Below, one piece after another: positions 1 to 64,000 of a stretch of 64,000 nucleotides of DNA. The stretch comes from Thioalkalivibrio sp. XN279 (lineage in GTDB: Bacteria > Pseudomonadota > Gammaproteobacteria > Steroidobacterales > XN24): the NCBI RefSeq assembly GCF_011089885.1, contig NZ_JAANBD010000027.1, positions 434,001 to 498,000 on the forward strand, read 5' to 3'. The notes beneath the pieces are model-generated. The model searched no databases. It saw only the letters and a program-made list of their open reading frames with translations, and was not told the origin of the DNA. The translations under genes and the position numbers were made by a program. Positions within the stretch are counted from its first letter, which is position 1. Every line of letters begins with the position of its first letter.

Positions 1-65
1 AGCTCGGCGATGGACAGCGCGCGCCGGAAATCCTGCCCGGAGTAGAGCTTGCGTTTCAGTGCCAT
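1..65 (-). CDS. N-terminal fragment, probable FMN-dependent alpha-hydroxy-acid dehydrogenase
   Basis: Only the first 21 codons are in the window; the gene runs off the left edge. The visible peptide starts MALKRKLYSGQDFRRALSI. This resembles the amino-terminal arm of alpha-hydroxy-acid oxidases of the L-lactate dehydrogenase type, where a short 'RALSIxEL' stretch precedes the FMN barrel. No catalytic residue is visible, so the name rests on a short N-terminal resemblance and is tentative. Confidence 0.35.
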   Translation of the reverse strand, partial: MALKRKLYSGQDFRRALSIAE

Positions 66-74
66 GGCCGCATC

Positions 75-710
75 TTAACCTTCGGCCGGCTGCGCCGCGG
101 CATCCGGCGGGGTCCGCAGCATGAACCAGTTGGGTGCGCCGAGGACCTGGTGCTCATCGATGATCTCGAAGCCATGGCGGCGCAGCCAGGCGAGGTTCTC
201 GCGGCGATCGTTCTCGAGGTATCCCGCGACACCCTCGGCGTCGAGCATTTCGCAGCAGGCGCGCAGCAAGGCGTCGCCGATACCGCGGCGCCGCAGCGTC
301 GGCTCGACCGCGGCCGGCCCGAGGTGCCAGTGTTCCACGTCGGGATCGGTCGCGGTCCAGTCTTCCAGCCAGTCCAGCACGCTGCGCGAATGCCGCAGTC
401 CGCTGCCCATGAACAGTGCGGAGAGGGCCGCAAAGCGGCTGCCCAGGGTGGAGGGACACCTGCCGGGCGGCATCATGCCGCACACGCCAGCCAGCCGCCT
501 GCCGTGGAATGCACCGAGCACCCGGCCTTCGTCGGCCTGGTGCGCGAGGATCATGCGAAACATCCCCTCGAGGGCCGCGCGCCGCGGCGCCTCATCTGCG
601 CCAAAGGCATGGACGTGGTTCGGGTTGTCCGCCATGCCGCGCGCCAGCAAAGCGGCGGCAGTTTCCATTTCGTCTTTCCTCAGTCGACGAATCCCGATCG
701 CGGCAGACAT
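75..710 (-). CDS. GNAT family N-acetyltransferase
   Basis: This is a single-domain GNAT acetyltransferase of about 211 residues that would transfer acetyl from acetyl-CoA to an unknown amine. The acetyl-CoA pyrophosphate loop is visible as LRRRGIGDALL around residue 142, matching the R/Q-x-x-G-x-G/A signature. I chose the ATG at 710; an upstream GTG at 728 adds six residues that do not look like family sequence. The C-terminus (FEIIDEHQVLGAPNWFML) has the usual final beta strands. It ends ten bases before the start codon of the left-edge gene on the same strand and is divergent from the oxidoreductase at 761. The substrate cannot be inferred. Confidence 0.8.
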   Translation of the reverse strand: MSAAIGIRRLRKDEMETAAALLARGMADNPNHVHAFGADEAPRRAALEGMFRMILAHQADEGRVLGAFHGRRLAGVCGMMPPGRCPSTLGSRFAALSALFMGSGLRHSRSVLDWLEDWTATDPDVEHWHLGPAAVEPTLRRRGIGDALLRACCEMLDAEGVAGYLENDRRENLAWLRRHGFEIIDEHQVLGAPNWFMLRTPPDAAAQPAEG

Positions 711-760
711 GGGAGCAGGAGTCCTCACTGGTGCGCAGTCGCATTACACTCTAGGCCAAT

Positions 761-1795
761 ATGCACAAGATCGTCATTCAAAAGCCCGGCGGCTACGACG
801 CCCTGCAGCTGGTCGAAGCGCCAGACCCGGAGCCGGGCCCAGGCGAAGTCGTGATTGCCTGCGAGGCCTGCGGCGTCAACTACGCGGACGGCATCATCCG
901 CATGGGTCTCTACGCCTCGGCGAAGAAACTGCACGGCTATCCCATTACGCCCGGCTTCGAGGTTTCAGGCCGGATCACCGCGATCGGTGACGGCGTCGAC
1001 GCCTGGCGACCCGGCGACGAGGTCGTCGGCCTGACGCTGTTCAATGGCTATGCCAGCCACCTGCGGCTGCCCGCCGCGGGCGTGTTTGCCAAGCCGCCCC
1101 TGCTCGACTGGGTCCAGGCGGCGACGCTGCCGACGGTATTTCTCACCGCGTGGTGGATGGTGCATCGCCAGGTGCACCCCGTCCCGGGCGAAAGCTGGCT
1201 GGTGCACTCGGCAGCCGGCGGCGTCGGCTCGGCGCTGCTGCAGCTGGCGCGGCTGGCGGATGCCCGCGCGATCGGCGTGGTCGGCGCCGCGCACAAGGTG
1301 GAGCATGCCGTGGCGATGGGCGCCGACGCGGTGATCGACAAGTCACTGGAGAACACCTGGACCACCGCACGGCGCCATGCGCCCGAGGGCTACCAGGCGA
1401 TCTTCGACGCCAACGGCGTCGCGACCCTGCGCCAGAGCTATCGCCACCTCGCGCCCACCGGCCGACTGGTGATCTACGGCTTTCACAGCATGCTGCCGCA
1501 TGACGGCCGCCTGAACTGGGCGCGGCTCGCCTGGGACTGGCTGCGCACGCCGCGCTTCAATCCGCTGCGCATGACCCAGGAGAATCGCAGCGTGCTGGCG
1601 GCGAACCTCAGCTTCCTGCAGTCGCATGCACCCAGCCTGCGCGAGGGCATGCTGTGGCTGCTGGAACGTTTCGCCGACGGGCGCCTGCAGCCGCTCCCCG
1701 TGGAGACCTTCGCGCTCGCCGATGCTGCCGCAGCGCAGCATCGGCTGGAGTCCGGCCAGACCATAGGCAAGCTCGCCCTCCTCCCGCGTTCCTGA
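761..1795 (+). CDS. Zinc-independent medium-chain dehydrogenase, quinone oxidoreductase / VAT-1 type
   Basis: A 344-residue MDR-superfamily enzyme, expected to reduce quinones or alpha,beta-unsaturated carbonyls with NADPH. The N-terminal GroES-like domain carries the family motif ACGVNYADGIIRMGLY. The Rossmann fold has AAGGVGSALLQLA near residue 152. The structural and catalytic zinc cysteines of alcohol dehydrogenases are absent, which fits the quinone reductase and VAT-1 branch. The C-terminal motif GQTIGKLAL is typical of the QOR family. It stands alone between a divergent acetyltransferase and a downstream secreted peptidase. The true substrate is unknown. Confidence 0.85.
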   Translation: MHKIVIQKPGGYDALQLVEAPDPEPGPGEVVIACEACGVNYADGIIRMGLYASAKKLHGYPITPGFEVSGRITAIGDGVDAWRPGDEVVGLTLFNGYASHLRLPAAGVFAKPPLLDWVQAATLPTVFLTAWWMVHRQVHPVPGESWLVHSAAGGVGSALLQLARLADARAIGVVGAAHKVEHAVAMGADAVIDKSLENTWTTARRHAPEGYQAIFDANGVATLRQSYRHLAPTGRLVIYGFHSMLPHDGRLNWARLAWDWLRTPRFNPLRMTQENRSVLAANLSFLQSHAPSLREGMLWLLERFADGRLQPLPVETFALADAAAAQHRLESGQTIGKLALLPRS

Positions 1796-1844
1796 CCGCA
1801 TTTCTGCAATAATCGCGCGTCCTGATCTCCGACGGGACATACGC

Positions 1845-3878
1845 ATGCGTCATCTCACTCTCGCGGCCCTCGCGCTCGCCCTCAGCCTGCCTGCTTTCGC
1901 CGCGCCGCCGGCCTTGCAGCCCGCGGACCTGTTCCAGCTGCAATGGGCCAGCGACCCCAAAATCGCCCCCGACGGTCGCCGCATCGCCTACGTGCGCAAC
2001 CACGCCGACATCATGGCGGACCGCTACCGGCAGAACCTCTGGCTGGTCGACGTGGACGGGGACAATCACCAGCCGCTCACCACCGGCAGCGAGAACCACG
2101 TGCAGCCGCGCTGGTCACCGGACGGCACGCGGCTGGCCTACGTCGGCAACCAGGACGGCAGCGCCCAGCTCTACGTGCGCTGGCTGGAAAATGATCGCGA
2201 GGCACGCCTGGCCCAGCTGACCGAGTCGCCCTCGGGACTGGCCTGGTCGCCCGACGGCACGCGCATCGCCTTCACCCTGTTCGTGCCCGATCGTCCCGAG
2301 CCCTTCGTGAAAATGCCGCCGGCCCCCAAGGGCGCGCAGTGGGCCGAGCGCGCGAAACTCATCGACCGGCTGGTGTATCGCAACGACGGTCGCGGCTACC
2401 GCCGTGCCGGTCACCGCCATGTCTTCGTCGTCCCCGCGGACGGCGGCGCGCCGCTGCAGGTCACCGCGGGCGACTTCGACCATGGCGGCACGGTGTCCTG
2501 GACGCCCGACGGAAAAGCCCTGGTGTTCGCCGCCAATCGCCGCGACGACGCCGACTACCAGCCGCTTCGCGCCGGGCTGTATCGCCTCGAGCTCGGGACC
2601 GGGGAGCTGGTCACGCTGTTCGAGCACGAGGGGCCGGTCATCGGGCCGAGAGTCTCGCCGGACGGACAGTGGGTGGCGTTCCGCGCTTTCGCTGACCGCG
2701 AGCGGGCCTACACGCAGCAGGAATTGTGGCTCATCGGCCGCAATGGAGGAGCGCCTCGCAGGCTGGCCGGCGAGCTCGACCGCGACATCGGCGAGCTTTA
2801 CTGGGCGGCGGACAGTCGCGGCGTGTACTTCCAGTACGACGAGTTCGGCGTCACGCGCGTGGGGCTGGCCGACCTGCGTGGCAACGCGCGGGAAGCGGCC
2901 AGCGGGCTCGGCGGTGCCTCCATAGGCCGGCCCTACCCGGGCGCCAGCTACAGCGTGGCGCGCGACGGTACGATCGCGTTCACCCAGGCCAGCACCGCGC
3001 GGCCGGCCGAGGTCGCGGTCGCCGACCGCCGTGGGCGCGTCAAGACACTCACGGCCTTGAACGAGAACCTGCTCGGCCAGCGCAGCCTCGGCGAGGTCGA
3101 GGAAATCTGGTACGAGTCTTCCGTAGACGGCCGCCGGATCCACGGCTGGATCATCAAGCCGCCCGGCTTCGACCCGGCAAAGAAATACCCGCTCGTGCTG
3201 GAGATCCACGGCGGACCCTTCGCCAACTACGGCCCGCGCTTCACCTACGAGCTGCAGTCCTACGCCGCGGCCGGCTACGTCGTCCTCTATACCAACCCGC
3301 GCGGTTCCACCAGCTACGGGGCGGAATTCGCGGGCCTCATCGACAAGGCCTACCCTGGCCATGACCACGACGACCTGATGGACGGCATCGATGCGGTCAT
3401 CGCGCAGGGCTACGTCGACCCCGCGCGCCTCTACATCACCGGCGGCTCGGGCGGCGGCGTGCTCACCAGCTGGGCCATCGGCAAGACCGACCGCTTCCGC
3501 GCCGCGGTGGTGCAGAAGCCGGTGATCAACTGGTACAGCTTCGCCTTCGTCACCGACATCCCCATCATCGCCACCCGTTACTGGTTCGGCGCCATGCCCT
3601 GGGAAGCCCCGGAAGAGTACCTGCGGCGCTCGCCGATCTCGCTGGTGGGCAACGTCGTCACGCCGACCATGGTGCTGACCGGCGAGCACGACTGGCGCAC
3701 GCCCATGTCCGAGTCCGAGCAGTACTTCCAGGCGCTCAAGCTCAGGGGCGTGGAGGCAGCGCTGGTGCGCATCCCGGAAGCACCGCACAGCATCGTGCAT
3801 CGCCCCAGCAACGCCATCGAGAAGGTGCTGCACATCATCGGCTGGTTCGACCGCTACGACGCGGAGGCCACGCCATGA
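1845..3878 (+). CDS. Secreted S9 family prolyl-oligopeptidase-like peptidase
   Basis: A 677-residue serine peptidase with a cleavable signal peptide (hydrophobic run ALALALSLPAFA, residues 5-18). The first two thirds hold TolB/DPP-IV-like WD propeller repeats (repeated 'SPDGxxxAY/F' units, for example near residues 90 and 136). The C-terminal alpha/beta hydrolase domain has the nucleophile elbow GGSGGGV (around residue 533), the acid in GEHDWRTP and the histidine in APHSIVHRP, a complete triad. The family cleaves short peptides or acylated or dipeptidyl N-termini. The last codons overlap the start of the AlaX gene by 4 bases, so the two are probably translationally coupled. Confidence 0.92.
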   Translation: MRHLTLAALALALSLPAFAAPPALQPADLFQLQWASDPKIAPDGRRIAYVRNHADIMADRYRQNLWLVDVDGDNHQPLTTGSENHVQPRWSPDGTRLAYVGNQDGSAQLYVRWLENDREARLAQLTESPSGLAWSPDGTRIAFTLFVPDRPEPFVKMPPAPKGAQWAERAKLIDRLVYRNDGRGYRRAGHRHVFVVPADGGAPLQVTAGDFDHGGTVSWTPDGKALVFAANRRDDADYQPLRAGLYRLELGTGELVTLFEHEGPVIGPRVSPDGQWVAFRAFADRERAYTQQELWLIGRNGGAPRRLAGELDRDIGELYWAADSRGVYFQYDEFGVTRVGLADLRGNAREAASGLGGASIGRPYPGASYSVARDGTIAFTQASTARPAEVAVADRRGRVKTLTALNENLLGQRSLGEVEEIWYESSVDGRRIHGWIIKPPGFDPAKKYPLVLEIHGGPFANYGPRFTYELQSYAAAGYVVLYTNPRGSTSYGAEFAGLIDKAYPGHDHDDLMDGIDAVIAQGYVDPARLYITGGSGGGVLTSWAIGKTDRFRAAVVQKPVINWYSFAFVTDIPIIATRYWFGAMPWEAPEEYLRRSPISLVGNVVTPTMVLTGEHDWRTPMSESEQYFQALKLRGVEAALVRIPEAPHSIVHRPSNAIEKVLHIIGWFDRYDAEATP

Positions 3879-4585
3879 CGGCCACGCGTGCGCTGTACAC
3901 CGAGGACGCCTATAGGCGCGACTGCGCGGCCGAGGTCGTCGCGGCCGGTCCGGACGGCGTGGTGCTCGACCAGACGGTGTTCTACCCGCTGGGCGGCGGC
4001 CAGCCGGGCGACACGGGCTGGCTGCGCACCGAGGACGGGCGCGCCTGGCGCGTGCGGGACACGCGCAAAGCAGAAGGCGGCGTCGTCATGCACCTGCTCG
4101 AGGGCAACGATCCGCCGCCCGCGCCGGGCACGCGCATCCACGCCGAGATCGACTGGGACCGGCGCTACGCCCACATGCGCATGCACACCTGCCTGCACCT
4201 GCTGGGGGCCGTGCTGCGCTACGGCGTCACCGGCGGCCAGGTCGGCGCCGAGAAGAGCCGGCTCGACTTCGACACCCAGGACGAGATCGACAAGGCCCGC
4301 GTCACCGACGCCGTGAACGCGCTCGTCATGGCCAACCAGCCCGTCACCTCGCGCTGGATCACGGATGCGGAGCTCGATGCGCAGCCGGAGCTGGTGCGCA
4401 CCCTGTCCGTGCAACCGCCGCGCGGCGTGGGCAAAGTCCGCCTGCTGGAGATTCGGGGTGTGGACCTGCAGCCGTGCGGCGGCACGCACGTCGCCGCCAC
4501 CGGCGAGATCGGGCCGATCGAGGTGCGCAAGGTCGAGAGCAAGGGCAAGCGCAACAAGCGCGTGGTGATCGCCCTGGCAGGCTGA
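3875..4585 (+). CDS. alaX: Alanyl-tRNA editing protein AlaX
   Basis: A 236-residue free-standing editing domain related to AlaRS, expected to hydrolyse Ser-tRNA(Ala) or Gly-tRNA(Ala). The glycine-rich motif FYPLGGGQPGDTG lies near residue 31. The zinc-binding residues are present as HTCLH (around residue 103) and CGGTH (around residue 203). The N-terminal glycine-rich half makes this the medium-length AlaX-M type. Its ATG overlaps the TGA of the upstream S9 peptidase in ATGA. It ends two bases from the stop of the convergent SGNH hydrolase. Confidence 0.93.
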   Translation: MTATRALYTEDAYRRDCAAEVVAAGPDGVVLDQTVFYPLGGGQPGDTGWLRTEDGRAWRVRDTRKAEGGVVMHLLEGNDPPPAPGTRIHAEIDWDRRYAHMRMHTCLHLLGAVLRYGVTGGQVGAEKSRLDFDTQDEIDKARVTDAVNALVMANQPVTSRWITDAELDAQPELVRTLSVQPPRGVGKVRLLEIRGVDLQPCGGTHVAATGEIGPIEVRKVESKGKRNKRVVIALAG

Positions 4586-4586
4586 T

Positions 4587-5297
4587 TCAGCCGGAGCCGA
4601 ACTGCCGGACTACCAACTCGGCCACCTCCCTGCCCCATTCGGCATAAGCCAGCGGTCCGGGATGATATCCATCGACGGCGATGTACCGGACGTCCAGCGG
4701 CAGGCGCGGCGTGAGCACGACGCAGCCCGGTGCCGACTCGGCCACTGATTCCAGCAGGCGCGTGAACGCCCGGGCGCGTTCACCCAGCACCCAGCGCAGC
4801 GGCTGCGGCAAGGCGGGGAACGCGTGCATCGGCGGCAGCCCCGTCAGCACCGTGAGCCGCACCGCGTAGCGCGACTGCAAGAGCGCGGCCAGCCGGACCT
4901 GCTGGGCGACGAAGTCGGCGGACCGCGTCCCGCCCGTGACGTCGTTGACGCCGAGCGACATGACGGCCACGTCAAAAGGTGCCGCCGCACCCGACTCCAG
5001 CCGGCGCAAGACCTGGGCAGTGCGCAGCCCGGTCGTCGCCCGCACCTCCCAGCTCACGCGGAAACGACCCTGCAGGGCGCCGACGATGGCGCCGGAGAGA
5101 CCCTCGTCCTGGCTCGCCGCGCCCACCCCGGCCGCGGCGGAGTCGCCGGCCACCAGCAGGCGCAACGGTGTCCCTTCTCCCGCAGTGCCGCTGCGCGGGC
5201 CCGGCGGCTCCGGCAGGCGCATTGCCGTGCGCCGGACACGCAGTCCCTGCGCGAGCAGCAGCGGTGCCATGGCCATGGCGGCGTAACGGTAGTCCAT
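4587..5297 (-). CDS. SGNH/GDSL hydrolase family protein
   Basis: A 236-residue esterase of the SGNH superfamily. Block I is VAGDSAAAGVG with the nucleophilic serine (around residue 53), block III is SLGVNDVTGG, and block V is DGYHPGPLAYAEWG with the D-x-x-H dyad. The N-terminus (MAMAPLLLAQGLRVRR) may be a short uncleaved membrane anchor and has no clear signal-peptidase site. Such proteins deacylate lipids or polysaccharides; nothing here fixes the substrate. It is convergent with alaX and divergent from the small membrane protein gene at 5409. Confidence 0.88.
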   Translation of the reverse strand: MDYRYAAMAMAPLLLAQGLRVRRTAMRLPEPPGPRSGTAGEGTPLRLLVAGDSAAAGVGAASQDEGLSGAIVGALQGRFRVSWEVRATTGLRTAQVLRRLESGAAAPFDVAVMSLGVNDVTGGTRSADFVAQQVRLAALLQSRYAVRLTVLTGLPPMHAFPALPQPLRWVLGERARAFTRLLESVAESAPGCVVLTPRLPLDVRYIAVDGYHPGPLAYAEWGREVAELVVRQFGSG

Positions 5298-5408
5298 CGG
5301 TGCCTGCAGCCTGCCTCGATCTGCCGGGAACGGTGACGCTACAAGGTTAATGCCCCCTCCCCCGGCATGCTAGATTGCCGCGACTGGCGGCGCGGAGAGA
5401 AGACCGGA

Positions 5409-5672
5409 ATGGATGGCTGGGGACTGCTGATCATGCTGATGGGCTGGTCCGTCCCGGGGTACTTTGCCCTGCAGCTCATTCTCTGGCGGCGCTGGGACGG
5501 CGGCTGGCGGCGCCTGGCGCTGGTCCCGCTGTGGGGCACGGTGCCGGTGACGGCCTACACCCTGTTCGCCCTCGCCGCCGGATCGAACCTGTGGCCGCTC
5601 ATCATGCTGTTCACCCTGCCGCTGGCCTTTGTCTACCTGTTGGCGCTGGTTATCCTGAAACGCCTGCGCTGA
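5409..5672 (+). CDS. Small hydrophobic membrane protein of unknown function
   Basis: An 87-residue protein that I do not recognise. It is predicted to have three transmembrane segments (about residues 4-24, 33-53 and 61-81) and ends in positive charge (LKRLR), so the C-terminus is probably cytoplasmic. I chose the ATG at 5409 because a purine-rich stretch (GGAGAGAAG) lies about eight bases upstream. An in-frame ATG at 5367 would add 14 polar residues and is less likely. It lies 17 bases upstream of the MazG-like gene and is probably co-transcribed with it. Confidence 0.6.
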   Translation: MDGWGLLIMLMGWSVPGYFALQLILWRRWDGGWRRLALVPLWGTVPVTAYTLFALAAGSNLWPLIMLFTLPLAFVYLLALVILKRLR

Positions 5673-5689
5673 CGCCCGGGAGCCCGTCC

Positions 5690-6043
5690 ATGTCCAAGCC
5701 TCGCTTCGAGGATCTCAGCCGCCGCCTGGCGGAGTTCGCCGCCGAGCGCGACTGGGAACAGTTCCATTCGCCTAAGAACCTCGCCATGGCGCTGGCGGCC
5801 GAGACCGGCGAGCTGCTGGAGCACTTCCAGTGGCTCAGCGAGACGCAGAGCGCCGAGCTGTCGCAGGAGGCGCTGGACGCGGTCGCGCTGGAGCTGGCGG
5901 ACGTGCAGGTCTACCTGGTGCGCCTGGCCGATCGCCTCGGCATCGACCTCGTCGCAGCGGCACATCGCAAGATCGATCTCAACGCAGAGAAATATCCCGC
6001 CGACAAGGCACGCGGCCATGCGCGCAAGTACGACCGGCTGTGA
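5690..6043 (+). CDS. MazG-like nucleotide pyrophosphohydrolase
   Basis: A 117-residue all-alpha NTP pyrophosphohydrolase of the RS21-C6/dCTPase branch of the MazG superfamily, expected to hydrolyse non-canonical or excess dNTPs to dNMP plus pyrophosphate. The metal-binding pattern is visible as ETGELLEHFQW (E-x-x-E) and LELADVQVYL (E-x-x-D). The KYPADKARG tail near the C-terminus is typical of this branch. The start at 5690 gives MSKPRFEDLSRRLAEFA, the expected first helix. Longer upstream extensions of this frame are shadow sequence of the preceding gene. Confidence 0.9.
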   Translation: MSKPRFEDLSRRLAEFAAERDWEQFHSPKNLAMALAAETGELLEHFQWLSETQSAELSQEALDAVALELADVQVYLVRLADRLGIDLVAAAHRKIDLNAEKYPADKARGHARKYDRL

Positions 6044-6114
6044 TTCCGCAACGAAGCAGGATGACGCCCCCTGCAAGGAACCTGGCTTATTCCAGCCGGA
6101 CTGAGACCGCCTGA

Positions 6115-7068
6115 ATGCCACTGCGCAATGCTCTCCTCGCCCTGGCCCTCATCGTTCTCGCCGCCGTGCTGGTGGCGGTCGGCGACGCCTGGGCGCCGGA
6201 CCGGCCTGTGGCTGATCTGGCGGCGCGCTGGGCGCCGCCGCCCTCCGAGTTCGTCACCATCCAGGGCATGCAGGTACACCTGCGCGACGAGGGGCCTCGA
6301 GACGATCCCCTGCCGCTGTTGCTCCTGCATGGCACCTCGGCGAGCCTGCACACCTGGAACGGCTGGACGCGGGAGCTGTCGCCGGAGCGGCGCGTAGTTC
6401 GCGTCGATCTCCCCGGGTTCGGGCTCACCGGTCCGTTCCCGCACGACGACTACAGTATCGAGCGCTACATCGAGTTCATCGCCGCGCTGCTCGACTCGCT
6501 GGGGCTGCAGCGAGTCGTCGTTGCCGGCAACTCCTTTGGCGGCCAGGTCGCCTGGGAGAGCGCCGTCGAAATGCCGGCGCGCGTGGCCGCGCTGGTGCTG
6601 GTCGACGCCGTGGGCTACCCCTTCACGCCTGAGTCGGTACCGCTCGCGTTCCAGCTGGCGCGCTATCCCGCCTTGCGTCCGCTCATCGAGCGCCTGCTGC
6701 CAAGGCGCGTGGTCCGCGCCAGCCTGCACGATGTATATGGCGATCCGCACCGCGTGGATGAGGCCCTCGTCGACCGCTACTACGAGCTCGCACTGCGCGA
6801 GGGCAATCGCCACGCCCTCGGATTGCGCTTCGCGCACGTCATGCCGACCGACGCGCGCGCCAGGCGGATCGCGACCATCACCCAGCCCACGCTGATCCTG
6901 TGGGGCGGTCGCGACCGGCTCATTCCGCTCGCCAGCGGGGAAGGTTTTGCGCGCGACATTGCCGGCAGCCGGCTCGTGGTATTCGAGGCTCTCGGACACG
7001 TACCGCACGAGGAAGCGCCCGTCGATACCGTCATCGTCGTAAAGGACTTCCTGTCCGGCCTGAATTGA
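6115..7068 (+). CDS. Membrane-anchored or exported alpha/beta hydrolase
   Basis: A 317-residue alpha/beta-hydrolase-fold protein. Residues 5-22 form a hydrophobic N-terminal segment (LLALALIVLAAVLVAVG), a signal anchor. The oxyanion region is LLLHGTSASLHTW, the nucleophile elbow is VVAGNSFGGQVAW, the acid is in LWGGRDRLIP and the histidine is in LGHVPHEEAP. These give a full Ser-Asp-His triad and an epoxide-hydrolase/lipase-like core. The substrate is not predictable. The gene lies between the MazG-like gene and the RND adaptor on the same strand. Confidence 0.88.
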   Translation: MPLRNALLALALIVLAAVLVAVGDAWAPDRPVADLAARWAPPPSEFVTIQGMQVHLRDEGPRDDPLPLLLLHGTSASLHTWNGWTRELSPERRVVRVDLPGFGLTGPFPHDDYSIERYIEFIAALLDSLGLQRVVVAGNSFGGQVAWESAVEMPARVAALVLVDAVGYPFTPESVPLAFQLARYPALRPLIERLLPRRVVRASLHDVYGDPHRVDEALVDRYYELALREGNRHALGLRFAHVMPTDARARRIATITQPTLILWGGRDRLIPLASGEGFARDIAGSRLVVFEALGHVPHEEAPVDTVIVVKDFLSGLN

Positions 7069-7144
7069 AGCGCCGCGACGCGGCGGTTAGGGTATGCGAA
7101 TCCGCCTTGCGCGCCGGGCCGAAACACCTGGCGGAGGAACAATA

Positions 7145-8218
7145 TTGTCACGCCACCTTTCTGCACTACCAGGACTCCTGGCATTGACCGCCGCCTTGCT
7201 GCCCGCCTTGCTGCAGGCCGCCACGCCAGTCACAGTGGCGATCCCCGAGACCGGGCAAGCGACACAGACGCTATCGCTCAGCGGCAACCTGACGCCGCGC
7301 CAGGCCTCGCGCCTGTCGCCACAGGTGCCAGGACTGGTAGCCGAGATGCGCGTCGACGCCGGGGACACGGCCAGCGCCGGCGACATCCTGGTCAAGCTCG
7401 AGGCACGTTCCGCGGAGCTGGAAGAGGCGCGCGCTCGCGCCGTCCTGGGTGAGGCGCAGGCCGCACTGGCCGAGGCCCGGCGCTTGCGCGACGAAGGTCG
7501 GCGGCTGCTGGAACGCCGCGTGCTGCCGGACAGCGAGGTGCAGGCGCGCGAGGCGGCGCTGCAGCTGGCTGAAGCGACAGTGGCGCGTGCCCAGGCCGAA
7601 CTCGCGATCGCCCGCGAACGCGTCTTGCAGCACGTGGTGCGTGCGCCGTTCGACGGCGTCGTGAGTCAGCGTCTCGCCGAGGCGGGTGAATGGGTTGGAA
7701 CAGGCACCGCGGTGCTGGAACTGGTCGCCGTGGACGACCTGTGGCTGGACGTGCGAGTGCCGCAGCAATTCTGGAACCGCCTCGGAGACCAGGTCGAGCT
7801 GGCGGCTTTCGCCGAGGCGCTGCCGGGGCAGGCGCTGGATGCGAAGGTGAATGCCCGGGTGCCTGTGAACGACCCCGCGGCGCGCACCTTCCTGCTGCGG
7901 TTATTGGTGCACGATGAATCGGGGCGCCTGACGCCGGGCATGTCAGCGCGGGTGGAAATAGCGATTCCCGGTGGCCAGGCCGCCACCCTGGTGCCGCGCG
8001 ACGCCATCCTCCGTTATCCGGACGGCACGACCACGCTCTGGCTGGCCCTGCCGCAGGACGGCGGCTGGGTCGCCCGACAGGCGCAGGTGGAAGTGCTGCG
8101 CCTCGCCGGGGCGAATGCCGAACTCGCGGGCGCGCTGCCGCCCGGCGCCCGCGTGGTGACGCGCGGCAACGAGGGCCTGGCCGAGGGCGAATCCCTCGCC
8201 TTCGTCGACGCGCCATGA
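7145..8218 (+). CDS. RND efflux periplasmic adaptor (membrane fusion) subunit
   Basis: The membrane-fusion subunit that bridges an inner-membrane RND pump to an outer-membrane channel, about 357 residues. I chose the TTG at 7145 because GGAGG lies seven bases upstream and translation then begins directly with a signal sequence (LSALPGLLALTAALLPALLQA). An ATG at 7094 would add 17 charged residues. A biotinyl-lipoyl half motif (GLVAEMRVDAGDTASAGDIL), a long alpha-helical hairpin rich in Glu, Ala and Arg, and the second lipoyl half (VRAPFDGVVSQRLAEAGEWV) are visible in order. It is followed 22 bases later by the pump gene. Confidence 0.92.
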   Translation: MSRHLSALPGLLALTAALLPALLQAATPVTVAIPETGQATQTLSLSGNLTPRQASRLSPQVPGLVAEMRVDAGDTASAGDILVKLEARSAELEEARARAVLGEAQAALAEARRLRDEGRRLLERRVLPDSEVQAREAALQLAEATVARAQAELAIARERVLQHVVRAPFDGVVSQRLAEAGEWVGTGTAVLELVAVDDLWLDVRVPQQFWNRLGDQVELAAFAEALPGQALDAKVNARVPVNDPAARTFLLRLLVHDESGRLTPGMSARVEIAIPGGQAATLVPRDAILRYPDGTTTLWLALPQDGGWVARQAQVEVLRLAGANAELAGALPPGARVVTRGNEGLAEGESLAFVDAP

Positions 8219-8240
8219 GTCGTCCGGGAACGATCTCCTG

Positions 8241-11200
8241 ATGTTCGCCGGCATGGTGCGCCACGGCACCATAGTCGCCGTGGTGGTGCTGGTGATCTGC
8301 GTGCTGGGCATCCTCGCAGCGACGCGCATCCCGGTGCAGATGATCCCGGATCTCGAGGTGCGCGTCATCGGTGTCGACACGCGCTGGCCGGGCGCCACGC
8401 CCCAGGACGTGGAGAAAGAGATCCTGGTGGAGCAGGAGCAGTACCTGCGCAGCCTGCCCAGCCTCAAGCGCATGATCTCCCGCGCCAGCGACGGGCGCGC
8501 CGAGATCGAGCTGGAGTTCCCCTTCGGCACGGACATCAACGAGGCGCTGATCCGCGTCAACAACGCGCTGAGCCAGGTGCCCGCCTACCCGGAGAACGTG
8601 GACGAGCCCCGGCTGGAAGCCAGCTCCTTCTCGCAGAACTCCTTCATGTTCTTCCGCATCGCGCCGCTCGAGGGCAATCCCTTCGAGCTGGACATGAAAA
8701 TGATGTACGACTTCATCGACGAGAACGTGCGGCCGCGCATGGAGCGCGTCGACGGCGTGTCGCGCATCAACATCTGGGGCGGCGCCGACCGGCAGGTGCG
8801 GATCCTGGTGGACCCGGCCGCGCTGGCCGAGCGCGGCATCACGCTGGACGCGATCCGCGACGCCGTGCGTGCGCGCAACCGGGACGCCTCCGGGGGCGAC
8901 CTGGAACTGGGCAAGCGGCGCTACCTGCTGCGCACCATCGGCCGCTTCAACGATCTCGAGGAGCTGGAGGACCTTATCGTCACGCAACGCGGGGACAGCC
9001 TGATCCGCCTGCGCGATGTCGCCGAGGTCGAACTCTCGCACTACGAGCTGCGCAGCGTCTCCTCGTCCAATGGCCGGCCGACCATGAGCATCGCGGTCGA
9101 TCGCGAGCCCGGCTCCAACGTGATCGACATCAAGCGCGCGCTGCTGCCCGCGGTGGACGAGATCAACAGCCAGGTGCTCGGGCCAGCCGGCATGGAAATG
9201 AGCCTGACCAGCGACGATGTGCGTTATGTCGAGGCCTCGGTCGCCAACGTCTGGCAGAACCTGGCGCTCGGCGCGCTGCTCGCGACCGCCGTCATGTTCC
9301 TGTTCCTGCGCTCGATGCGCGCCACCCTGGTGGGCGTGATCGGCATCCCCATCTGCACCATCGCCGCGTTCCTCGGCCTGCTGGCGGCCGGGCGCACCAT
9401 CAACGTGATCTCCCTGGCGGGCATCGCCTTCGCCATCGGCATGACGCTGGACAACAGCATCGTGGTGCTGGAGGCGATCGAGCGCCGTCGCCGCGAGGGC
9501 ATGGACCGCCACGCTGCCGCCATCGACGGCGTGCGCCAGGTCTGGCCTGCGGTGCTCGCTTCCACCATGACCACCGTGCTGGTGTTTGCGCCGATCTTTT
9601 TCATCAGCCAGGAAGCCGGCCAGCTCTACTCCGACGTTGCCATCGCCATCGCCGCCTGCATCCTCGCCAGCATGCTGGTGGCCATCTCGGTCGTGCCCAG
9701 CCTGAGCGCCCGCCTCCAGTTCGGCGTGCGCAGCGCCCCCGTCGCCGTCGGCCAGGGGCTGCGGGACCGCCTCGTCTCGGGCGTCGGCTGGCTCATCGCG
9801 ACCGGCATGCGACGCGCGGCCGTCCTCGGGGCGACCGTAGCGGGCGTGCTGGCCATCATCCTGCTGCTCACGCCACCCGCCGAGTACCTGCCGGAGGGTG
9901 AAGAGCCGAAGACTTTCGCCCGCATGCTGGCGCCGCCCGGCTACAACCTCACCGAGATGCGCAAGGTCGCTGCGCAGGTGGAGGAATACCTGCTGCCCTT
10001 CGTCGGCGACGACCCGGAGCGCTTCGCGCGCGGCGAGACAGCGGTGCCGGCGATGAAATACATGAATCTCTCGGTCAGCGCCGACAACCTGCGGGTGCTG
10101 GCCGAGACCGTCGACCCGGGACAGATCGACGCGCTCATGACGGCGCTCGACGAGCACTTTCGCAGCTATCCCGGCATGCGCGCCTTCTCCAGTCGCGGCT
10201 CCATCATCTCCAGCAACGACGGCGGCACGCGCAGCGTGAATCTCGACATCACGGGACGCGACCTGGTTGAGATCTACCAGGTTGCACAGCTCGCTTACGA
10301 CCGCGCGGAGGCGATCTTCGACAACCCCAGGATCGGTTCCTCGCCCTCCTCGCTGTCGCTGGACCAGCCGCTGGTGGAAATCCGCCCGCGCTGGGAGCGG
10401 GCCGCAGAGATGGGGCTCGACGCGCGCCAGATCGGCTTCACAGTGGCGGCACTGACCGACGGCGCCTTCGTCGACGAGTACTTCCGCGGCGACGACAAGA
10501 TCGACATCTTCCTGTTCAGCCAGGCGGGCAGCGAGCAGCAGCTGTCGGCGGTCGAGGACTTGCCGATCTATGCGCCGAATGCCGGCATCGTGCCGCTGTC
10601 CGCGGTGGCCGAGATCGTCGAGACGGTGGATACGGACTCCATCCGGCGACTCAACGGCCGCCGCGCGGTCACGCTGAACATCATCCCGCCTCGATCCGTG
10701 CCGCTCGAGACGGCGCTGGGCGAAGTCCAGGCCGAAGTCGTCGACTGGCTGCGTGCCGAAGGCCACTTGCCGCCCGAAGTGGGCATCGACATCTCCGGCG
10801 CCTCCGACCAGCTCATGGAAACCCGCTCCGCCCTGGCGGACAACTACCTGGTGTCCATCGTGCTCTGCCTGCTGGTCCTGGTAGCCATTTTCAGCCACTG
10901 GGGCTGGCCCTTCGTCATCCTCACGTCCGTCCCGCTGGGCATCGCGGGGGGCATCGGCGGACTGGCGCTGCTCAATTGGATCGGGTCGATGCTGCCGGCC
11001 GTGGGGCTCGACGCCGTCCACCAGCCGTTCGACATGATCACCATGCTCGGCTTCCTCATCCTGCTGGGCGTGGTGGTGAACAACCCGATCCTGATCGTCG
11101 ACCGTACGCTGGCGCGCTTGCGCGAGGGCGAGAAAGACCCGGTAGAAGCGGTGCGCGATGCCGTCGCAACCCGCATCCGCCCCATCATGATGTCCATGAT

Positions 11201-11420
11201 CACCACGCTGTTCGGCCTGGCGCCGCTGGTGTTCATTCCCGGCGAGGGCACCGAGCTGTACCGCGGCGTGGGCGTGGTGGTGTTGACCGGCCTGTTGTTC
11301 GCGACGCTGGTGACGCTGACCTTCCTGCCGGCGCTGCTGGTCACCGTACTCAGCGTGATGCAGCGCTTGCGGGGCGTGCAACGAGTTACGGGATCCAGGC
11401 CAGCAGGACCAGGCGCATGA
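8241..11420 (+). CDS. RND efflux transporter permease subunit
   Basis: A 1059-residue AcrB/HAE1-superfamily inner-membrane pump with two repeats of six transmembrane helices and large periplasmic loops. The TM1 start and porter-domain motif IPDLEVRVIGVDTRWPGA are typical. In TM4 the AcrB Asp-Asp proton pair appears as LDN (GMTLDNSIVVLEAIE). The TM10 region reads VVVNNPILIVD, where AcrB has the relay lysine. This fits a large non-AcrB branch of the family, so I do not assign a drug substrate. No TolC-like gene is adjacent, so the outer-membrane partner must be elsewhere. Its TGA overlaps the next ATG. Confidence 0.93.
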   Translation: MFAGMVRHGTIVAVVVLVICVLGILAATRIPVQMIPDLEVRVIGVDTRWPGATPQDVEKEILVEQEQYLRSLPSLKRMISRASDGRAEIELEFPFGTDINEALIRVNNALSQVPAYPENVDEPRLEASSFSQNSFMFFRIAPLEGNPFELDMKMMYDFIDENVRPRMERVDGVSRINIWGGADRQVRILVDPAALAERGITLDAIRDAVRARNRDASGGDLELGKRRYLLRTIGRFNDLEELEDLIVTQRGDSLIRLRDVAEVELSHYELRSVSSSNGRPTMSIAVDREPGSNVIDIKRALLPAVDEINSQVLGPAGMEMSLTSDDVRYVEASVANVWQNLALGALLATAVMFLFLRSMRATLVGVIGIPICTIAAFLGLLAAGRTINVISLAGIAFAIGMTLDNSIVVLEAIERRRREGMDRHAAAIDGVRQVWPAVLASTMTTVLVFAPIFFISQEAGQLYSDVAIAIAACILASMLVAISVVPSLSARLQFGVRSAPVAVGQGLRDRLVSGVGWLIATGMRRAAVLGATVAGVLAIILLLTPPAEYLPEGEEPKTFARMLAPPGYNLTEMRKVAAQVEEYLLPFVGDDPERFARGETAVPAMKYMNLSVSADNLRVLAETVDPGQIDALMTALDEHFRSYPGMRAFSSRGSIISSNDGGTRSVNLDITGRDLVEIYQVAQLAYDRAEAIFDNPRIGSSPSSLSLDQPLVEIRPRWERAAEMGLDARQIGFTVAALTDGAFVDEYFRGDDKIDIFLFSQAGSEQQLSAVEDLPIYAPNAGIVPLSAVAEIVETVDTDSIRRLNGRRAVTLNIIPPRSVPLETALGEVQAEVVDWLRAEGHLPPEVGIDISGASDQLMETRSALADNYLVSIVLCLLVLVAIFSHWGWPFVILTSVPLGIAGGIGGLALLNWIGSMLPAVGLDAVHQPFDMITMLGFLILLGVVVNNPILIVDRTLARLREGEKDPVEAVRDAVATRIRPIMMSMITTLFGLAPLVFIPGEGTELYRGVGVVVLTGLLFATLVTLTFLPALLVTVLSVMQRLRGVQRVTGSRPAGPGA

Positions 11421-12136
11421 GCATCCAGCCGCGACACGTGGAATACATGGACGGAGACCAGCCCCTGGAGGGTTACCTGGCCGTGGACGATGACTGGGGC
11501 GCGCGCCGGCCCGTCGTGCTGGTGGCGCATGCCATCCGGGGGCGCACCGGCTTCGAGTGCGCCAAGGCCGAGGCCCTGGCGCGACTCGGCTACGCCGGCT
11601 TCGCGCTCGACGTGTACGGCAAGGGCCGCGTCACCGACGACAATGCCGCCGGGAAACCCTGGATGCAGGCATTGCTCGAGGATCGCGCGGCGTTGCAACG
11701 CAGGCTGCGCCTCGGCCTCGAGGCCGCCATGGCCCAGCCCGAAGTGGACGCCGCGCGGATCGCCGCGATCGGCTTCTGCTTCGGCGGGCTCTGCGTGCTG
11801 GACCTCGCGCGCTGCGAGGAACGGGTCGCCGGCGTGGCCAGCTTCCATGGCCTGTTGGATCCCCCCGGGGACCTGTCGCCGCGATCGATCGGGGCGAAAG
11901 TGCTTGTCATGCACGGCTGGGATGATCCGCTCGCGCCGCCTGAGTCCGTGCTCCGCCTCGCGCGCGAGCTGAGCGATGCGGGCGCGGACTGGCAGCTGCA
12001 TGCCTTCGGCCATGTGCAGCATGCCTTCACCAATCCGGCGGCGGCCAGCCCGGCAAGCGGACTGCTGTACGACGCCGCCGCAGATCGGCGCGCCTGGCGC
12101 CTGCTGCAGGACTTCCTGGCCGAGTTGTTTCCCTGA
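11417..12136 (+). CDS. Dienelactone hydrolase family protein
   Basis: A 239-residue alpha/beta hydrolase of the dienelactone hydrolase family. The cysteine nucleophile is in IGFCFGGLCVLD, the acid in HGWDDPLAP and the histidine in GHVQHAFTNP, giving the Cys-Asp-His triad of the family. The conserved opening motif VVLVAHAIRGRTGFE is present. The ATG at 11417 overlaps the stop of the RND pump gene, so it is the third gene of that transcription unit. Whether it is linked to efflux is unknown; no chlorocatechol pathway genes are nearby. Confidence 0.9.
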   Translation: MSIQPRHVEYMDGDQPLEGYLAVDDDWGARRPVVLVAHAIRGRTGFECAKAEALARLGYAGFALDVYGKGRVTDDNAAGKPWMQALLEDRAALQRRLRLGLEAAMAQPEVDAARIAAIGFCFGGLCVLDLARCEERVAGVASFHGLLDPPGDLSPRSIGAKVLVMHGWDDPLAPPESVLRLARELSDAGADWQLHAFGHVQHAFTNPAAASPASGLLYDAAADRRAWRLLQDFLAELFP

Positions 12137-12241
12137 CCGACCGCGGCCAAGGAAACCCGGCGGTGCCGTCCGCCGGTCGATCCCGCTGCCACGCGCTGCA
12201 TCGGCTGCCAGGCCGATTGAGCCAAATGCAAAAACCGTGGC

Positions 12242-12247
12242 TAGAAT
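12242..12247 (+). promoter_or_regulatory. Candidate -10 element upstream of the DUF962 gene
   Basis: TAGAAT lies 40 bases before the ATG at 12288. A TTGAGC at 12217-12222 could serve as -35, but the 19-base spacer is longer than ideal. The intergenic stretch 12137-12287 holds nothing else recognisable. Confidence 0.35.
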
Positions 12248-12287
12248 CACGGTTTGTGTCGCCGCGGATGTCGAGGATGTAGCGGGT

Positions 12288-12608
12288 ATGAGCGCCGTGA
12301 CCCCACAAAGAACATTCAGCTCCTTCGCCGAGTTCTACCCCTACTACCTCGAGGAGCACAGCAATCCCGCGTGCCGCCGCCTGCACTACGTCGGCAGCCT
12401 GCTGGTGCTGGGCGTGCTGGGTTATGTGCTGTTCACGCAGAAGTGGTTGCTGCTGCTGGCCCTGCCGGTGATCGGCTATGGCTTTGCCTGGGTCGGTCAT
12501 TTCGTCTTCGAGAAAAACAGGCCAGCCACCTTCAAGCACCCGCTGTACAGCTTCATGGGCGACTGGGTGATGCTGAAGGACGGGCTGACGGGGCGCATAC
12601 CCTTCTAG
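12288..12608 (+). CDS. DUF962 / Mpo1-like membrane protein
   Basis: A 106-residue DUF962 (YGL010w-like) protein. The conserved opening FAEFYPYYLEEHSNPACRRLHYVG carries the invariant His residues of the family. Two hydrophobic helices (LLVLGVLGYVLF and WLLLLALPVIGYG) follow, then the GHFVFEKNRPATFKHPLYS motif. The yeast homologue Mpo1 is an iron-dependent dioxygenase acting on 2-hydroxy fatty acids, and the conserved His residues here fit a metal site. Function in bacteria is inferred only from that relation. Confidence 0.85.
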   Translation: MSAVTPQRTFSSFAEFYPYYLEEHSNPACRRLHYVGSLLVLGVLGYVLFTQKWLLLLALPVIGYGFAWVGHFVFEKNRPATFKHPLYSFMGDWVMLKDGLTGRIPF

Positions 12609-12625
12609 CCCAGCGAGGTACTGTG

Positions 12626-13012
12626 ATGCAGAACACGGTGGTGGCGCATTGCCTGGACGGGACGCTCGTGAAGGGCGTCACCAACAATTTCTTTCCCAAC
12701 AAGCCGAGCTTCCACGTGGTCGAACGGGACTCGGGCGAGCGTCGGGAAATCACCATCGCCGACCTGAAGGCGGTGTTTTTCGTCAAGGACTTCGACGGCG
12801 ACCCGGAGCGGCGGGAGCAGGCTGACGTCGATCGCACCGGCTTCGGCAAAAAGATGCGCGTCGAGTTCGAGGACGGCGAGACGCTGGTCGGTTATTGCCA
12901 GGGCTATTCACCCAACCGTCCCGGCTTCTTTGTCTTCCCGTCCGATCCGGACAGCAACAACGACCGCATCTTCATCGTTACCGCGGCCACTCGCTCGGCC
13001 GAGTTCATCTGA
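12626..13012 (+). CDS. Conserved small soluble protein, function unknown
   Basis: A 128-residue protein rich in beta strands. The first half looks like a small barrel (GTLVKGVTNNFFPNKPSFHV), and a near-repeat appears later (GETLVGYCQGYSPNRPGFFV). The two halves probably form a duplicated Sm- or PilZ-like fold. I recognise it only as a conserved uncharacterised family. It begins 17 bases after the DUF962 gene and is followed 40 bases later by a radical SAM gene, so the three may be one operon. Confidence 0.7.
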   Translation: MQNTVVAHCLDGTLVKGVTNNFFPNKPSFHVVERDSGERREITIADLKAVFFVKDFDGDPERREQADVDRTGFGKKMRVEFEDGETLVGYCQGYSPNRPGFFVFPSDPDSNNDRIFIVTAATRSAEFI

Positions 13013-13052
13013 ACCAGGTAGGCCGTCGCCGGGCGAGATACAATCTCGGTCC

Positions 13053-13952
13053 ATGCCCGGCGCCTTTCCCATCCGTTACATCGAGCCCGTGTTCCGGCCG
13101 CCCAGCGAGGCCCGCTCGCTGATCCTGCCCGTGACCGACGGCTGCTCATGGAACAAGTGCACCTTCTGCGAGATGTATACGGCGCCGCAGAAGAAATTCC
13201 GGGCCCGCGACGAGGCGGAAGTGATGGACAGCATCCGCCGCTCCGGTGAGTTGCTGGGCGACCAGCTGCGGCGCGTATTCCTCGCGGACGGCGACGCGCT
13301 GGTGCTCCCCACGCACCGCCTGCTGGCCATCCTCGAGGCGATCCGCGCCCACATGCCGACGGTCGAGCGGGTCTCGAGCTACTGCCTGCCGCGCAACCTG
13401 CGGCGCAAGTCGGTGGCGGAACTGGCCGAGCTGCGTGACGCCGGGCTCGCACTGGCCTACGTCGGCGCCGAGTCCGGCGATGACGCAGTGCTGGAGAAGG
13501 TCCGCAAGGGCGAGACATTCGAGTCGACGCGCGCAGCGCTCGACAAGCTCGCCGAAGCTGGCATCCGCCGCTCCGTCATGATTCTCAACGGACTGGGCGG
13601 GAGCGCCTTGTCCCGCCAGCATGCCGACAACTCGGCACGGCTGGCCAACCTCACCCAGCCGGAGTACCTCGCCACGCTGGTCGTGAGCTTCCCCATGGGA
13701 GAACAGCGCTTCCGCGCCGGTTTCCCGGACTGGGAACCCCTCGACCTGCCCGGGCTGTTGCACGAGATGGAAAGGCTGCTGGAAGGGCTGGAGCTGCGCC
13801 GGACCATGTTCCGCTCCGACCATGCCTCGAACTGGCTGGTGCTCAAGGGCACGCTGGGTACGGACAAGGCGCGCCTGCTGGCCCAGGTCCGCGACGCCAT
13901 CGCGCGGCCGGAGCACGCGCCGTTCCGCCCGGCGTGGGCGCGCGGTCTCTAG
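13053..13952 (+). CDS. Radical SAM family protein
   Basis: A 299-residue radical SAM enzyme. The iron-sulfur/SAM motif reads DGCSWNKCTFCEMY near residue 31, a C-x4-C-x2-C spacing as seen in a COG1032-related subgroup rather than the canonical C-x3-C-x2-C. The later AYVGAESGDDAVLEKVRKG is the conserved SAM-binding strand of this group. The start at 13053 gives MPGAFPIRYIEPVFRPPSEA, the usual family N-terminus; upstream sequence in this frame is shadow coding. No auxiliary cysteine cluster is evident. Substrate unknown. Confidence 0.88.
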   Translation: MPGAFPIRYIEPVFRPPSEARSLILPVTDGCSWNKCTFCEMYTAPQKKFRARDEAEVMDSIRRSGELLGDQLRRVFLADGDALVLPTHRLLAILEAIRAHMPTVERVSSYCLPRNLRRKSVAELAELRDAGLALAYVGAESGDDAVLEKVRKGETFESTRAALDKLAEAGIRRSVMILNGLGGSALSRQHADNSARLANLTQPEYLATLVVSFPMGEQRFRAGFPDWEPLDLPGLLHEMERLLEGLELRRTMFRSDHASNWLVLKGTLGTDKARLLAQVRDAIARPEHAPFRPAWARGL

Positions 13953-13964
13953 GCGGCCGTCACC

Positions 13965-15497
13965 TCAACGCAGGAACAGCCGGTAGGCGGGATTGTCGCT
14001 CTCCTCCCAGAAGCGATACCCGATGTTGCGCAGGTCGTTGAGCAGGCGCGCGCGGTCCTTGCGCTCGGCCTCGAACCCCACCAGCACGCGACCCCAGGCG
14101 GCGCCGTGGTTGCGATAGTGGAACAGGGTGATGTTCCAGTCGGCGCCCAGGCCGGTGAGGAAGTTCAGCAGCGCGCCGGGCCGCTCGGGGAACTCGAAGC
14201 GGAACAGCAGCTCGGGCTTGTCGCCCGGCGGGCGGCCGCCGACCATGTGGCGCACGTGCAGCTTCGCGGCCTCGTTCTCCGTCATGTCCTCGACGGCGTA
14301 CCCGGCTTCTCCCAGCTTGCGCGTCACCTCGGCGCGATCCCGCGGCGCACCCAGTTGCAGGCCGACATAGACGTGCGCGGCGCTTGGGTCGGCGTAACGG
14401 TAATTGAACTCGCTGACCGAACGCTTGCCGAGCGTGGCGCAGAAGCGGCGGAAGCTGCCGCGTTCCTCGGGGATGGTGACGCCGAGGATGGCCTCGCGTT
14501 GCTCGCCGAGCTCCGCGCGCTCCGAGATGTGGCGCAGGCGATCGAAGTTCACGTTGGCGCCGCTGACGATGGCGACCAGGCTCGTTGCCGGGCTGCACTC
14601 GCCGCTCTGCAGTCCCCGCACCGCGTACTTCTTCAGGCCGGCGACGGCCAGCGCCCCGGCGGGCTCGGCAATGGAGCGCGTGTCCTCGAACAGGTCCTTC
14701 ACCGCAGCGCAGATCTCGTCCGTGTTGACGACGATCACCTCGTCGACCCAGTGCTTCGCCACCTTGAATGGCTCGCGGCCCACTTGCGCCACAGACACAC
14801 CGTCCGCGAACAAATCGAGGCTCTCGTATGGCAGCCGCACCCGGCGCCCTGCGGCCAGCGCCGCCGCGAGACAGGCGGAACCCTCCGGCTCCACGCCCAC
14901 GATGCGCACTTGGGGCGCGAGATACTTCACGAAAGCCGCGACGCCGGCGATCAGCCCGCCGCCGCCCACCGGCACGAAGATCGCGCCGGGCGGACCGGCA
15001 TGCTGCTTCATGATCTCCATTCCCACCGTGCCCTGCCCGGCGATCACGTCGAGGTCGTCGTAGGGCGGGATGTAGGTGAGGCCCTCACGTGCCACCAGCT
15101 CGGCGGTGTGCGCAGCCGCGTCGTCGTAGGTGTCGCCGTGCAACACCACTTTCGCGCCCAGCGCACGCACGGCGTCGACCTTTATGCTGGGCGTATTGCG
15201 CCCCATCACGATCGTGGCCTTGAGCCCGAGCTCCCGGGCCGCGAGCGCCACGCCCTGCGCATGGTTGCCGGCGGAGGCCGTGATCACGCCGCGCGCACGC
15301 GCCGGCTCGGGCAGCTGGGCGATCTTGTTGTAGGCACCGCGGATCTTGAACGAGAACACCGGCTGCAGGTCCTCGCGCTTCAGCAGCACGCGGCAACCGG
15401 CCCGGCGCGACAGGTTCGGGGCGCGCTGCAACGGCGTCTCGATCGCGACATCATAGACACGCGAGGAGAGAATCTTCTTGACGTAGCTCTGCAGCAT
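13965..15497 (-). CDS. ilvA: Threonine ammonia-lyase, biosynthetic
   Basis: A 510-residue PLP enzyme that converts L-threonine to 2-oxobutanoate and ammonia, the first step of isoleucine synthesis. The PLP lysine is K51 in PVFSFKIRGAYNK, the glycine-rich phosphate loop is in VPVGGGGLIAG, and the SAGNHAQGVA motif is present. The last 190 residues hold two ACT-like regulatory subdomains (REAILGVTIPEERGSF, then PELLFRFEFPERPGAL), as in the long feedback-inhibited form. It is the last gene of a minus-strand group and is preceded by the DUF3047 gene three bases away. Confidence 0.97.
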   Translation of the reverse strand: MLQSYVKKILSSRVYDVAIETPLQRAPNLSRRAGCRVLLKREDLQPVFSFKIRGAYNKIAQLPEPARARGVITASAGNHAQGVALAARELGLKATIVMGRNTPSIKVDAVRALGAKVVLHGDTYDDAAAHTAELVAREGLTYIPPYDDLDVIAGQGTVGMEIMKQHAGPPGAIFVPVGGGGLIAGVAAFVKYLAPQVRIVGVEPEGSACLAAALAAGRRVRLPYESLDLFADGVSVAQVGREPFKVAKHWVDEVIVVNTDEICAAVKDLFEDTRSIAEPAGALAVAGLKKYAVRGLQSGECSPATSLVAIVSGANVNFDRLRHISERAELGEQREAILGVTIPEERGSFRRFCATLGKRSVSEFNYRYADPSAAHVYVGLQLGAPRDRAEVTRKLGEAGYAVEDMTENEAAKLHVRHMVGGRPPGDKPELLFRFEFPERPGALLNFLTGLGADWNITLFHYRNHGAAWGRVLVGFEAERKDRARLLNDLRNIGYRFWEESDNPAYRLFLR

Positions 15498-15499
15498 GT

Positions 15500-16171
15500 T
15501 CAGCGCTCCGGTGGCGCGCCCGAAAGGCGGATGTCAGCGTACCATGCACGCGCGCTGCCGCCGGTGTCGTCCGCGTCGGTCATCAGGGCAACCCCGTCGA
15601 GGCTGTCCAGCTCCTCGCCGAAAGCCTGGCGCCAGTCTGCCCGCAGGTCGCGCACATGGTGCACCCACTCGCCGGCGCGATCCGCACCGCTGTCCAGTGC
15701 TATGAGCTGGACATTGTCGCCGGCATAGGCGCTGGGCCAGCGCGCGCCCTCCGGCTGGCCGCTGGACCAGACATAGTTGAGCGCCCGGGTGCGCCACCAG
15801 GCCCATCCGCCGCTGCGCACCACGTAGATGCGTGCAGCGTAGTCGTCCCCGGACTTGCGGCGCTCATCGGTAGCGGGGCCAAAGGTGGACTCCACGCGCC
15901 AGCGCCAGCTCAGCCAGGGGGTTTGCCCAGGATCGATGTCGGCCTCGTAAAACAGGGCTGAGGCGGCGCCGTCGGCTTCAGCCTCCAGCACCTGCTCACC
16001 GTCGAGAGTCACCAGCCGATACGTGGTGGCGCCGTTGAATTCACGCGCCTGCCAGCCTTCCAGGCCTTGCCGGAAATCGCCGACGCGCAGTTCGAGCTCC
16101 GGCCCGGCAAGGGCCACCGCCGCGCCCATCGCGAGCACGGCCGGCCAGTAACGTCGACGGCAGCCGCGCAT
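15500..16171 (-). CDS. DUF3047 domain-containing exported protein
   Basis: A 223-residue protein with an N-terminal signal peptide (YWPAVLAMGAAVALAG) and a single DUF3047 domain. Conserved features are LSWRWRV, DDYAARIYVV and the tryptophan-rich ALNYVWSSGQPEG, followed by a C-terminal aspartate-rich DADDTGG stretch. It is probably a periplasmic jelly-roll-like carbohydrate-binding fold of unknown function. The start at 16171 avoids overlap with the thioesterase gene and leads directly into the signal sequence; a start at 16207 is possible. Confidence 0.8.
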   Translation of the reverse strand: MRGCRRRYWPAVLAMGAAVALAGPELELRVGDFRQGLEGWQAREFNGATTYRLVTLDGEQVLEAEADGAASALFYEADIDPGQTPWLSWRWRVESTFGPATDERRKSGDDYAARIYVVRSGGWAWWRTRALNYVWSSGQPEGARWPSAYAGDNVQLIALDSGADRAGEWVHHVRDLRADWRQAFGEELDSLDGVALMTDADDTGGSARAWYADIRLSGAPPER

Positions 16172-16175
16172 GGCC

Positions 16176-16619
16176 TCAGGACCGCCCGCCTGTGAGCGTC
16201 TCACCAACCACCGCCAGGGTCACCAGCGCCTTCGATACGAGCTTTTCCTCACCGCCGGCCACACACCAGTTCTCCGCTTCCGCCACGGTCAGCGTGCGGC
16301 CGGCCTTGATGACACGCGCCACGCAGTACATCGACTCGCCCCGGGCGGCGCGCAACAGGTTGATCTTGTACTCCGCCCCGAGGATGTGCTGGCCCGGTCG
16401 CAGCAGCGAGGCGGCCGCGGCGCCGGCGGTGTGATCGGCCATGGCGCCCTGCACACCGGCATGGACGAAACCATCCTGCTGCAAGTGCCGCGCAGCGATC
16501 TCCAGCCGGCTGCGGCACTCGCCCGGCGTTATCGACACCAGTTCCAGACCCAGCTCGCGGATGAAAGGAGCGGCGGTGAAGAAGCGTTCCAGTGCAGCGC
16601 GGTCGATATCACTCATCAT
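16176..16619 (-). CDS. PaaI family hotdog-fold thioesterase
   Basis: A 147-residue hotdog thioesterase that should hydrolyse an acyl-CoA. The family region LQQDGFVHAGVQGAMADHTAGAAA contains the conserved His-Ala-Gly followed by an acidic Asp at the catalytic helix. The strand VAEAENWCVAGGEEKLVSKALVTL closes the fold. Its ATG overlaps the stop of the EamA gene by 4 bases (16616-16619). The physiological substrate is not evident. Confidence 0.88.
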   Translation of the reverse strand: MMSDIDRAALERFFTAAPFIRELGLELVSITPGECRSRLEIAARHLQQDGFVHAGVQGAMADHTAGAAAASLLRPGQHILGAEYKINLLRAARGESMYCVARVIKAGRTLTVAEAENWCVAGGEEKLVSKALVTLAVVGETLTGGRS

Positions 16620-17491
16620 TCTGCTCCGGCCGCATTGCGGCTTTTTTCAAGAATCACCAGCGCGATGCCGCCGAGCACCGCTGCGGCGGCCAGCACCAGC
16701 CGCAGGGTGATCGGTTCCCCCAGCAGCGCGACCCCGCCCACGGCCACGATCACCGGCACCGACAGTTGCACCGTGGCCGCGGTGACCGACTTTATCAACG
16801 GCACCACCGAGTACCACAGCACATAACCGAGCGCGGAAGTCAGCGCGCCCGACGCCACCGCATACGCGAACCCTGCGGTATCGATGCTGGCTTGCCCCAG
16901 CATGAAGAGGCTGAGCGCCGCGGTGATAGGCACTGTGCGCATGAAGTTTCCGGCCGTCACCCGCGTCGGGTCGCGCGCCCCCTGGCCGCGCATGGAGTAC
17001 ACGCCCCAGCAAATCCCGGCGCCCAGCATCATCGCACCCGCCAGCGGGGGCGGCGCCGACAGCCCGGGCAACAGCAGCCCGACCAGGCCGCTGAAGGCCA
17101 GCACCACGCCGGTGACCTGCACGATGTCGAGGCGCTCGCCGCGCCTCAGCCCGAGCCCGATCATGGTCACCTGCACCGCCCCGAACAGCAACAAGGCCCC
17201 GGTCCCGGCCGTGAGCTCGAGGTAAGCGAAAGAAAACAGCACCGCGTAGCCGAACAGCGCCCAGGCCGACAGCCAGTTGCCGGACTCACTCGCCGGCAGT
17301 GGTGCGCGGCCACGGCTGCGGCGCAAGTACAGCAGCAGCCATAACATCAAGGCGCCGGAAACCAGCCTGATAGAGGTGAAGCTGGCGGCATCGATCCCGG
17401 TGTCGCGCAGCGCGACGCGGCAGAACCAGGAGTTGGCAGACAGCGGCAGCATGGCGAGCGCCGTGAGCGCGATGACGCGTGCCCGGCTCAC
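16616..17491 (-). CDS. EamA/DMT family transporter
   Basis: A 291-residue membrane protein with ten predicted helices in two EamA repeats (first ALTALAMLPLSANSWFCRVALR, second starting near GAMMLGAGICWGVYSMRG). The family exports amino acids, metabolites or drugs. The second repeat ends with PVIVAVGGVALLGEPITLRL, the typical EamA closing motif. It is the first gene of the group that runs through the thioesterase and DUF3047 genes to ilvA. Confidence 0.9.
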   Translation of the reverse strand: MSRARVIALTALAMLPLSANSWFCRVALRDTGIDAASFTSIRLVSGALMLWLLLYLRRSRGRAPLPASESGNWLSAWALFGYAVLFSFAYLELTAGTGALLLFGAVQVTMIGLGLRRGERLDIVQVTGVVLAFSGLVGLLLPGLSAPPPLAGAMMLGAGICWGVYSMRGQGARDPTRVTAGNFMRTVPITAALSLFMLGQASIDTAGFAYAVASGALTSALGYVLWYSVVPLIKSVTAATVQLSVPVIVAVGGVALLGEPITLRLVLAAAAVLGGIALVILEKSRNAAGAE

Positions 17492-17578
17492 GAATTGTGA
17501 GACTCAGCGCAGAAAAGGGAAGCCGGCCTGGGTGTTAACATCGCCGCGGTCACAGGATTTCCCGGAGACTATATCGCA

Positions 17579-18235
17579 ATGCGCATCGTCGCCATCCGCT
17601 CTCCACGCTATCTCGGCCGTGCCATTTGCGTCGCAGTGGCCGCCCTGGTGCTGGGTGGTTGCGCCAGCATCGGCGAGGACGAATGCCTGGCCATGGACTG
17701 GCGCACCGTCGGCTACGAGGACGGCGCCGCGGGCATGGGCATCGAGCGTCTCACGTGGCGACGCCAGGCCTGCGCCAAGTACGGCGTCGCCCCCGACCTG
17801 GAAGCCTACCGGCTGGGGCGCGACGAGGGCCTGCTGGAGTTCTGCGTGCCCGGCAACGGGTTCCGCGTCGGCGCTGGAGGCCAACGCTACAGCGGGGCCT
17901 GTCCCGACCTGCTGGCGGACGAGTTCCTCGTGGCTTACGAGGCCGGGCGCCAGCTGTGGCGGCTGGAGCGCCGTGTCGACGAGGCGCTGGCGGGCATCAC
18001 GGCGCGGCGCAATGAAATCAAGCGCATCGACGAAATGCTCAGTACAGCCGGCCTGATCATCGTCAGCCCGGAATCCACCGCGGAGACCCGCGCCCAGGCA
18101 CTGCTCGACATGAAGAACCTGGCGGACCGCCGTACCGAGGCCGCGGTCGAGATCGACGCCCTGGAGCGCGCGCTGCCGGATTACGAGGCGGAACTCGAAG
18201 CGTACCGGGCCACCCTGACCTACGTGGGCCACTGA
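17579..18235 (+). CDS. DUF2799 lipoprotein
   Basis: A 218-residue protein with a lipobox LGGC (cysteine near residue 28) after a hydrophobic segment, so it should be lipidated by Lgt, encoded at 28393. The mature part begins with the DUF2799 signature: a tryptophan, 'GYEDGAAG', then paired cysteines in RRQACAKYGVAPD and LLEFCVPGNGF. The C-terminal third is an alpha-helical stretch suited to a coiled coil (LERRVDEALAGITARRNEIK). Function unknown; probably periplasmic on the outer or inner membrane. Confidence 0.85.
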   Translation: MRIVAIRSPRYLGRAICVAVAALVLGGCASIGEDECLAMDWRTVGYEDGAAGMGIERLTWRRQACAKYGVAPDLEAYRLGRDEGLLEFCVPGNGFRVGAGGQRYSGACPDLLADEFLVAYEAGRQLWRLERRVDEALAGITARRNEIKRIDEMLSTAGLIIVSPESTAETRAQALLDMKNLADRRTEAAVEIDALERALPDYEAELEAYRATLTYVGH

Positions 18236-18265
18236 GCGGCGCCGGTACGCTCCGGCCCCGGCGAC

Positions 18266-18988
18266 TCAGAACTCCCAGCTGAAAGTCAGCACCACGCGCC
18301 CGTCGGCCCACTTCTCGGGGCCGAGGAAATCCTGCACGTCCGTGTCGAAGCCCGAGGTGTCGTAGTACGACAGGTCGGCCGTGATGGCGTCCCAGCTGCG
18401 GTTTATGCCGAACTGGTAATCCCAGTAATCACTGCCGGCAGCGTTCGAGATGTCGTTGAACCCCACACCGGCGGTAAAGGTGTACCCGGTGTCGCCCAGT
18501 GGGTACTCGCCACCGAAGTGGTAATAGAGCGCGCTCTCGTCGCTGTTGATGTAGTTATCGGTGTAGCCCAGGGTCGCAGTGAAGTTCATGAAGCCGTAGG
18601 CGGCGATGAACTCGTTGTAGTTGATGCCGAAGCCCTGGTTGGCACTCGGGTAGAGGTAACGCACGAGCTGCAGGTCCAGCCAGGTCTCGTTCTCGAGTTC
18701 CAGCGTCCAGCCGACGTAGAGATCGACCTCGATGTCGATGCCGTCCGGGGCGTCGAAATCGACGTTGGAGGCCCAGGCGCCGGCATACAGGCCGCTGGCG
18801 TGCCCGAAGTCCAGGCTGCCCTGCAAGGCCGGTCCTTCGTCCGTCTGGCTCACGCCACGGAAGACGTAATCGCTGGTCAGCGCCACCGAGCCGCCGTACC
18901 ACCAGTCACCGTCCTGGGCCTGGGCCGCGCCGCAAGCCATTCCCGCCAGCAGGCCGGCGCACAGTGCCGGTGCGATTCTTTGTGCCAT
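18266..18988 (-). CDS. TorF family putative outer membrane porin
   Basis: A 240-residue protein with a signal peptide ending AAQAQ and alternating beta strands throughout. It ends in phenylalanine (LTFSWEF), the classic outer-membrane beta-barrel C-terminus. The opening SVALTSDYVFRGVSQTDEGPALQGSLD is the hallmark of the TorF/Gcw_chp family. Its position just downstream of the polyamine transporter, on the same strand, suggests but does not prove a role in substrate entry. A 26-base perfect palindrome separates the two. Confidence 0.88.
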   Translation of the reverse strand: MAQRIAPALCAGLLAGMACGAAQAQDGDWWYGGSVALTSDYVFRGVSQTDEGPALQGSLDFGHASGLYAGAWASNVDFDAPDGIDIEVDLYVGWTLELENETWLDLQLVRYLYPSANQGFGINYNEFIAAYGFMNFTATLGYTDNYINSDESALYYHFGGEYPLGDTGYTFTAGVGFNDISNAAGSDYWDYQFGINRSWDAITADLSYYDTSGFDTDVQDFLGPEKWADGRVVLTFSWEF

Positions 18989-19040
18989 GTTTCAGTTTCC
19001 TCGAGTTAGCGGGCCTGGGCCCGGTCCATCCACTTATCAA

Positions 19041-19066
19041 GCCCCTTGCGCGGCCGCGCAAGGGGC
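19041..19066. terminator. 26-base perfect palindrome between pot genes and porin
   Basis: A perfect inverted repeat with arms GCCCCTTGCGCGG and its complement, 13 bases each and no loop. It lies 12 bases after the potI stop on the minus strand. The sequence that follows has only two T residues, so it is not a classical intrinsic terminator. It could stabilise the 3' end of the pot transcript, attenuate read-through into the porin gene or be a protein-binding site. Confidence 0.45.
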
Positions 19067-19077
19067 ACATTCGGGTA

Positions 19078-19914
19078 TCAGTTGGCGCCCCGCACCTGCT
19101 CACGCCGCTTGCGTTCGCCCCGCGCCATCACGCGCCAGGCGAAGAAGGCCGCGATCGAGACCGCAGCGATCCAGATGGTCGCCAGCGCATTGATCTTCGG
19201 GCTCACGCCCATGCGCACCGAGGAGAAGACCTTCATCGGCAGAGTGGTCGAAGCAGGGCCGGAGACGAAGCTGGCGATCACCAGGTCATCGAGCGACAGC
19301 GTGAAAGCCAGCAGCCACCCGGCTGCCAGCGCCGGCAGGATCAACGGCAGGGTGATGATGAAAAAGACCTTGACGCGATTGGCGCCCAGGTCCATCGCTG
19401 CCTCTTCCAGCGAGCGGTCCATTTCCGTCAGGCGCGAGGCCACCACCACGGTCACGAAAGCGGTCGCGAACGTCGTGTGTGCGATCCAGATGGTGCCCAT
19501 GCCGCGCATGATCGGCGTGCCCATCAACTCGCCGAGGTGCACGAACAACAGCAGCAGGGAGAGCCCGGTGATCACCTCGGGCATCACCAGCGGCGCCGTG
19601 ATCAGGGCCCCGAACAGCGTCTTGCCGCGAAAGCGCCGGAACCGCACCAGCATCATCGCCGCCATGGTGCCGATGGCGACGGCGCTCCACGCGGTGTTGA
19701 AGGCGACGCACAGGCTCACCCAGGCCGAGTCCATGAGTTGCCGGTCGGCGAACAGTTCCCCGTACCACTTGGTCGAAAAGCCGCCCCATACCGTCACCAG
19801 GCGCGACTCGTTGAAGGAATACACCACCAGGCTGATGATGGGCGCGTAGAGGAACAGGAAGCCGAGCCCCAGCATGGCCAGGCTGAAAGCCGAGTTGCGT
19901 CCCGCCCGCCTCAT
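19078..19914 (-). CDS. potI: Polyamine ABC transporter permease PotI
   Basis: A 278-residue inner-membrane permease of the spermidine/putrescine ABC importer with six predicted helices. The conserved permease loop reads LEEAAMDLGANRVKVFFIITLPLILPAL, the EAA motif that contacts the ATPase. The start FLYAPIISLVVYSFNES is typical of PotC/PotI. The ATG overlaps the upstream potH stop by 4 bases, so it is the last gene of potFGHI. Confidence 0.93.
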   Translation of the reverse strand: MRRAGRNSAFSLAMLGLGFLFLYAPIISLVVYSFNESRLVTVWGGFSTKWYGELFADRQLMDSAWVSLCVAFNTAWSAVAIGTMAAMMLVRFRRFRGKTLFGALITAPLVMPEVITGLSLLLLFVHLGELMGTPIMRGMGTIWIAHTTFATAFVTVVVASRLTEMDRSLEEAAMDLGANRVKVFFIITLPLILPALAAGWLLAFTLSLDDLVIASFVSGPASTTLPMKVFSSVRMGVSPKINALATIWIAAVSIAAFFAWRVMARGERKRREQVRGAN

Positions 19915-20840
19915 GCCAGCTGCTTCTCCAGTTCGCGCGACTGGTAGTTGTGAAAGATCGTGATGGGGATGATCAGCAACAGCAGCATGATGATCGCCAC
20001 CGCCGACGCCACCGGCCAGTCGCGGTTGTTGAAGAACTCTTCCCACAGCACCTTGCCGATCATCAGCGTGTCCGGGCCGCCAAGCAGCTCCGGGATCACG
20101 AACTCGCCGATCACCGGGATCATCACCAGCATCGAGCCCGCGATGATCCCGGACAGGGTGCGCGGCAGGGTGATGCGCAGGAAAACCTGCCACGGACGCG
20201 CGCCGAGGTCGTAGGCGGCTTCCTCGAGGCGCGGGTCGAGGCGCACCAGGTTGGCGTACAGCGGCAGGATCATGAACGGCAGGTAGGTGTAGACCACGCC
20301 GATGTAAACAGCGAGCGGCGTGTGCAGCATCTGCAGCGGTTCGCTGATCAGCCCCGTCCACTGCAGGAAGTTGTTCACCAGGCCGTTGTTCTTGAGGATG
20401 CCGATCCAGGCATAGATGCGGATCAGGAACGCCGTCCACGAGGGCAGGATGACCAGCAGCAGCGCCACGTTGCGGGCTGCCGGCTCGAGCCGGGAGATGG
20501 CGTAGGCCATCGGGTAGCCGATCAGCAGGCACAGCAGCGTCGAGACCACCGCGACCTTGACCGAGCCGAGGTAGGCCGAGACGTACAGGCTGTCCTGCAC
20601 CATGTAGAGGTAGTTCTGGAAATTCAGGCTGATGGTGATGCCGTTCTCGGTGCGGGTCAGCAGGTCGCCGTACGGCGGCATGGCGATCAGGCCTTCGGCG
20701 AAGGAGATCTTCAGCACGATGGCGAAAGGCACGGCGAAGAACAGCAGCATCCACAGGAAAGGCAGCGCGATCACCAGCCAGCGCGCGCCCGGCAGCCGCG
20801 CCCGCAGGCGGGCGGCCAGCGAAGCCAGGGGGGCCTTCAC
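19911..20840 (-). CDS. potH: Polyamine ABC transporter permease PotH
   Basis: A 309-residue inner-membrane permease that pairs with PotI. The N-terminal helix (WLVIALPFLWMLLFFAVPFAIVLKISF) and the EAA loop LEEAAYDLGARPWQVFLRITLPRTL are clear. The substrate-path motif YPMAYAISRLEP matches PotB/PotH proteins. It overlaps both neighbours by 4 bases, consistent with tight coupling of the pot operon. Confidence 0.94.
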   Translation of the reverse strand: MKAPLASLAARLRARLPGARWLVIALPFLWMLLFFAVPFAIVLKISFAEGLIAMPPYGDLLTRTENGITISLNFQNYLYMVQDSLYVSAYLGSVKVAVVSTLLCLLIGYPMAYAISRLEPAARNVALLLVILPSWTAFLIRIYAWIGILKNNGLVNNFLQWTGLISEPLQMLHTPLAVYIGVVYTYLPFMILPLYANLVRLDPRLEEAAYDLGARPWQVFLRITLPRTLSGIIAGSMLVMIPVIGEFVIPELLGGPDTLMIGKVLWEEFFNNRDWPVASAVAIIMLLLLIIPITIFHNYQSRELEKQLA

Positions 20841-21994
20841 GATGACAGCACCACGCCGGCCATGTCGTCCCAGCTGGCCCAGACCTCGTCTTCCCAGGTG
20901 AAGTCCTCGTTGGCCCAGCGGCGCGAATTGGGCACGTGCGCCAGCAGCTTCAGGCCGCTCGGCAGGCGGATGTGCATCACCGAGTGGCTGCCGAAATAGG
21001 CGATCTCCTCGATCTTGCCGCGGAAACGGTTGTGCGGCTGGTCCGGCATCTCCTTGCTGATCACCAGCTTTTCCGGGCGCAGCGCGAAGATCACGTCCAT
21101 GTCCTCGTAGCCGGTGTGGCCGTGGCCGATATAGATCGGCTCCGGCAGCCCGGCGGCGCGGATAGTGATGTGGTCCGGCGCGTCTTCCTCGATCTTGCCC
21201 TCGACGAGGTTGACCGAGCCGACGAAGGTCGCGGCGAAACGATTGGCGGGCTGCTCGTAGATCTCGTCCGGCGTGCCCACCTGCACGATCTGGCCCTGGT
21301 CCATGATGGCAATGCGATGCGCCATGGTCATGGCCTCTTCCTGGTCGTGCGTCACCATCACGCAGGTCACGCCGAGCTGCTCGATGATGTTCACCACCTC
21401 GAGCTGCATCTCCGAGCGCAGCTTCTTGTCCAGCGCACCCATCGGCTCGTCGAGCAGCAGCAGTTTCGGGCGCTTGGCCAGCGAGCGGGCCAGCGCCACA
21501 CGCTGCTGCTGGCCGCCGGAGAGCTGGTGCGGCTTGCGGCGCGCCATGGACTCCATTTTTACCAGCGCCAGCATCTCCTCCACGCGACGCTCCCGCTGCG
21601 CTTTCGGCAAGCCGTCCTGGCGCAGTCCGAAGGCGATGTTTTCCGCCACCGTCATGTGCGGGAACAGGGCGTAGGACTGGAACATCATGTTCACCGGGCG
21701 CCGGTAGGGCGGCAGCCCCGACAGGTCCTCCCCGTCGAGCTCGATCCGCCCGGACGACGGCAGCTCAAAGCCCGCCAGCAGCCTGAGCAGGGTGGACTTG
21801 CCGCAGCCGGAGGCGCCCAGCAGGGCGAAGATCTCGCGCTGGCGGATGGACAGGGTCACGCTGTCGACAGCCACGAAGCCGTCGAAGTCCTTCGAAACCC
21901 CGTCGATGCGGAGGTAGGCCTGCCGGCCGAGCGCATCGGCACGCGCGGGCGACACCGCCACCCGCGGCGCCGCAGGTTTGGCGCCGTTGTTCAC
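20837..21994 (-). CDS. potG: Polyamine ABC transporter ATP-binding protein PotG
   Basis: A 385-residue ATPase. Walker A is GASGCGKST near residue 57, the ABC signature is [15 protein letters not shown], Walker B is [12 protein letters not shown] and the switch histidine is in VTHDQEEAM. The C-terminal TOBE domain ([13 protein letters not shown]) is present. The first 25 residues ([17 protein letters not shown]) are a low-complexity leader also found in PotG homologues. It is the second gene of potFGHI and energises putrescine or spermidine import. Confidence 0.95.
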
Positions 21995-22039
21995 CGCTCT
22001 TGCCCGAAGGGTCGGGCGACGCCGCGACGGCGCGTCAAC

Positions 22040-23155
22040 TCACCTTCCGGTGCGGACCCGCGTCCAGGTCCGCGTATATACCCGGTCGACCTCGCGCGGC
22101 AGGGTCTTGAGACCAAACAGCCGCTCCATCACCTCGGGCGGGGGGAAGATGTTCGGATCGTCGCGGATCTCCTCGTCGAGCAGTTCCAGCGACGCCGGGT
22201 TCGGATTGGCATAGGCGACGTAATTGGTGATCTCCGCGATCACTTCCGGGCGCAGCAGGTAATTGATGAACAGGTGCGCGTTGTCCGGGTTGCGCGCGTC
22301 CGCCGGGATGGCGAGCGTGTCGAACCAGATCGGCGCACCCTCCTGCGGGATGGCGTAGGCGAGCTCGACGCCGCTCTCCGCTTCCTCCGCGCGGTAGGCC
22401 GCCTGGGCCACGTCGCCGGACCAGCCGACCGCGACGCAGATGTCGCCGTTGGCGAGGTCGTTGATGTACTGCGAGGAATGGAAGTAGGTGACGTGCGGGC
22501 GCACGGCCAGCAACACGTCGGCGGCCCGGGCGATCACCTCGGGGTCGAAGCTGTTCGGGTCCTCGCCGAGGTAATGCAGCGCCAGCGGGATCATTTCCGA
22601 GGCGGCGTCCAGCATGGCGAAGCCGCAGGCCGAGATCTTCTCGGCGTACTCCGGATTGAACACCAGGTCCCAGGAATTGACCTCGAAATCCGCGCCGAAG
22701 ATCTCGGCGATCTTCTCGACGTTGTAGCCGATCCCGGTCGTGCCCCACAGGTAGGGCACGGCGTGACGATTGTCCGGGTCGTTCACCGCGATGCGGGCCA
22801 GCAGGTCCTGGTCGAGATTGCCGTAGTTGGACAGCTTGGCGCGATCCAGCGGCATGAACACGCCGGCAGGCACCTGGCGACCGAGGAATGCAGCCGACGG
22901 CACCACGAGGTCGTAGCCCGTGCTGCCGGCCAGCAGCTTGGCCTCGAGGACCTCGTTGCTGTCGAACACGTCGTACGTGACCTTGATGCCGGTTTCCGCC
23001 TCGAAATTCGCGATGGTGTCTTCGGCGATGTAGTCCGACCAGTTGTAGATGAACAGGTTGCCGCCGGACTCTTGTGCGTTCGCCCCGAGCGGCGCGACGA
23101 AAAAGCCGGCGACAAGGCCGATCGACAGCGCGGCCAGCTGCTTGCAAGTTTTCAT
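22040..23155 (-). CDS. potF: Polyamine ABC transporter substrate-binding protein PotF
   Basis: A 371-residue periplasmic binding protein with a signal peptide (LAALSIGLVAGFFVAPLGANA). The polyamine-binding fold opens with LFIYNWSDYIAEDTIANFE and continues with YDLVVPSAAFLGRQ, both diagnostic of PotD/PotF. The internal WGTTGIGYNVEKI and DVAQAAYRAEE strands contribute ligand contacts. The start at 23155 is supported by GGGAG about eight bases upstream; a longer frame to 23371 is shadow sequence. It is the first gene of the operon. Confidence 0.95.
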   Translation of the reverse strand: MKTCKQLAALSIGLVAGFFVAPLGANAQESGGNLFIYNWSDYIAEDTIANFEAETGIKVTYDVFDSNEVLEAKLLAGSTGYDLVVPSAAFLGRQVPAGVFMPLDRAKLSNYGNLDQDLLARIAVNDPDNRHAVPYLWGTTGIGYNVEKIAEIFGADFEVNSWDLVFNPEYAEKISACGFAMLDAASEMIPLALHYLGEDPNSFDPEVIARAADVLLAVRPHVTYFHSSQYINDLANGDICVAVGWSGDVAQAAYRAEEAESGVELAYAIPQEGAPIWFDTLAIPADARNPDNAHLFINYLLRPEVIAEITNYVAYANPNPASLELLDEEIRDDPNIFPPPEVMERLFGLKTLPREVDRVYTRTWTRVRTGR

Positions 23156-23182
23156 AGCGGAATCTCCCACCCAGGAAGGCGA

Positions 23183-23188
23183 AGTATA
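23183..23188 (-). promoter_or_regulatory. Candidate -10 box upstream of potF
   Basis: On the minus strand TATACT lies about 28 bases before the potF start codon. No convincing -35 hexamer sits 16-18 bases upstream, so an activator may be needed or the call may be wrong. Confidence 0.35.
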
Positions 23189-23231
23189 AACCCTAGGTTT
23201 CCGGCTGCGTACCGGCAATGGTGAAGCATAC

Positions 23232-23849
23232 CTAGCGCGGGGCGGCACTGCCACGGTAGTTGAAGGCTGCCGGCCCCCAGCCGGGGATGTAGCGTGCATC
23301 CATCTCCCGGACTTGGAAGCCGCCGGCCTCCAGCACCTGCGGGATGTGCCGGTCCAGGTTGCAGCCGCCACCGAGACGCCGCCACAGCGGGTTCAGCAGC
23401 GCCTGCTGGCGCTGCATCCAGCGATCCGGCGCCAGCCCGTGCTCGCAGAACAGCAGCTCGCCCCCGGGCTTGAGCACGCGGCGCATCTCGGCCAGCGCCG
23501 CGTCGGTATCGGGGATGGTGCAGAGCGTGTACGTGGTCACGATCGTATCCACGCTGGCGTCACGCAGCGGGATCCGGTCGCCGGGCGCCTCGACCAACTC
23601 GACCGGGAAGCGCGCAGCGGCCACGGCCGCATCCGCCTTGGCGTGCATTTCGGCGGACGGATCCAGCCCCCACACCATGCTCACCCGGGCGGGGTCGTAG
23701 AACGGCAGGTTCAGGCCGGAGCCGAAGCCGACCTCCAGCACCCGCCCGTGCGCTTGCGGCACCACCTCCGCGCGCTGCCGCATGGCGGAGCGCGTGCTGC
23801 ACGCCAGGTGCACCACGTGCGGCAGGACATGCCGGCTGTAAAAGCCCAT
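23232..23849 (-). CDS. Class I SAM-dependent methyltransferase
   Basis: A 205-residue methyltransferase of the Methyltransf_11 type. SAM motif I is VLEVGFGSGLNLPFYD near residue 36, the acidic residue closing strand 2 is in MVWGLDPSAEM, and motif IV is DTIVTTYTLCTI. The late region GGGCNLDRHIPQVLEAGGF is common in METTL7-like proteins. The substrate is not known; small-molecule thiols or lipids are typical for relatives. It lies upstream of potF on the same strand and is divergent from the gene at 23955. Confidence 0.88.
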   Translation of the reverse strand: MGFYSRHVLPHVVHLACSTRSAMRQRAEVVPQAHGRVLEVGFGSGLNLPFYDPARVSMVWGLDPSAEMHAKADAAVAAARFPVELVEAPGDRIPLRDASVDTIVTTYTLCTIPDTDAALAEMRRVLKPGGELLFCEHGLAPDRWMQRQQALLNPLWRRLGGGCNLDRHIPQVLEAGGFQVREMDARYIPGWGPAAFNYRGSAAPR

Positions 23850-23954
23850 ACGCTCTCCCGGCAGCTTGATGAGGACGTGTTCGTATACTACAGGCCGTCA
23901 CCGGGCTGCGCGGATTGTCTAGAATGAGGCGGCATCCCAGGGAGGGTCTTGAGC

Positions 23955-25196
23955 ATGGCGAACCGCATCGAGCGCATCGAGCTCTGGCACGTCAACGTGC
24001 CCCTGCCCGCCCCTTTCTGGCCCTCGTGGATTCCAGGCTATCCGCAGACCCACGTCGCGCAGACAGTGGCGCGCATCTACGCGGGCGACGGCCTGGTGGG
24101 CGAGACCGGCGGCCCCGCCTTCACCACGGAGCGCCGCGGCCTCGGCGACCTGCTCGGCGGCTTCCTGCTGGGATTGCCGGCCGACGACATGGACGCGGTA
24201 CGCCGCCGCCTGCGCGAAGCCTCTTACCTGGGCTGGCGCAACTGGTGGCTGGAAGCCGCATGGTGGGACATGGCGGGCAAGCTCGCCGGCAAGCCCGTCT
24301 ACCAGCTGCTGCAGCGGGAGCCGGCGACCGTGCTGAAAGCCCCGGTGTATGCCTCCAGCGGCTCGCTCAAGCCGCTCGACGAGCGGCGGCGCTGGCTCGA
24401 CGAGATCCGCCGCATGGGCTTCAGCGCAGTGAAGATCCGCGTCAAGTACGCCACCCTGGAGGAGGACCTCGCCACGGTGCGGGCCGTGCGCGAGCACGTC
24501 GGCGACGGTTTCACCCTCGGCGTGGACGCCAACCAGGGCTGGCCCGTGTCCCTGTTCCGCCGCAACCCGGAGTGGGACCTCGAGCGTGCCACCGCCTTCG
24601 CACGGGGCTGCGATGAACTCGGCGTGGCCTGGCTCGAAGAGCCGCTCGACATGCATGACTGGCACGGCATGGCCGAGTTGCGCCGGCGCGTCAGGACGCC
24701 GATCGCCGGCGGGGAACTGCACGGGGCATGGCATGAGTTGCTGCCGCTGTTCGAGCACGAGAGCCTCGACAAGTACCAGCCGGACGCCATGTTCTCAGGG
24801 CTGACCGTGGCCGGCCGGGTGATGGACGAATGTCGCACACGCGGCCTCGACTTCACGCCGCACACCTGGTCCAACGGCTTCCACATGGTGGTCAACCTGC
24901 ACGCCTTCGCAGCCTGGGAGCGTCGCAAGCTGCTGGAATATCCCTACGAGCCGCCGGGCTTCGTGCCGGCCGCGCGCGAGGGCATCATGCCGCCCATCAC
25001 GGTGCACGCGGACGGCACCGTGGACGTGCCCCAGGCGCCCGGGCTGGGCCTGGAGATCGACGAGAAACTGCTGCGCCGCCACGGCAAGCGCTTCCACGTC
25101 GCGACCCCGCTCAAGGTCGCTGTGCGCGCGGTGCGCGAGAAAGGGTTGCGCTCGGCGCTGCTGCTGAAGAAAGCGAAGGACGCCTCCGCCTCCTGA
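23955..25196 (+). CDS. Mandelate racemase / muconate lactonizing enzyme family protein
   Basis: A 413-residue enolase-superfamily enzyme. The catalytic K-x-K appears as AVKIRVK. The metal ligands are in TLGVDANQGW, VAWLEEPLDMHDW and IAGGELHGAWHE, and the base histidine is in FTPHTWSNGFHM, a mandelate-racemase subgroup pattern. I chose the ATG at 23955 because GGAGGG lies eight bases upstream; the TTG at 23949 sits too close to it. The reaction is abstraction of a proton alpha to a carboxylate. No pathway partners are adjacent to identify the sugar acid. Confidence 0.9.
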   Translation: MANRIERIELWHVNVPLPAPFWPSWIPGYPQTHVAQTVARIYAGDGLVGETGGPAFTTERRGLGDLLGGFLLGLPADDMDAVRRRLREASYLGWRNWWLEAAWWDMAGKLAGKPVYQLLQREPATVLKAPVYASSGSLKPLDERRRWLDEIRRMGFSAVKIRVKYATLEEDLATVRAVREHVGDGFTLGVDANQGWPVSLFRRNPEWDLERATAFARGCDELGVAWLEEPLDMHDWHGMAELRRRVRTPIAGGELHGAWHELLPLFEHESLDKYQPDAMFSGLTVAGRVMDECRTRGLDFTPHTWSNGFHMVVNLHAFAAWERRKLLEYPYEPPGFVPAAREGIMPPITVHADGTVDVPQAPGLGLEIDEKLLRRHGKRFHVATPLKVAVRAVREKGLRSALLLKKAKDASAS

Positions 25197-25205
25197 CGAG
25201 CCGTC

Positions 25206-26591
25206 TCAGTCCCGGCGCGCGCCGATGCTGGGGAAGAACTGCCGGTCGGACCCCAGCATGTGCCGCGCCACGAGGTCGTAGGCCAGGTACTGGAACAACT
25301 CGCCCCCCGCGAGGGTGCCGGCGCGGAAATCAGTCGCCATGTCGCGGGCCCGGGCCAGCAGGACAGCGTGCTCCTGCGCATGGCTCTCGCGATCCGCAAA
25401 GCCGACCTTGCTCAGGACCTGCTCCTCGTCACGGAAGTGGCGCGCCACGTCCTCGATCAGGCGCTCGATCAACTGCTCGACCTCGTCCGCCGGCCGGCCC
25501 GACAACACCGCCTCCAGCAGGTGGTTGGCGTCCTCGAACAGCGCCCGGTGCTGGGCGTCGATGAGGGGATGCCCGGAGCAGAAGCGCTGTTTCCAGACCA
25601 GGCGCACAAAGTTGCCTTCGACGTGCTCGGCTTCCGGCGCAGCCAGCTGCGAGGTGTCGACCTCGACCAGGTTGCGGCCGCGTTTCTTGGCCCGGTAGAG
25701 CGCGTCGTCCGCGCGCCGCAGCCATTCGGCGGCGGTCTCCGTGGGCGCGAACTGCGCCACGCCGATGCTGGCGGTGAGCGCGCCCACGCCGCGGAACTGG
25801 CATCGCTCCACCTGCTCGCGCAGCCGCTCCGCCGAGCGCTGTGCAGCGGGCAACGGCGTGTTCGGCATCAGAATGATGAACTCCTCGCCGCCCCAGCGCG
25901 TGAGCGAGTCGGACTTGCGCATGCCCTCGCGCAGGCAGTCTGCGAACTCGGCCAGGATACGGTCGCCGACCGGGTGACCGAAATTGTCGTTCACGCTCTT
26001 GAAGTGATCGATGTCGATGACCGCCAGCGACAGGGGGTGACCAAAACGTATCGCGCGGTGAGTCTCGCCTTCCAGGGCCTCCTCGAAGCGGCGCCGGTTC
26101 CAGGCCTTGGTCAGGCCGTCCGTACTGGCCAGCTCCTGCAGGGAACGCACGGCGGACGCCAGCTGCGCGTTGACCTGTTCTGCCGAACGCAGCGCCTGCG
26201 CTGCCTCCTCCGTCGCCTGTAACCGGCCCACCTGCGGCACCAGCAGGACGCCCACGGCCTCCATGGCGCCCTGCGCGTCAAACACCGGGAAGTGCGTCAC
26301 CAGGACCGCCCGGGCACCCGCACCGGCCGCGCCTGGTTGCAGCTCGATGTTGACCGCAGCGCCCGTTGCCGCGCTCGCGCGCTGCGCTTCCTCCATGGCC
26401 CGCGTCATGGACTCCGGGAGCAGGTCGGCGTCCTGGCTGCCGCTCACGGTCGTTTCGGCTTGCGCGCCGAGCAACCGGCCGTAGCCGGGATTGGCATACA
26501 GGTAGCGGCCGTCCAGGCCCTTGATGGCCAGGCCGATGTCCTGGGTCGCGAGGAAGCCCGCGAAGATGTCGGGAATGCCGATCTGATACAT
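25206..26591 (-). CDS. PAS-GGDEF diguanylate cyclase with C-terminal bacteriohemerythrin
   Basis: A 461-residue signalling protein with three parts. An N-terminal PAS domain (about 10-120, LAIKGLDGRYLYANPGYGRLLG) senses a cofactor or ligand. A diguanylate cyclase follows (about 155-320) with the active-site GGEEF at 234-238 and an intact RKSD inhibitory site at 225-228. A bacteriohemerythrin domain (about 330-455) has the di-iron ligands in order: HPLIDAQHRALFE, HFRDEE, HAQEHAVLL and HMLGSD. It should make c-di-GMP in response to oxygen or redox state. No transmembrane helix is present. Confidence 0.95.
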   Translation of the reverse strand: MYQIGIPDIFAGFLATQDIGLAIKGLDGRYLYANPGYGRLLGAQAETTVSGSQDADLLPESMTRAMEEAQRASAATGAAVNIELQPGAAGAGARAVLVTHFPVFDAQGAMEAVGVLLVPQVGRLQATEEAAQALRSAEQVNAQLASAVRSLQELASTDGLTKAWNRRRFEEALEGETHRAIRFGHPLSLAVIDIDHFKSVNDNFGHPVGDRILAEFADCLREGMRKSDSLTRWGGEEFIILMPNTPLPAAQRSAERLREQVERCQFRGVGALTASIGVAQFAPTETAAEWLRRADDALYRAKKRGRNLVEVDTSQLAAPEAEHVEGNFVRLVWKQRFCSGHPLIDAQHRALFEDANHLLEAVLSGRPADEVEQLIERLIEDVARHFRDEEQVLSKVGFADRESHAQEHAVLLARARDMATDFRAGTLAGGELFQYLAYDLVARHMLGSDRQFFPSIGARRD

Positions 26592-26692
26592 TGCCGCCGC
26601 CTGCCGCCCCCGGGACCGTCCCGGGGCAGACGCACTTATACCCGCAGAAGCGCCGCTGCGGATTGAACGGGGTCACGAACTGCGGCAATTAC

Positions 26693-27196
26693 TTAAGGGC
26701 GCGCGCGCTCCAGGACGACGAAAGTCAGGTCATGCGCGTTGCGTTCGTCGGCCAGGCGTTCGCGGCGCGCCACCTCGTCCCAGTCCTGCGGATCCAGGTC
26801 CGGGAAGCGCGTGTCTCCCTCGGGAGCGGCGTGGACGCGGGTCAGGTAGATCCGTCGCACGCGCGGCAGGGCCAGCCGGTAGACCGCCGCACCGCCGATG
26901 ACCATCAACTCCTCCGCACCCTCGGCCTCCGCCAGGCTGAGCGCCTGGTCCAGCGAGCTCACCCGCTCTGCACCCTCGGCCTGCCATTCCGGGTCGCTGG
27001 TGAGCACGAGGTTGCGTCGCCCGGGCAAGGGCCGCCCGATGGAGTCCCAGGTCAGGCGGCCCATCAGGACCGGCTTGCCCAGGGTGACCTGCTTGAAATG
27101 GCTGAGGTCCGCCGGCAGGTGCCAGGGCATCCCGCCCTGCGACCCGATGATGCCGTTGTCCGCCACGGCGGCGACGAGTGTGACTTGTGTTGCCAT
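26693..27196 (-). CDS. folA: Dihydrofolate reductase
   Basis: A 167-residue DHFR that reduces dihydrofolate to tetrahydrofolate with NADPH. The opening [28 protein letters not shown] holds the Met-20 loop and the catalytic acid (Asp in LPADLSHF). [18 protein letters not shown] is the NADPH-binding segment and [13 protein letters not shown] the second. Length is typical. It belongs functionally with thyA at 27558, which regenerates dihydrofolate; a DUF2892 gene on the other strand lies between them. Confidence 0.97.
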
Positions 27197-27228
27197 GCCC
27201 TGATGATAGACCGAGGAGCGCCGCCGCG

Positions 27229-27257
27229 TTGACTTTAATATCAGGTGTATCTAATAT
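27229..27257 (+). promoter_or_regulatory. Sigma70-type promoter with AT-rich possible operator
   Basis: TTGACT at 27229-27234 and TAATAT at 27252-27257 are separated by exactly 17 bases, a near-consensus sigma70 promoter. The spacer and -10 form an AT-rich island in GC-rich DNA, with AATAT and ATATT as inverted half sites 12 bases apart (27237-27258). This could be an ArsR-type operator. It drives the DUF2892 gene at 27292. Confidence 0.7.
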
Positions 27258-27291
27258 TTGGCGCGTGGCCCGAATTCAAGGAGCGCACATC

Positions 27292-27495
27292 ATGAACATC
27301 GACCGTTTCGTCTTCGCCTTCGCCGGCACGCTGGTGTTGCTCGGGCTGGTGCTGTCGCAGCTGTTGTCGCCCTGGTGGCTGCTGCTGCCCGCCTTCGTCG
27401 GCCTGAACATGCTGCAGGCGGCCTTCACCGGCTTCTGCCCGCTGGCGATCATCCTCAAGAAGTCCGGCGTGCAGCCGGGCTGCGCCTTCCAGTAA
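27292..27495 (+). CDS. DUF2892 inner-membrane protein
   Basis: A 67-residue membrane protein with two transmembrane segments (about residues 6-24 and 29-47). It contains the family motif [20 protein letters not shown] with a conserved Cys-Pro and a second cysteine near the C-terminus (GCAFQ). DUF2892 domains occur fused to rhodanese in YgaP and are often controlled by ArsR-type sulfide or redox repressors. Here the protein stands alone behind a strong promoter. The paired cysteines suggest sulfur or redox chemistry, an inference only. Confidence 0.88.
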
Positions 27496-27557
27496 GGCCC
27501 GGCCGCGCAAAGTCTTCCCCCACGGGGCGCCATGGACGGCTCCCCATCTTCTCCGCC

Positions 27558-28391
27558 TCAGACTGACACCGGCGCCGGAATGTGCGGCTGCGCCTCGTAG
27601 CCGACGATCTCGAAATCCTCGTAGCGATACTCGAAGATGCTCGGCGGCCGGCGCAGGATATGCAGGCGCGGCAGCGGCCCCGGCGTGCGCGCCAGTTGCA
27701 GGTCGGCCTGCGCGAGATGGTTGCGGTACAGGTGCACGTCACCGCCGGTCCAGATGAACTCCCCCGGCTCGAGGTCGCACTGTTGCGCCATCATGTGCGT
27801 CAACAGCGCATAGGATGCAATGTTGAACGGCACGCCGAGGAAGATGTCGCAACTGCGCTGGTAGAGCTGGCAGGAAAGCCTGCCGTCCCCCACCCAGAAC
27901 TGGATCAGGCAGTGGCAGGGCGCCAGCGCCATGCGCCCGGCACGCACGTTTTCCTGCGGCGACAGGGTCTCGTCCGGCAGCTCCGCAGGGTTCCATGCCA
28001 CCACCAGGATGCGGCGGGAGTCCGGCCGGGTGCGGAGGGTCTCGACCGCCTGGGCCACCTGGTCGATGGCGCCGCCGTCCGCGGTCGGCCAGGCGCGCCA
28101 CTGGCGCCCGTACACCGGCCCGAGCTCGCCCTCCTCCGTCGCCCACTCGTCCCAGATGCGGACCTTGTGCTCTTTCAGGTAGCCGATGTTGGTCTCGCCG
28201 GAGAGGAACCACAACAGCTCGTGCACGATGGAGCGGATGTGCAGCTTCTTGGTGGTGAGCAGCGGGAAACCGGCGCCGAGGTCGAAGCGCATCTGGTGCC
28301 CGAACACCGACAGCGTCCCGGTGCCGGTGCGGTCTTCCTTCTCCAGGCCGTGCTCGCGAATGTGACGCAGGAGGTCGAGATACTGTTGCAT
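27558..28391 (-). CDS. thyA: Thymidylate synthase
   Basis: A 277-residue ThyA that methylates dUMP to dTMP using methylene-tetrahydrofolate. The catalytic cysteine is in [13 protein letters not shown], the folate-binding start is [18 protein letters not shown], and [21 protein letters not shown] is the signature near the active site. It is slightly longer than E. coli ThyA (264). The start at 28391 lies one base after the lgt stop, so lgt and thyA are co-transcribed; frame extensions past it are lgt shadow. Confidence 0.97.
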
Positions 28392-28392
28392 G

Positions 28393-29175
28393 TCAGGCGC
28401 TCCGCCGCGGACTCCGGTAGGCCAGCCACAGCAGCACCACGCCCAGCAGGATGAGCGGCGTGGAGAGCACCTGGCCCATGGTGAGCCAGCCCCAGGCGAG
28501 ATAGCCGATGTGCGCGTCGGGCAGGCGCACGAACTCCACTGCGAAGCGGAACACCCCGTAGCCCAGCGCGAACATGCCCGACACCGCCATGCGCGGCGGC
28601 CGTCGCGCCGAGTAGAACCAGAGCACCAGGAACAGGGTGACCCCTTCCAGCCCGGCCTGGTACAGCTGCGAGGCGTGCCGCGTCGTGCCGTCCACCACGA
28701 AACCCCAGGGCACGTCGGTCGGCTTGCCCCACAACTCGCCGTTGATGAAGTTGCCGAGGCGGCCGAAGGCCAGCCCCAGCGGCGCAAGCGGGGCGATGAA
28801 ATCGGTCATTTCGAAGAACGTCTTGCCCAGCTTGCGGCCATACAGCCACACCGCCAGCAGCACGCCCAGCAGGCCGCCGTGGAAGGACATGCCGCCCTGC
28901 CAGATCCGCAGCAGCATCAGCGGGTCGCGCGTCCATGCGTCGAAGTTGTAGAACAGGATCGATCCCAGCCGCCCGCCGACGATGACGCCGATGGCGCAAT
29001 AGAAGATCAGGTCGTCGACCTGCTGCGGCGTCCAGCCCGAGCCCGGCTGTTTCGCACGGTGCCGCGCCAGCGCCCAGGCGATGGCGAAGCCGATGATGTA
29101 CATCAGGCCATACCAGCGGATGGCCAGCGGCCCGAGCTGGACGGCGATCGGGTCAATGTCGGGATAGGGAATCAT
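28393..29175 (-). CDS. lgt: Prolipoprotein diacylglyceryl transferase
   Basis: A 260-residue seven-helix inner-membrane enzyme that adds diacylglycerol from phosphatidylglycerol to lipobox cysteines. The Lgt signature [21 protein letters not shown] lies near residue 137. The upstream [16 protein letters not shown] and [11 protein letters not shown] segments hold the conserved arginine-rich active site. It heads the lgt-thyA pair, a common gammaproteobacterial arrangement, and is divergent from the SMR transporter. Confidence 0.97.
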
Positions 29176-29227
29176 GGCGCGCTAGTTTACTGCAGAATAA
29201 CGCCCCCGTTCCCTGGAGGATGAAGGC

Positions 29228-29569
29228 GTGACGCACTGGATCTATCTCGGCATTGCCATCGTGGCGGAGGTGATCGGCACTTCCTTCCTCAAGAGCTCGG
29301 ACGGCTTCACGCGGTTCGCCCCGTCGGTGGTGGTCGTGGTCGCTTACGTGATCGCCTTCTATTTCCTCGCCCTGACGCTGCGCACCCTCCCCGTGGGCAT
29401 CGCCTACGCGGTCTGGGCGGGCGCCGGCATGGCGCTGATTGCGCTGGTCGGTTACCTGGTCTTCGGCCAGCGGCTGGACGCCCCGGCCGTCATCGGCATC
29501 GGGCTGATCTTCACCGGCGTGGCGGTGATCAACCTGTTCTCGACCAGCATCCAGCGCGGCGGCGCCTGA
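29228..29569 (+). CDS. Small multidrug resistance (SMR) family transporter
   Basis: A 113-residue four-helix membrane protein of the EmrE group. The essential glutamate lies in helix 1 (AIVAEVIGTSFLKSS, residue 13 or 14), and the conserved YAVWAGAG in helix 3 matches EmrE Tyr60 and Trp63. The GTG start has GGAGG about nine bases upstream. It should act as a dual-topology proton/cation antiporter for quaternary ammonium compounds. No repressor gene is adjacent. Confidence 0.92.
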   Translation: MTHWIYLGIAIVAEVIGTSFLKSSDGFTRFAPSVVVVVAYVIAFYFLALTLRTLPVGIAYAVWAGAGMALIALVGYLVFGQRLDAPAVIGIGLIFTGVAVINLFSTSIQRGGA

Positions 29570-29629
29570 CCCGCCCGGCGTCGAGTATAGTTACGCCCTC
29601 TCCCCGTCCCGGATCCTTGCGGAAGCTTC

Positions 29630-31705
29630 ATGACCGAAATGCGCAATCGCCTCGCCGACCAGACCAGCCCCTACCTGCTGCAGCATGCCGACAACCCGGT
29701 GCACTGGCAGCCCTGGGACGAGGAAGCGCTCGCCGCCGCCCGGCGCGAGGGCAAGCCCATCCTGTTGTCCATCGGCTACTCCGCCTGCCACTGGTGCCAC
29801 GTCATGACGCACGAGTGCTTCGAGGACCCGGCGATCGCGGCGCGCATGAACGAGCTGTTCGTCAACATCAAGGTGGACCGCGAGGAGCGTCCCGACCTCG
29901 ACCGCATCTACCAGCTGGCGCACCAGATGATCACCCAGCGCAACGGCGGCTGGCCTCTCACCATGTTCCTCTCTCCCGACGACCAGGCGCCTTTCTTCGG
30001 CGGCACCTATTTCCCGCCGGAGCCGCGCCACGGGCTGCCCGGTTTCCCCGAACTGATGGACCGGGTTGCCGGCTACTGGCGCGATCACCAGGACGAGATC
30101 CGCGAGCACGCGGGCGCGGTGCAGGAGGCTTTTGCGGAAATCTGGCGCGCCCCGGCCGGCACCGACCTCGCCGGGCAGACGCTCGACAGGGAACCGCTCG
30201 ACCAGGCGCGCCGGGCGCTGGGCGAGAGCTTCGACACGGAACATGGCGGCTTCGGCGAGGCGCCCAAGTTCCCGCATCCGCCCAACCTGGTGCGACTGCT
30301 GCGCCACTGGCGCGCTACGGCGCTGGGCGACTCGCCCGACCTCGAGTCGCTTTACATGGTCACCGCGACCCTGCAGCAGATGGCCGAGGGCGGCGTCTGC
30401 GACCAGCTCGGCGGCGGCTTTTACCGCTATGCCGTGGACGCGCACTGGATGATTCCGCATTTCGAAAAAATGCTCTATGACAATGCGCAGCTGTTGCCCC
30501 TCTACGCCCAGGCGCACTCGGTCAGCAACGAGGCGCTGTTCCGCCGCGTGGCGCAGTCGACGGCCGGCTGGGTCATGCGCGAGATGCAATCCCCCGAGGG
30601 CGGGTACTACGCGGCGCTGGACGCGGACACCGAGGGCGAGGAAGGCCGCTACTACGCCTGGACGCGCGAGGAGATCCAGCGCCTGCTGGCGCCGAGCGAA
30701 CTGCCCGCCGTCACGGCCGTCTACGGGCTCGACCATGGGCCCAACTTCGAAGGCCGCTGGCACCTGCACACCTTTATGACTCCCGAGCAGTTCGCCGCCC
30801 ACAGCGGCCTGGACGGCGCGGAAGTGGAAGCCCTGCTCGCCACCGCGCGCGCCAAGCTGCTGGCGGCGCGCGAGAAGCGCGTGCGTCCCGGGCGCGACGA
30901 GAAAATCCTCGCCGGCTGGAACGGTCTCATGGTCCGCGGCATGTGCATCGCCGCGCGCATCCTCGGCGATGCCGGCATGGCGGCCTCGGCGGAACGCGCC
31001 ATGGATTTCGTGCGCCGCGAGATGTTCGTCGACGGCCGCCTGCGCGCGACCTGGAAAGACGGCACGGCGCGCCTCGGCGCCTATCTCGACGACCATGCCT
31101 ACCTGCTGGACGCGGCGCTGGAGTCCCTGCAGCTGCGCTGGAACCCCGAGGTGCTGGAATTCGCCGTGGCGCTGGCTGACATCCTGCTGGCGCACTTCGA
31201 GGACCCGGCGGGCGGCGGCTTCCTGTTCACCGCCGACGACCACGAGTCCCTGCTGGAACGCCCGCGGCCGCTGGCGGACGATGCCATGCCGGCCGGCAAC
31301 GGCATCGCTGCCCTGGCGCTGAACCGTCTTGGCTGCCTGCTCGGCGAGACCCGCTACCTGGCGTCCGCCGAGCGCGCGGTGCGCTCGGCCATGCCGGCAC
31401 TGCGGCGCGCGCCCTGGCTGCATTGCGCCCTGCTGGACGCGCTCGAGGAACAGCTGGCACCGCCCGAGATCGTCATCGTGCGCGGCGTGGGCCGCCGCCC
31501 CGCAGAGTGGGCGCGCACGGCACGCCTGGTCTATGCGCCGCGCCGCCTCGTGCTCGAGATCCCGGCGGACGCCGCCGGCCTGCCGGCCTCGCTGGCGGAA
31601 AAGACGCCGCCCGAGTCCGGGGCGCGCGCCTGGATCTGCCGTGGCACCACCTGCCTGCCGCCCGTGGATACGCTGTCCGGCTTCACCACGGCGCTGAAGG
31701 GCTAG
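29630..31705 (+). CDS. DUF255 thioredoxin-like/six-hairpin glycosidase-like protein (YyaL family)
   Basis: A 691-residue cytosolic protein. The N-terminal DUF255 domain has a thioredoxin fold with the motif [15 protein letters not shown] near residue 52 and [13 protein letters not shown] downstream. The middle and C-terminal parts form a six-hairpin (alpha/alpha)6 barrel with repeats such as [22 protein letters not shown]. The YyaL/SPATA20 family is widespread but without an established reaction. It is convergent with the double protease gene and overlaps it by 4 bases. Confidence 0.9.
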
Positions 31706-34533
31706 GGGCCGATACGGCGCCAGCCTTCGGGCCCGCGTCGCAGCTCGTAGGTCGGCCAGTACCGCTGGTCGAGCTTCAGGGTCACCACCTCGACCTGGCC
31801 ATTCCAGTTCACCACCTTCAGCCGCACCGACTCGCCGTGCTGGTGTCCGGCAACCGCCGCCAGGAAAGCGTCGAGGTCCGGCGTGGGCTGGCCGTCAACC
31901 TCGACGATACGGCGGCCGCCGCCCAGGCCGTTGCGGCTGGCCGGCGACCCGAAGGCATGGAAAGCCACCAGGGCGCCGGTCGGATCGATGCTGCGCTGGG
32001 CGGCGAGGGCCCGGTGCGGCGCCTGCAACACGGCGCCGGCCCAGGAGACGATGCGGTCGACGCCGCCGCTGCCGAGGATCACCGTCGGCACTTCGAGCGT
32101 CAGCAGCTCGTCCTGGCGCCAGACTTCCACCACCAGAGACTCTGCCTGGCTGAGCGTCTCTACCGCGCGGAAACTGTTCACCAGCTGGCCGTCGATGGAC
32201 AGCAGCAGGTCTCCGGGGCGCAGCAGCTCCGCTGCGGGCGTCGCCGCGACCGTGCGCACCACCTGCAGCACCTGGCGACGCTCGGGATCATGCGCCTCGA
32301 GGCGGGCCACGAGTGCCTCCGGCAGCCCCAGCCGTCGTGCGCTGGCGAGCGGAATCTGCGCGAACTCGGCCTCGAGCGAACGCAGCACGCGCTCACCCCG
32401 CGCCAGCGCCAGCACCTCGGCGACCAGCTCCGCGGAGACACCCATGTTGGACTGCTCGATGGTGCGGCCGGCATCGAAGGCGAAACTCGACCACATGCCC
32501 AGCACCCGCCCGCGCGAGTCAGACAAAACGCCGTCGAAATCGCTCGGCCCGCTCAGCAGCTGGATCGTCTCCAGGTTGGCGTCACGAAAGCGCAGCGTGC
32601 GCGAGAGCGGCATCACCAGCGCATCGATGGACGACACCTCGGTGGACTGCGACGCCAGGCGCTGGTCGCCCCTGAGTCCGACCACCCAGACCTCCTCGCC
32701 CGGCTCCAGCGCGCGCGGCGCCAGCGTCGCCGCCCGCACGGGCGTGTCGCCGATCAGCGCCGGCTCGTAGCGAACCACCGCCAGGTTGTGCAGCGGGTGC
32801 ATGAACTCGACCGTGCCCGGGATCTCCAGCGAGCCGGCGAAAGTCAGCGTCACGTCGCCGAGCGTCTCCGGGACCGTGTTGCGGTCCACCACCACCAGCC
32901 CGGCCGCCGCATCGACCACCAGTCCGGTGCCGTAATAGAAACGATCAGAGACGCCCGAGATCGGATAAGGCATCTCGAAGTTCACCATCACCAGGGACGG
33001 CTGCAGCACCTTCAGGTGGCGCTCCCGCTCCGGCGGGAAGCTGGTCGCAGCCGGCTCCTGGCGGGCCGGCGGACCGGGATCCGCCAGCGGCTCGCAGGGC
33101 CAGTCGCCGATCGCATCGTTGCGGCGGCAATGCGCGGCCGGGAACCAGCGCCGGTCGATGCGCACGCTGCGCAGCTGGGTGCCGCGCGGATTGTCGAACT
33201 CGAAATAACGCGCCGTGACCCGCGTTCCGTCCGGCAGGCCCTCGATAATGGCGCGCAGGCTCGCCAGGTCGGGCGTGGGCCGGCCGTCCATTTCCACGAT
33301 CACGGCGCCGCGCGGCACTGCGGAGGCCATCAGCATGTAGCCGGGATTGGCGACGTAGACGCCGTGGAGCGGCGCATTGAGGTGGCGCGCCTGCTGGTAG
33401 GAGAGGTTGTTCAGCACCGCGTCGCCGATGTACAGGAACTCGTCGGGGCTGACGGCGTGCAGGTCGCTGACTTCCACCTCGATCTCGAGGTCGGCCGGGC
33501 CGCGCCGCAGCGAGAGCCGCACGCTTTCGCCCACCCTTGAATCCAGCGCCTCGGCCAGCGCGACGAAGGTCGCCAGCGGGCGACCGTCCAGCGCCAGCAG
33601 GATGTCGCCGGGCTGCAAACGGCCGTCGCCGGGAGCACCCGGCACAATGTCCCGCACCACGAGGAGCCCCTTCTGCTCCGGGAACAGCCGCCGGTAGCGC
33701 GCCTCGACTTCCGGATCGAGCCCGAGGCGCCCCAGCTCGTCGTAGGGCATGTGCACGAAAGTGGTCAGCAGCGTGCCGCGCGGCACGGGCTCACCATTGC
33801 GGATGTGTTCCAGCGCCCGCACGACACGGTCCAGCGGCAGGAAGAAGCTGGACGCCGCCTGGGTGTTGGCACCCGCGTTGAGCGCCACCACGCGGCCATG
33901 GATGTCGATCACCGGCGAGCCGGAGGAGCCACCTGAAGTGCCCGATGCGGCCTGGATGTAAAAGGTGTTGAAGTCGTTGTACTGGCCGCGGCCGTAGAAA
34001 GGCGCCTCACGATCGAGGCGCGCCAGCGTCCCGGCGAGAATCGAGATCTGCTCGCCGGCATCGTTGCCCACGACGCGGATCTCGCGTCCCGCCTCTGCGC
34101 CCTCGGGCGCCAGCGGCAGCGTCTGCGGGCTGATGTGGCGCAGCTGCGCCGGATCGTAGCGAAAGAAACCGAAGTCGTGCACGGGGTCGCGATAGACCGC
34201 CGTCAGCTCCACTTCCTCGTGGTTCAGGAACACCGCCTCGGCCACCACCGGGCCGGCCGTCACCACGTGGCGGTTAGTCAGAATCAGGCCCTGCTCGGCG
34301 TCGACCACGAAGCCGGTGGCCTGGGTGGACATGTTCCAGTGCGTGTCGAAGGCGCGCGGCGCGTCCACGCGAATGGTGACTACGCTGGGCGCGATGCGCT
34401 CGAGCGTCCGGCGCCAGTCCGCCGGTTCCGCCGCGACCTCGCCGCCCGGCAGGGCGTCAGCCAGGACCGGTCCGGCGCCCAGCGCCAGGATCAACAGCAG
34501 GGCCGTGCCAAAGCGCTCAGCCAGAGAGGCCAT
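31702..34533 (-). CDS. Large double HtrA-like serine protease with PDZ domains and a degenerate second protease domain
   Basis: A 943-residue exported protein with a signal peptide ([19 protein letters not shown]). Order: trypsin-like domain 1, two PDZ-like domains, trypsin-like domain 2, two PDZ-like domains. Domain 1 has a full triad: His in LTNRHVVTA, Asp in PVHDFGFF, Ser in GGSSGSPVI. Domain 2 has lost all three ([22 protein letters not shown]). PDZ cores are visible as [37 protein letters not shown] and [13 protein letters not shown]. This matches fungal Nma111 and plant Deg7 architecture. The start at 34533 overlaps the kinase gene by 17 bases; an upstream ATG at 34566 is an alternative. 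Confidence 0.85.
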
Positions 34534-35461
34534 GCTCGTACCCGAAACTGGCGCTGAAACGTTCATCAAAGGCCTCGCGCGCGAAGTGGTGATTCTGGGT
34601 GCCCGCCGACTCGACCTTGAGCGCGCCCATGAGGGCGGCGATACGGCCGGTGGTCTCCCAGTCGGCGCCGCGCAACAGCCCGAACAGCAGGCCGGCACGG
34701 TAAGCGTCGCCGCAACCCGTCGGGTCGACCACGGCCTCCGGCGCGGCCGCCGGGATGTCGTGGCGGCGGCCACCAGCCATGATCGTGGAGCCCTCGGCGC
34801 CGCGCGTGACGATGTAGGCCTGGACGCGCGCCGCGATCTGCTCATCGTCGAGCCCCGTGCGCTGGCTCAGCATCTTGCCCTCGTAGTCGTTGACCGCGAC
34901 CACGTCGGCCAGCTCGATGAAGCGCGTCAGCTCTGCCGCACCGAACATGGGCAGGCCCTGGCCGGGGTCGAAAATAAAAGGAATGCCGGCGGCGGCGAAC
35001 TGCTCCGCATGGTCGATCATGCCCTGGCGCCCGTCCGGCGAGACCATGCCCCAGCGGATGCCGGCATGGGCCGGCACCGCGTTGATATGCGCATGCTGCA
35101 TCGCCCCGGGATGGAATGCCGTGATCTGGTTGTCGGCGAGATCGGTGGTGATGTAGGCGACCGCGGTCCAGCTGTCGCGCAGCTCGCGCACGAAGTCCAG
35201 CGGCACGCCGCGCGCGCCGAGCCATTCGCGATACGGCGCGAAATCATGCCCGACCGTGGCCATGGGGTAGCCGGTCTCCCCCAGCAGGCCCAGGTTGTAG
35301 GCGATGTTCGCCGCACAGCCGCCGAACTCGCGGCGCAGGGCAGGCACCAGGAACGAAACGTTCAGGACGTGGATCTGGTCCGGCAGGATCTGGTCCTGGA
35401 ACCGGCTCTGGAACACCATGATGTTGTCGTAAGCGATCGAGCCGCAGATCAGCGCGCTCAT
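34517..35461 (-). CDS. PfkB family carbohydrate/nucleoside kinase
   Basis: A 314-residue ribokinase-superfamily enzyme. The opening [14 protein letters not shown] and the glycine motif [16 protein letters not shown] are typical. The catalytic aspartate and anion hole lie in [19 protein letters not shown] near the C-terminus. The substrate is unknown; close homologues are usually called adenosine kinase-like. It starts within the last bases of gcvPB (4-base overlap), so it belongs to the glycine-cleavage operon. The start at 35461 follows the family N-terminus. Confidence 0.88.
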
Positions 35462-36918
35462 GCCGCGTCCGGTTTCCAGGCCACGTCCAGCTGCCGCGCT
35501 GCGCGCACGTCGTCCAGGCGCCGCACCGGTGTGGTGTACGGTGCGCCCTTCACTTTCTCCGGCTCGGTCCGCGCCTCCTCGAGGATCGTCGCCATGGCCT
35601 CGACGAAGGCGTCCAGCACTTCCTTCGACTCGGTCTCGGTGGGCTCGATCAGCAGGCACTCCGGCACCAGCAGCGGGAAATAGGTCGTCGGCGCGTGAAA
35701 CTCGAAATCCAGCAGGCGCTTGGCCACGTCCATCGCCGTCACGCCAAGCTCCTTGGCCTCGCGCTTCAGCGTGACGATGAACTCGTGGCTGGCGCGGCGC
35801 TCGGGATAGGCCAGGGTGAAGCCCTTTTCGCGCAGCCGCGCCATGAGGTAGTTGGCGTTCAGCGTGGCGAACTCCGCCACCCGCGGCATGCCCTCGCGCC
35901 CCAGCATGCGGGCGTAGACGTAGGCGCGCAGCAGCACGCCGGCGTTGCCCATGAAGGCCGAGAGGCGGCCGATGGAGTGCGGCCGTTCTTCCTCGCTGAC
36001 CCAGCGGAAGCGCTCGCCTTCCTTCACCGCGAAGGGCACCGGCAGGAACGGCACCAGGCGCTCACTGACGCCCACCGCCCCCGAGCCCGGCCCGCCGCCG
36101 CCGTGCGGCGTGGAGAAGGTCTTGTGCAGGTTCATGTGGATGACGTCGAAGCCCATGTCGCCCGGGCGCACCTTGCCGAGGATGGCGTTCAGGTTGGCGC
36201 CGTCGTAGTACAGCAGGCCGCCTGCGGCATGCACCACCTTCGACATCTCCAGGATCTTGCGGTCGAACACCCCCACGGTGGAGGGATTGGTCAGCATGAT
36301 GCCGGCGGTGTTGGGACCGACCGCGGCCTTCAGCGCCTCGAGGTCGACGTCGCCGTCGGCCGAGGTCGGGATCTCGATCACCTTGCAGCCGCACATGGTG
36401 GCCGTGGCCGGATTGGTGCCGTGCGCCGCGTCCGGGACGATGATCTCGTTGCGATGCGACTCGCCGCGCGCCACGTGGTAGGCCCGGATCATGGCCACGC
36501 CGGCGAACTCGCCCTGGGCGCCGGCCATCGGCGTCAGCGACACCGCCTTCATGCCCGTGACCTCGCGCAGGATTTCCTGCAGCTCCCACATGCAGGCCAG
36601 GAAGCCCTGGCCGGTGGACTCCGGCGCCAGCGGGTGGCGGCCGGTGAAGCCAGGCAGCAACGCCAGCGTGTTACAGGCGCGCGGGTTGTACTTCATCGTG
36701 CACGAGCCCAGCGGGTAGAAGTTCGTGTCGATGGAGAAGTTGAGCCGCGACAGCCGCGTGTAGTGCCGCACCGCGCCCAGCTCGGAGACCTCCGGCAGGC
36801 GCGGCGGCTCAGCGCGGCGGAACGCGGCCGGGATGTCCGCCTGGACCCCGGTCGCCGGCGCCTGCGCCACGGCGCGGCGGCCGGGACGGGAATGCTCGAA
36901 GATCAGCGGCTCGCGCAT
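35458..36918 (-). CDS. gcvPB: Glycine dehydrogenase (decarboxylating) subunit 2
   Basis: A 486-residue C-terminal-half subunit of the split P-protein, which decarboxylates glycine and passes the aminomethyl group to GcvH. The PLP lysine is in [19 protein letters not shown] near residue 265. The opening [27 protein letters not shown] is diagnostic of GcvPB. It works as an alpha2beta2 complex with GcvPA (37459), but tpx lies between the two genes. Its stop overlaps the kinase start. Confidence 0.96.
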
Positions 36919-36919
36919 C

Positions 36920-37420
36920 TCAGCCGAGCGCCTTCAGCGCCGCCTCGTAGTCCGGCTCGTTGGCGATCTCCGGCACCAGCTCGGCGTGAACCACGGTGTC
37001 GTTCTCATCCAGCACGACGACCGCGCGCGCCGTCAGGCCCGCGAAGGCGCTGTCCGAGATCAGCACGCCGTAGGCGCGGGCGAAGTCGGGCGAACGCATG
37101 GTCGACAGCGTGACCACGTTCTCCAGCCCCTCGTCGCCGCAGAAGCGCTTGTGCGCGAACGGCAGGTCCGGCGAGATCATCAGCATCACGGTGTCGTCAT
37201 GCTCACGGGCGTAGTCGTTGAACTTCTTGGTCGACAGGGCGCAGACCGGCGTGTCGATGCTGGGGAAGATGGACAGGACTTTCTTCTTGCCCATCCAGCG
37301 CGACAAGGAAACGTCGTTGAGCGCGCTGTCGGTAAGCGTGAAATCGGGCGCCTTGCCGCCGACGCGCGGGAATTCACCGGCGGTGTGGATCTCGTTGCCC
37401 TGCAGGGTGATGGTAGCCAT
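36920..37420 (-). CDS. tpx: Thiol peroxidase
   Basis: A 166-residue atypical 2-Cys peroxiredoxin that reduces lipid and alkyl hydroperoxides using thioredoxin. The peroxidatic cysteine is in [17 protein letters not shown] near residue 60, and the resolving cysteine is in [15 protein letters not shown]. The N-terminus [16 protein letters not shown] matches Tpx exactly in style. It sits between gcvPA and gcvPB, only one base from gcvPB. Its ribosome-binding leader (CGGAGTTAAAC) is the same sequence as that preceding gcvPA. Confidence 0.96.
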
Positions 37421-37458
37421 GTTTAACTCCGCAATGGATTCGAATGTCGGGCGGCCGC

Positions 37459-38832
37459 TCAGGCCACCTGTGCCTCGCGCAGCACTTCGCTGAGCGCCTG
37501 GAAATAAGTCTCGATATCGGTGGCGGTGCGGGTCTCGGTGGCGCACACCAGCAACGCGTTCCCCAGCTCGGGGTATTCGCGCGACAAGTCGTAGCCGCCG
37601 AGGATGCCGCGCCGCGCCAGCATCTCCAGCACCGGTCGCACCGGCCGGTCCAGCCGCAGCACGGACTCGTGGAAGAAATGACCGGGGAACACCCGCTGCA
37701 CGCCCTCCAGAGACTCCAGCTGCCCCACCAGCTCCGCCGTGTTGCGCACCGACGCGGCCGCGACCCGCGCCAGGCCCTCCGCGCCGAGCAGGCTCATGTA
37801 GATCGTGGCGGCGGTCACCATCAGCCCCTGGTTGGTGCAGATGTTCGAGGTCGCCTTGGAGCGCCGGATATGCTGCTCGCGGGCCTGCAGGGTCAGGGCG
37901 AAGCCCTCGCGCCCGTCCAGGTCGACGGTCTTGCCGACGATGCGGCCCGGCATCTGGCGCACCAGCGCGCCGCGGCAGGCGAGAAAGCCGAAGTAAGGAC
38001 CGCCGGAGGACAACGGCACGCCCAGCGGCTGGCCCTCGCCGCAGGCGATGTCGGCCCCGGTTTCGCCCCATGCGCCCGGCGGCTGCAGCAGCGCCAGGCT
38101 GGTCGGGTTCACCACCGCGATCACCAGCGCACCGCGCGCATGCGCCCAGTCGGTCAGCGCCGCCACGTCCTCGTAGCCGCCGAAGAAGTTCGGCTGTTGG
38201 ATCACCAGCGCCGTGATGTCCTCTTGCGCCCACGGCTCCAGGGCCTCCAGCGCGGTCGTACCCGTGTCCGGATCGTACGGCACGATCTCGAAATTCAGCC
38301 CCTGGCCGCCGGCGATGGCGTGCGCCACGCGCCGGTAGGCCGGGTTGACCGTGGCAGGCACCAGGATGCGCGCCGACTTCGAGGCGCGGTGCGCGCGCAC
38401 CGCCATCAGCGCGGCCTCCGCCATGGCCGACGCGCCGTCGTACAGCGAGGCGTTGGACACGTCCATGCCGGTCAGGGCCGTCATCATCGACTGGTATTCG
38501 TAGATGAGCTGCAGCGTGCCCTGGCTGGCCTCGGCCTGGTAGGGCGTATACGCGCTGTAGAACTCGCCGCGCGTGGTGATCTCCCACACCGCCGCCGGGA
38601 TGTGGTGCTCATAGGCGCCGGCGCCGATGAAGTTGAGATGGCCGGCGTCCTGCGCCGCGCGTTCGCGCATCAGCCGCTGGATCTCCATCTCGCCCAGCGC
38701 CGCGGGCACGCCGGGCAGTGAATCGACCTTGAGGCCGCTCGGGATCTCGTCGAACAGCTGCTCGATCTCGCCGACACCGATGGCGGCAAGCATCTCGCGG
38801 ATGTCGTCTTCCGTGTGGGGAATGAAAGGCAT
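37459..38832 (-). CDS. gcvPA: Glycine dehydrogenase (decarboxylating) subunit 1
   Basis: A 457-residue N-terminal-half subunit of the split P-protein. It opens [18 protein letters not shown] and carries the GcvPA signatures [15 protein letters not shown] and [20 protein letters not shown]. It pairs with GcvPB at 35458. The CGGAGTTAAACC leader before the ATG is a good ribosome-binding site. It is the third gene after gcvT and gcvH in the riboswitch-controlled block. Confidence 0.96.
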
Positions 38833-38869
38833 GGTTTAACTCCGGAGGGAAGCGCGCAGCGCCCCGGGC

Positions 38870-39256
38870 TCAGTCTTCGAGCGTGGCCTCGTAGGCTTTC
38901 GCATCCATGAGCGCAGAGGTTTCGGCCTCGGCGGCGGGACGGATCTTCATGATCCAGCCGGCGCCGTAGGGATCGGTGTTGAGCAGCTCGGGCTGGCTTG
39001 CCAGCGCCTCGTTCCCGGCCACGACCTCGCCGGCGACGGGGCTGTAGACGTCCGAGGCGGCCTTGACCGACTCGACCACGGCGCAGGCTTCGCCCGCCTC
39101 GAGCCCACGGCCCGTCTCCGGCGTCTCGACGAACACCAGGTCGCCGAGCGCACCCTGCGCATGGTCGGTGATACCGACGGTGAACGTGCCGTCGTCCTCC
39201 TGCCGGAGCCATTCATGCGTGCGGGTGTACTTGAGGTCGGAGGGGATGTTGCTCAT
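38870..39256 (-). CDS. gcvH: Glycine cleavage system H protein
   Basis: A 128-residue lipoyl carrier. The lipoylated lysine is in [19 protein letters not shown] around residue 65, and the start [20 protein letters not shown] is typical. It shuttles the aminomethyl group between the P, T and L proteins. It lies 37 bases from gcvPA and 37 from gcvT, a regular co-transcribed arrangement. Confidence 0.97.
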
Positions 39257-39293
39257 GGCGGGCCTCTTGAATTATTGGGCGTCTGACGGGGGT

Positions 39294-40385
39294 TCAGTCG
39301 AGCTGGATGCGGGGCTTGCCGTTGCGCACAAAGGGCGGTCGCACCACGCGGGCGGGCAGGAGACGGCCGCGGATGTCGACCTCGACCTGTTCTCCGGCGC
39401 CGGCCGGGATGCGCGCAAAACCCACGGAGCGGCCGAGCGTCGGGGCGAAACTGCCGCTGGTGACCTCGCCGTCACCCGCGGGGGTGACCACCCGCTGGTG
39501 CGCGCGCAGCACGCCACGGTCCTGCAGCAGCAGGCCCACCAGCTTGCGCGGGGGGCCGGCGTCACGCTGCGCCTGCAGCGCCGCGCGGCCGATGAAATCG
39601 CGCTCCGCCGGCTCCCAGGCCACGGTCCACCCCAGCGCGGATTCCAGCGGCGTGGTGGTCTCGTCCATGTCCTGGCCATACAGGTTCATGCCCGCTTCCA
39701 GCCGCAGGGTGTCGCGGGCGCCGAGGCCACAGGGACGCACCCCGGCGGCCAGCAACGCCTGCCAGGTGGGGACGGCCTGCGCCGCCGGCAGGATGATCTC
39801 CCAGCCGTCTTCGCCGGTGTAGCCGGTGCGCGCCACGAACAGTTCACCGCAAGGCATCGCGGTGAAAGGGGCCAGGGCCAGCGCCGCCTCCCGGTCCGCC
39901 TCCGGCAGCAGCGCTATCGCGCGCTCGCGCGCCGCGGGGCCCTGTACGGCGACCATGGCCAGCTCCGGCCGCTCGGTCACGCTCACGGCCACGCCTGCCG
40001 CCTGGCGCTGCATCCAGTCCAGGTCCTTGGCACGTGTCGCAGCGTTGACCACCAGCCGGTAGCGTTCCGGCGCTAAATAGTAGGCGATGAGGTCGTCTAT
40101 GACCCCCCCGTCCTCGTTCAGCATGCAGGTATACAGCGCCTTGCCCGGGGCCTGCAGCCGCGCCACGTCGTTCGCCAGCAGGCGGCGCAGCCATGGCCCG
40201 GCGTCTGCGCCGGCAATATCGACCACGGTCATGTGGGAGACGTCGAACATGCCGGCCTCGGCGCGCACGGCATGATGCTCCTCGACCTGCGAACCGTAGT
40301 GCAGCGGCATGTCCCAGCCGCCGAAATCGACGATCCGCGCGCCGAGGCGCTCGTGTTCGGAATGAAGTGGTGTCTTCTCGCCCAT
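39294..40385 (-). CDS. gcvT: Glycine cleavage system aminomethyltransferase T protein
   Basis: A 363-residue THF-dependent aminomethyltransferase that releases ammonia and forms 5,10-methylene-THF. Motifs include [30 protein letters not shown] and [13 protein letters not shown], and the catalytic aspartate sits in [10 protein letters not shown] chose the ATG at 40385 ([19 protein letters not shown]), the standard family start; the 40415 extension runs toward the riboswitch. It is the first gene of the glycine block. Confidence 0.96.
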
Positions 40386-40439
40386 CGCGCTCGATCTCCC
40401 GCAACCCAACAGCATGACAGCCGGCGCCGCCCGCCGCCC

Positions 40440-40624
40440 CTCTGTCCGGTTACCTGAGAGATTCAGTGCCGCGACGCAACGCGGTACCGCTCACCTTCGG
40501 TGGGCCCTTGCCGGGCCGCTCTCCAGAGCCAACTCGTCCCCGGCGTCCTTTTGCCTGAGCGTTTCCGGGCGGTGCTTGCGCCTTCGGCGCCCCGGGCCGT
40601 TCCGGCCGGGGTCTCTCCACCAGG
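40440..40624 (-). promoter_or_regulatory. Tandem glycine riboswitch upstream of gcvT
   Basis: Read on the minus strand, two glycine aptamers are visible. The first has GGTGGAGAGACCCC, GCGCCGAAGGCGCAAGC and CGCTCAGGCAAAAGGAC. The second has CTCTGGAGAGC, CACCGAAGGTGAGC and ATCTCTCAGGTAACCGGAC. The paired 'GGAGAG ... CGAAGG ... CTCAGG' cores match the known tandem glycine class. It ends about 55 bases before the gcvT start and should switch the operon on when glycine is high. No intrinsic terminator is obvious, so the control may act on translation or elongation. Confidence 0.95.
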
Positions 40625-40735
40625 GACTGTAACGTTGGAGGGCGCATGATACCCGAGGCAATGCCTCCCTTGCGAGTGCGCCGCGAGGCGGGGATCATTG
40701 CCACCCCGAAACCTCTCTTGTCGGAGTCCACAGGC

Positions 40736-41959
<1,224 letters not shown>

Positions 41960-42054
41960 CATAAGCCGCTCAAACGCTCTTGTCGCGGCGCGGCATGCGC
42001 GCCACGCACGCCCCCCGGTAGAATCATGCGCATAGAAACCACCTGGAGCATGTA

Positions 42055-42858
42055 ATGGGCAAGGGCACGAACTACGTTGCCAAGGTCCCCGACGAGAACG
42101 GTTACATCCACTACACGGATGAAGAGCACCAGGTCTGGCACGAACTGATCACGCGCCAGAAAAAGGTGCTGCCCGGGCGCGCCTGCGCCGAATACATCGC
42201 AGCGCTGGACCGGCTCGACCTGCCGGAAAATCGTGTCCCCCAGTGCGAGGACGTGAGTCGCGTGCTGCGTGCACACACCGGCTGGGAGGTGGCGCCCGTG
42301 CCGGCGCTCATCAATTTCACCGATTTCTTCAACCTCCTGGCGAGCAAGCGCTTCCCGGCCGCGAGCTTCATCCGCCGCCGCGACGAGATGGAATACCTCC
42401 AGGAGCCGGACATCTTCCACGAGATTTTCGGCCACACCCCGCTGCTCACCGACCCGCGCTTCGCCGCCTTCACGCATGCCTACGGCAAGGCGGGCGCCGC
42501 GGCGCGCAAGGAAGACCGGCCCATGCTGGCGCGACTGTACTGGTTCACCGTCGAGTTCGGCCTCATCCATCGGCCCGACGAAGGTCTGCGTACCTATGGC
42601 GCCGGCGTCGTTTCCTCCAGCGGCGAGACCACCTACGCGCTGGAAAGTCCCGAACCGCAGCGCAAGCCCTTCGACCCGCTGGACGTGTTGCGCACGCCGT
42701 ACCGTATCGACATCTACCAGCCCATCTATTTCGTCATCGAGAGCTTCGACACCCTGTTCGAGGTGGCGCAAATGGACCTGCTCGGGTTGATCGAGCAAGC
42801 GAGGAAGATGGGCATGCATCCGCCGGCCTTTCCGCCCAAGGAAGCGGCCACCGCCTGA
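42055..42858 (+). CDS. phhA: Phenylalanine 4-monooxygenase
   Basis: A 267-residue monomeric bacterial phenylalanine hydroxylase that makes tyrosine using tetrahydrobiopterin, iron and oxygen. The iron ligands are the two His of IFHEIFGHTPLL and the Glu of YWFTVEFGLI. The RRRDEMEYLQEPD motif helps bind the pterin. Length and order match the P. aeruginosa type. GGAG lies just upstream of the ATG. The pterin-recycling phhB follows 28 bases later. Confidence 0.97.
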   Translation: MGKGTNYVAKVPDENGYIHYTDEEHQVWHELITRQKKVLPGRACAEYIAALDRLDLPENRVPQCEDVSRVLRAHTGWEVAPVPALINFTDFFNLLASKRFPAASFIRRRDEMEYLQEPDIFHEIFGHTPLLTDPRFAAFTHAYGKAGAAARKEDRPMLARLYWFTVEFGLIHRPDEGLRTYGAGVVSSSGETTYALESPEPQRKPFDPLDVLRTPYRIDIYQPIYFVIESFDTLFEVAQMDLLGLIEQARKMGMHPPAFPPKEAATA

Positions 42859-42886
42859 AGCTCAACACTGCACCGAGGAGCACCCC

Positions 42887-43225
42887 GTGAGCGATCTCAC
42901 TGCCAAGCACTGCGTTCCCTGCGAAGGAGGACTGCAGCCGATGTCCGCGACCGAGGCCCGCGAGTTCCTGGGTCGCCTGCACGCCGACTGGACGCTGAAC
43001 GAAGACGCGACCGAGATTCGCCGCGACTTCCTCTTCAAGGGTTTCAATCGCACCATGGGCTTCGTCAACGCCGTGGCCTGGATCGCCAACAGCGAGAACC
43101 ACCATCCCGACCTCGAGGTCGGCTGGGGTCACTGCCTGGTGCGCTTCTCCACGCACGCCATCAAGGGGTTGTCGGAGAACGACTTCATCTGCGCCGCCAA
43201 GGTCGACGCCCTACTCGACGAGTAG
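42887..43225 (+). CDS. phhB: 4a-hydroxytetrahydrobiopterin dehydratase
   Basis: A 112-residue PCD/DCoH enzyme that dehydrates the 4a-hydroxypterin formed by PhhA. The catalytic histidines lie in IANSENHHPDLEVGWGHCLVRFSTHA, and the C-terminal SENDFICAAKVDAL is typical. The GTG start is supported by GAGGAG about nine bases upstream. It is co-transcribed with phhA. Its 3' end overlaps the convergent acyl-CoA dehydrogenase gene by 15 bases. Confidence 0.96.
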   Translation: MSDLTAKHCVPCEGGLQPMSATEAREFLGRLHADWTLNEDATEIRRDFLFKGFNRTMGFVNAVAWIANSENHHPDLEVGWGHCLVRFSTHAIKGLSENDFICAAKVDALLDE

Positions 43226-44884
43226 CTTGGCGTCGTCCGGCTCGATGGCGTCGAGCAGGTCGATGCGCGTGGTGGCGAAAGCCAGTGCCGCGGCGCGCGC
43301 ACGCGCGTCCTGTTCATGGTCCAGCGACCACTGTGCGTGTTCGCACATGAGCGCCAGCGCCGTGGCGCGACCGAGGGTGAGGGCGAAGCCGCGCGCTTGC
43401 GCCTGCAGCGCCTCCGGGCCGGACTCTGCCGCGCGCCGGTACCACGCCAGCGCGCGGTCAGCGGCCGCGTTCGCGACGCTGGCGGCAGCGACGAGGCGAT
43501 CGTCCGTGCCGGCGCGGGCGCAGCGCGCCAGCCGCCGACGCAGCACCTCCAGCGACACGCCGTCGCCACAGGCCTTGAGCAGCTCGAGCGACAGCACGTT
43601 GGTCGTGCCCTCCCAGATCGGCAGCACCTGGGCGTCGCGCACGATCACGGGCAGGCCGGTGTCCTCCACGTAGCCGGCGCCGCCGAAGCACTCGATGGCC
43701 TCGGTCGACACCGCCACCGCCTGCTTCCCGGTGGTCAGCTTGGTCAACGCCGTCATCAGGCGCAGCAGCGCGCGCTCGTCCTCGCCCGCCTCGCCGTGCT
43801 CGGCGCGGCCGAGCAGGTGAATGAGTTCGAAACAGAGGTGAAACGCCGCCTCGTACTCTGCCTGCATTGCCGCCAGCGTCTGTACGTGCAGCGGCTGGCG
43901 CGCCAGCGGCCGGCCGAAGGCCTCGCGCCGGCGCGCGTAGTCCATGGCCAGCGCCACGCCGCGACGCATGAACGACGCCGCGCAGACGCTGTTCCAGGTC
44001 CGCGTCAGGGTCAGCATCGGCACGATGCGGCGGATACCGTCGCTCTCTCCGGCGACCGCGACGGCGGGCGTGCCGTCGAGCACCAGTTCGGCCGTCGGCA
44101 CCTTGCGCGTGCCGAGCTTGTCTTTCAGCCGCAACACCTCGATGCCGTCGAGCCGGCCGGCGTCATCCCGGGTCTCGACATAGAACAACGCCAGCCCACG
44201 CCCGCCGGGACCATTGCCCTCGGGGCGCGCCAGGGTCAGCGCCATCTGCGAGGTGGCGGCGGAGGTGAACCACTTGCGGCCCCACAGGCGCCAGCGCTCG
44301 CCGTCACGTTGCGCCACCGTCTCCGAGGCGCCCACGTCCGAACCCCCGGTGGATTCCGTCATCCACTGCCCGCTGGTCCAGAACCGGGCCGGATCGCGGC
44401 TGGTGAGGTGCGGCACTGCGCGCTCGATGAGCGCCTGGTTGCCGGACTCGAGCAGCGTCCGCGCCGCGCCGTCGGTCATGGCGAGCGGGCAGCTGTAGAG
44501 ATCCGTGGAGGGGTGGAACAAGTGCACCAGGGCGAACTGCACGGTGCGCGCCAAGGCGCCATGCCCAGGCTCGTAACCCGTGGCCACCAGCCCGTACTCG
44601 GCCGCCAGTCGCTCCGCCCGGCGCCATAGCGGCGACAGCTCGATCGCGTCGACGCGATTGCCCCAGGCGTCCCACTGCACCAGGCGCGGCTCGTTCAGCC
44701 GGTCGTCCAGCTGGGCCTGGTAGAGTTCGCCGCCAGCGAGCCGGCCCATTTCCCGCAGGGGCTCCGCCACCGCCGCAGGCACCTCGCCGCCGAAACGGCG
44801 CGCCAGCACGGAGCGCAGCACGCGATCCTCGTCGTACTGGTTCCCGAGTCGCGGCGCCGGCTGGTTGAAAGGCCGGACCTGCAT
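43211..44884 (-). CDS. AidB-like acyl-CoA dehydrogenase family protein
   Basis: A 557-residue flavoprotein of the acyl-CoA dehydrogenase fold in the AidB branch. FAD-binding segments are WMTESTGGSDVGASETVA and WFTSAATSQMALTLARP. The helical region TEAIECFGGAGYVEDTGLPVIVRDAQVLPIWEGTTNVLSLELL is strongly AidB-like. E. coli AidB takes part in the adaptive response to DNA alkylation and can bind DNA, but its reaction is uncertain. The lone gene here has no ada or alk neighbours. It is convergent with phhB and precedes nothing co-directional until the DUF4404 gene. Confidence 0.85.
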   Translation of the reverse strand: MQVRPFNQPAPRLGNQYDEDRVLRSVLARRFGGEVPAAVAEPLREMGRLAGGELYQAQLDDRLNEPRLVQWDAWGNRVDAIELSPLWRRAERLAAEYGLVATGYEPGHGALARTVQFALVHLFHPSTDLYSCPLAMTDGAARTLLESGNQALIERAVPHLTSRDPARFWTSGQWMTESTGGSDVGASETVAQRDGERWRLWGRKWFTSAATSQMALTLARPEGNGPGGRGLALFYVETRDDAGRLDGIEVLRLKDKLGTRKVPTAELVLDGTPAVAVAGESDGIRRIVPMLTLTRTWNSVCAASFMRRGVALAMDYARRREAFGRPLARQPLHVQTLAAMQAEYEAAFHLCFELIHLLGRAEHGEAGEDERALLRLMTALTKLTTGKQAVAVSTEAIECFGGAGYVEDTGLPVIVRDAQVLPIWEGTTNVLSLELLKACGDGVSLEVLRRRLARCARAGTDDRLVAAASVANAAADRALAWYRRAAESGPEALQAQARGFALTLGRATALALMCEHAQWSLDHEQDARARAAALAFATTRIDLLDAIEPDDAKLLVE

Positions 44885-44889
44885 CGCGC

Positions 44890-45153
44890 CTAGATGCCCA
44901 TCTTGTTGAGCGCGTCCAGGATGCGGCCGAGCACCATGGTGAGCGTCGGATGGCTGCGCTGGAACTCGTCGATCTGCTCGCGCAACTGTTCCCGCAGTCC
45001 CTCTTCCGGCGGCACCTCGTCGGCGGCCAGCCGTTCCTCGATCTGCTCGCGCAAGGCCTCCATGCGTGCCCGCTGGCCCGCGCTGAGCTCACGCGAGCCC
45101 GCCACCTGCTTGCGCAGCTCGGCCAGCAGCTGTTCCATCTCCTGCCTCGGCAT
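44890..45153 (-). CDS. DUF4404 family small helical protein
   Basis: An 87-residue, nearly all-helical, Glu/Arg/Gln-rich protein (for example LLAELRKQVAGSRELSAGQ and LREQLREQIDEFQRSHPTL). The C-terminal VLGRILDALNKMGI motif matches DUF4404. A start at 45153 leaves a GGAGG nine bases upstream; the ATG at 45159 has only a three-base spacing. It lies between the UbiI-like gene and the AidB-like gene on the same strand. Function unknown; possibly a coiled-coil partner protein. Confidence 0.75.
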   Translation of the reverse strand: MPRQEMEQLLAELRKQVAGSRELSAGQRARMEALREQIEERLAADEVPPEEGLREQLREQIDEFQRSHPTLTMVLGRILDALNKMGI

Positions 45154-45187
45154 GGTCATGGTCCTCCGTTGCGAAATCTCTTCCTGC

Positions 45188-46423
45188 TCAGGCGACGCCA
45201 CGCGCGGTCGCGGGCAGGTCCCCTTCGAGCCCCATGGCACGGCGCATGAACACGCCCTTGAGCGGCGCCAGCCGGTCGACCAGCGTGAGGCCGGCGCGCC
45301 GCACGGCGCCGAGCCCGGGATTGGCGTTGCTGAACAGGCTGTTGATGCCGTCGAAGGCGCGCATCGACAGCAGGTTCTCGGGCTTGCGCCAGCGTTCGTA
45401 GCGCCGCAACAGCGCCGGGTCGCCCGGGTCGCGACCGGCGGCGAGCGCCGCGGCCACGACTTGCGCCAGCGCCGCGGCATCCAGGAACCCCAGGTTCACA
45501 CCCTGCCCGGCGAGCGGATGCACAGTATGCGCCGCATCGCCGACCAGCGCGTAGCGCGCCCGGGTGTACACGGGCGCATGGCGCATGCGCAGCGGGAATG
45601 CCGCACGCGGCCCGGCCGCGATGACTTCACCAAGGCAGCCGTCGCTGGCCTCGGCCACTGCCGCCCGGAAACTCTCCTCGTCCATCTCCAGCAGCCGCTG
45701 CGCATGCTCGGGCGTCGTCGACCAGACGATGGATACGCGGCCGTCCGCCAGCGGCAGCAGGGCGATCGGCCCGCTCGGCAGGAACCTTTGCCAGGCGGTC
45801 TCGCCGTGGTGCAGCTGGCAACGCAGATTGCACACCACCGCGCGCTGCTCGTAGTCGTGGCCGCGCACCTCGAGCCCGGCGAGGGCGCGCGAGGGCGATG
45901 CCGCACCGTCGGCGCCGATCACCAGTCGTGCCTGCAGGCGGCGTCCATCTGCCACGCCCAGCTCGGCGCGCTCTCCGTCCAGCACCAGGCTCTCGAGCCG
46001 GGCGCCGTCGAGGAGCCGCACGTTGTCCAGTTGCAGGAGCGCGTTGCGCAGCGCCAGGCGCACCAGCTCGTTTTCGACGATATGGCCTAGCACCGGCTCG
46101 GCAATGTCCGCAGCGTCGAAGCGGATCGCGCCCGGACCCCCGGCAGGCACCTCGCCGTCCCACACCCGCATGCTGGCGTAAGGGCTGATCCGCGCCGCCG
46201 CGATCTCGTCCCAGGCGCCGCAGGCAGCGAGCACGCGCTGGCTTGCAGCGGAGAGCGCCGAGACCCGCAGCCCGGGCTCGTCGTCGGGGCTCCAGTGCGG
46301 CGGCGCATCAGCGTCCAGCACCACGATCGGCGTCCCCGGCGCGGCGCGCGCCAGCAGCGCCGCAGCCGCCGCACCGACCATGCCGGCGCCGACCACTGCG
46401 ATGTCGTCGCTGCCTCGCCTCAC
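45188..46423 (-). CDS. UbiH/UbiF/VisC family FAD-dependent hydroxylase (UbiI/UbiF-like)
   Basis: A 411-residue class A flavin monooxygenase that hydroxylates the ubiquinone ring precursor, most likely the C5 or C6 step. The ADP-binding motif is IAVVGAGMVGAAAAALLA, the DG motif is VIGADGAASPSRALAG, and the FAD motif is ALVGDAAHTVHPLAGQGVNLGF. The GTG start at 46423 overlaps the ubiH stop (GTGA), so translation is coupled. Position after pepP-ubiH matches E. coli ubiI (visC). Coq7 at 56498 supplies another ring hydroxylation. Confidence 0.9.
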   Translation of the reverse strand: MRRGSDDIAVVGAGMVGAAAAALLARAAPGTPIVVLDADAPPHWSPDDEPGLRVSALSAASQRVLAACGAWDEIAAARISPYASMRVWDGEVPAGGPGAIRFDAADIAEPVLGHIVENELVRLALRNALLQLDNVRLLDGARLESLVLDGERAELGVADGRRLQARLVIGADGAASPSRALAGLEVRGHDYEQRAVVCNLRCQLHHGETAWQRFLPSGPIALLPLADGRVSIVWSTTPEHAQRLLEMDEESFRAAVAEASDGCLGEVIAAGPRAAFPLRMRHAPVYTRARYALVGDAAHTVHPLAGQGVNLGFLDAAALAQVVAAALAAGRDPGDPALLRRYERWRKPENLLSMRAFDGINSLFSNANPGLGAVRRAGLTLVDRLAPLKGVFMRRAMGLEGDLPATARGVA

Positions 46424-47646
46424 GGCCCGAGACTCCGCCCGAGCGCGAGGCGCGGCAAGCGTCCGGCGAGACCCATGCCACGCCGCGCCACCATGGCGCG
46501 CGCCGGCCGCAGCAGGTCGAGACCGACCAGGCCCAGGCGGCGCCCGGCGCGCAGCGTCGCCAGTTCGCTGGTGAAAACCTGCACCAGGCTGTCGGTATCG
46601 CGCACCGTGCGCGCCCGGTCTGCCTCGCGCCATTCCGCGTACTCCTCCAGGACGGCCGCCTGCCCCGGATCCGCCGGGTGCCGCGCCACGAGCTCCGCCA
46701 GGGCCGCCGCGTCGCGCAGGCCGAGGTTGAAGCCCTGGCCGGCGACGGGATGGATGCCGTGCGCGGCGTTGCCCGCCAGCACCACGCGTCCTGCATGCCA
46801 GGCGCGCGCCTGCACCAGGGAGAGCGGATAGCTGGCGCGGCGGCCGACTTTGCGCAACACGCCGAGGCGGTAGCCGAAGGCACGCTGCAGTTCCGCCAGG
46901 AAGGCGTCGTCGTCGAGCGCCGCAACGGTCGCGGCGCGCTCCGGCGGCAGCGTCCAGACGATGGTGACGCGACCGCGAGCCAGCGGCAGCACCGCCAGCG
47001 GGCCGCTGGAAGTGAAGCGCTCGAAGGCCGTGCCGCCGTGGTCTTCCGCCGGGCTGAGATTGGCGATCACGGCCACCTGGTGGTAGTCGCGGGTCTCGTG
47101 TTCGATGCCTGCGAGCGTCCGGGTCGGGGAGCGCGCGCCGTCGGCCGCCACCAGCAACCGCGCACGGACCGCCGTCGTGCCGCCGTCGCCGGCATCCACT
47201 GTCACCGTGACGCCACCTTCGTCCTGTGCGAGCCCGGTCACGCGGGCCGGCACGCGGACCGACACGCCCGCCTGTAGCTTGAGCCTGCGCCACAGCGCCT
47301 GGCCGAGCGCCCGGTTCTCGACCACGTGGCCGAAGCTCGCCAGGCCGTGCTCGACGGCGCGCAGCCGCGTCACCCCGAAGGCGCCGCGTTCGGAAACATG
47401 CACCTCGCGAATCGGCGCCGCCGCGGGCGCCAGCTCTGCCCAGCACCCGATGCCCTCGAGGATGCGCCGACTGCTCTCCGCCAGAGCGGTGGCGCGATCG
47501 TCGTAACTGGGCTGGGCAGCGTCGGCGGGCGGCGTCGCCTCGATCACCAGCGTGCGCAGCGGCAATCCGGCCAGCGCCAGGGCCAGCGACGCGCCGACCA
47601 TGCCGCCGCCGGCGATGACGATGTCGAAGTCTGCGCGTGCGCTCAT
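46420..47646 (-). CDS. ubiH: 2-octaprenyl-6-methoxyphenyl hydroxylase
   Basis: A 408-residue FAD monooxygenase of ubiquinone synthesis. The start FDIVIAGGGMVGASLALALAG is the dinucleotide-binding strand, LLVAADGARSPTRTLAG the DG motif, and VVLAGNAAHGIHPVAGQGFNLGLRDAAAL the ribityl-binding motif. The order pepP-ubiH-ubiI-like supports the name over its paralogue. It starts 6 bases after the pepP stop and overlaps the next gene. Confidence 0.92.
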   Translation of the reverse strand: MSARADFDIVIAGGGMVGASLALALAGLPLRTLVIEATPPADAAQPSYDDRATALAESSRRILEGIGCWAELAPAAAPIREVHVSERGAFGVTRLRAVEHGLASFGHVVENRALGQALWRRLKLQAGVSVRVPARVTGLAQDEGGVTVTVDAGDGGTTAVRARLLVAADGARSPTRTLAGIEHETRDYHQVAVIANLSPAEDHGGTAFERFTSSGPLAVLPLARGRVTIVWTLPPERAATVAALDDDAFLAELQRAFGYRLGVLRKVGRRASYPLSLVQARAWHAGRVVLAGNAAHGIHPVAGQGFNLGLRDAAALAELVARHPADPGQAAVLEEYAEWREADRARTVRDTDSLVQVFTSELATLRAGRRLGLVGLDLLRPARAMVARRGMGLAGRLPRLALGRSLGP

Positions 47647-47651
47647 TCGCT

Positions 47652-48959
47652 TCAGGCGGCCTGCATCAGGCGCTCGATCTCCTCCGGGTCTTTGGGGGCG
47701 TCGGCGGACAGCACGTCCGGGCCGTCGGCAGTCACGAGCACGTCATCCTCGATACGGATCCCCGTGCCCCACCATTTCTTCGCTACGCCCTTGCTGCCGG
47801 GCGCGATGTACAGGCCCGGCTCGACGGTCAGCACCATGCCGGGCTCCAGCAGGCGCCAGGCCTCGCCCACCTTGTAATCGCCGACGTCATGCACGTCCAG
47901 GCCAAGCCAGTGGCCGGTGCGGTGCATGTAGAAGCGCCGGTACTCACCGTTCTTCACCAGCGTCGGCACGCGGCCCTTGAGCAGCCCGAGCTTCACCAGG
48001 CCGCGCGTCAGCACGCGCACCGCAGCGTCGTGCGGGTCGTCCCAGTGGTTGCCCGGCCGGACCTTGTCGATGGCGGCCAGCTGGGCCTCCAGCACGACCT
48101 CGTACAGCGCCCGCTGCTCGGGGCTGAAGCGGCCGGAGACCGGGAAGGTGCGCGTGATGTCGGAAGCATAGCTTTCATACTCGCAACCGGCGTCGATCAG
48201 CAGCAGCTCGCCTTCCTCGAGCTGGTCCTTGTTCTCCACGTAATGGAGGATGCAGCCGTTGGCGCCGCCGCCGACGATGGGCTGGTAGGACGTCGTGGCA
48301 TTGTGGCGGCGGAACTCGTGCAGGAACTCCGCCTCGATCTCGTATTCCCACTTCCCGGGCCGGCAGGCCTGCATGGCGCGCACGTGGGCTGAGGCGGCGA
48401 TCTGCGCCGCCTTGCGCATCACCGTGATCTCGCTGCGGCTCTTGAACAGCCGCATGTCGTGCAGCAGGTGATCGAGGGCGACGAACTCCGTTGGAGTCGT
48501 CACGCCCCGCTTGGCCGCTGCGCGCAGCTGGTTGACCCAGCCCAGCAGGCGCTGGTCGAAATCCGCGCTCAGGCCCATGGTGTAGTAGACGCGCTCGGTA
48601 TGCTCGAGCATGCCCGGCAGGATGTCGTCGATGTCGGAGATGGGGAACGCGTCGTCCGCGCCGAATTCGCGCACCGCGCCTTCCGGCCCCGCACGGTAGC
48701 CGTCCCAGGTCTCGCGTTCCGGATCCCGGTCGCGGCAGAACAGCACGTACTCGCCGTGGGGCCGGCCGGGCATCAGCACCGCCACGGACTCCGGCTCGGG
48801 AAAGTTGGTCAGGTAATGGAAATCGCTGTCCTGGCGGTAGGCGTACTCGGTGTCGCGATTGCGCACGCGGGTCGGCGCCGCGGGGAGTATGGCGATGCCC
48901 CCCTTGCCGATCATGCGCATCAGCTGCCGGCGCCGGCGGGCAAATTCCTTCTGGTTCAT
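47652..48959 (-). CDS. pepP: Xaa-Pro aminopeptidase
   Basis: A 435-residue dimanganese M24B peptidase that removes N-terminal residues preceding proline. The metal ligands are Asp in LLLIDAGCEYESYASDITRTFPV, His in FYMHRTGHWLGLDVHDVG, and Glu in VLTVEPGLYI and GIRIEDDVLVT. The N-terminal creatinase-like domain includes DSDFHYLTNFPEPESVAVLMPG. The start at 48959 (MNQKEFARRRRQLM) is the usual family start. It lies in the ygfB-pepP-ubiH-ubiI block. Confidence 0.96.
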   Translation of the reverse strand: MNQKEFARRRRQLMRMIGKGGIAILPAAPTRVRNRDTEYAYRQDSDFHYLTNFPEPESVAVLMPGRPHGEYVLFCRDRDPERETWDGYRAGPEGAVREFGADDAFPISDIDDILPGMLEHTERVYYTMGLSADFDQRLLGWVNQLRAAAKRGVTTPTEFVALDHLLHDMRLFKSRSEITVMRKAAQIAASAHVRAMQACRPGKWEYEIEAEFLHEFRRHNATTSYQPIVGGGANGCILHYVENKDQLEEGELLLIDAGCEYESYASDITRTFPVSGRFSPEQRALYEVVLEAQLAAIDKVRPGNHWDDPHDAAVRVLTRGLVKLGLLKGRVPTLVKNGEYRRFYMHRTGHWLGLDVHDVGDYKVGEAWRLLEPGMVLTVEPGLYIAPGSKGVAKKWWGTGIRIEDDVLVTADGPDVLSADAPKDPEEIERLMQAA

Positions 48960-49031
48960 CGGCGGAAATATCCTGCGTCTTTGGGAGTCGCCGACCATGA
49001 TAACCGGTGGCACGCCCGGCGGAGCGGGGCG

Positions 49032-49598
49032 CTAGTGGAGACTCGCGGCGGACTCGGCCTGGCGCGGCGCGCGACACTCGTCGAACACGATCTGCACGCC
49101 CACCCGGACGTATTCCACCAGCTCTGCGTAGGCGCTCTCGCCAACCTCCTCCGCTTCCTCCTCCGCCACTCCGGCGCGGCCGATTTCGGCAAAGTCGGCG
49201 AGGATTTCGCGCAGTTCGTCCGGCAGCTCCTCCATCGGGCGCAGGCCCCGCATCGCCAGGCCGTAGAGGAAGGCATTGCACCAGGCTGCGAGCGCCGCGG
49301 CGCGATCATCCAGGAGGGCGTCGTCGTCGGGCAGGAGGAGTGCGAAACCCATCTGGTCGCCCGCGAGCGCCGCGACGGTGGACTGGTGGAGCGTTTCCAG
49401 CAGCGCGCGCGCATCCCCGGCAGCGCCGAAGCTGTACTCCTCGACGTCGGCCAGGGTGTTGTGGATCCAGGCTTCCGGCACGTCCTCGGCGCCGGCACAC
49501 AGCAGCCCGCAGAGCGTGCCGTGGGCTTCCGCAGCCATGCTCCCGGAGGCCGAATCACCCAGCGCCGCCTGTAGCTCGCCATAGTAAGGCATGGTCAT
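49032..49598 (-). CDS. ygfB: UPF0149 family protein YgfB
   Basis: A 188-residue all-helical UPF0149 protein. The conserved AAEAHGTLCGLLCAGAE near residue 22 and WCNAFLYGLAMRG near residue 105 are diagnostic. The acidic AEEEAEEVGESAYAELVEYVRVGVQIVFDE stretch forms the C-terminal helices. In P. aeruginosa YgfB modulates antibiotic resistance genes through AlpA; whether that holds here is unknown. It heads the minus-strand pepP-ubiH block. Confidence 0.93.
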   Translation of the reverse strand: MTMPYYGELQAALGDSASGSMAAEAHGTLCGLLCAGAEDVPEAWIHNTLADVEEYSFGAAGDARALLETLHQSTVAALAGDQMGFALLLPDDDALLDDRAAALAAWCNAFLYGLAMRGLRPMEELPDELREILADFAEIGRAGVAEEEAEEVGESAYAELVEYVRVGVQIVFDECRAPRQAESAASLH

Positions 49599-49728
49599 CG
49601 TTCGCTCGCCTCGCGCGGGCGGCCGCGCCAGCTGCGGCCCTCGCCGCGATGCTACCACCGCGGGGACCGGCGCCGCATGGCGCCAGGGCTGATTGACCGT
49701 CCCCGGGGGCCTAACTATAGTTGCGGCC

Positions 49729-49959
49729 ATGGACGAAGGCAGCGCCCAGGCAGTGGACATCGAACTCAAGCGCCTCGAGCACCGACTCGAGGAGCTGGTG
49801 GCGGTATGCCGCCAGTTGAAGGAGGAGAATCGGTCGCTGCGCCAGCGGCAGGAGAACCTCATGCTGGAGCGCGCCTCGCTGATGCAGAAGAACGAGCAGG
49901 TGCGGACGCGCGTGGAAGCGATGATCGGCCGGCTCAAGGCCATGGAGCACGGCTCGTGA
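49729..49959 (+). CDS. TIGR02449-type small coiled-coil protein
   Basis: A 76-residue coiled coil with heptads such as LKRLEHRLEELVAVCRQLKEE and QENLMLERASLMQKNEQVRTRVEAMIGRLKAM. It matches the short TIGR02449 family found next to zapA in many gammaproteobacteria. Its stop overlaps the GTG start of zapA, so the two are co-translated. A cell-division role like that of ZapB is plausible from position but unproven. A candidate -10 (TATAGT at 49716-49721) lies just upstream. Confidence 0.8.
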   Translation: MDEGSAQAVDIELKRLEHRLEELVAVCRQLKEENRSLRQRQENLMLERASLMQKNEQVRTRVEAMIGRLKAMEHGS

Positions 49960-50270
49960 GCGGCGACACCGCACGCGTGTCGGTGCGCATCCTGGAAAAG
50001 GAATACCAGTTCGCCTGCGCCACCGATGAGCAGAACGACCTGCTGCGGTCGGCGGAGTACCTCAACGCCCGCATGAAACAGATCCGTGACGCCGGCAGCG
50101 TGGTCGGTACCGACCGGATCGCGGTCATGGCCGCGCTCAACCTCGCCAACGACCTCCTCAAGGGGCGCAACCGGGACCAGTCTCACGAGACGCGTGTCGG
50201 GGTGCGGCTCAAGACGCTGCGCGAGCGCGTCGAGGCGGCGCTCGAGGATGGCAAGCAGTTGGAACTGTAA
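49956..50270 (+). CDS. zapA: Cell division protein ZapA
   Basis: A 104-residue FtsZ-associated protein. It starts VSVRILEKEYQFACATDEQNDLLRSAEYLN, the N-terminal globular domain, and continues into the dimer coiled coil (TDRIAVMAALNLANDLLKGR). The GTG start overlaps the TGA of the preceding gene (GTGA at 49956-49959). ZapA bundles FtsZ filaments at mid-cell. The 6S RNA gene follows immediately downstream, as in E. coli. Confidence 0.95.
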   Translation: MSGDTARVSVRILEKEYQFACATDEQNDLLRSAEYLNARMKQIRDAGSVVGTDRIAVMAALNLANDLLKGRNRDQSHETRVGVRLKTLRERVEAALEDGKQLEL

Positions 50271-50286
50271 CTGCCCGCGGCGAGTC

Positions 50287-50292
50287 TATAAG
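50287..50292 (+). promoter_or_regulatory. Candidate -10 element of the 6S RNA promoter
   Basis: TATAAG lies a few bases upstream of the expected 6S 5' end, inside the 26-base gap after zapA. No good -35 hexamer is at the usual distance, and read-through from zapA is also possible. Confidence 0.4.
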
Positions 50293-50296
50293 TCTT

Positions 50297-50483
50297 GGCG
50301 CCTCCTGCGGTGTTCGATATGGGCCGGGTTCCTCTCGACCCTAATTAACCACCCAGGGGCCGGGACCAGTCGATGCCAGTGCGCAAGCCCGCTGCAAGCG
50401 GAAAGCCTTAGGCGCGATTGCCGGCCCCACCTATTGCTCTGGTTCGAGAGCAATGGTTCGTAACGGCACAGGCGGGAGGCGCC
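50297..50483 (+). ncRNA. ssrS: 6S RNA
   Basis: A 187-base RNA gene between zapA and the 5-formyl-THF cyclo-ligase, the position of ssrS in E. coli. The terminal stem is exact: GGCGCCTCC at 50297-50305 pairs with GGAGGCGCC at 50475-50483. The conserved central-bubble side GGCCGGGACCAGTCGATGCC and the AAGCCTTAGG segment near the middle are present. It should sequester sigma70 RNA polymerase in stationary phase. The 3' arm extends into the space before the cyclo-ligase reading frame. Confidence 0.93.
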
Positions 50484-50518
50484 ACCCTATTCTCTCCAGC
50501 AACCCCCCAGTCGACGCC

Positions 50519-51082
50519 TTGCCGGCCCTGCGCCGGGAGATGCGCCTGCGGCGCCGGGCGCTGAGCGGCAGCCGGCGCACGCTGGCTACGCGCGCGATCA
50601 TCGCGCGCATCCGGCGCCTGCCCGCCTTCCATGCCGCGCGCCGCATCGCCCTGTTCTGGCCCGCGGATGGCGAACCCGACCTGAGAGCGCTGGCGGCACA
50701 TGCATGGGGGCGCGGGAAGCGCCTTTACCTGCCGGTGGTCGGCCATGCGGGCGCCATGCGCTTTGCGCCGTGGAGCAGCCAAGGCCGGCTGCGCCGCAAC
50801 AGCTTCGGCATCCCCGAGCCGGTCGGCCGGCGCAAAGTCGGCGTTGCCGGGCTCGACCTGGTCATCATTCCGCTGGTGGCGTTCGATGCGCACTGCAACC
50901 GGCTCGGCATGGGCGGCGGTTACTATGATCGCGCGCTGCAGCGCCGCTGGCGCCGCCCCGTACTCATCGGGGCCGCCTTCGCCCTGCAACAGGTCGGCAC
51001 ACTGCCGCAACAACCCTGGGACGTACCGTTGCACCTCGTGGTCACTGAACGAGGTCTGCACAAGAGAGGAACACGAGCATGA
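50519..51082 (+). CDS. ygfA: 5-formyltetrahydrofolate cyclo-ligase
   Basis: A 187-residue enzyme converting 5-formyl-THF to 5,10-methenyl-THF with ATP. The substrate-binding motif is LVVTE at the end, and the active-site loop is FDAHCNRLGMGGGYYDRALQ near residue 130. The N-terminal LRREMRLRRRALSGSRR matches family starts. I chose the TTG at 50519; an ATG at 50453 would start inside the 6S RNA 3' arm and adds 22 atypical residues. The stop overlaps the EVE gene in ATGA. Confidence 0.88.
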   Translation: MPALRREMRLRRRALSGSRRTLATRAIIARIRRLPAFHAARRIALFWPADGEPDLRALAAHAWGRGKRLYLPVVGHAGAMRFAPWSSQGRLRRNSFGIPEPVGRRKVGVAGLDLVIIPLVAFDAHCNRLGMGGGYYDRALQRRWRRPVLIGAAFALQQVGTLPQQPWDVPLHLVVTERGLHKRGTRA

Positions 51083-51552
51083 ATTACTGGCTGATGAAGT
51101 CGGAACCGGAGGCGTTCTCCATCGACGACCTGGCGCGGGCGCCGCAGAAGACGACCTGCTGGGATGGCGTACGCAATTACCAGGCGCGCAACATGCTCCG
51201 CGACCAGATGAAAAAAGGCGACCTCGCCTTTTTCTATCACTCGAACTGCGAGGTGCCGGGCATCGCCGGCATCGTCGAAATCGTGCGCGAGGGCTATCCC
51301 GACCACACGGCATTCGATCCCGAAGACCACCACTTCGATGCCAAGAGCGATCCGGAAAATCCACGCTGGTTCATGGTCGACGTGAAGCTAAAGAAGAAGT
51401 TCTCACGCGTCGTAAGTCTGCGCGAACTGAAGTCTTGCGCCGACAAGTCACTGTCCGGGTTCCAGTTGCTTGCCAAGGGCAACCGCTTGTCGGTGATGCC
51501 GGTGACTGCGCTGCAATGGAAATTCATCGAATCGCTTTCGCAAGGCAAATAG
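51079..51552 (+). CDS. EVE domain-containing protein
   Basis: A 157-residue EVE (PUA-like) domain protein. Signature regions are YWLMKSEPEAFSIDDLA, WDGVRNYQARNMLRDQMKKGDLAFFYHSN and RWFMVDVKLKKKFSRVV. EVE domains read modified bases such as methylcytosine in DNA or RNA, but the role of this conserved stand-alone form is not settled. It overlaps the ygfA stop by 4 bases and forms part of the zapA-ssrS-ygfA neighbourhood. Confidence 0.95.
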   Translation: MNYWLMKSEPEAFSIDDLARAPQKTTCWDGVRNYQARNMLRDQMKKGDLAFFYHSNCEVPGIAGIVEIVREGYPDHTAFDPEDHHFDAKSDPENPRWFMVDVKLKKKFSRVVSLRELKSCADKSLSGFQLLAKGNRLSVMPVTALQWKFIESLSQGK

Positions 51553-51660
51553 CTGGCGAAATCGATATCCTCAAGACTCTTTACACGACACGGCGGGTTG
51601 TCGCGGGCGCGACCGCGCCGCGGCACTCGAGATGCCGGACGAAAGAATGCGTTGATATGT

Positions 51661-51689
51661 TTGCTGGAAGTTTCGCGTTGTTGTATATA
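51661..51689 (+). promoter_or_regulatory. Sigma70-type promoter for the lysine-rich repeat protein
   Basis: TTGCTG at 51661-51666 and TATATA at 51684-51689 are 17 bases apart. The stretch is AT-rich relative to surroundings and lies 33 bases before the ATG at 51722. The rest of 51553-51660 holds nothing recognisable. Confidence 0.6.
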
Positions 51690-51721
51690 CAGCAGCGCGA
51701 ACCCACTACACGGAGATGATC

Positions 51722-52051
51722 ATGGCTGCTGCATCAAAGAAGAAGGCTGCCAGCAAGAAGAAACCGGCTTCTCGCAAGAAGGCAGTTGCGAAGAAGAAGC
51801 CGGTTGCTCGCAAGAAGGCGGTCGCGAAGAAGCCTGCTGCGAAGAAGAAGGCGGTAGCAAAGAAGAAGCCTGCGGCGAAGAAGAAGCCGGCTGCCAAGAA
51901 GAAGCCTGCGGCGAAGAAGAAGCCTGCGGCGAAGAAGAAGCCTGCGGCGAAGAAGAAGCCTGCGGCGAAGAAGAAGCCCGCTGCCAAGAAGAAGCCGGCT
52001 ACGAAGAAGAAAGTAGCCTCGAAGAAGAAGGTGGCTTCCAAGAAGAAGTAG
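51722..52051 (+). CDS. Histone H1-like lysine/alanine-rich repeat protein
   Basis: A 109-residue protein made almost only of Lys, Ala, Pro, Ser and Val in KKPAAK-type repeats. It resembles the C-terminal tails of histone H1, bacterial AlgP and Hc1-like DNA-binding proteins. It should bind DNA non-specifically and be disordered. I chose the ATG at 51722 because GGAG at 51712-51715 then has a proper six-base spacing; the ATG at 51716 abuts it. Short perfect tandem repeats suggest length variation between strains. No globular domain is seen. Confidence 0.85.
   Translation: MAAASKKKAASKKKPASRKKAVAKKKPVARKKAVAKKPAAKKKAVAKKKPAAKKKPAAKKKPAAKKKPAAKKKPAAKKKPAAKKKPAAKKKPATKKKVASKKKVASKKK
51896..51967 (+). 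repeat. Four identical 18-base tandem repeats within the lysine-rich gene
   Basis: The unit AAGAAGAAGCCTGCGGCG (KKKPAA) occurs four times with no mismatch, followed by degenerate copies to about 52020. Identical units of this size can slip during replication, changing protein length in steps of six residues while keeping the frame. Confidence 0.9.
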
Positions 52052-52066
52052 GCGTATCCGTCTCGC

Positions 52067-52088
52067 GGCCCCGGCTGTTTCCGGGGCC
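52067..52088 (+). terminator. GC-rich hairpin after the lysine-rich gene
   Basis: GGCCCCGG pairs with CCGGGGCC around a six-base loop, 15 bases after the stop codon. There is no T tract, so it is a stabiliser or part of a bipartite terminator with the next hairpin. Confidence 0.5.
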
Positions 52089-52100
52089 ATAGCGAAATTC

Positions 52101-52142
52101 GAGGGCCGGGTCCGCGCTAAGCGGCTCGGCCCTCGCTTTATT
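52101..52142 (+). terminator. Probable intrinsic terminator before rpiA
   Basis: Stem GAGGGCCG / CGGCCCTC (52101-52108 and 52127-52134) followed by the T-rich GCTTTATT. It separates the lysine-rich protein gene from rpiA, which starts at 52175. Confidence 0.6.
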
Positions 52143-52174
52143 CGGCACCTGATAACTGGAGGCAAGACGAAACC

Positions 52175-52834
52175 ATGGACCAGGACAGCAAGAAAACCGC
52201 AGTGGGCCGCGCCGCAGCGGCCGAGGTGCCGGACGGATGCCGGCTGGGTGTCGGCACGGGATCGACCGTCAACCGCTTCATCGATGCGCTGGCAGAGCGC
52301 GGCGTGGCGCTGGCCTGCGTCGTATCGAGCTCCGAGGCCACCACGACCCGTCTGCAGGGACACGGGATCGCCGTCAGCGATTTGAACAGCACCGGCGACC
52401 TGGATCTCTACATCGACGGCGCTGACGAGATCGACGGCGCCGGCCACATGATCAAGGGCGGGGGCGGCGCCCTGACGCGCGAGAAAATCGTCGCGGCCGC
52501 CTCACGACGCTTCATCTGCATCGTCGACGACAGCAAGGTCGTGCGGGTGCTCGGCGATTTCCCCTTGCCGGTGGAGGTCATCCCGATGGCGCGCTCCTAC
52601 GTTGCGCGCCAGATGGTCAAGCTCGGCGGCCTGCCCGAATACCGCGAGGGATTCGTCACCGACAACGGCAACGTGATCCTCGACGTGCGCCACCTCGATA
52701 TCGTCGACCCGGTGCGACTGGAAGACCGTATCAACAGCATCCCCGGGGTGGTCACCGTCGGCATCTTCGGACACCAGAAAGCCCACCTTACGCTGGCCGC
52801 GACCGACGACGGCGTGCGCCGCATCGAATACTGA
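52175..52834 (+). CDS. rpiA: Ribose-5-phosphate isomerase A
   Basis: A 219-residue enzyme interconverting ribose 5-phosphate and ribulose 5-phosphate. The phosphate loop is [14 protein letters not shown] near residue 23, the catalytic aspartate region is [27 protein letters not shown], and PVEVIPMA is conserved. It ends with [15 protein letters not shown], a typical closing strand. GGAGG lies before the ATG. A strong terminator follows the stop codon. It complements rpe at 57925 in the pentose phosphate pathway. Confidence 0.97.
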
Positions 52835-52837
52835 GCC

Positions 52838-52872
52838 AAAAAAAAACGGGGCCCCTTGCGGGGCCCCGTTTT
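52838..52872 (+). terminator. Intrinsic terminator after rpiA (copy 1 of a duplicated terminator)
   Basis: Ten-base arms ACGGGGCCCC and GGGGCCCCGT with a TTGC loop, A tract before and TTTT after, so it can work on both strands. It lies four bases from the rpiA stop. The same stem, loop and flank recur at 53013-53045. Confidence 0.9.
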
Positions 52873-52878
52873 CTCGTT

Positions 52879-53010
52879 TGGCTGGGGGACCAGGATTGAC
52901 TCGGGCCTGCGGCCCTCGCCCTGCGGGCGGCGTCGCTTCGCTCCACCGTCTGGTCGCCGCGCTGACGCGCAGCTCCCGATCGAACCTGAGGTTCTAATCC
53001 TGCTCCCCCA
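52879..53010 (-). repeat. Palindromic element with tRNA-Gln-like ends
   Basis: A 132-base stretch between two terminator copies. On the minus strand it opens with the acceptor sequence TGGGGGA and closes with AATCCTGGTCCCCCAGCCA, identical to the 3' end of the neighbouring tRNA-Gln including CCA. The two ends are near-perfect inverted copies of each other over 15 bases. The interior is not a tRNA but a row of small palindromes, for example GGGCCTGCGGCCC and GAACCTCAGGTTC. It is either a tRNA relic filled by inserted DNA or a short mobile repeat. Confidence 0.65.
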
Positions 53011-53012
53011 AC

Positions 53013-53045
53013 GAAAAAACGGGGCCCCTTGCGGGGCCCCGTTTT
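53013..53045 (-). terminator. Intrinsic terminator of the tRNA-Gln/rplM-rpsI unit (copy 2)
   Basis: On the minus strand, seven bases after the tRNA 3' end, stem ACGGGGCCCC / GGGGCCCCGT with a GCAA loop is followed by TTTTTT. It is a classical terminator and duplicates the one after rpiA. Confidence 0.9.
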
Positions 53046-53051
53046 CTCGTT

Positions 53052-53125
53052 TGGCTGGGGGACCAGGATTCGAACCTGGGTTGACGGAGTCAGAGTCCGT
53101 AGTCCTACCGCTAGACGATCCCCCA
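53052..53125 (-). tRNA. tRNA-Gln (anticodon CUG)
   Basis: On the minus strand a 74-base cloverleaf begins TGGGGGATCGTCTAGCGGTA and ends in an encoded GCCA. The anticodon stem ACGGA/TCCGT flanks the loop CTCTGAC, so the anticodon is CUG, reading CAG. The T arm CAGGTTCGAATCCTG is standard. It lies only 23 bases after rpsI and seven bases before a terminator, so it is probably processed from the rplM-rpsI transcript. Confidence 0.95.
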
Positions 53126-53148
53126 ATTCGGGAAGCGCGTTGCTCTGC

Positions 53149-53541
53149 TCAGCGCTTCGAGTACTGGGTGGCGCGACGCGCCTTGCGCAGGCCGACCTTC
53201 TTGCGCTCCACCTCGCGCGCATCGCGGGTGACGAACCCGGCCTGGCGCAGCGACGTCTTCAGCGACGGGTCGTAGTCTACCAGCGCCCGCGTCAGGCCAT
53301 GGCGGATGGCGCCGGCCTGGCCGGTGGTGCCGCCGCCGTGCACGGTCACTTCCACGTCGAAGCGATCGTCCATGCGGGTCAGCTCGAGCGGCTGGCGCAC
53401 GATCATGCGTGCCGTCTTGCGCCCGAAGAACTCGTCAAGCGGCTTGCTGTTGACCGTGATAGTGCCCTTGCCGGGGCGGATGTACACCCGCGCCGTGGAG
53501 GTCTTGCGACGGCCGGTGCCGTAATTCATGTCGATGCTCAT
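53149..53541 (-). CDS. rpsI: 30S ribosomal protein S9
   Basis: A 130-residue ribosomal protein of the small subunit. [21 protein letters not shown] opens the fold and the C-terminus ends [12 protein letters not shown], the basic tail that reaches the P-site tRNA. The [19 protein letters not shown] signature is present. The start at 53541 adds four residues to the alternative ATG at 53529. It follows rplM by 17 bases. Confidence 0.97.
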
Positions 53542-53558
53542 ATCTTTACCTGGCGAGC

Positions 53559-53987
53559 TCAGATCTCCAGCGCCTGGGGCTGCTGGGCCTGATGGGTGTG
53601 TTCCGCACCGGCGAAGATGCGCAGCTTCTTCAGCATCTGTCGACCGAGCGAGTTCTTCGGCAGCATGCCCTTCACGGCTTCCTCGAGCACCTGCTCAGGG
53701 GCGCGCTGCAGGCGCTTGTCCAGCGTCTCGGACTTCATGTGGCCGATGTAGCCGGTGTGGTGGTAGTACACCTTGTCCGACATCTTCTTGCCGGTGACGC
53801 GCACCTTGTCGGCATTGATGACCACGATGTAATCGCCGGTGTCGACGTGCGGCGTGAACTCCGGCTTGTGCTTGCCGCGCAGGCGGCGCGCCAGCTCAGT
53901 GGCCAGCCGGCCCAGCGTCTTGCCCGAGGCGTCCACCACGAACCAGTCGCGGCGCACGGTTTCCGGCTTGGCGGAAAAAGTCTTCAT
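53559..53987 (-). CDS. rplM: 50S ribosomal protein L13
   Basis: A 142-residue large-subunit protein. Motifs [28 protein letters not shown] and [16 protein letters not shown] are typical, as is [19 protein letters not shown]. The start at 53987 gives [15 protein letters not shown], the usual N-terminus; the frame extending to 54296 is shadow. It is the first gene of the rplM-rpsI operon and has a clear promoter upstream. Confidence 0.97.
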
Positions 53988-54030
53988 GTCCCAGCTCCAA
54001 AAAGGATGAGCGGCAGGCGAAAAGCAGGGA

Positions 54031-54059
54031 AATATAATCCACGACCCCTTGCCATGCAA
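54031..54059 (-). promoter_or_regulatory. Sigma70 promoter of rplM-rpsI
   Basis: On the minus strand TTGCAT (54054-54059) and TATATT (54031-54036) are 17 bases apart, 44 bases upstream of the rplM ATG. The region is AT-rich against the background. Confidence 0.75.
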
Positions 54060-54093
54060 GGGCCTGGACCTCTCGCCCGGCCTGTCCTGCGGT

Positions 54094-54115
54094 AAAAACC
54101 CATACAAAACATGGG
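54094..54115 (-). terminator. Intrinsic terminator after the ferredoxin gene
   Basis: On the minus strand a short stem CCCAT/ATGGG with a seven-base loop is followed by TTTTT. It lies nine bases after the ferredoxin stop codon and separates it from the rplM promoter. Confidence 0.7.
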
Positions 54116-54124
54116 TCGACGGCT

Positions 54125-54460
54125 TCAGTCTCCCTCGCCCGGAGGCTCCGCAGGCAGCATGAGGCGCTGCACCACGCGACCGTGGACCAGGTGCTCCTGG
54201 ATGATCTCCTCCAGGTCCTCCTGGTCGACGTAGGTGTACCAGACGCCTTCCGGGTAGACCACCGCCACCGGGCCCTCTGCGCAACGGTCGAGGCAACCCG
54301 CGTTATTGACGCGCACTTTGCCGGGTCCCGCCAGCCCCAACTCCTTCACCCTGGCCTTGGTCCAGGCCCGCGCCGGCTCGGCGCCCGCCTCCTGGCAGCA
54401 TGGCCGGCCGTCCTCGCGCCGGTTGGTGCAGAAAAACAGGTGGTGGCGGTACCAGGCCAT
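54125..54460 (-). CDS. 2Fe-2S thioredoxin-like ferredoxin
   Basis: A 111-residue ferredoxin of the thioredoxin-like type. The cluster cysteines are in [14 protein letters not shown] and [21 protein letters not shown], the expected C-x10-12-C ... C-x3-C arrangement. It is a soluble one-electron carrier whose partner is unknown. It lies three bases from the DUF481 gene stop on the same strand, so the two are co-transcribed. Confidence 0.9.
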
Positions 54461-54463
54461 GAC

Positions 54464-55198
54464 TCAGAACCTGTACTCGACACCGATGGTGGTGAGGAAG
54501 TCGGAGTTGCGGGTGCCGACCGGCACGTCGCTGTTACGGCGCACACGATAGCTCACGCGGCCGTTGAGGTTGCCGACCAGGTTGGTCGTCAGCCCGGTTT
54601 CGCTCTCGAGGAAGGTGTTGTCGGAAGACCACTGCACCAGCAGGTTCTGGAATACGTCGGTGGTCTCGGACAGGTTCCACAGGTAGCGCGCCCCGGTAGT
54701 CACCGCGACACCTTCTTCCTCGGTGCCATCCGAAAGCTCGGCGAAGCGGTAGCCGAGAGCGATCTCGCCCTTGAGGGAATGCTTGTCGTTCTGGATCAGC
54801 ACGCGGCCATAGCCGACGCTGGGCACTGTTTCTTCCCGTACGGAGCCGAAGTTGTCCTTGCGCCAGGCGAGCCGCCCGAAGAAATAGTTGTCCGGCGTCC
54901 AGAAGTAGTTCGCCGTGGCGCGAAAATCATAGCGCTCCTCGGTGCGGATATTGTTCTCCTCGCGCGTGACGAAGCCGAACTGGCTGTCGTAAACCCAGCG
55001 CCCGTCCGTCCTGTACTGGACCTCGGCCTCGCCGGTGATCGCCTGGTTGTCCGTGTTGCCACGAGACTCGGCGAAGCTGAAAGCCGCGCGTCCATTGAGG
55101 CCGACCGGAGTCTCTTCCGCGCCGGCCGCCGCCGGCAGTGCCGCCAGCGCACTGATTGCCAGCGCCAGCGCCGACAGACGAAATATCCTGTTGTCCAA
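54464..55198 (-). CDS. DUF481 domain-containing outer membrane protein
   Basis: A 244-residue DUF481 beta-barrel-like protein. I chose the TTG at 55198 because a purine-rich GGGAGAC lies upstream and translation then starts at a signal peptide (SALALAISALAALPAAAGAEE). Upstream sequence to 55381 does not look coding. Beta-strand features such as GEAEVQYRTDGRWVYDSQFGF and the terminal ...TIGVEYRF with C-terminal phenylalanine support an outer-membrane location. Function unknown; some homologues respond to salt. Confidence 0.82.
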   Translation of the reverse strand: MDNRIFRLSALALAISALAALPAAAGAEETPVGLNGRAAFSFAESRGNTDNQAITGEAEVQYRTDGRWVYDSQFGFVTREENNIRTEERYDFRATANYFWTPDNYFFGRLAWRKDNFGSVREETVPSVGYGRVLIQNDKHSLKGEIALGYRFAELSDGTEEEGVAVTTGARYLWNLSETTDVFQNLLVQWSSDNTFLESETGLTTNLVGNLNGRVSYRVRRNSDVPVGTRNSDFLTTIGVEYRF

Positions 55199-55292
55199 TT
55201 TAGTTGTCTCCCTGTGGGCGCCACGCCCTCCAACCGAAGCCGGATAGAATAGCAAAAGTACCCATGCACGACCCAGCCCGTGGACCTGCTCC

Positions 55293-56501
55293 ATGCCGCC
55301 TTCCGTCACCACGACCCGCTTCCCGCTGGAACTCGCCGACCGCTGCGTGAAATGCGGCCTGTGCCTGCCACATTGCCCCACCTACGCGGTCGACAACATC
55401 GAGGGCGAGTCCCCGCGCGGACGCATCGCCCTGATGCAGGGACTGGCGCGCGGCCGCCTCGACGCCGATGCGGCGCTGGTGCGGCATCTCGACCGCTGCC
55501 TGGGCTGCCGCGCCTGTGAGCGCGCCTGCCCCGCCGAGGTGCCCTATGGCGAACTGATCGATGCCGGGCGCGCGTTGCTGGCGCAACGGGGCGTGCGCGA
55601 CGCACCGATGCAGCGGGCTTTCGCGGCGCTGTTGCGCCGGCCGGTGCTGCTGCGGATTGCGGCCCGGCTCGGCGGCTTGCCGGGCATGAGAAGGCTGGCG
55701 CACATGATCGGCAGGCTCCCTGGCCGCGCCGCCGGCCTCCTGCCGCGAGACGCGCGCGCGCCGCGCACGCTGCAGGCGGCCTCGCGCAACGGGCCGGCGA
55801 CCCGTGTCCAGCTGTTCACGGGCTGCGTGGGCGCGGCGCTCGACGGCGCCACCCTGGACGACGTCCGTCAAGCGCTCGAGGCGGCGGGCTGGCGCGTCGA
55901 GTCGCCGCGGCGCCAGCGCTGTTGCGGGGCCCTGGACCAGCATGCGGGCCGGCCCGAACGCGCCGCGCAGCTGGCGCGACGCAACCTGCAGGCATTCGCG
56001 GGCGACGCCCCGCTCGTGAGTTGCGCCAGCGGCTGCGCCGCCACGCTGATGGATTACGAACGTCTTGCGGGCGCTGAAGGCGGGGCACTTGCACGCCGCG
56101 TCGTCGATCCCTCCGAGCTGCTCGCCGACGCCCGCCTCGACCTGCACCCGGGCCGCTACCGCGAAGTCGTGCTGCACGTGCCCTGCACCCAGCGCAACGT
56201 CACCGGATCCGGCGACAGCGTGCGCCGCCTGCTGGACCGGCTGCCGGGGGTGACCTTCCGCGAGCTCCCCGCGGGGTGCTGCGGCGCGGCCGGCGAGACC
56301 TTCCTCAGCCAGCCCGCGCTCGCGGACGCGCTGCTCGAACCTTTACTCGACGAGCTGCGCCACGCTCCGCCCGATGCGCTGGTCACCAGCAATGTCGGCT
56401 GCGCCCTGCATTTCAAGGCCGGCCTGGCGCGCGCGGGGCTCGACGTCGCGGTGCTGCATCCCGCCTCGCTGGTCGTCGCTGCGCTAGAATCCGACTCATG
56501 A
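55293..56501 (+). CDS. GlcF-like (Fe-S)-binding oxidoreductase subunit
   Basis: A 402-residue iron-sulfur protein. Two 4Fe-4S motifs are clear: [12 protein letters not shown] and [12 protein letters not shown] near the N-terminus. Two CCG domains follow ([12 protein letters not shown] and [12 protein letters not shown]). The architecture matches the GlcF subunit of glycolate oxidase and related lactate or glycerol-3-phosphate oxidoreductases. No GlcD or GlcE is nearby, so the partner and substrate are unknown. Its stop overlaps the coq7 ATG. Confidence 0.88.
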
Positions 56502-57142
56502 ACGCACGCAAGCTGACGCCGGTCGATCGCGCCCTGGAACAACTGGACCAGGCGGTACGCACGGTGTTCGGCCCGCCGCCGCCGCCGTCCCGGCCCAATC
56601 CGGCGGGCGACATCCCGGAACACACGCTCAGCGATCGCGAGCGGCGCCATGCCGCCGGGCTGATGCGCGTCAACCACGCCGGCGAAGTCATGGCACAGGG
56701 CCTCTACCAGGGCCAGGCGCTCACCGCGCGCCTGGAAACGGTGCGCGAGGCGATGGCACAGGCGGCCGTGGAAGAGTTCGATCACCTGGCCTGGTGCGAG
56801 CAACGCCTGGAGGAGCTGAGGGACACCCCCAGCCGGCTGGGCGCCTTGTGGTACACGGGGGCGTTCGTGCTCGGCGCCGGAGCCGGCCTGGCCGGTGACC
56901 GCTGGAGCCTCGGCTTCGTGTCCGAGACGGAGGCGCAGGTCATCAACCATCTCGAGGAGCATCTCGGCTGGTTGCCCCCCGGCGACCAGCGCAGCCGGGC
57001 CATCATCGAGCAGATGAAGGTCGACGAGGCGCATCACGGCGCCGAGGCGCGAGCCGCGGGCGGCCTGCCCTTGCCTGCACCGGCCAGGGGCCTGATGACG
57101 CTCATGTCCAAGGTCATGACGCGCACCGCGTACTGGATTTGA
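56498..57142 (+). CDS. coq7: 2-polyprenyl-3-methyl-6-methoxy-1,4-benzoquinone monooxygenase (Coq7)
   Basis: A 214-residue di-iron monooxygenase for the C6 hydroxylation of ubiquinone synthesis. Iron ligands are in [47 protein letters not shown] and [12 protein letters not shown]. The ATG at 56498 overlaps the GlcF-like stop by 4 bases. The presence of Coq7 suggests that the UbiI-like FAD enzyme at 45188 performs another ring hydroxylation instead of UbiF's. The crp gene follows 98 bases later. Confidence 0.95.
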
Positions 57143-57240
57143 CCCCGCCGACTCCCGGCTCCCCTTGCCCTTGCCCCGGCGGTGGGTTAAAAGGGTGCGC
57201 GCCATAAGGCTTTTTACATAAGAAGCAGCGAGGCCAGCGA

Positions 57241-57906
57241 ATGGTTGAGTCCGTGGGGAGGGGGAACGAGATTCCTGCCATGAGCCGCTTTCTGGGGCTC
57301 TGTCGCATACGGTCCATACCGTCCAAGACGGTCATCATCCATGCCGGCGACCTGCCCGACGTGCTCTACTACATCGTCGACGGCTCGGTGGAAGTGATGA
57401 TCGAGGACGCCGACGGCAACGAGATGGTCCTCGCCTACCTCAACAAGGGCCAGTTCTTCGGCGAGATGGGCCTGTTCGGCGAACAGCCGACCCGCAGCGC
57501 ATGGGTGCGTACGCGCACCGCCTGCGAAATCGCCGAGATGACCTACGCCCGCTTCCGCCAGGTCGCTGCAGACAATCCCGGCCTCCTGTTCGAGCTGGCC
57601 ACCCAGCTCGCCATGCGCCTGGAGCGCACCAATCGCAAGCTCGGCGACCTCGCCTTCGTCGACGTCACCGGGCGCATCGCGCATGCCATCATGGACCTGT
57701 GCGCGGAGCCGGATGCCATGACCCATCCCGACGGCATGCAGATCAAGGTGAGTCGCCAGGAATTGTCGCGCCTCGTGGGCTGCTCGCGCGAAATGGCGGG
57801 GCGTGTCCTCAAGGTGCTCGAAGAGCAGGGCCTGCTGCGAGCGCGCGGCAAGACCATCGTGGTGCACGGCGTGCGGCCCCAGCAACGGGCGCAGCGCACC
57901 TCCTGA
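57241..57906 (+). CDS. crp: Crp family cyclic-nucleotide transcriptional regulator
   Basis: A 221-residue global regulator closest to CRP and Vfr. The cAMP pocket has the expected GEMGLFGEQPTRSAWVRT (glutamate, then Arg-Ser). The position of E. coli Thr127-Ser128 reads Thr-Asn (RLERTNRKLGDLAF). The helix-turn-helix SRQELSRLVGCSREMAGRVLKVLEEQG is nearly identical to CRP, and DAMTHPDGMQIKV is shared. The Xanthomonas Clp changes in the pocket are not seen. It should bind TGTGA-like sites. Confidence 0.95.
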   Translation: MVESVGRGNEIPAMSRFLGLCRIRSIPSKTVIIHAGDLPDVLYYIVDGSVEVMIEDADGNEMVLAYLNKGQFFGEMGLFGEQPTRSAWVRTRTACEIAEMTYARFRQVAADNPGLLFELATQLAMRLERTNRKLGDLAFVDVTGRIAHAIMDLCAEPDAMTHPDGMQIKVSRQELSRLVGCSREMAGRVLKVLEEQGLLRARGKTIVVHGVRPQQRAQRTS

Positions 57907-57924
57907 CCAGCCCGACCGGGCGCT

Positions 57925-58608
57925 TCAGTCCACGTCGACGTCTACACCCGCGAGTTCGCGCCGCATCGCGGTGATGGTGCTGGCGTAATCTGCCGAACCG
58001 AAAATCGCCGAACCGGCGACGAAGGTGTCCGCCCCGGCCTGCGCCACCTGGGCGATGTTGTCGACCTTCACGCCGCCGTCCACCTCGAGCCGGATGGGCA
58101 AGCCGTTGTCGTCGATAAAGCGGCGTGCCGCGGCGATCTTGCGCAGGGCGGAGGGAATGAACTTCTGCCCGCCGAAGCCGGGATTCACGGACATGATGAG
58201 GATCATGTCGACCTTGTCGGCCAGGTAGTCCAGCCAGTGCAGCGGCGTGCCCGGGTTGAACACCAGGCCGGACTTGCAGCCGAGGTCGCGCACCAGCTGC
58301 AGGCTGCGGTCGGGATGCTCGCTGGCCTCGGGGTGGAACGTGATCCAGCTGGCCCCCGCCCTGGCGAAGGACTCGATCATCCTGTCCACCGGGCGCACCA
58401 TCAGGTGCACGTCGATGGGCGCCTCGACGCCCCACTTGCGCAGGGCCTCGCAGACCATCGGCCCGATGGTGAGATTGGGCACGTAATGGTTGTCCATCAC
58501 GTCGAAATGCACCATGTCGGCGCCGGCCTCGAGCACGGCGTCTACTTCCTCGCCGAGGCGGGCGAAGTCGGCGGACAGGATGGAGGGAGCGATGCGGTAG
58601 TCCGACAT
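57925..58608 (-). CDS. rpe: Ribulose-phosphate 3-epimerase
   Basis: A 227-residue TIM-barrel enzyme interconverting ribulose 5-phosphate and xylulose 5-phosphate. Catalytic and metal motifs are [45 protein letters not shown] and [12 protein letters not shown] chose the ATG at 58608 ([12 protein letters not shown]) because AGGA lies eight bases upstream; the ATG at 58632 is an alternative. It is convergent with crp at a distance of 18 bases. Confidence 0.96.
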
Positions 58609-58690
58609 GGCAGGGTCCTGCGGGTCAGTCATGGCGTCGACACTCTACCCCAACCCGGCCCCGCGCCCCACCCTGTGTCGCCACCGGGGC

Positions 58691-59482
58691 TCAGCGCATG
58701 CCGCGCGCGGCGCGCACCGTCTCCCAGGCGGCGCGAATCTCCTGCGTCCTGGCCTCCGCCATCGGGATCATGGAATCCGGCATGCCGCGGGCGCGCAGCT
58801 TGTCGGGATGATGCTGGTTCATCAGGCGCCGGTACGCGAGCTTGACCTCGGCATCACTGGCGCCAGGTTCCAGCCCGAGCACGCGGTAGGCGTCCGCGGC
58901 GGAAGGCCGCGGGGCGACGGCCGTGCGCCGATCGCCGAAGCCCCGCCCCAGCCGCAGCAACGCCTCCACCTGGGCCATCTCGACCCGTCCCAGGTCCAGC
59001 GCGGACGCGATCCGCCACAGCACCTCCCGTGTCTGCGCACGCAGCTGCCCGTCGGCCAGCGCGGCCTCCATCTGGATCTCGAGGAACGCCCGGCGCAGCG
59101 TCCGCCGCGAACCGAGCGCCGCGCGCAGGCTTGCCAGCGTGTCCTGCAGGGGGAAGTCCGGCGCCTTGCCGGCGGTGTAGATACCGATGGCCGCCTGCAC
59201 CTGTTCCGGCGTCAGCCGCATGCGGCTCATGATGCCGCGCGCTGCCTGGATCTCGGCCTCGCTGACGCGTCCGTCGGCCTTGGCGACGTGGCCCATGACG
59301 CCGAAGGTCGCAGCGAAGAACACCTGGCCGACATCGCCGGATCCCAGGCCACCGCCGCCGGCCGGACGTTCCATGCCGCGGTCGAACTGGTGCCCGAGGA
59401 AGAGCCCCACCGCAGCGCCAACGGGACCGGCCAGCGAACCGATAATCGCGCCCGTGAGCTTGCCGGCCCACCTCATCGGCAT
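58691..59482 (-). CDS. djlA: DjlA-like membrane-anchored J-domain co-chaperone
   Basis: A 263-residue DnaJ-like protein. A glycine-rich transmembrane segment comes first ([20 protein letters not shown]). A TerB-like domain follows ([29 protein letters not shown]). The C-terminal J domain includes [18 protein letters not shown] with the HPD tripeptide that stimulates DnaK. The order matches E. coli DjlA. It lies 82 bases from rpe and divergent from purC. Confidence 0.93.
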
Positions 59483-59646
59483 GCTCCCGGAAGCAGTGCG
59501 CGCGACGGGCGCATTTGACGGGCGCGCCGGGGCGCTGTGAGAATTCGGGGGATCACGGCCTGTGCCTCTACGGGAGCCCCAATGTTAACAGCACGTGCAT
59601 TCGCCGCCAGCCGGTCCGGCCTCGGCCATCCGGGCGCGGCCGCAGC

Positions 59647-60549
59647 ATGAGCACGCTGTTCGAATCCGCCCTGCCCGGACTGGAGCTGTTGCATCGGGGC
59701 AAGGTGCGGGACGTCTACGCAGTGGACGCGCACACCCTCCTCATGGTCGCCACCGACCGCCTTTCGGCCTTCGACGTGGTGCTGCCGGATCCGATCCCCG
59801 GCAAGGGCGAGATCCTGACCCAGACGGCGCGCTTCTGGTTCCAGCGCACGCGCGCACTGGTCCCCAACCACCTGCTGGACAGGCCGGTGGAGTCGGTCCT
59901 CCCGCCGGGTGTCTGCGGCGAGGACTACCGGCTGCGCAGCAGCGTCACGCGCCGGCTCCGGCCGCTGCCGGTCGAGGCTGTGGCGCGGGGCTATCTCATC
60001 GGCTCCGGCTGGAAGGACTACCAGGCCAGCGGAGCCGTGTGCGGCATCCCGCTGCCCGCCGGGCTGCGACAGGCCGACCGCCTGCCGGACCCGATCTTCA
60101 CGCCCGCCACCAAGGCCGCGGTCGGCGAGCACGACGAAAACATCAGCTTCGACCGCATGGTCGGCATCGTCGGCGCCGAGCTCGCCGAACAGGTGCGGGA
60201 CCTGACCCTCCGCATCTACGACGAGGCCGCCCGCTACGCGCGCGAGCGCGGCATCATCATTGCCGACACCAAGTTCGAGTTCGGCCGCGACGACGACGGC
60301 ACCCTTTACCTCATCGACGAGGCGCTGACGCCGGACTCGTCGCGCTTCTGGCCGGCCGACCAGTGGGCGCCCGGCTCGAGCCCGCCCAGTTTCGACAAGC
60401 AGTTCGTGCGCGACTACCTCGAGACCCTGGACTGGGACAAGCAGGCGCCGGGGCCGCGGCTTCCAGCGGAGATCATCGCCCGCACCGCCGCGAAGTACCG
60501 CGAGGCCTACCGCCGACTCACCGGCGACACAGAGCTGTTCCCGGCATGA
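59647..60549 (+). CDS. purC: Phosphoribosylaminoimidazole-succinocarboxamide synthase
   Basis: A 300-residue SAICAR synthase of purine synthesis, joining CAIR and aspartate with [74 protein letters not shown] and the late [12 protein letters not shown] are family motifs. The length is that of the longer form (about 290-300), not the 237-residue E. coli form. The start at 59647 gives [11 protein letters not shown]. Its stop overlaps the YihY ATG. Confidence 0.96.
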
Positions 60550-61820
60550 GCCGTGCCCTGCTGGCGCGCTGCGAACGGCTGCTGTGGGAGGATTCCGGCG
60601 CCACCCGCCAGCCGCTGCGGCGCCTGCTCTTGCTGCCGGCGCGCTTCGCCTACGCCGTCGCCCGCGACCTGTCCCAGGGCCAGCTCACCCTGCGCGCCAT
60701 GAGCCTGGTCTACACCACCCTGCTCTCGGTCGTCCCGTTGCTGGCGTTCAGTTTTTCGGTGCTGAAGGGCTTCGGCGTACACCGGCAGGTCGAGCCCCTC
60801 TTGTACGAGTTCCTCGCGCCGCTCGGCGACAAGGGCGCAGAGATCACCAGCCAGATCATCGCGTTCGTCGAGAACGTGCGCGGCAGCGTGCTGGGCGGCA
60901 TCGGCCTGGCGCTGTTGGTGTTCACCGTGATCTCGATGGTGCAGAAGGTGGAGGACACCTTCAACCACATCTGGCAGGTCCAGCAGTCGCGCAGCATCGC
61001 GCGGCGCTTCAGCGACTATCTCAGCGTGATCCTGGTGGGGCCGATCCTGATGGTCACGGCCATGGGCATGCTCGCGACCATCAACTCGAGCGCCGCCATG
61101 CAGGCCATCACCGGCATCGAGCCCTTCGGCTCGCTCATCGCGCTGCTCAGCCGCCTCGCGCCCTTCGTGCTGGTGGTGCTGGTGTTCGCCTTCGTCTATG
61201 CCTTCGTGCCCAACACCAGGGTGCGCATCAGCGCTGCGCTGGTGGGCGCCGCCGTGGCCGGCATCGCATGGACCCTGGGCGGCTCGCTGTTCGCCTCCAT
61301 AGTGGTGGGCTCGACGCGTTACGCCGCCATCTATTCCAGCTTCGCCATCGCCATCGTGGCGCTGATCTGGCTTTACCTGTCCTGGCTGATCCTGTTGCTC
61401 GGCGCGCAGGTGGCGTTCTACGTCCAGAACCCCGGGCGACTGCGCTATGGCCACTCGCGCCTGCAACTGTCCATCACCGAGGTGGAGAACCTGGCGCTGG
61501 CGATCATGCAGCAGGTGGCGCGCGGCTTCCACCACGGCCGCCGGCCGGGCTTTGCCCAGCTGGCCCAGGCATTGCAGTACCCGGCGCGCGCGCTGGAAGA
61601 GATCACCGCGCACCTCGAGCAGGCGGGACTGCTGTTGCTTACCGAAGAAGAAACCTTCGTGCCGGGGCGCGCGCCGGCCGCCATCAGCGTGGCGGAAATT
61701 CTCGCCGCCGTGCGCGGCGAAATGCGCAGCGACGCGCAGCCGGCGGCCGATGTGCTGCGCTCGGCGCGAGAAGCGGAAACCCGGAGCCTCGACGGCCACA
61801 CCCTGGCCGACCTGGTCTGA
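60546..61820 (+). CDS. YihY/BrkB family inner-membrane protein
   Basis: A 424-residue protein with about six transmembrane helices followed by a soluble C-terminal domain. The core [42 protein letters not shown] and [29 protein letters not shown] are conserved in the YihY family (once called RNase BN in error). The C-terminal winged-helix-like stretch ([24 protein letters not shown]) suggests a regulatory or binding role. Function unknown. Its ATG overlaps purC by 4 bases. Confidence 0.9.
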
Positions 61821-61832
61821 AGCCAGGTACCG

Positions 61833-63182
61833 TCAGTCGCCGGCCACCGTCATGCGTCCGACGAGCAGCGAACCCGACTGGATGACGCCGCGCGTATCCA
61901 CGTCGGAACCGATGGCCTGGATGTCGAGATACAGGTCTTTCAGGTTGCCGGCAATCGTCACCTCGTGGACCGGGTGCGCGATCTCGCCGCCCTCGACCCA
62001 GAAGCCGCTGGCGCCGCGCGAGTAATCGCCGGTCACGCCGTTGACGCCCTGGCCCATGAGTTCCGTCACCACCAGCCCGCGTCCCATCTGCCGCAACAGG
62101 GCGTCGAAATCCCGCCCGTCGCCGAGCACGCGCAAGTTGTGTATGCCGCCCGCATTGCCCGTGGTGCGCAATCCCAGGCGGCGTGCCGAATAGCTGGAAA
62201 GCACGTAGCCCTGCAGCACGCCCGCTGCGACCAGCACGCGGTCGTGCGTGGCGACGCCCTCGGCATCGAAGGGCGCAGAGCCAATCGCGCGCTCGACGTG
62301 CGGCCGTTCCTCCAGGCTCATCCAGTCGGGCAGCACCTGCGTGCCGGCCGCATCCAGCAGGAAGCTCGCCTTGCGATACTGCGCGCCGCCCTTGACCGCG
62401 CCGACCAGGTGGCCGAGAAAGCCCCGTGCCAGCTCGGCAACGAAAATCACCGGCACGCTGCGCGTGGCCAGCTTGCGCGCGCCGAGCCGGCGCAAGGTGC
62501 GCTCCGCGGCACGGCGTCCGACCGCTTCCGGCGATTCCAGCACGTCCGCGCAGCGCGACAGGGTGTACCAGTAATCCCGCTGCATCTGGTCGCCCTTGCC
62601 GGCGATGAGCGCGCAGCTGAGGCTATGGCTGGTGCTGGCGTAGCCGCCGCTGAAACCGTGGGTGTTGGCGTAGACCCGCAAACCCCGGTGGCTGGAGAGT
62701 GACCCACCCTCGGTGTTGGTGATGCGCGCGTCGGCCTGCAGTCCCGCCGCCTCGCAGTCGCGCGCCAGGGCGACCGCCTGGTCCGGATCGATGTGCCAGG
62801 GGTGGTCCAGGTCCAGGTCGGGCGGATCGACCGCCATGCATTCCGGGTCAGGCAAGCCCGCACAGGCGTCCTCGGCCGTGTAGCGCGCGATGGTGCAGGC
62901 CTTGTCGACCGTTTCCTCGATGGCCCGGGGCGCGAGGTCCGAGGTGCTGGCGCTGCCCTTGCGCTGCCCGAAGTAGACGGTGACGCTGAAGCCACGGTCG
63001 CGCTGGTGCTCCAGCGTTTCCACCTCCCCCTTGCGCACCGTCACCGACAGGCCGCCGGCCAGGCTCGCGCCCACCTCGGCGGCCGAGGCGCCGCCCTTGC
63101 GGGCGCGCGCCAGCGCATCTTCGGCCAGCGCCTCGAGTCGCGCACGCGCGGCCTCGAGATCGCTCAGATCAGACGACGACAT
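61833..63182 (-). CDS. pmbA: Metalloprotease-associated protein PmbA (TldE)
   Basis: A 449-residue TldE-type subunit that works with TldD to process peptides such as microcins and ring-modified substrates. Key features are VTVRKGEVETLEHQRDRGFSVTVYFGQRKGSAST near the start and GIHNLRVLGDGRDFDALLRQMGRGLVVTELMGQGVNGVTGDYSRGASGFW near the end. The HExxxH zinc motif of TldD is absent, which is normal for the PmbA subunit. The start at 63182 gives MSSSDLSDLEAA. Confidence 0.94.
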   Translation of the reverse strand: MSSSDLSDLEAARARLEALAEDALARARKGGASAAEVGASLAGGLSVTVRKGEVETLEHQRDRGFSVTVYFGQRKGSASTSDLAPRAIEETVDKACTIARYTAEDACAGLPDPECMAVDPPDLDLDHPWHIDPDQAVALARDCEAAGLQADARITNTEGGSLSSHRGLRVYANTHGFSGGYASTSHSLSCALIAGKGDQMQRDYWYTLSRCADVLESPEAVGRRAAERTLRRLGARKLATRSVPVIFVAELARGFLGHLVGAVKGGAQYRKASFLLDAAGTQVLPDWMSLEERPHVERAIGSAPFDAEGVATHDRVLVAAGVLQGYVLSSYSARRLGLRTTGNAGGIHNLRVLGDGRDFDALLRQMGRGLVVTELMGQGVNGVTGDYSRGASGFWVEGGEIAHPVHEVTIAGNLKDLYLDIQAIGSDVDTRGVIQSGSLLVGRMTVAGD

Positions 63183-63269
63183 CGTGTTTCCTCTCGGTCC
63201 GGAGAGCCCGGAACAGGCGCCGCAGTGTAGCAAACCCCCGTGCTATCATCCCGGCCCCTCGCAGGGGAT

Positions 63270-64000
63270 ATGAGCGTGACGCGACTGGACACTGCAGCAC
63301 TGGATCTCGACTGGGTGCGCGGGCACTTCCCGGCGCTCCAGGGTGGCTGGGTGCTGATGGACAATGCCGGCGGCGCGGCCACGCTCGAGGCTGTCGCCGC
63401 GCGCACGGCGGAGTACATGCGGCGCTGGCCGGTGCAGCTCGGCGCCACCTACGGCCCCTCGGCCGAGGCAGGCGAGCTCCAGGCCAGGGCCAGGACGGCG
63501 CTGGCAGGCCTGTTCAGCCGCGGCGGTGGCGCAGCCCTGCCACCCGAGCGGCTGGCCATGGGCGCCGCGACGACTTCCCTGCTGTCGCGGCTCGCGCGGG
63601 CGCTGCTGCCCACGCTCTCGCCGGGCGACGAGATCGTGGTCAGCGAGGCGGACCACGAGGCCAATATCGGCCCATGGCTGCGGCTGCAGGCGCACGGCAT
63701 CCGCATCCGCTGGTGGCGCGTCCGCCCGGACAGCATGCGGCCGGAAGCGGAGGACCTCGACGAGTTGCTCGGCCCGCGCACGCGCCTGGTGTGCTTCACT
63801 CACGCCTCGAACCTGCTCGGCAGCGTGATCGACCCGCGTCCGGTGGTGGCGCGCGCACGCACCGTCGGCGCGCGCTGCTGCGTGGACGGCGTCGCCTACG
63901 CGCCGCACCGCGCCCTCGCGCCGGCGGAACTCGGTATCGACTGGTACGCCTTCAGCCTCTACAAGGTCTTCGGCCCGCATTGCGCGTTGCTGTCCTGCTC
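63270..64000 (+). CDS. Cysteine desulfurase-like aminotransferase class V (N-terminal part)
   Basis: A PLP enzyme running off the right edge; 243 codons are visible. The fold type I signatures are YGPSAEAGELQAR, GAATTSLLSRLARAL, SEADHEANIGPWL and VDGVAYAPHRAL. The PLP lysine is in FSLYKVFGPHCALL near the window end. The YKVFGPH motif fits the cysteine desulfurase-like protein family rather than IscS or SufS proper. The ATG at 63270 directly follows a GCAGGGGAT leader. It is divergent from pmbA, 87 bases away. Confidence 0.85.
   Translation, partial: MSVTRLDTAALDLDWVRGHFPALQGGWVLMDNAGGAATLEAVAARTAEYMRRWPVQLGATYGPSAEAGELQARARTALAGLFSRGGGAALPPERLAMGAATTSLLSRLARALLPTLSPGDEIVVSEADHEANIGPWLRLQAHGIRIRWWRVRPDSMRPEAEDLDELLGPRTRLVCFTHASNLLGSVIDPRPVVARARTVGARCCVDGVAYAPHRALAPAELGIDWYAFSLYKVFGPHCALLSC

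Follow-up and report, generated by a model that had tools for sequence, protein, structure and literature searches.

RtT repeats and other small palindromic elements

REP sequences and BIMEs are short, palindromic and strand-specific repeats without genes, and the Rickettsia palindromic elements are small palindromic insertions inside genes. The ends of tRNA genes are classic integration targets, and the integrative elements that use them leave a duplicate tRNA 3' end downstream. In Escherichia coli, the rtT repeats of the tyrT locus adjoin a tRNA gene as tandem units and are annotated as the ncRNA rttR beside tyrV. Each is built in the order GGATGAGAAGC, AGGTTCGA, a hairpin core with CCCGAAGGGCGA, GAGTA, and the tRNA's own ATCC...CCA. 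The association of RtT with several tRNAs is not new. It is already in print for E. coli and the Pasteurellaceae, and passages of the same paper report one kind of RtT-type RNA in most Pasteurellaceae and Northern signals for two RtT-type RNAs of Actinobacillus pleuropneumoniae (PMC4986893). Passages of other papers link rtT to REPs, either through a similarity of the attenuator cluster belonging to BIMEs (PMC2965389) or by listing rttR as holding a REP (PMC12306157). In the literature searched, mostly freely accessible papers and including the passages compared from these three sources and PMC7657543, no description of RtT as a tRNA-loop insertion was found. The element described below is probably the fossil of a small, strand-specific hairpin mobile element of this kind, one whose landing site is GA^A within a tRNA loop (the caret marks the break).

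An RtT-like element at a duplicated tRNA-Gln end

The window analysed here is a stretch of 64,000 nucleotides from Thioalkalivibrio sp. XN279 (contig NZ_JAANBD010000027.1). It holds an intact tRNA-Gln(CTG) gene with an encoded CCA (53052-53125, minus strand; called by ARAGORN, 61.4 bits with the Rfam tRNA model), which lies downstream of the gene for ribosomal protein S9 (53149-53541, minus strand; Pfam PF00380, E 3e-50) and opposite the convergent neighbour rpiA (52175-52834, plus strand; Pfam PF06026, E 4e-58). This tRNA is the host of an element on the same minus strand. Read in the direction of the tRNA, the locus runs through tRNA-Gln, terminator, inverted acceptor/T arm, GGTTCGA, 83-nt core, tail and terminator again. 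The terminator hairpin by the intact tRNA (53016-53045), found as an inverted repeat and within a direct repeat, is followed by TGGGGGAGCAGGATTAGAACC (53010-52990), an inverted copy of the tRNA-Gln acceptor/T arm that forms the 5' end of the inter-repeat stretch and, judged by sequence and fold, can pair with the tail. GGTTCGA (52980-52986), recognised by sequence and by its match to the R1 model described below, is the 5' half of the T loop of a second tRNA end and the left flank of the core. The core itself (52897-52979) is an RtT-like chain of hairpins at the T-loop GA^A, located by the models R1 and R2 and by Rfam RtT. The tail, ATCCTGGTCCCCCAGCCA (52896-52879), is the exact 3' end of tRNA-Gln from T-loop position 59 to the CCA, identical in 16/16 of the last 16 nt, and the second terminator hairpin (52843-52872; inverted repeat I3, direct repeat D1) was duplicated along with it. 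The second tRNA-Gln 3' end is broken within its T loop (GGTTCGA^ATCC) by the 83-nt hairpin core; one base of the junction is ambiguous, with an A on either side. Because the core sits in the T loop of this second 3' end, the tail and the terminator occur twice here.

A repeat search recovers the duplication as a perfect 57-nt direct repeat (52841-52897 and 53014-53070, 173 nt start to start) that takes in the terminator hairpin together with the final 19 nt of tRNA-Gln(CTG). The original prediction, made from the sequence without database searches, had described direct repeats of about 50 bases that comprise the terminator, its flanks and the tRNA-Gln 3' end, and these are real. Its 132-base interval holds as the distance spanned by the acceptor-like ends (52879-53010) and not as the stretch between the repeats, which measures 116 nt; the ends are, as it stated, inverted copies of the tRNA acceptor/T arm (53010-52990 against 52896-52879). 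It had further proposed a decayed second tRNA-Gln colonised by a palindromic repeat. A colonised tRNA end is indeed present, but just the 3' end and the downstream flank were duplicated. ARAGORN calls no tRNA besides 53052-53125 in this region, and by this test the second copy does not fold as a tRNA. A simple terminator pattern scan returned nothing in 52700-53300; the 13-bp terminator hairpin, with T runs beside it, is plain by eye in the sequence, and pairing between the T and A tracts probably made the scan miss it. Elsewhere in the window, a selenocysteine tRNA gene is called at 61757-61855 (minus strand), and an ORF beside rpiA (51716-52051) encodes a lysine/alanine-rich repeat protein with AAKKKP repeats.

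Kinship with E. coli RtT

The full length of the Rfam RtT model (RF00391) aligns with 52879-53019, scoring 41 bits (E 3e-6). This falls short of the curated gathering cut-off of 45 bits, and the element is therefore named RtT-like, homologous yet outside the curated threshold. A core model, R1, was built from 17 sequences from the window and its relatives, with E. coli left out, and contains 20 pairs. It matches all three tyrTV repeats of E. coli K-12 with E values from 9e-8 to 6e-7; this comparison identifies the window element as a homologue of the rtT repeats at E. coli tyrT. In the window, R1 matches 52893-52986 (E 2e-16) and the core-only model R2 matches 52897-52978 (E 1.6e-9), the window's core being among the training sequences in both cases. 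R2 contains 13 pairs against the 20 of R1, and as its computed structure is poorer it was used only for locating copies.

The window element shares with E. coli rtT the order of its parts, and like rtT it adjoins a tRNA gene and carries that gene's 3' end, of which the last 16 nt are identical. It differs in its host, which is tRNA-Gln, in consisting of one unit rather than three, and in the terminator hairpin between tRNA and unit, where none was discerned by eye in E. coli. With the Rfam cut-off applied, only E. coli and one of 19 other loci (L082) yielded units, so that much of the family may go unannotated.

Spread of the family and the tRNA ends it carries

The window's genome holds a single copy, the next-best R1 and R2 matches having E values of 0.23 and 0.43. 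A search for copies of the interior had been proposed, and there are many in relatives, beside other tRNAs. Used as a DNA query, the window element matches 25 of 59 genomes, its own genome and terminator-only matches counted. Of the 274 genomes searched in the class, 95 carry R1 cores; for the phylum the figure is 67 of 398, and R2 cores occur in 54 of 196 genomes of the order, with the window's own genome counted each time and stricter filters applied in the searches of these large sets. A core pattern scan of named genomes returned at least 119 stretches, 80 of them titled, and all but four of these 80 are Gammaproteobacteria by name. The exceptions are one Zetaproteobacteria record, confirmed by R1, one Akkermansia bin with a weak match (R1 E 0.011) and two stretches titled Proteobacteria only. 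Plasmid and phage DNA searched with the window element gave no match at E 0.01, and neither did phage DNA searched with the core of one relative. Six viral contigs (L281-L286) contain the core pattern.

The copies compared below comprise 172 unique R1 matches at 130 loci (21 picked from the DNA-query matches, 29 given and 80 picked among the class matches listed) and 99 R2 matches at 90 loci (30 given, 60 chosen). R1 favours matches at tRNAs because 11 of its positions are tRNA-derived. With R2, a tRNA is called within 140 nt upstream in 42 of the 99 matches, in stretches that often reach just 300 nt to each side.

A same-strand tRNA ends 45-116 nt upstream of 92 of the 172 R1 matches (Ser 39, Gln 23, Arg 20, Tyr 4, Glu 3, and Pro, Gly and Thr 1 each), and all tail and spacer counts refer to these 92 units. 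Over the final 16 nt of the neighbouring tRNA, the tail agrees at 15 or more positions in 60 of them, and in 27 of those 60 the 40 nt past the CCA are also repeated (at least 32 alike). Set against tRNAs of other types, the local tRNA agrees better with the tail in 74 of the 92 units, equally well in 6 and worse in 12. In 62 units, an inverted copy of the neighbouring tRNA's 3' end outscores 95% of the tRNAs of other types, and a terminator-like hairpin lies between tRNA and unit in 63. Tandem arrays of units occur in relatives. At one locus (L085, from G172), units flank several kilobases downstream of a tRNA-Ser, and ORFs in the interval resemble, by eye, HigA/HigB and AbrB-type antitoxins.

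The same tRNA-Gln locus was compared in six genomes of the window's family. The core is present in four of them (G002, G003, G004 and G006, in the last without the tail), a remnant was read by eye in G001 (E 0.05), and G005 has no core at this locus up to E 1 (L277). Among loci from other families, L025 and L031 gave no match up to E 1 and L034 gave one of E 0.14. These loci bear on the simplest account, by which tRNA-Gln was duplicated in tandem and the second copy, once stripped of its 5' half, drifted into a palindrome. Such decay could leave an exact second 3' end with its terminator, and tandem unit arrays do exist. It had been expected to show itself as a lone copy with a clear tandem tRNA-Gln in sister species, but relatives do hold copies, and one called tRNA-Gln, not two, stands at each of the six family loci. 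Since the interior is moreover a conserved, covarying family at many other tRNAs, simple decay is largely refuted and hardly credible any longer. In G001, of the same genus, the sole tRNA-Gln(CTG) match at E 1e-5 (L275, 1928-2011) covers nt 1-66; the acceptor 3' strand and CCA are replaced, and an intact inverted copy of that end lies past the terminator. This is either a broken tRNA or an assembly error at the palindrome.

Insertion points in tRNA loops

Other copies of the core sit inside 5' tRNA copies immediately upstream of the intact gene. From 453 matches in three partly overlapping sets, 272 remained after identical stretches and unrefinable ends were dropped, and tRNA copies that are split or partial and stand next to an intact paralogue were counted where the left match score was at least 13 and the right at least 4. 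In the 25 copies that qualified, the break lies at D-loop position 22 (8 copies), at anticodon-loop position 37 (4) or in the T loop (13). It falls at GA^A in 24 of the 25, against 0.71 expected from a random position, with a breakpoint finder that gives a small bonus for GA. These copies are not independent: all four anticodon-loop cases stem from one family (f7) of the window's order, as do six of the eight in the D loop, and two of the 25 are repeats within one array. GA^A is found at all three loops in 13 of 21 tRNA-Ser rows, which may account for the predominance of Ser among the hosts. A single tRNA-Ser copy carries two cores, one in the D loop and one in the T loop (L082). Elsewhere, three cores lie head to tail within one T loop, as read by eye (L336).

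Insertion is not confined to tRNAs. A 72-nt core splits hsdM into HsdM_N and N6_Mtase pieces at CCTGA^AATTTG (L148); when the flanks are joined, they give one open frame, and there is no target duplication. No target-site duplication was seen at the split-tRNA breaks either, and a MITE of a DDE transposon was rejected as a candidate on this ground. In the window copy the 57-nt repeat consists of the tRNA end and the terminator, so that a target duplication cannot be told apart there. By eye, further copies sit in other hairpin loops outside tRNAs. Cores from other groups of the phylum belong to dispersed repeats; of 20 such stretches, each 1.6-3.1 kb long, 18 contain no called tRNA. Two longer stretches, of 15 and 20 kb (L382 and L383), hold several copies and no tRNA, and by eye no transposase that could be an autonomous partner was evident among the ORFs of L382. 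Several observations by eye may be added. Dispersed, apparently antisense 3' halves of tRNA-Phe carry a core in the T loop (L308, L325-L327, L358, L359, L367 and L377), and several of them extend from the CCA end to the vicinity of the anticodon loop, as though a tRNA half had been their source. In another group of the phylum, identical or near-identical cores lie inside longer dispersed repeats in two genomes (L387-L395 in G474, L396-L400 in G489), and in G489 a core is found inside the loop of a hairpin.

Cores also resemble one another within genomes. In a sample of one unit per locus (91), cores from the same genome at different tRNAs are 0.732 identical (33 pairs), compared with 0.628 for cores from other genomes at the same isoacceptor (397 pairs); the latter is the level of unrelated core pairs (0.629, 3665 pairs). 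After GC matching, the same-genome excess is +0.07 and is positive in 26 of 31. The nearest core overall is a same-genome partner in 14 of 45, where 0.73 would be expected. Cores are 94-96% alike in G293 and 94% alike in G320 with flanks that are unlike, agreeing in 6-9 of 30 nt upstream and 1-8 of 16 nt downstream, while in G062 the likeness continues into the right flank. Gene conversion confined to the core could be an alternative cause of such likeness.

With a single copy in the window's genome, mobility is inferred from the relatives. In the reading preferred here, the core of the RtT family would be a geneless, non-coding insertion of some 70-90 nt of hairpins that enters on one strand between GA and A, mostly in the T, D or anticodon hairpin loops of tRNA genes. 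Copies would persist where the tRNA struck is a spare (partial) copy beside an intact gene, and tandem duplication of the core together with the tRNA 3' end and terminator would give rise to arrays. The target may be a hairpin loop in single-stranded DNA, and an enzyme acting in trans may move the core. At the window locus, duplication would have accompanied or followed insertion, and this copy, an old one, presumably moves no longer. More tentatively, RtT cores could be tiny mobile nucleic acids that target a loop-exposed GA^A, entering either through single-stranded DNA at the fork or through RNA by reverse splicing and copying back. If the target is a GA^A exposed in a hairpin loop, then tRNA genes, with their three arms, would be natural landing sites. 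Such a mobile hairpin would explain the tRNA-end repeats and why they carry the neighbour's own tRNA end, as well as their abundance at tRNA-Ser genes; a hunt for the enzyme and the effect on tRNA supply would become testable in E. coli K-12.

Conserved fold and the RNA alternative

Folded as RNA, the minus strand of the window element reaches -79.5 kcal/mol compared with -56.3 (sd 3.75) in 200 shuffles (z -6.2; none of 200 as low). The plus strand folded as DNA gives z -3.0, with one of 200 shuffles as low. The interior is thus a chain of small hairpins, as first described, and one that exceeds chance. The window's inverted arm pairs with its own tail at -31.3 kcal/mol, against a mean of -18.0 with the tails of other tRNA types. 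Across the family, arm-tail pairing beats swapped pairs at the 5% level in 27 of 92 units and, among short tails, in 5 of 32; as a universal feature it is thus only partly supported. On alignments fitted to R1, compensated double changes occupy 412 and 409 cells, compared with about 116 and 121 in shuffles, and 61-85 are left when the partners are shifted by one column. G-U outnumbers A-C by 77 to 17 among 3067 pair cells. Compared with the complement, the tRNA strand gave the better fold in 110 of 169 cores and 101 of 169 whole units, a sample of 169 of the 172 R1 matches from which stretches with N were excluded. Together, the covariation, the G-U excess and the strand bias argue that one strand is the folded one, be it as RNA or as single-stranded DNA. 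The commonest hairpin loops on the tRNA strand are C(GNA)G, and loops of the GNA type are exceptionally stable in DNA.

The sequences themselves show the homology and layout, the points of insertion, the conservation of the fold, the strand bias and the likeness of cores within genomes, and the covariation and strand bias also fit a functional RNA. A functional small RNA is the most serious rival to a mobile hairpin, and the two are not mutually exclusive. By this account, read-through from the tRNA promoter would yield a precursor, cleavage of which would release an rtT-like small RNA that tunes the stringent response or tRNA charging, and the acceptor/T-stem-like helix and CCA end would mimic a tRNA for the processing enzymes. 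The strong helix of the window's arm with its own tail would suit this role, as would the conserved fold, the bias to the tRNA strand and the preponderance of G-U over A-C. The rttR annotation beside tyrV points the same way, and so do the Northern signals of the two A. pleuropneumoniae RNAs, in passages of the paper that reports them (PMC4986893). A precursor of this type is difficult to reconcile with the terminator-like hairpin that separates tRNA and element in 63 of 92 units and, by eye, here too. The copies in hsdM, in the apparent antisense tRNA-Phe halves and at sites with no tRNA called nearby have no such precursor, G-U pairs are few in number, and G005, of the same family, does without a core at this site. 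An RNA gene is accordingly possible but rather doubtful.

Transposases and integrases

Movement by a RAYT (TnpA-REP) transposase would make the element a REP sequence. The two have much in common, for REP/BIME repeats too are short, palindromic, strand-specific and geneless; a strand-specific chain of hairpins and the lack of a visible target duplication would suit a RAYT, and passages in two papers connect rtT with REPs (PMC2965389, PMC12306157). There is also a weak association with PF01797, the RAYT/IS200 family, which is present in 68 of 95 core-bearing and 105 of 179 coreless genomes of the class (p 0.036, uncorrected for descent or genome size). RtT-like elements differ from REP/BIME in lying in tRNA loops at GA^A and, here, in their single copy without a RAYT match. 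The linked RAYT/IS200-like transposase envisaged at the outset did not materialise: this genome yielded no PF01797 match at E 0.01, although a control search gave its signal, and at E 1e-5 none was found in 27 of the 95 core-bearing class genomes, including G111 with its four core matches. Movement by a RAYT is therefore improbable. As a REP element of a RAYT by membership, the window element was rejected, having no RAYT/Y1 transposase match and one copy rather than many dispersed ones. The likeness to Rickettsia palindromic elements lies in the small palindromic insertion and is drawn from their general description.

An integrative element could likewise have entered at the tRNA-Gln 3' end and been deleted, leaving two attachment-site copies and a stub. 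tRNA ends are classic targets for such elements, and one RtT-like unit lies beside a phage integrase gene. However, the same structured core recurs at the tRNAs for Ser, Arg, Gln, Tyr and further amino acids, and it also occupies D loops and anticodon loops. No integrase was evident by eye among the ORFs listed around the window copy, which is flanked by rpiA and the S9 gene. Unlike tRNA-targeting integrative elements, the window locus has no visible integrase or island, and it is the core itself that breaks the T loop. A remnant attachment site is thus very improbable, and integration of a larger mobile element at the tRNA 3' end, which the original prediction named as a favoured target, is unneeded, since the core interrupts the T loop here and the D or anticodon loop elsewhere. 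The unit beside the phage integrase gene (L017 1499-2100, from G009) carries a tRNA-Arg end and abuts that gene, with no tRNA called within the 2.1 kb of L017; this duplicate tRNA end may have been used as a spare attachment site.
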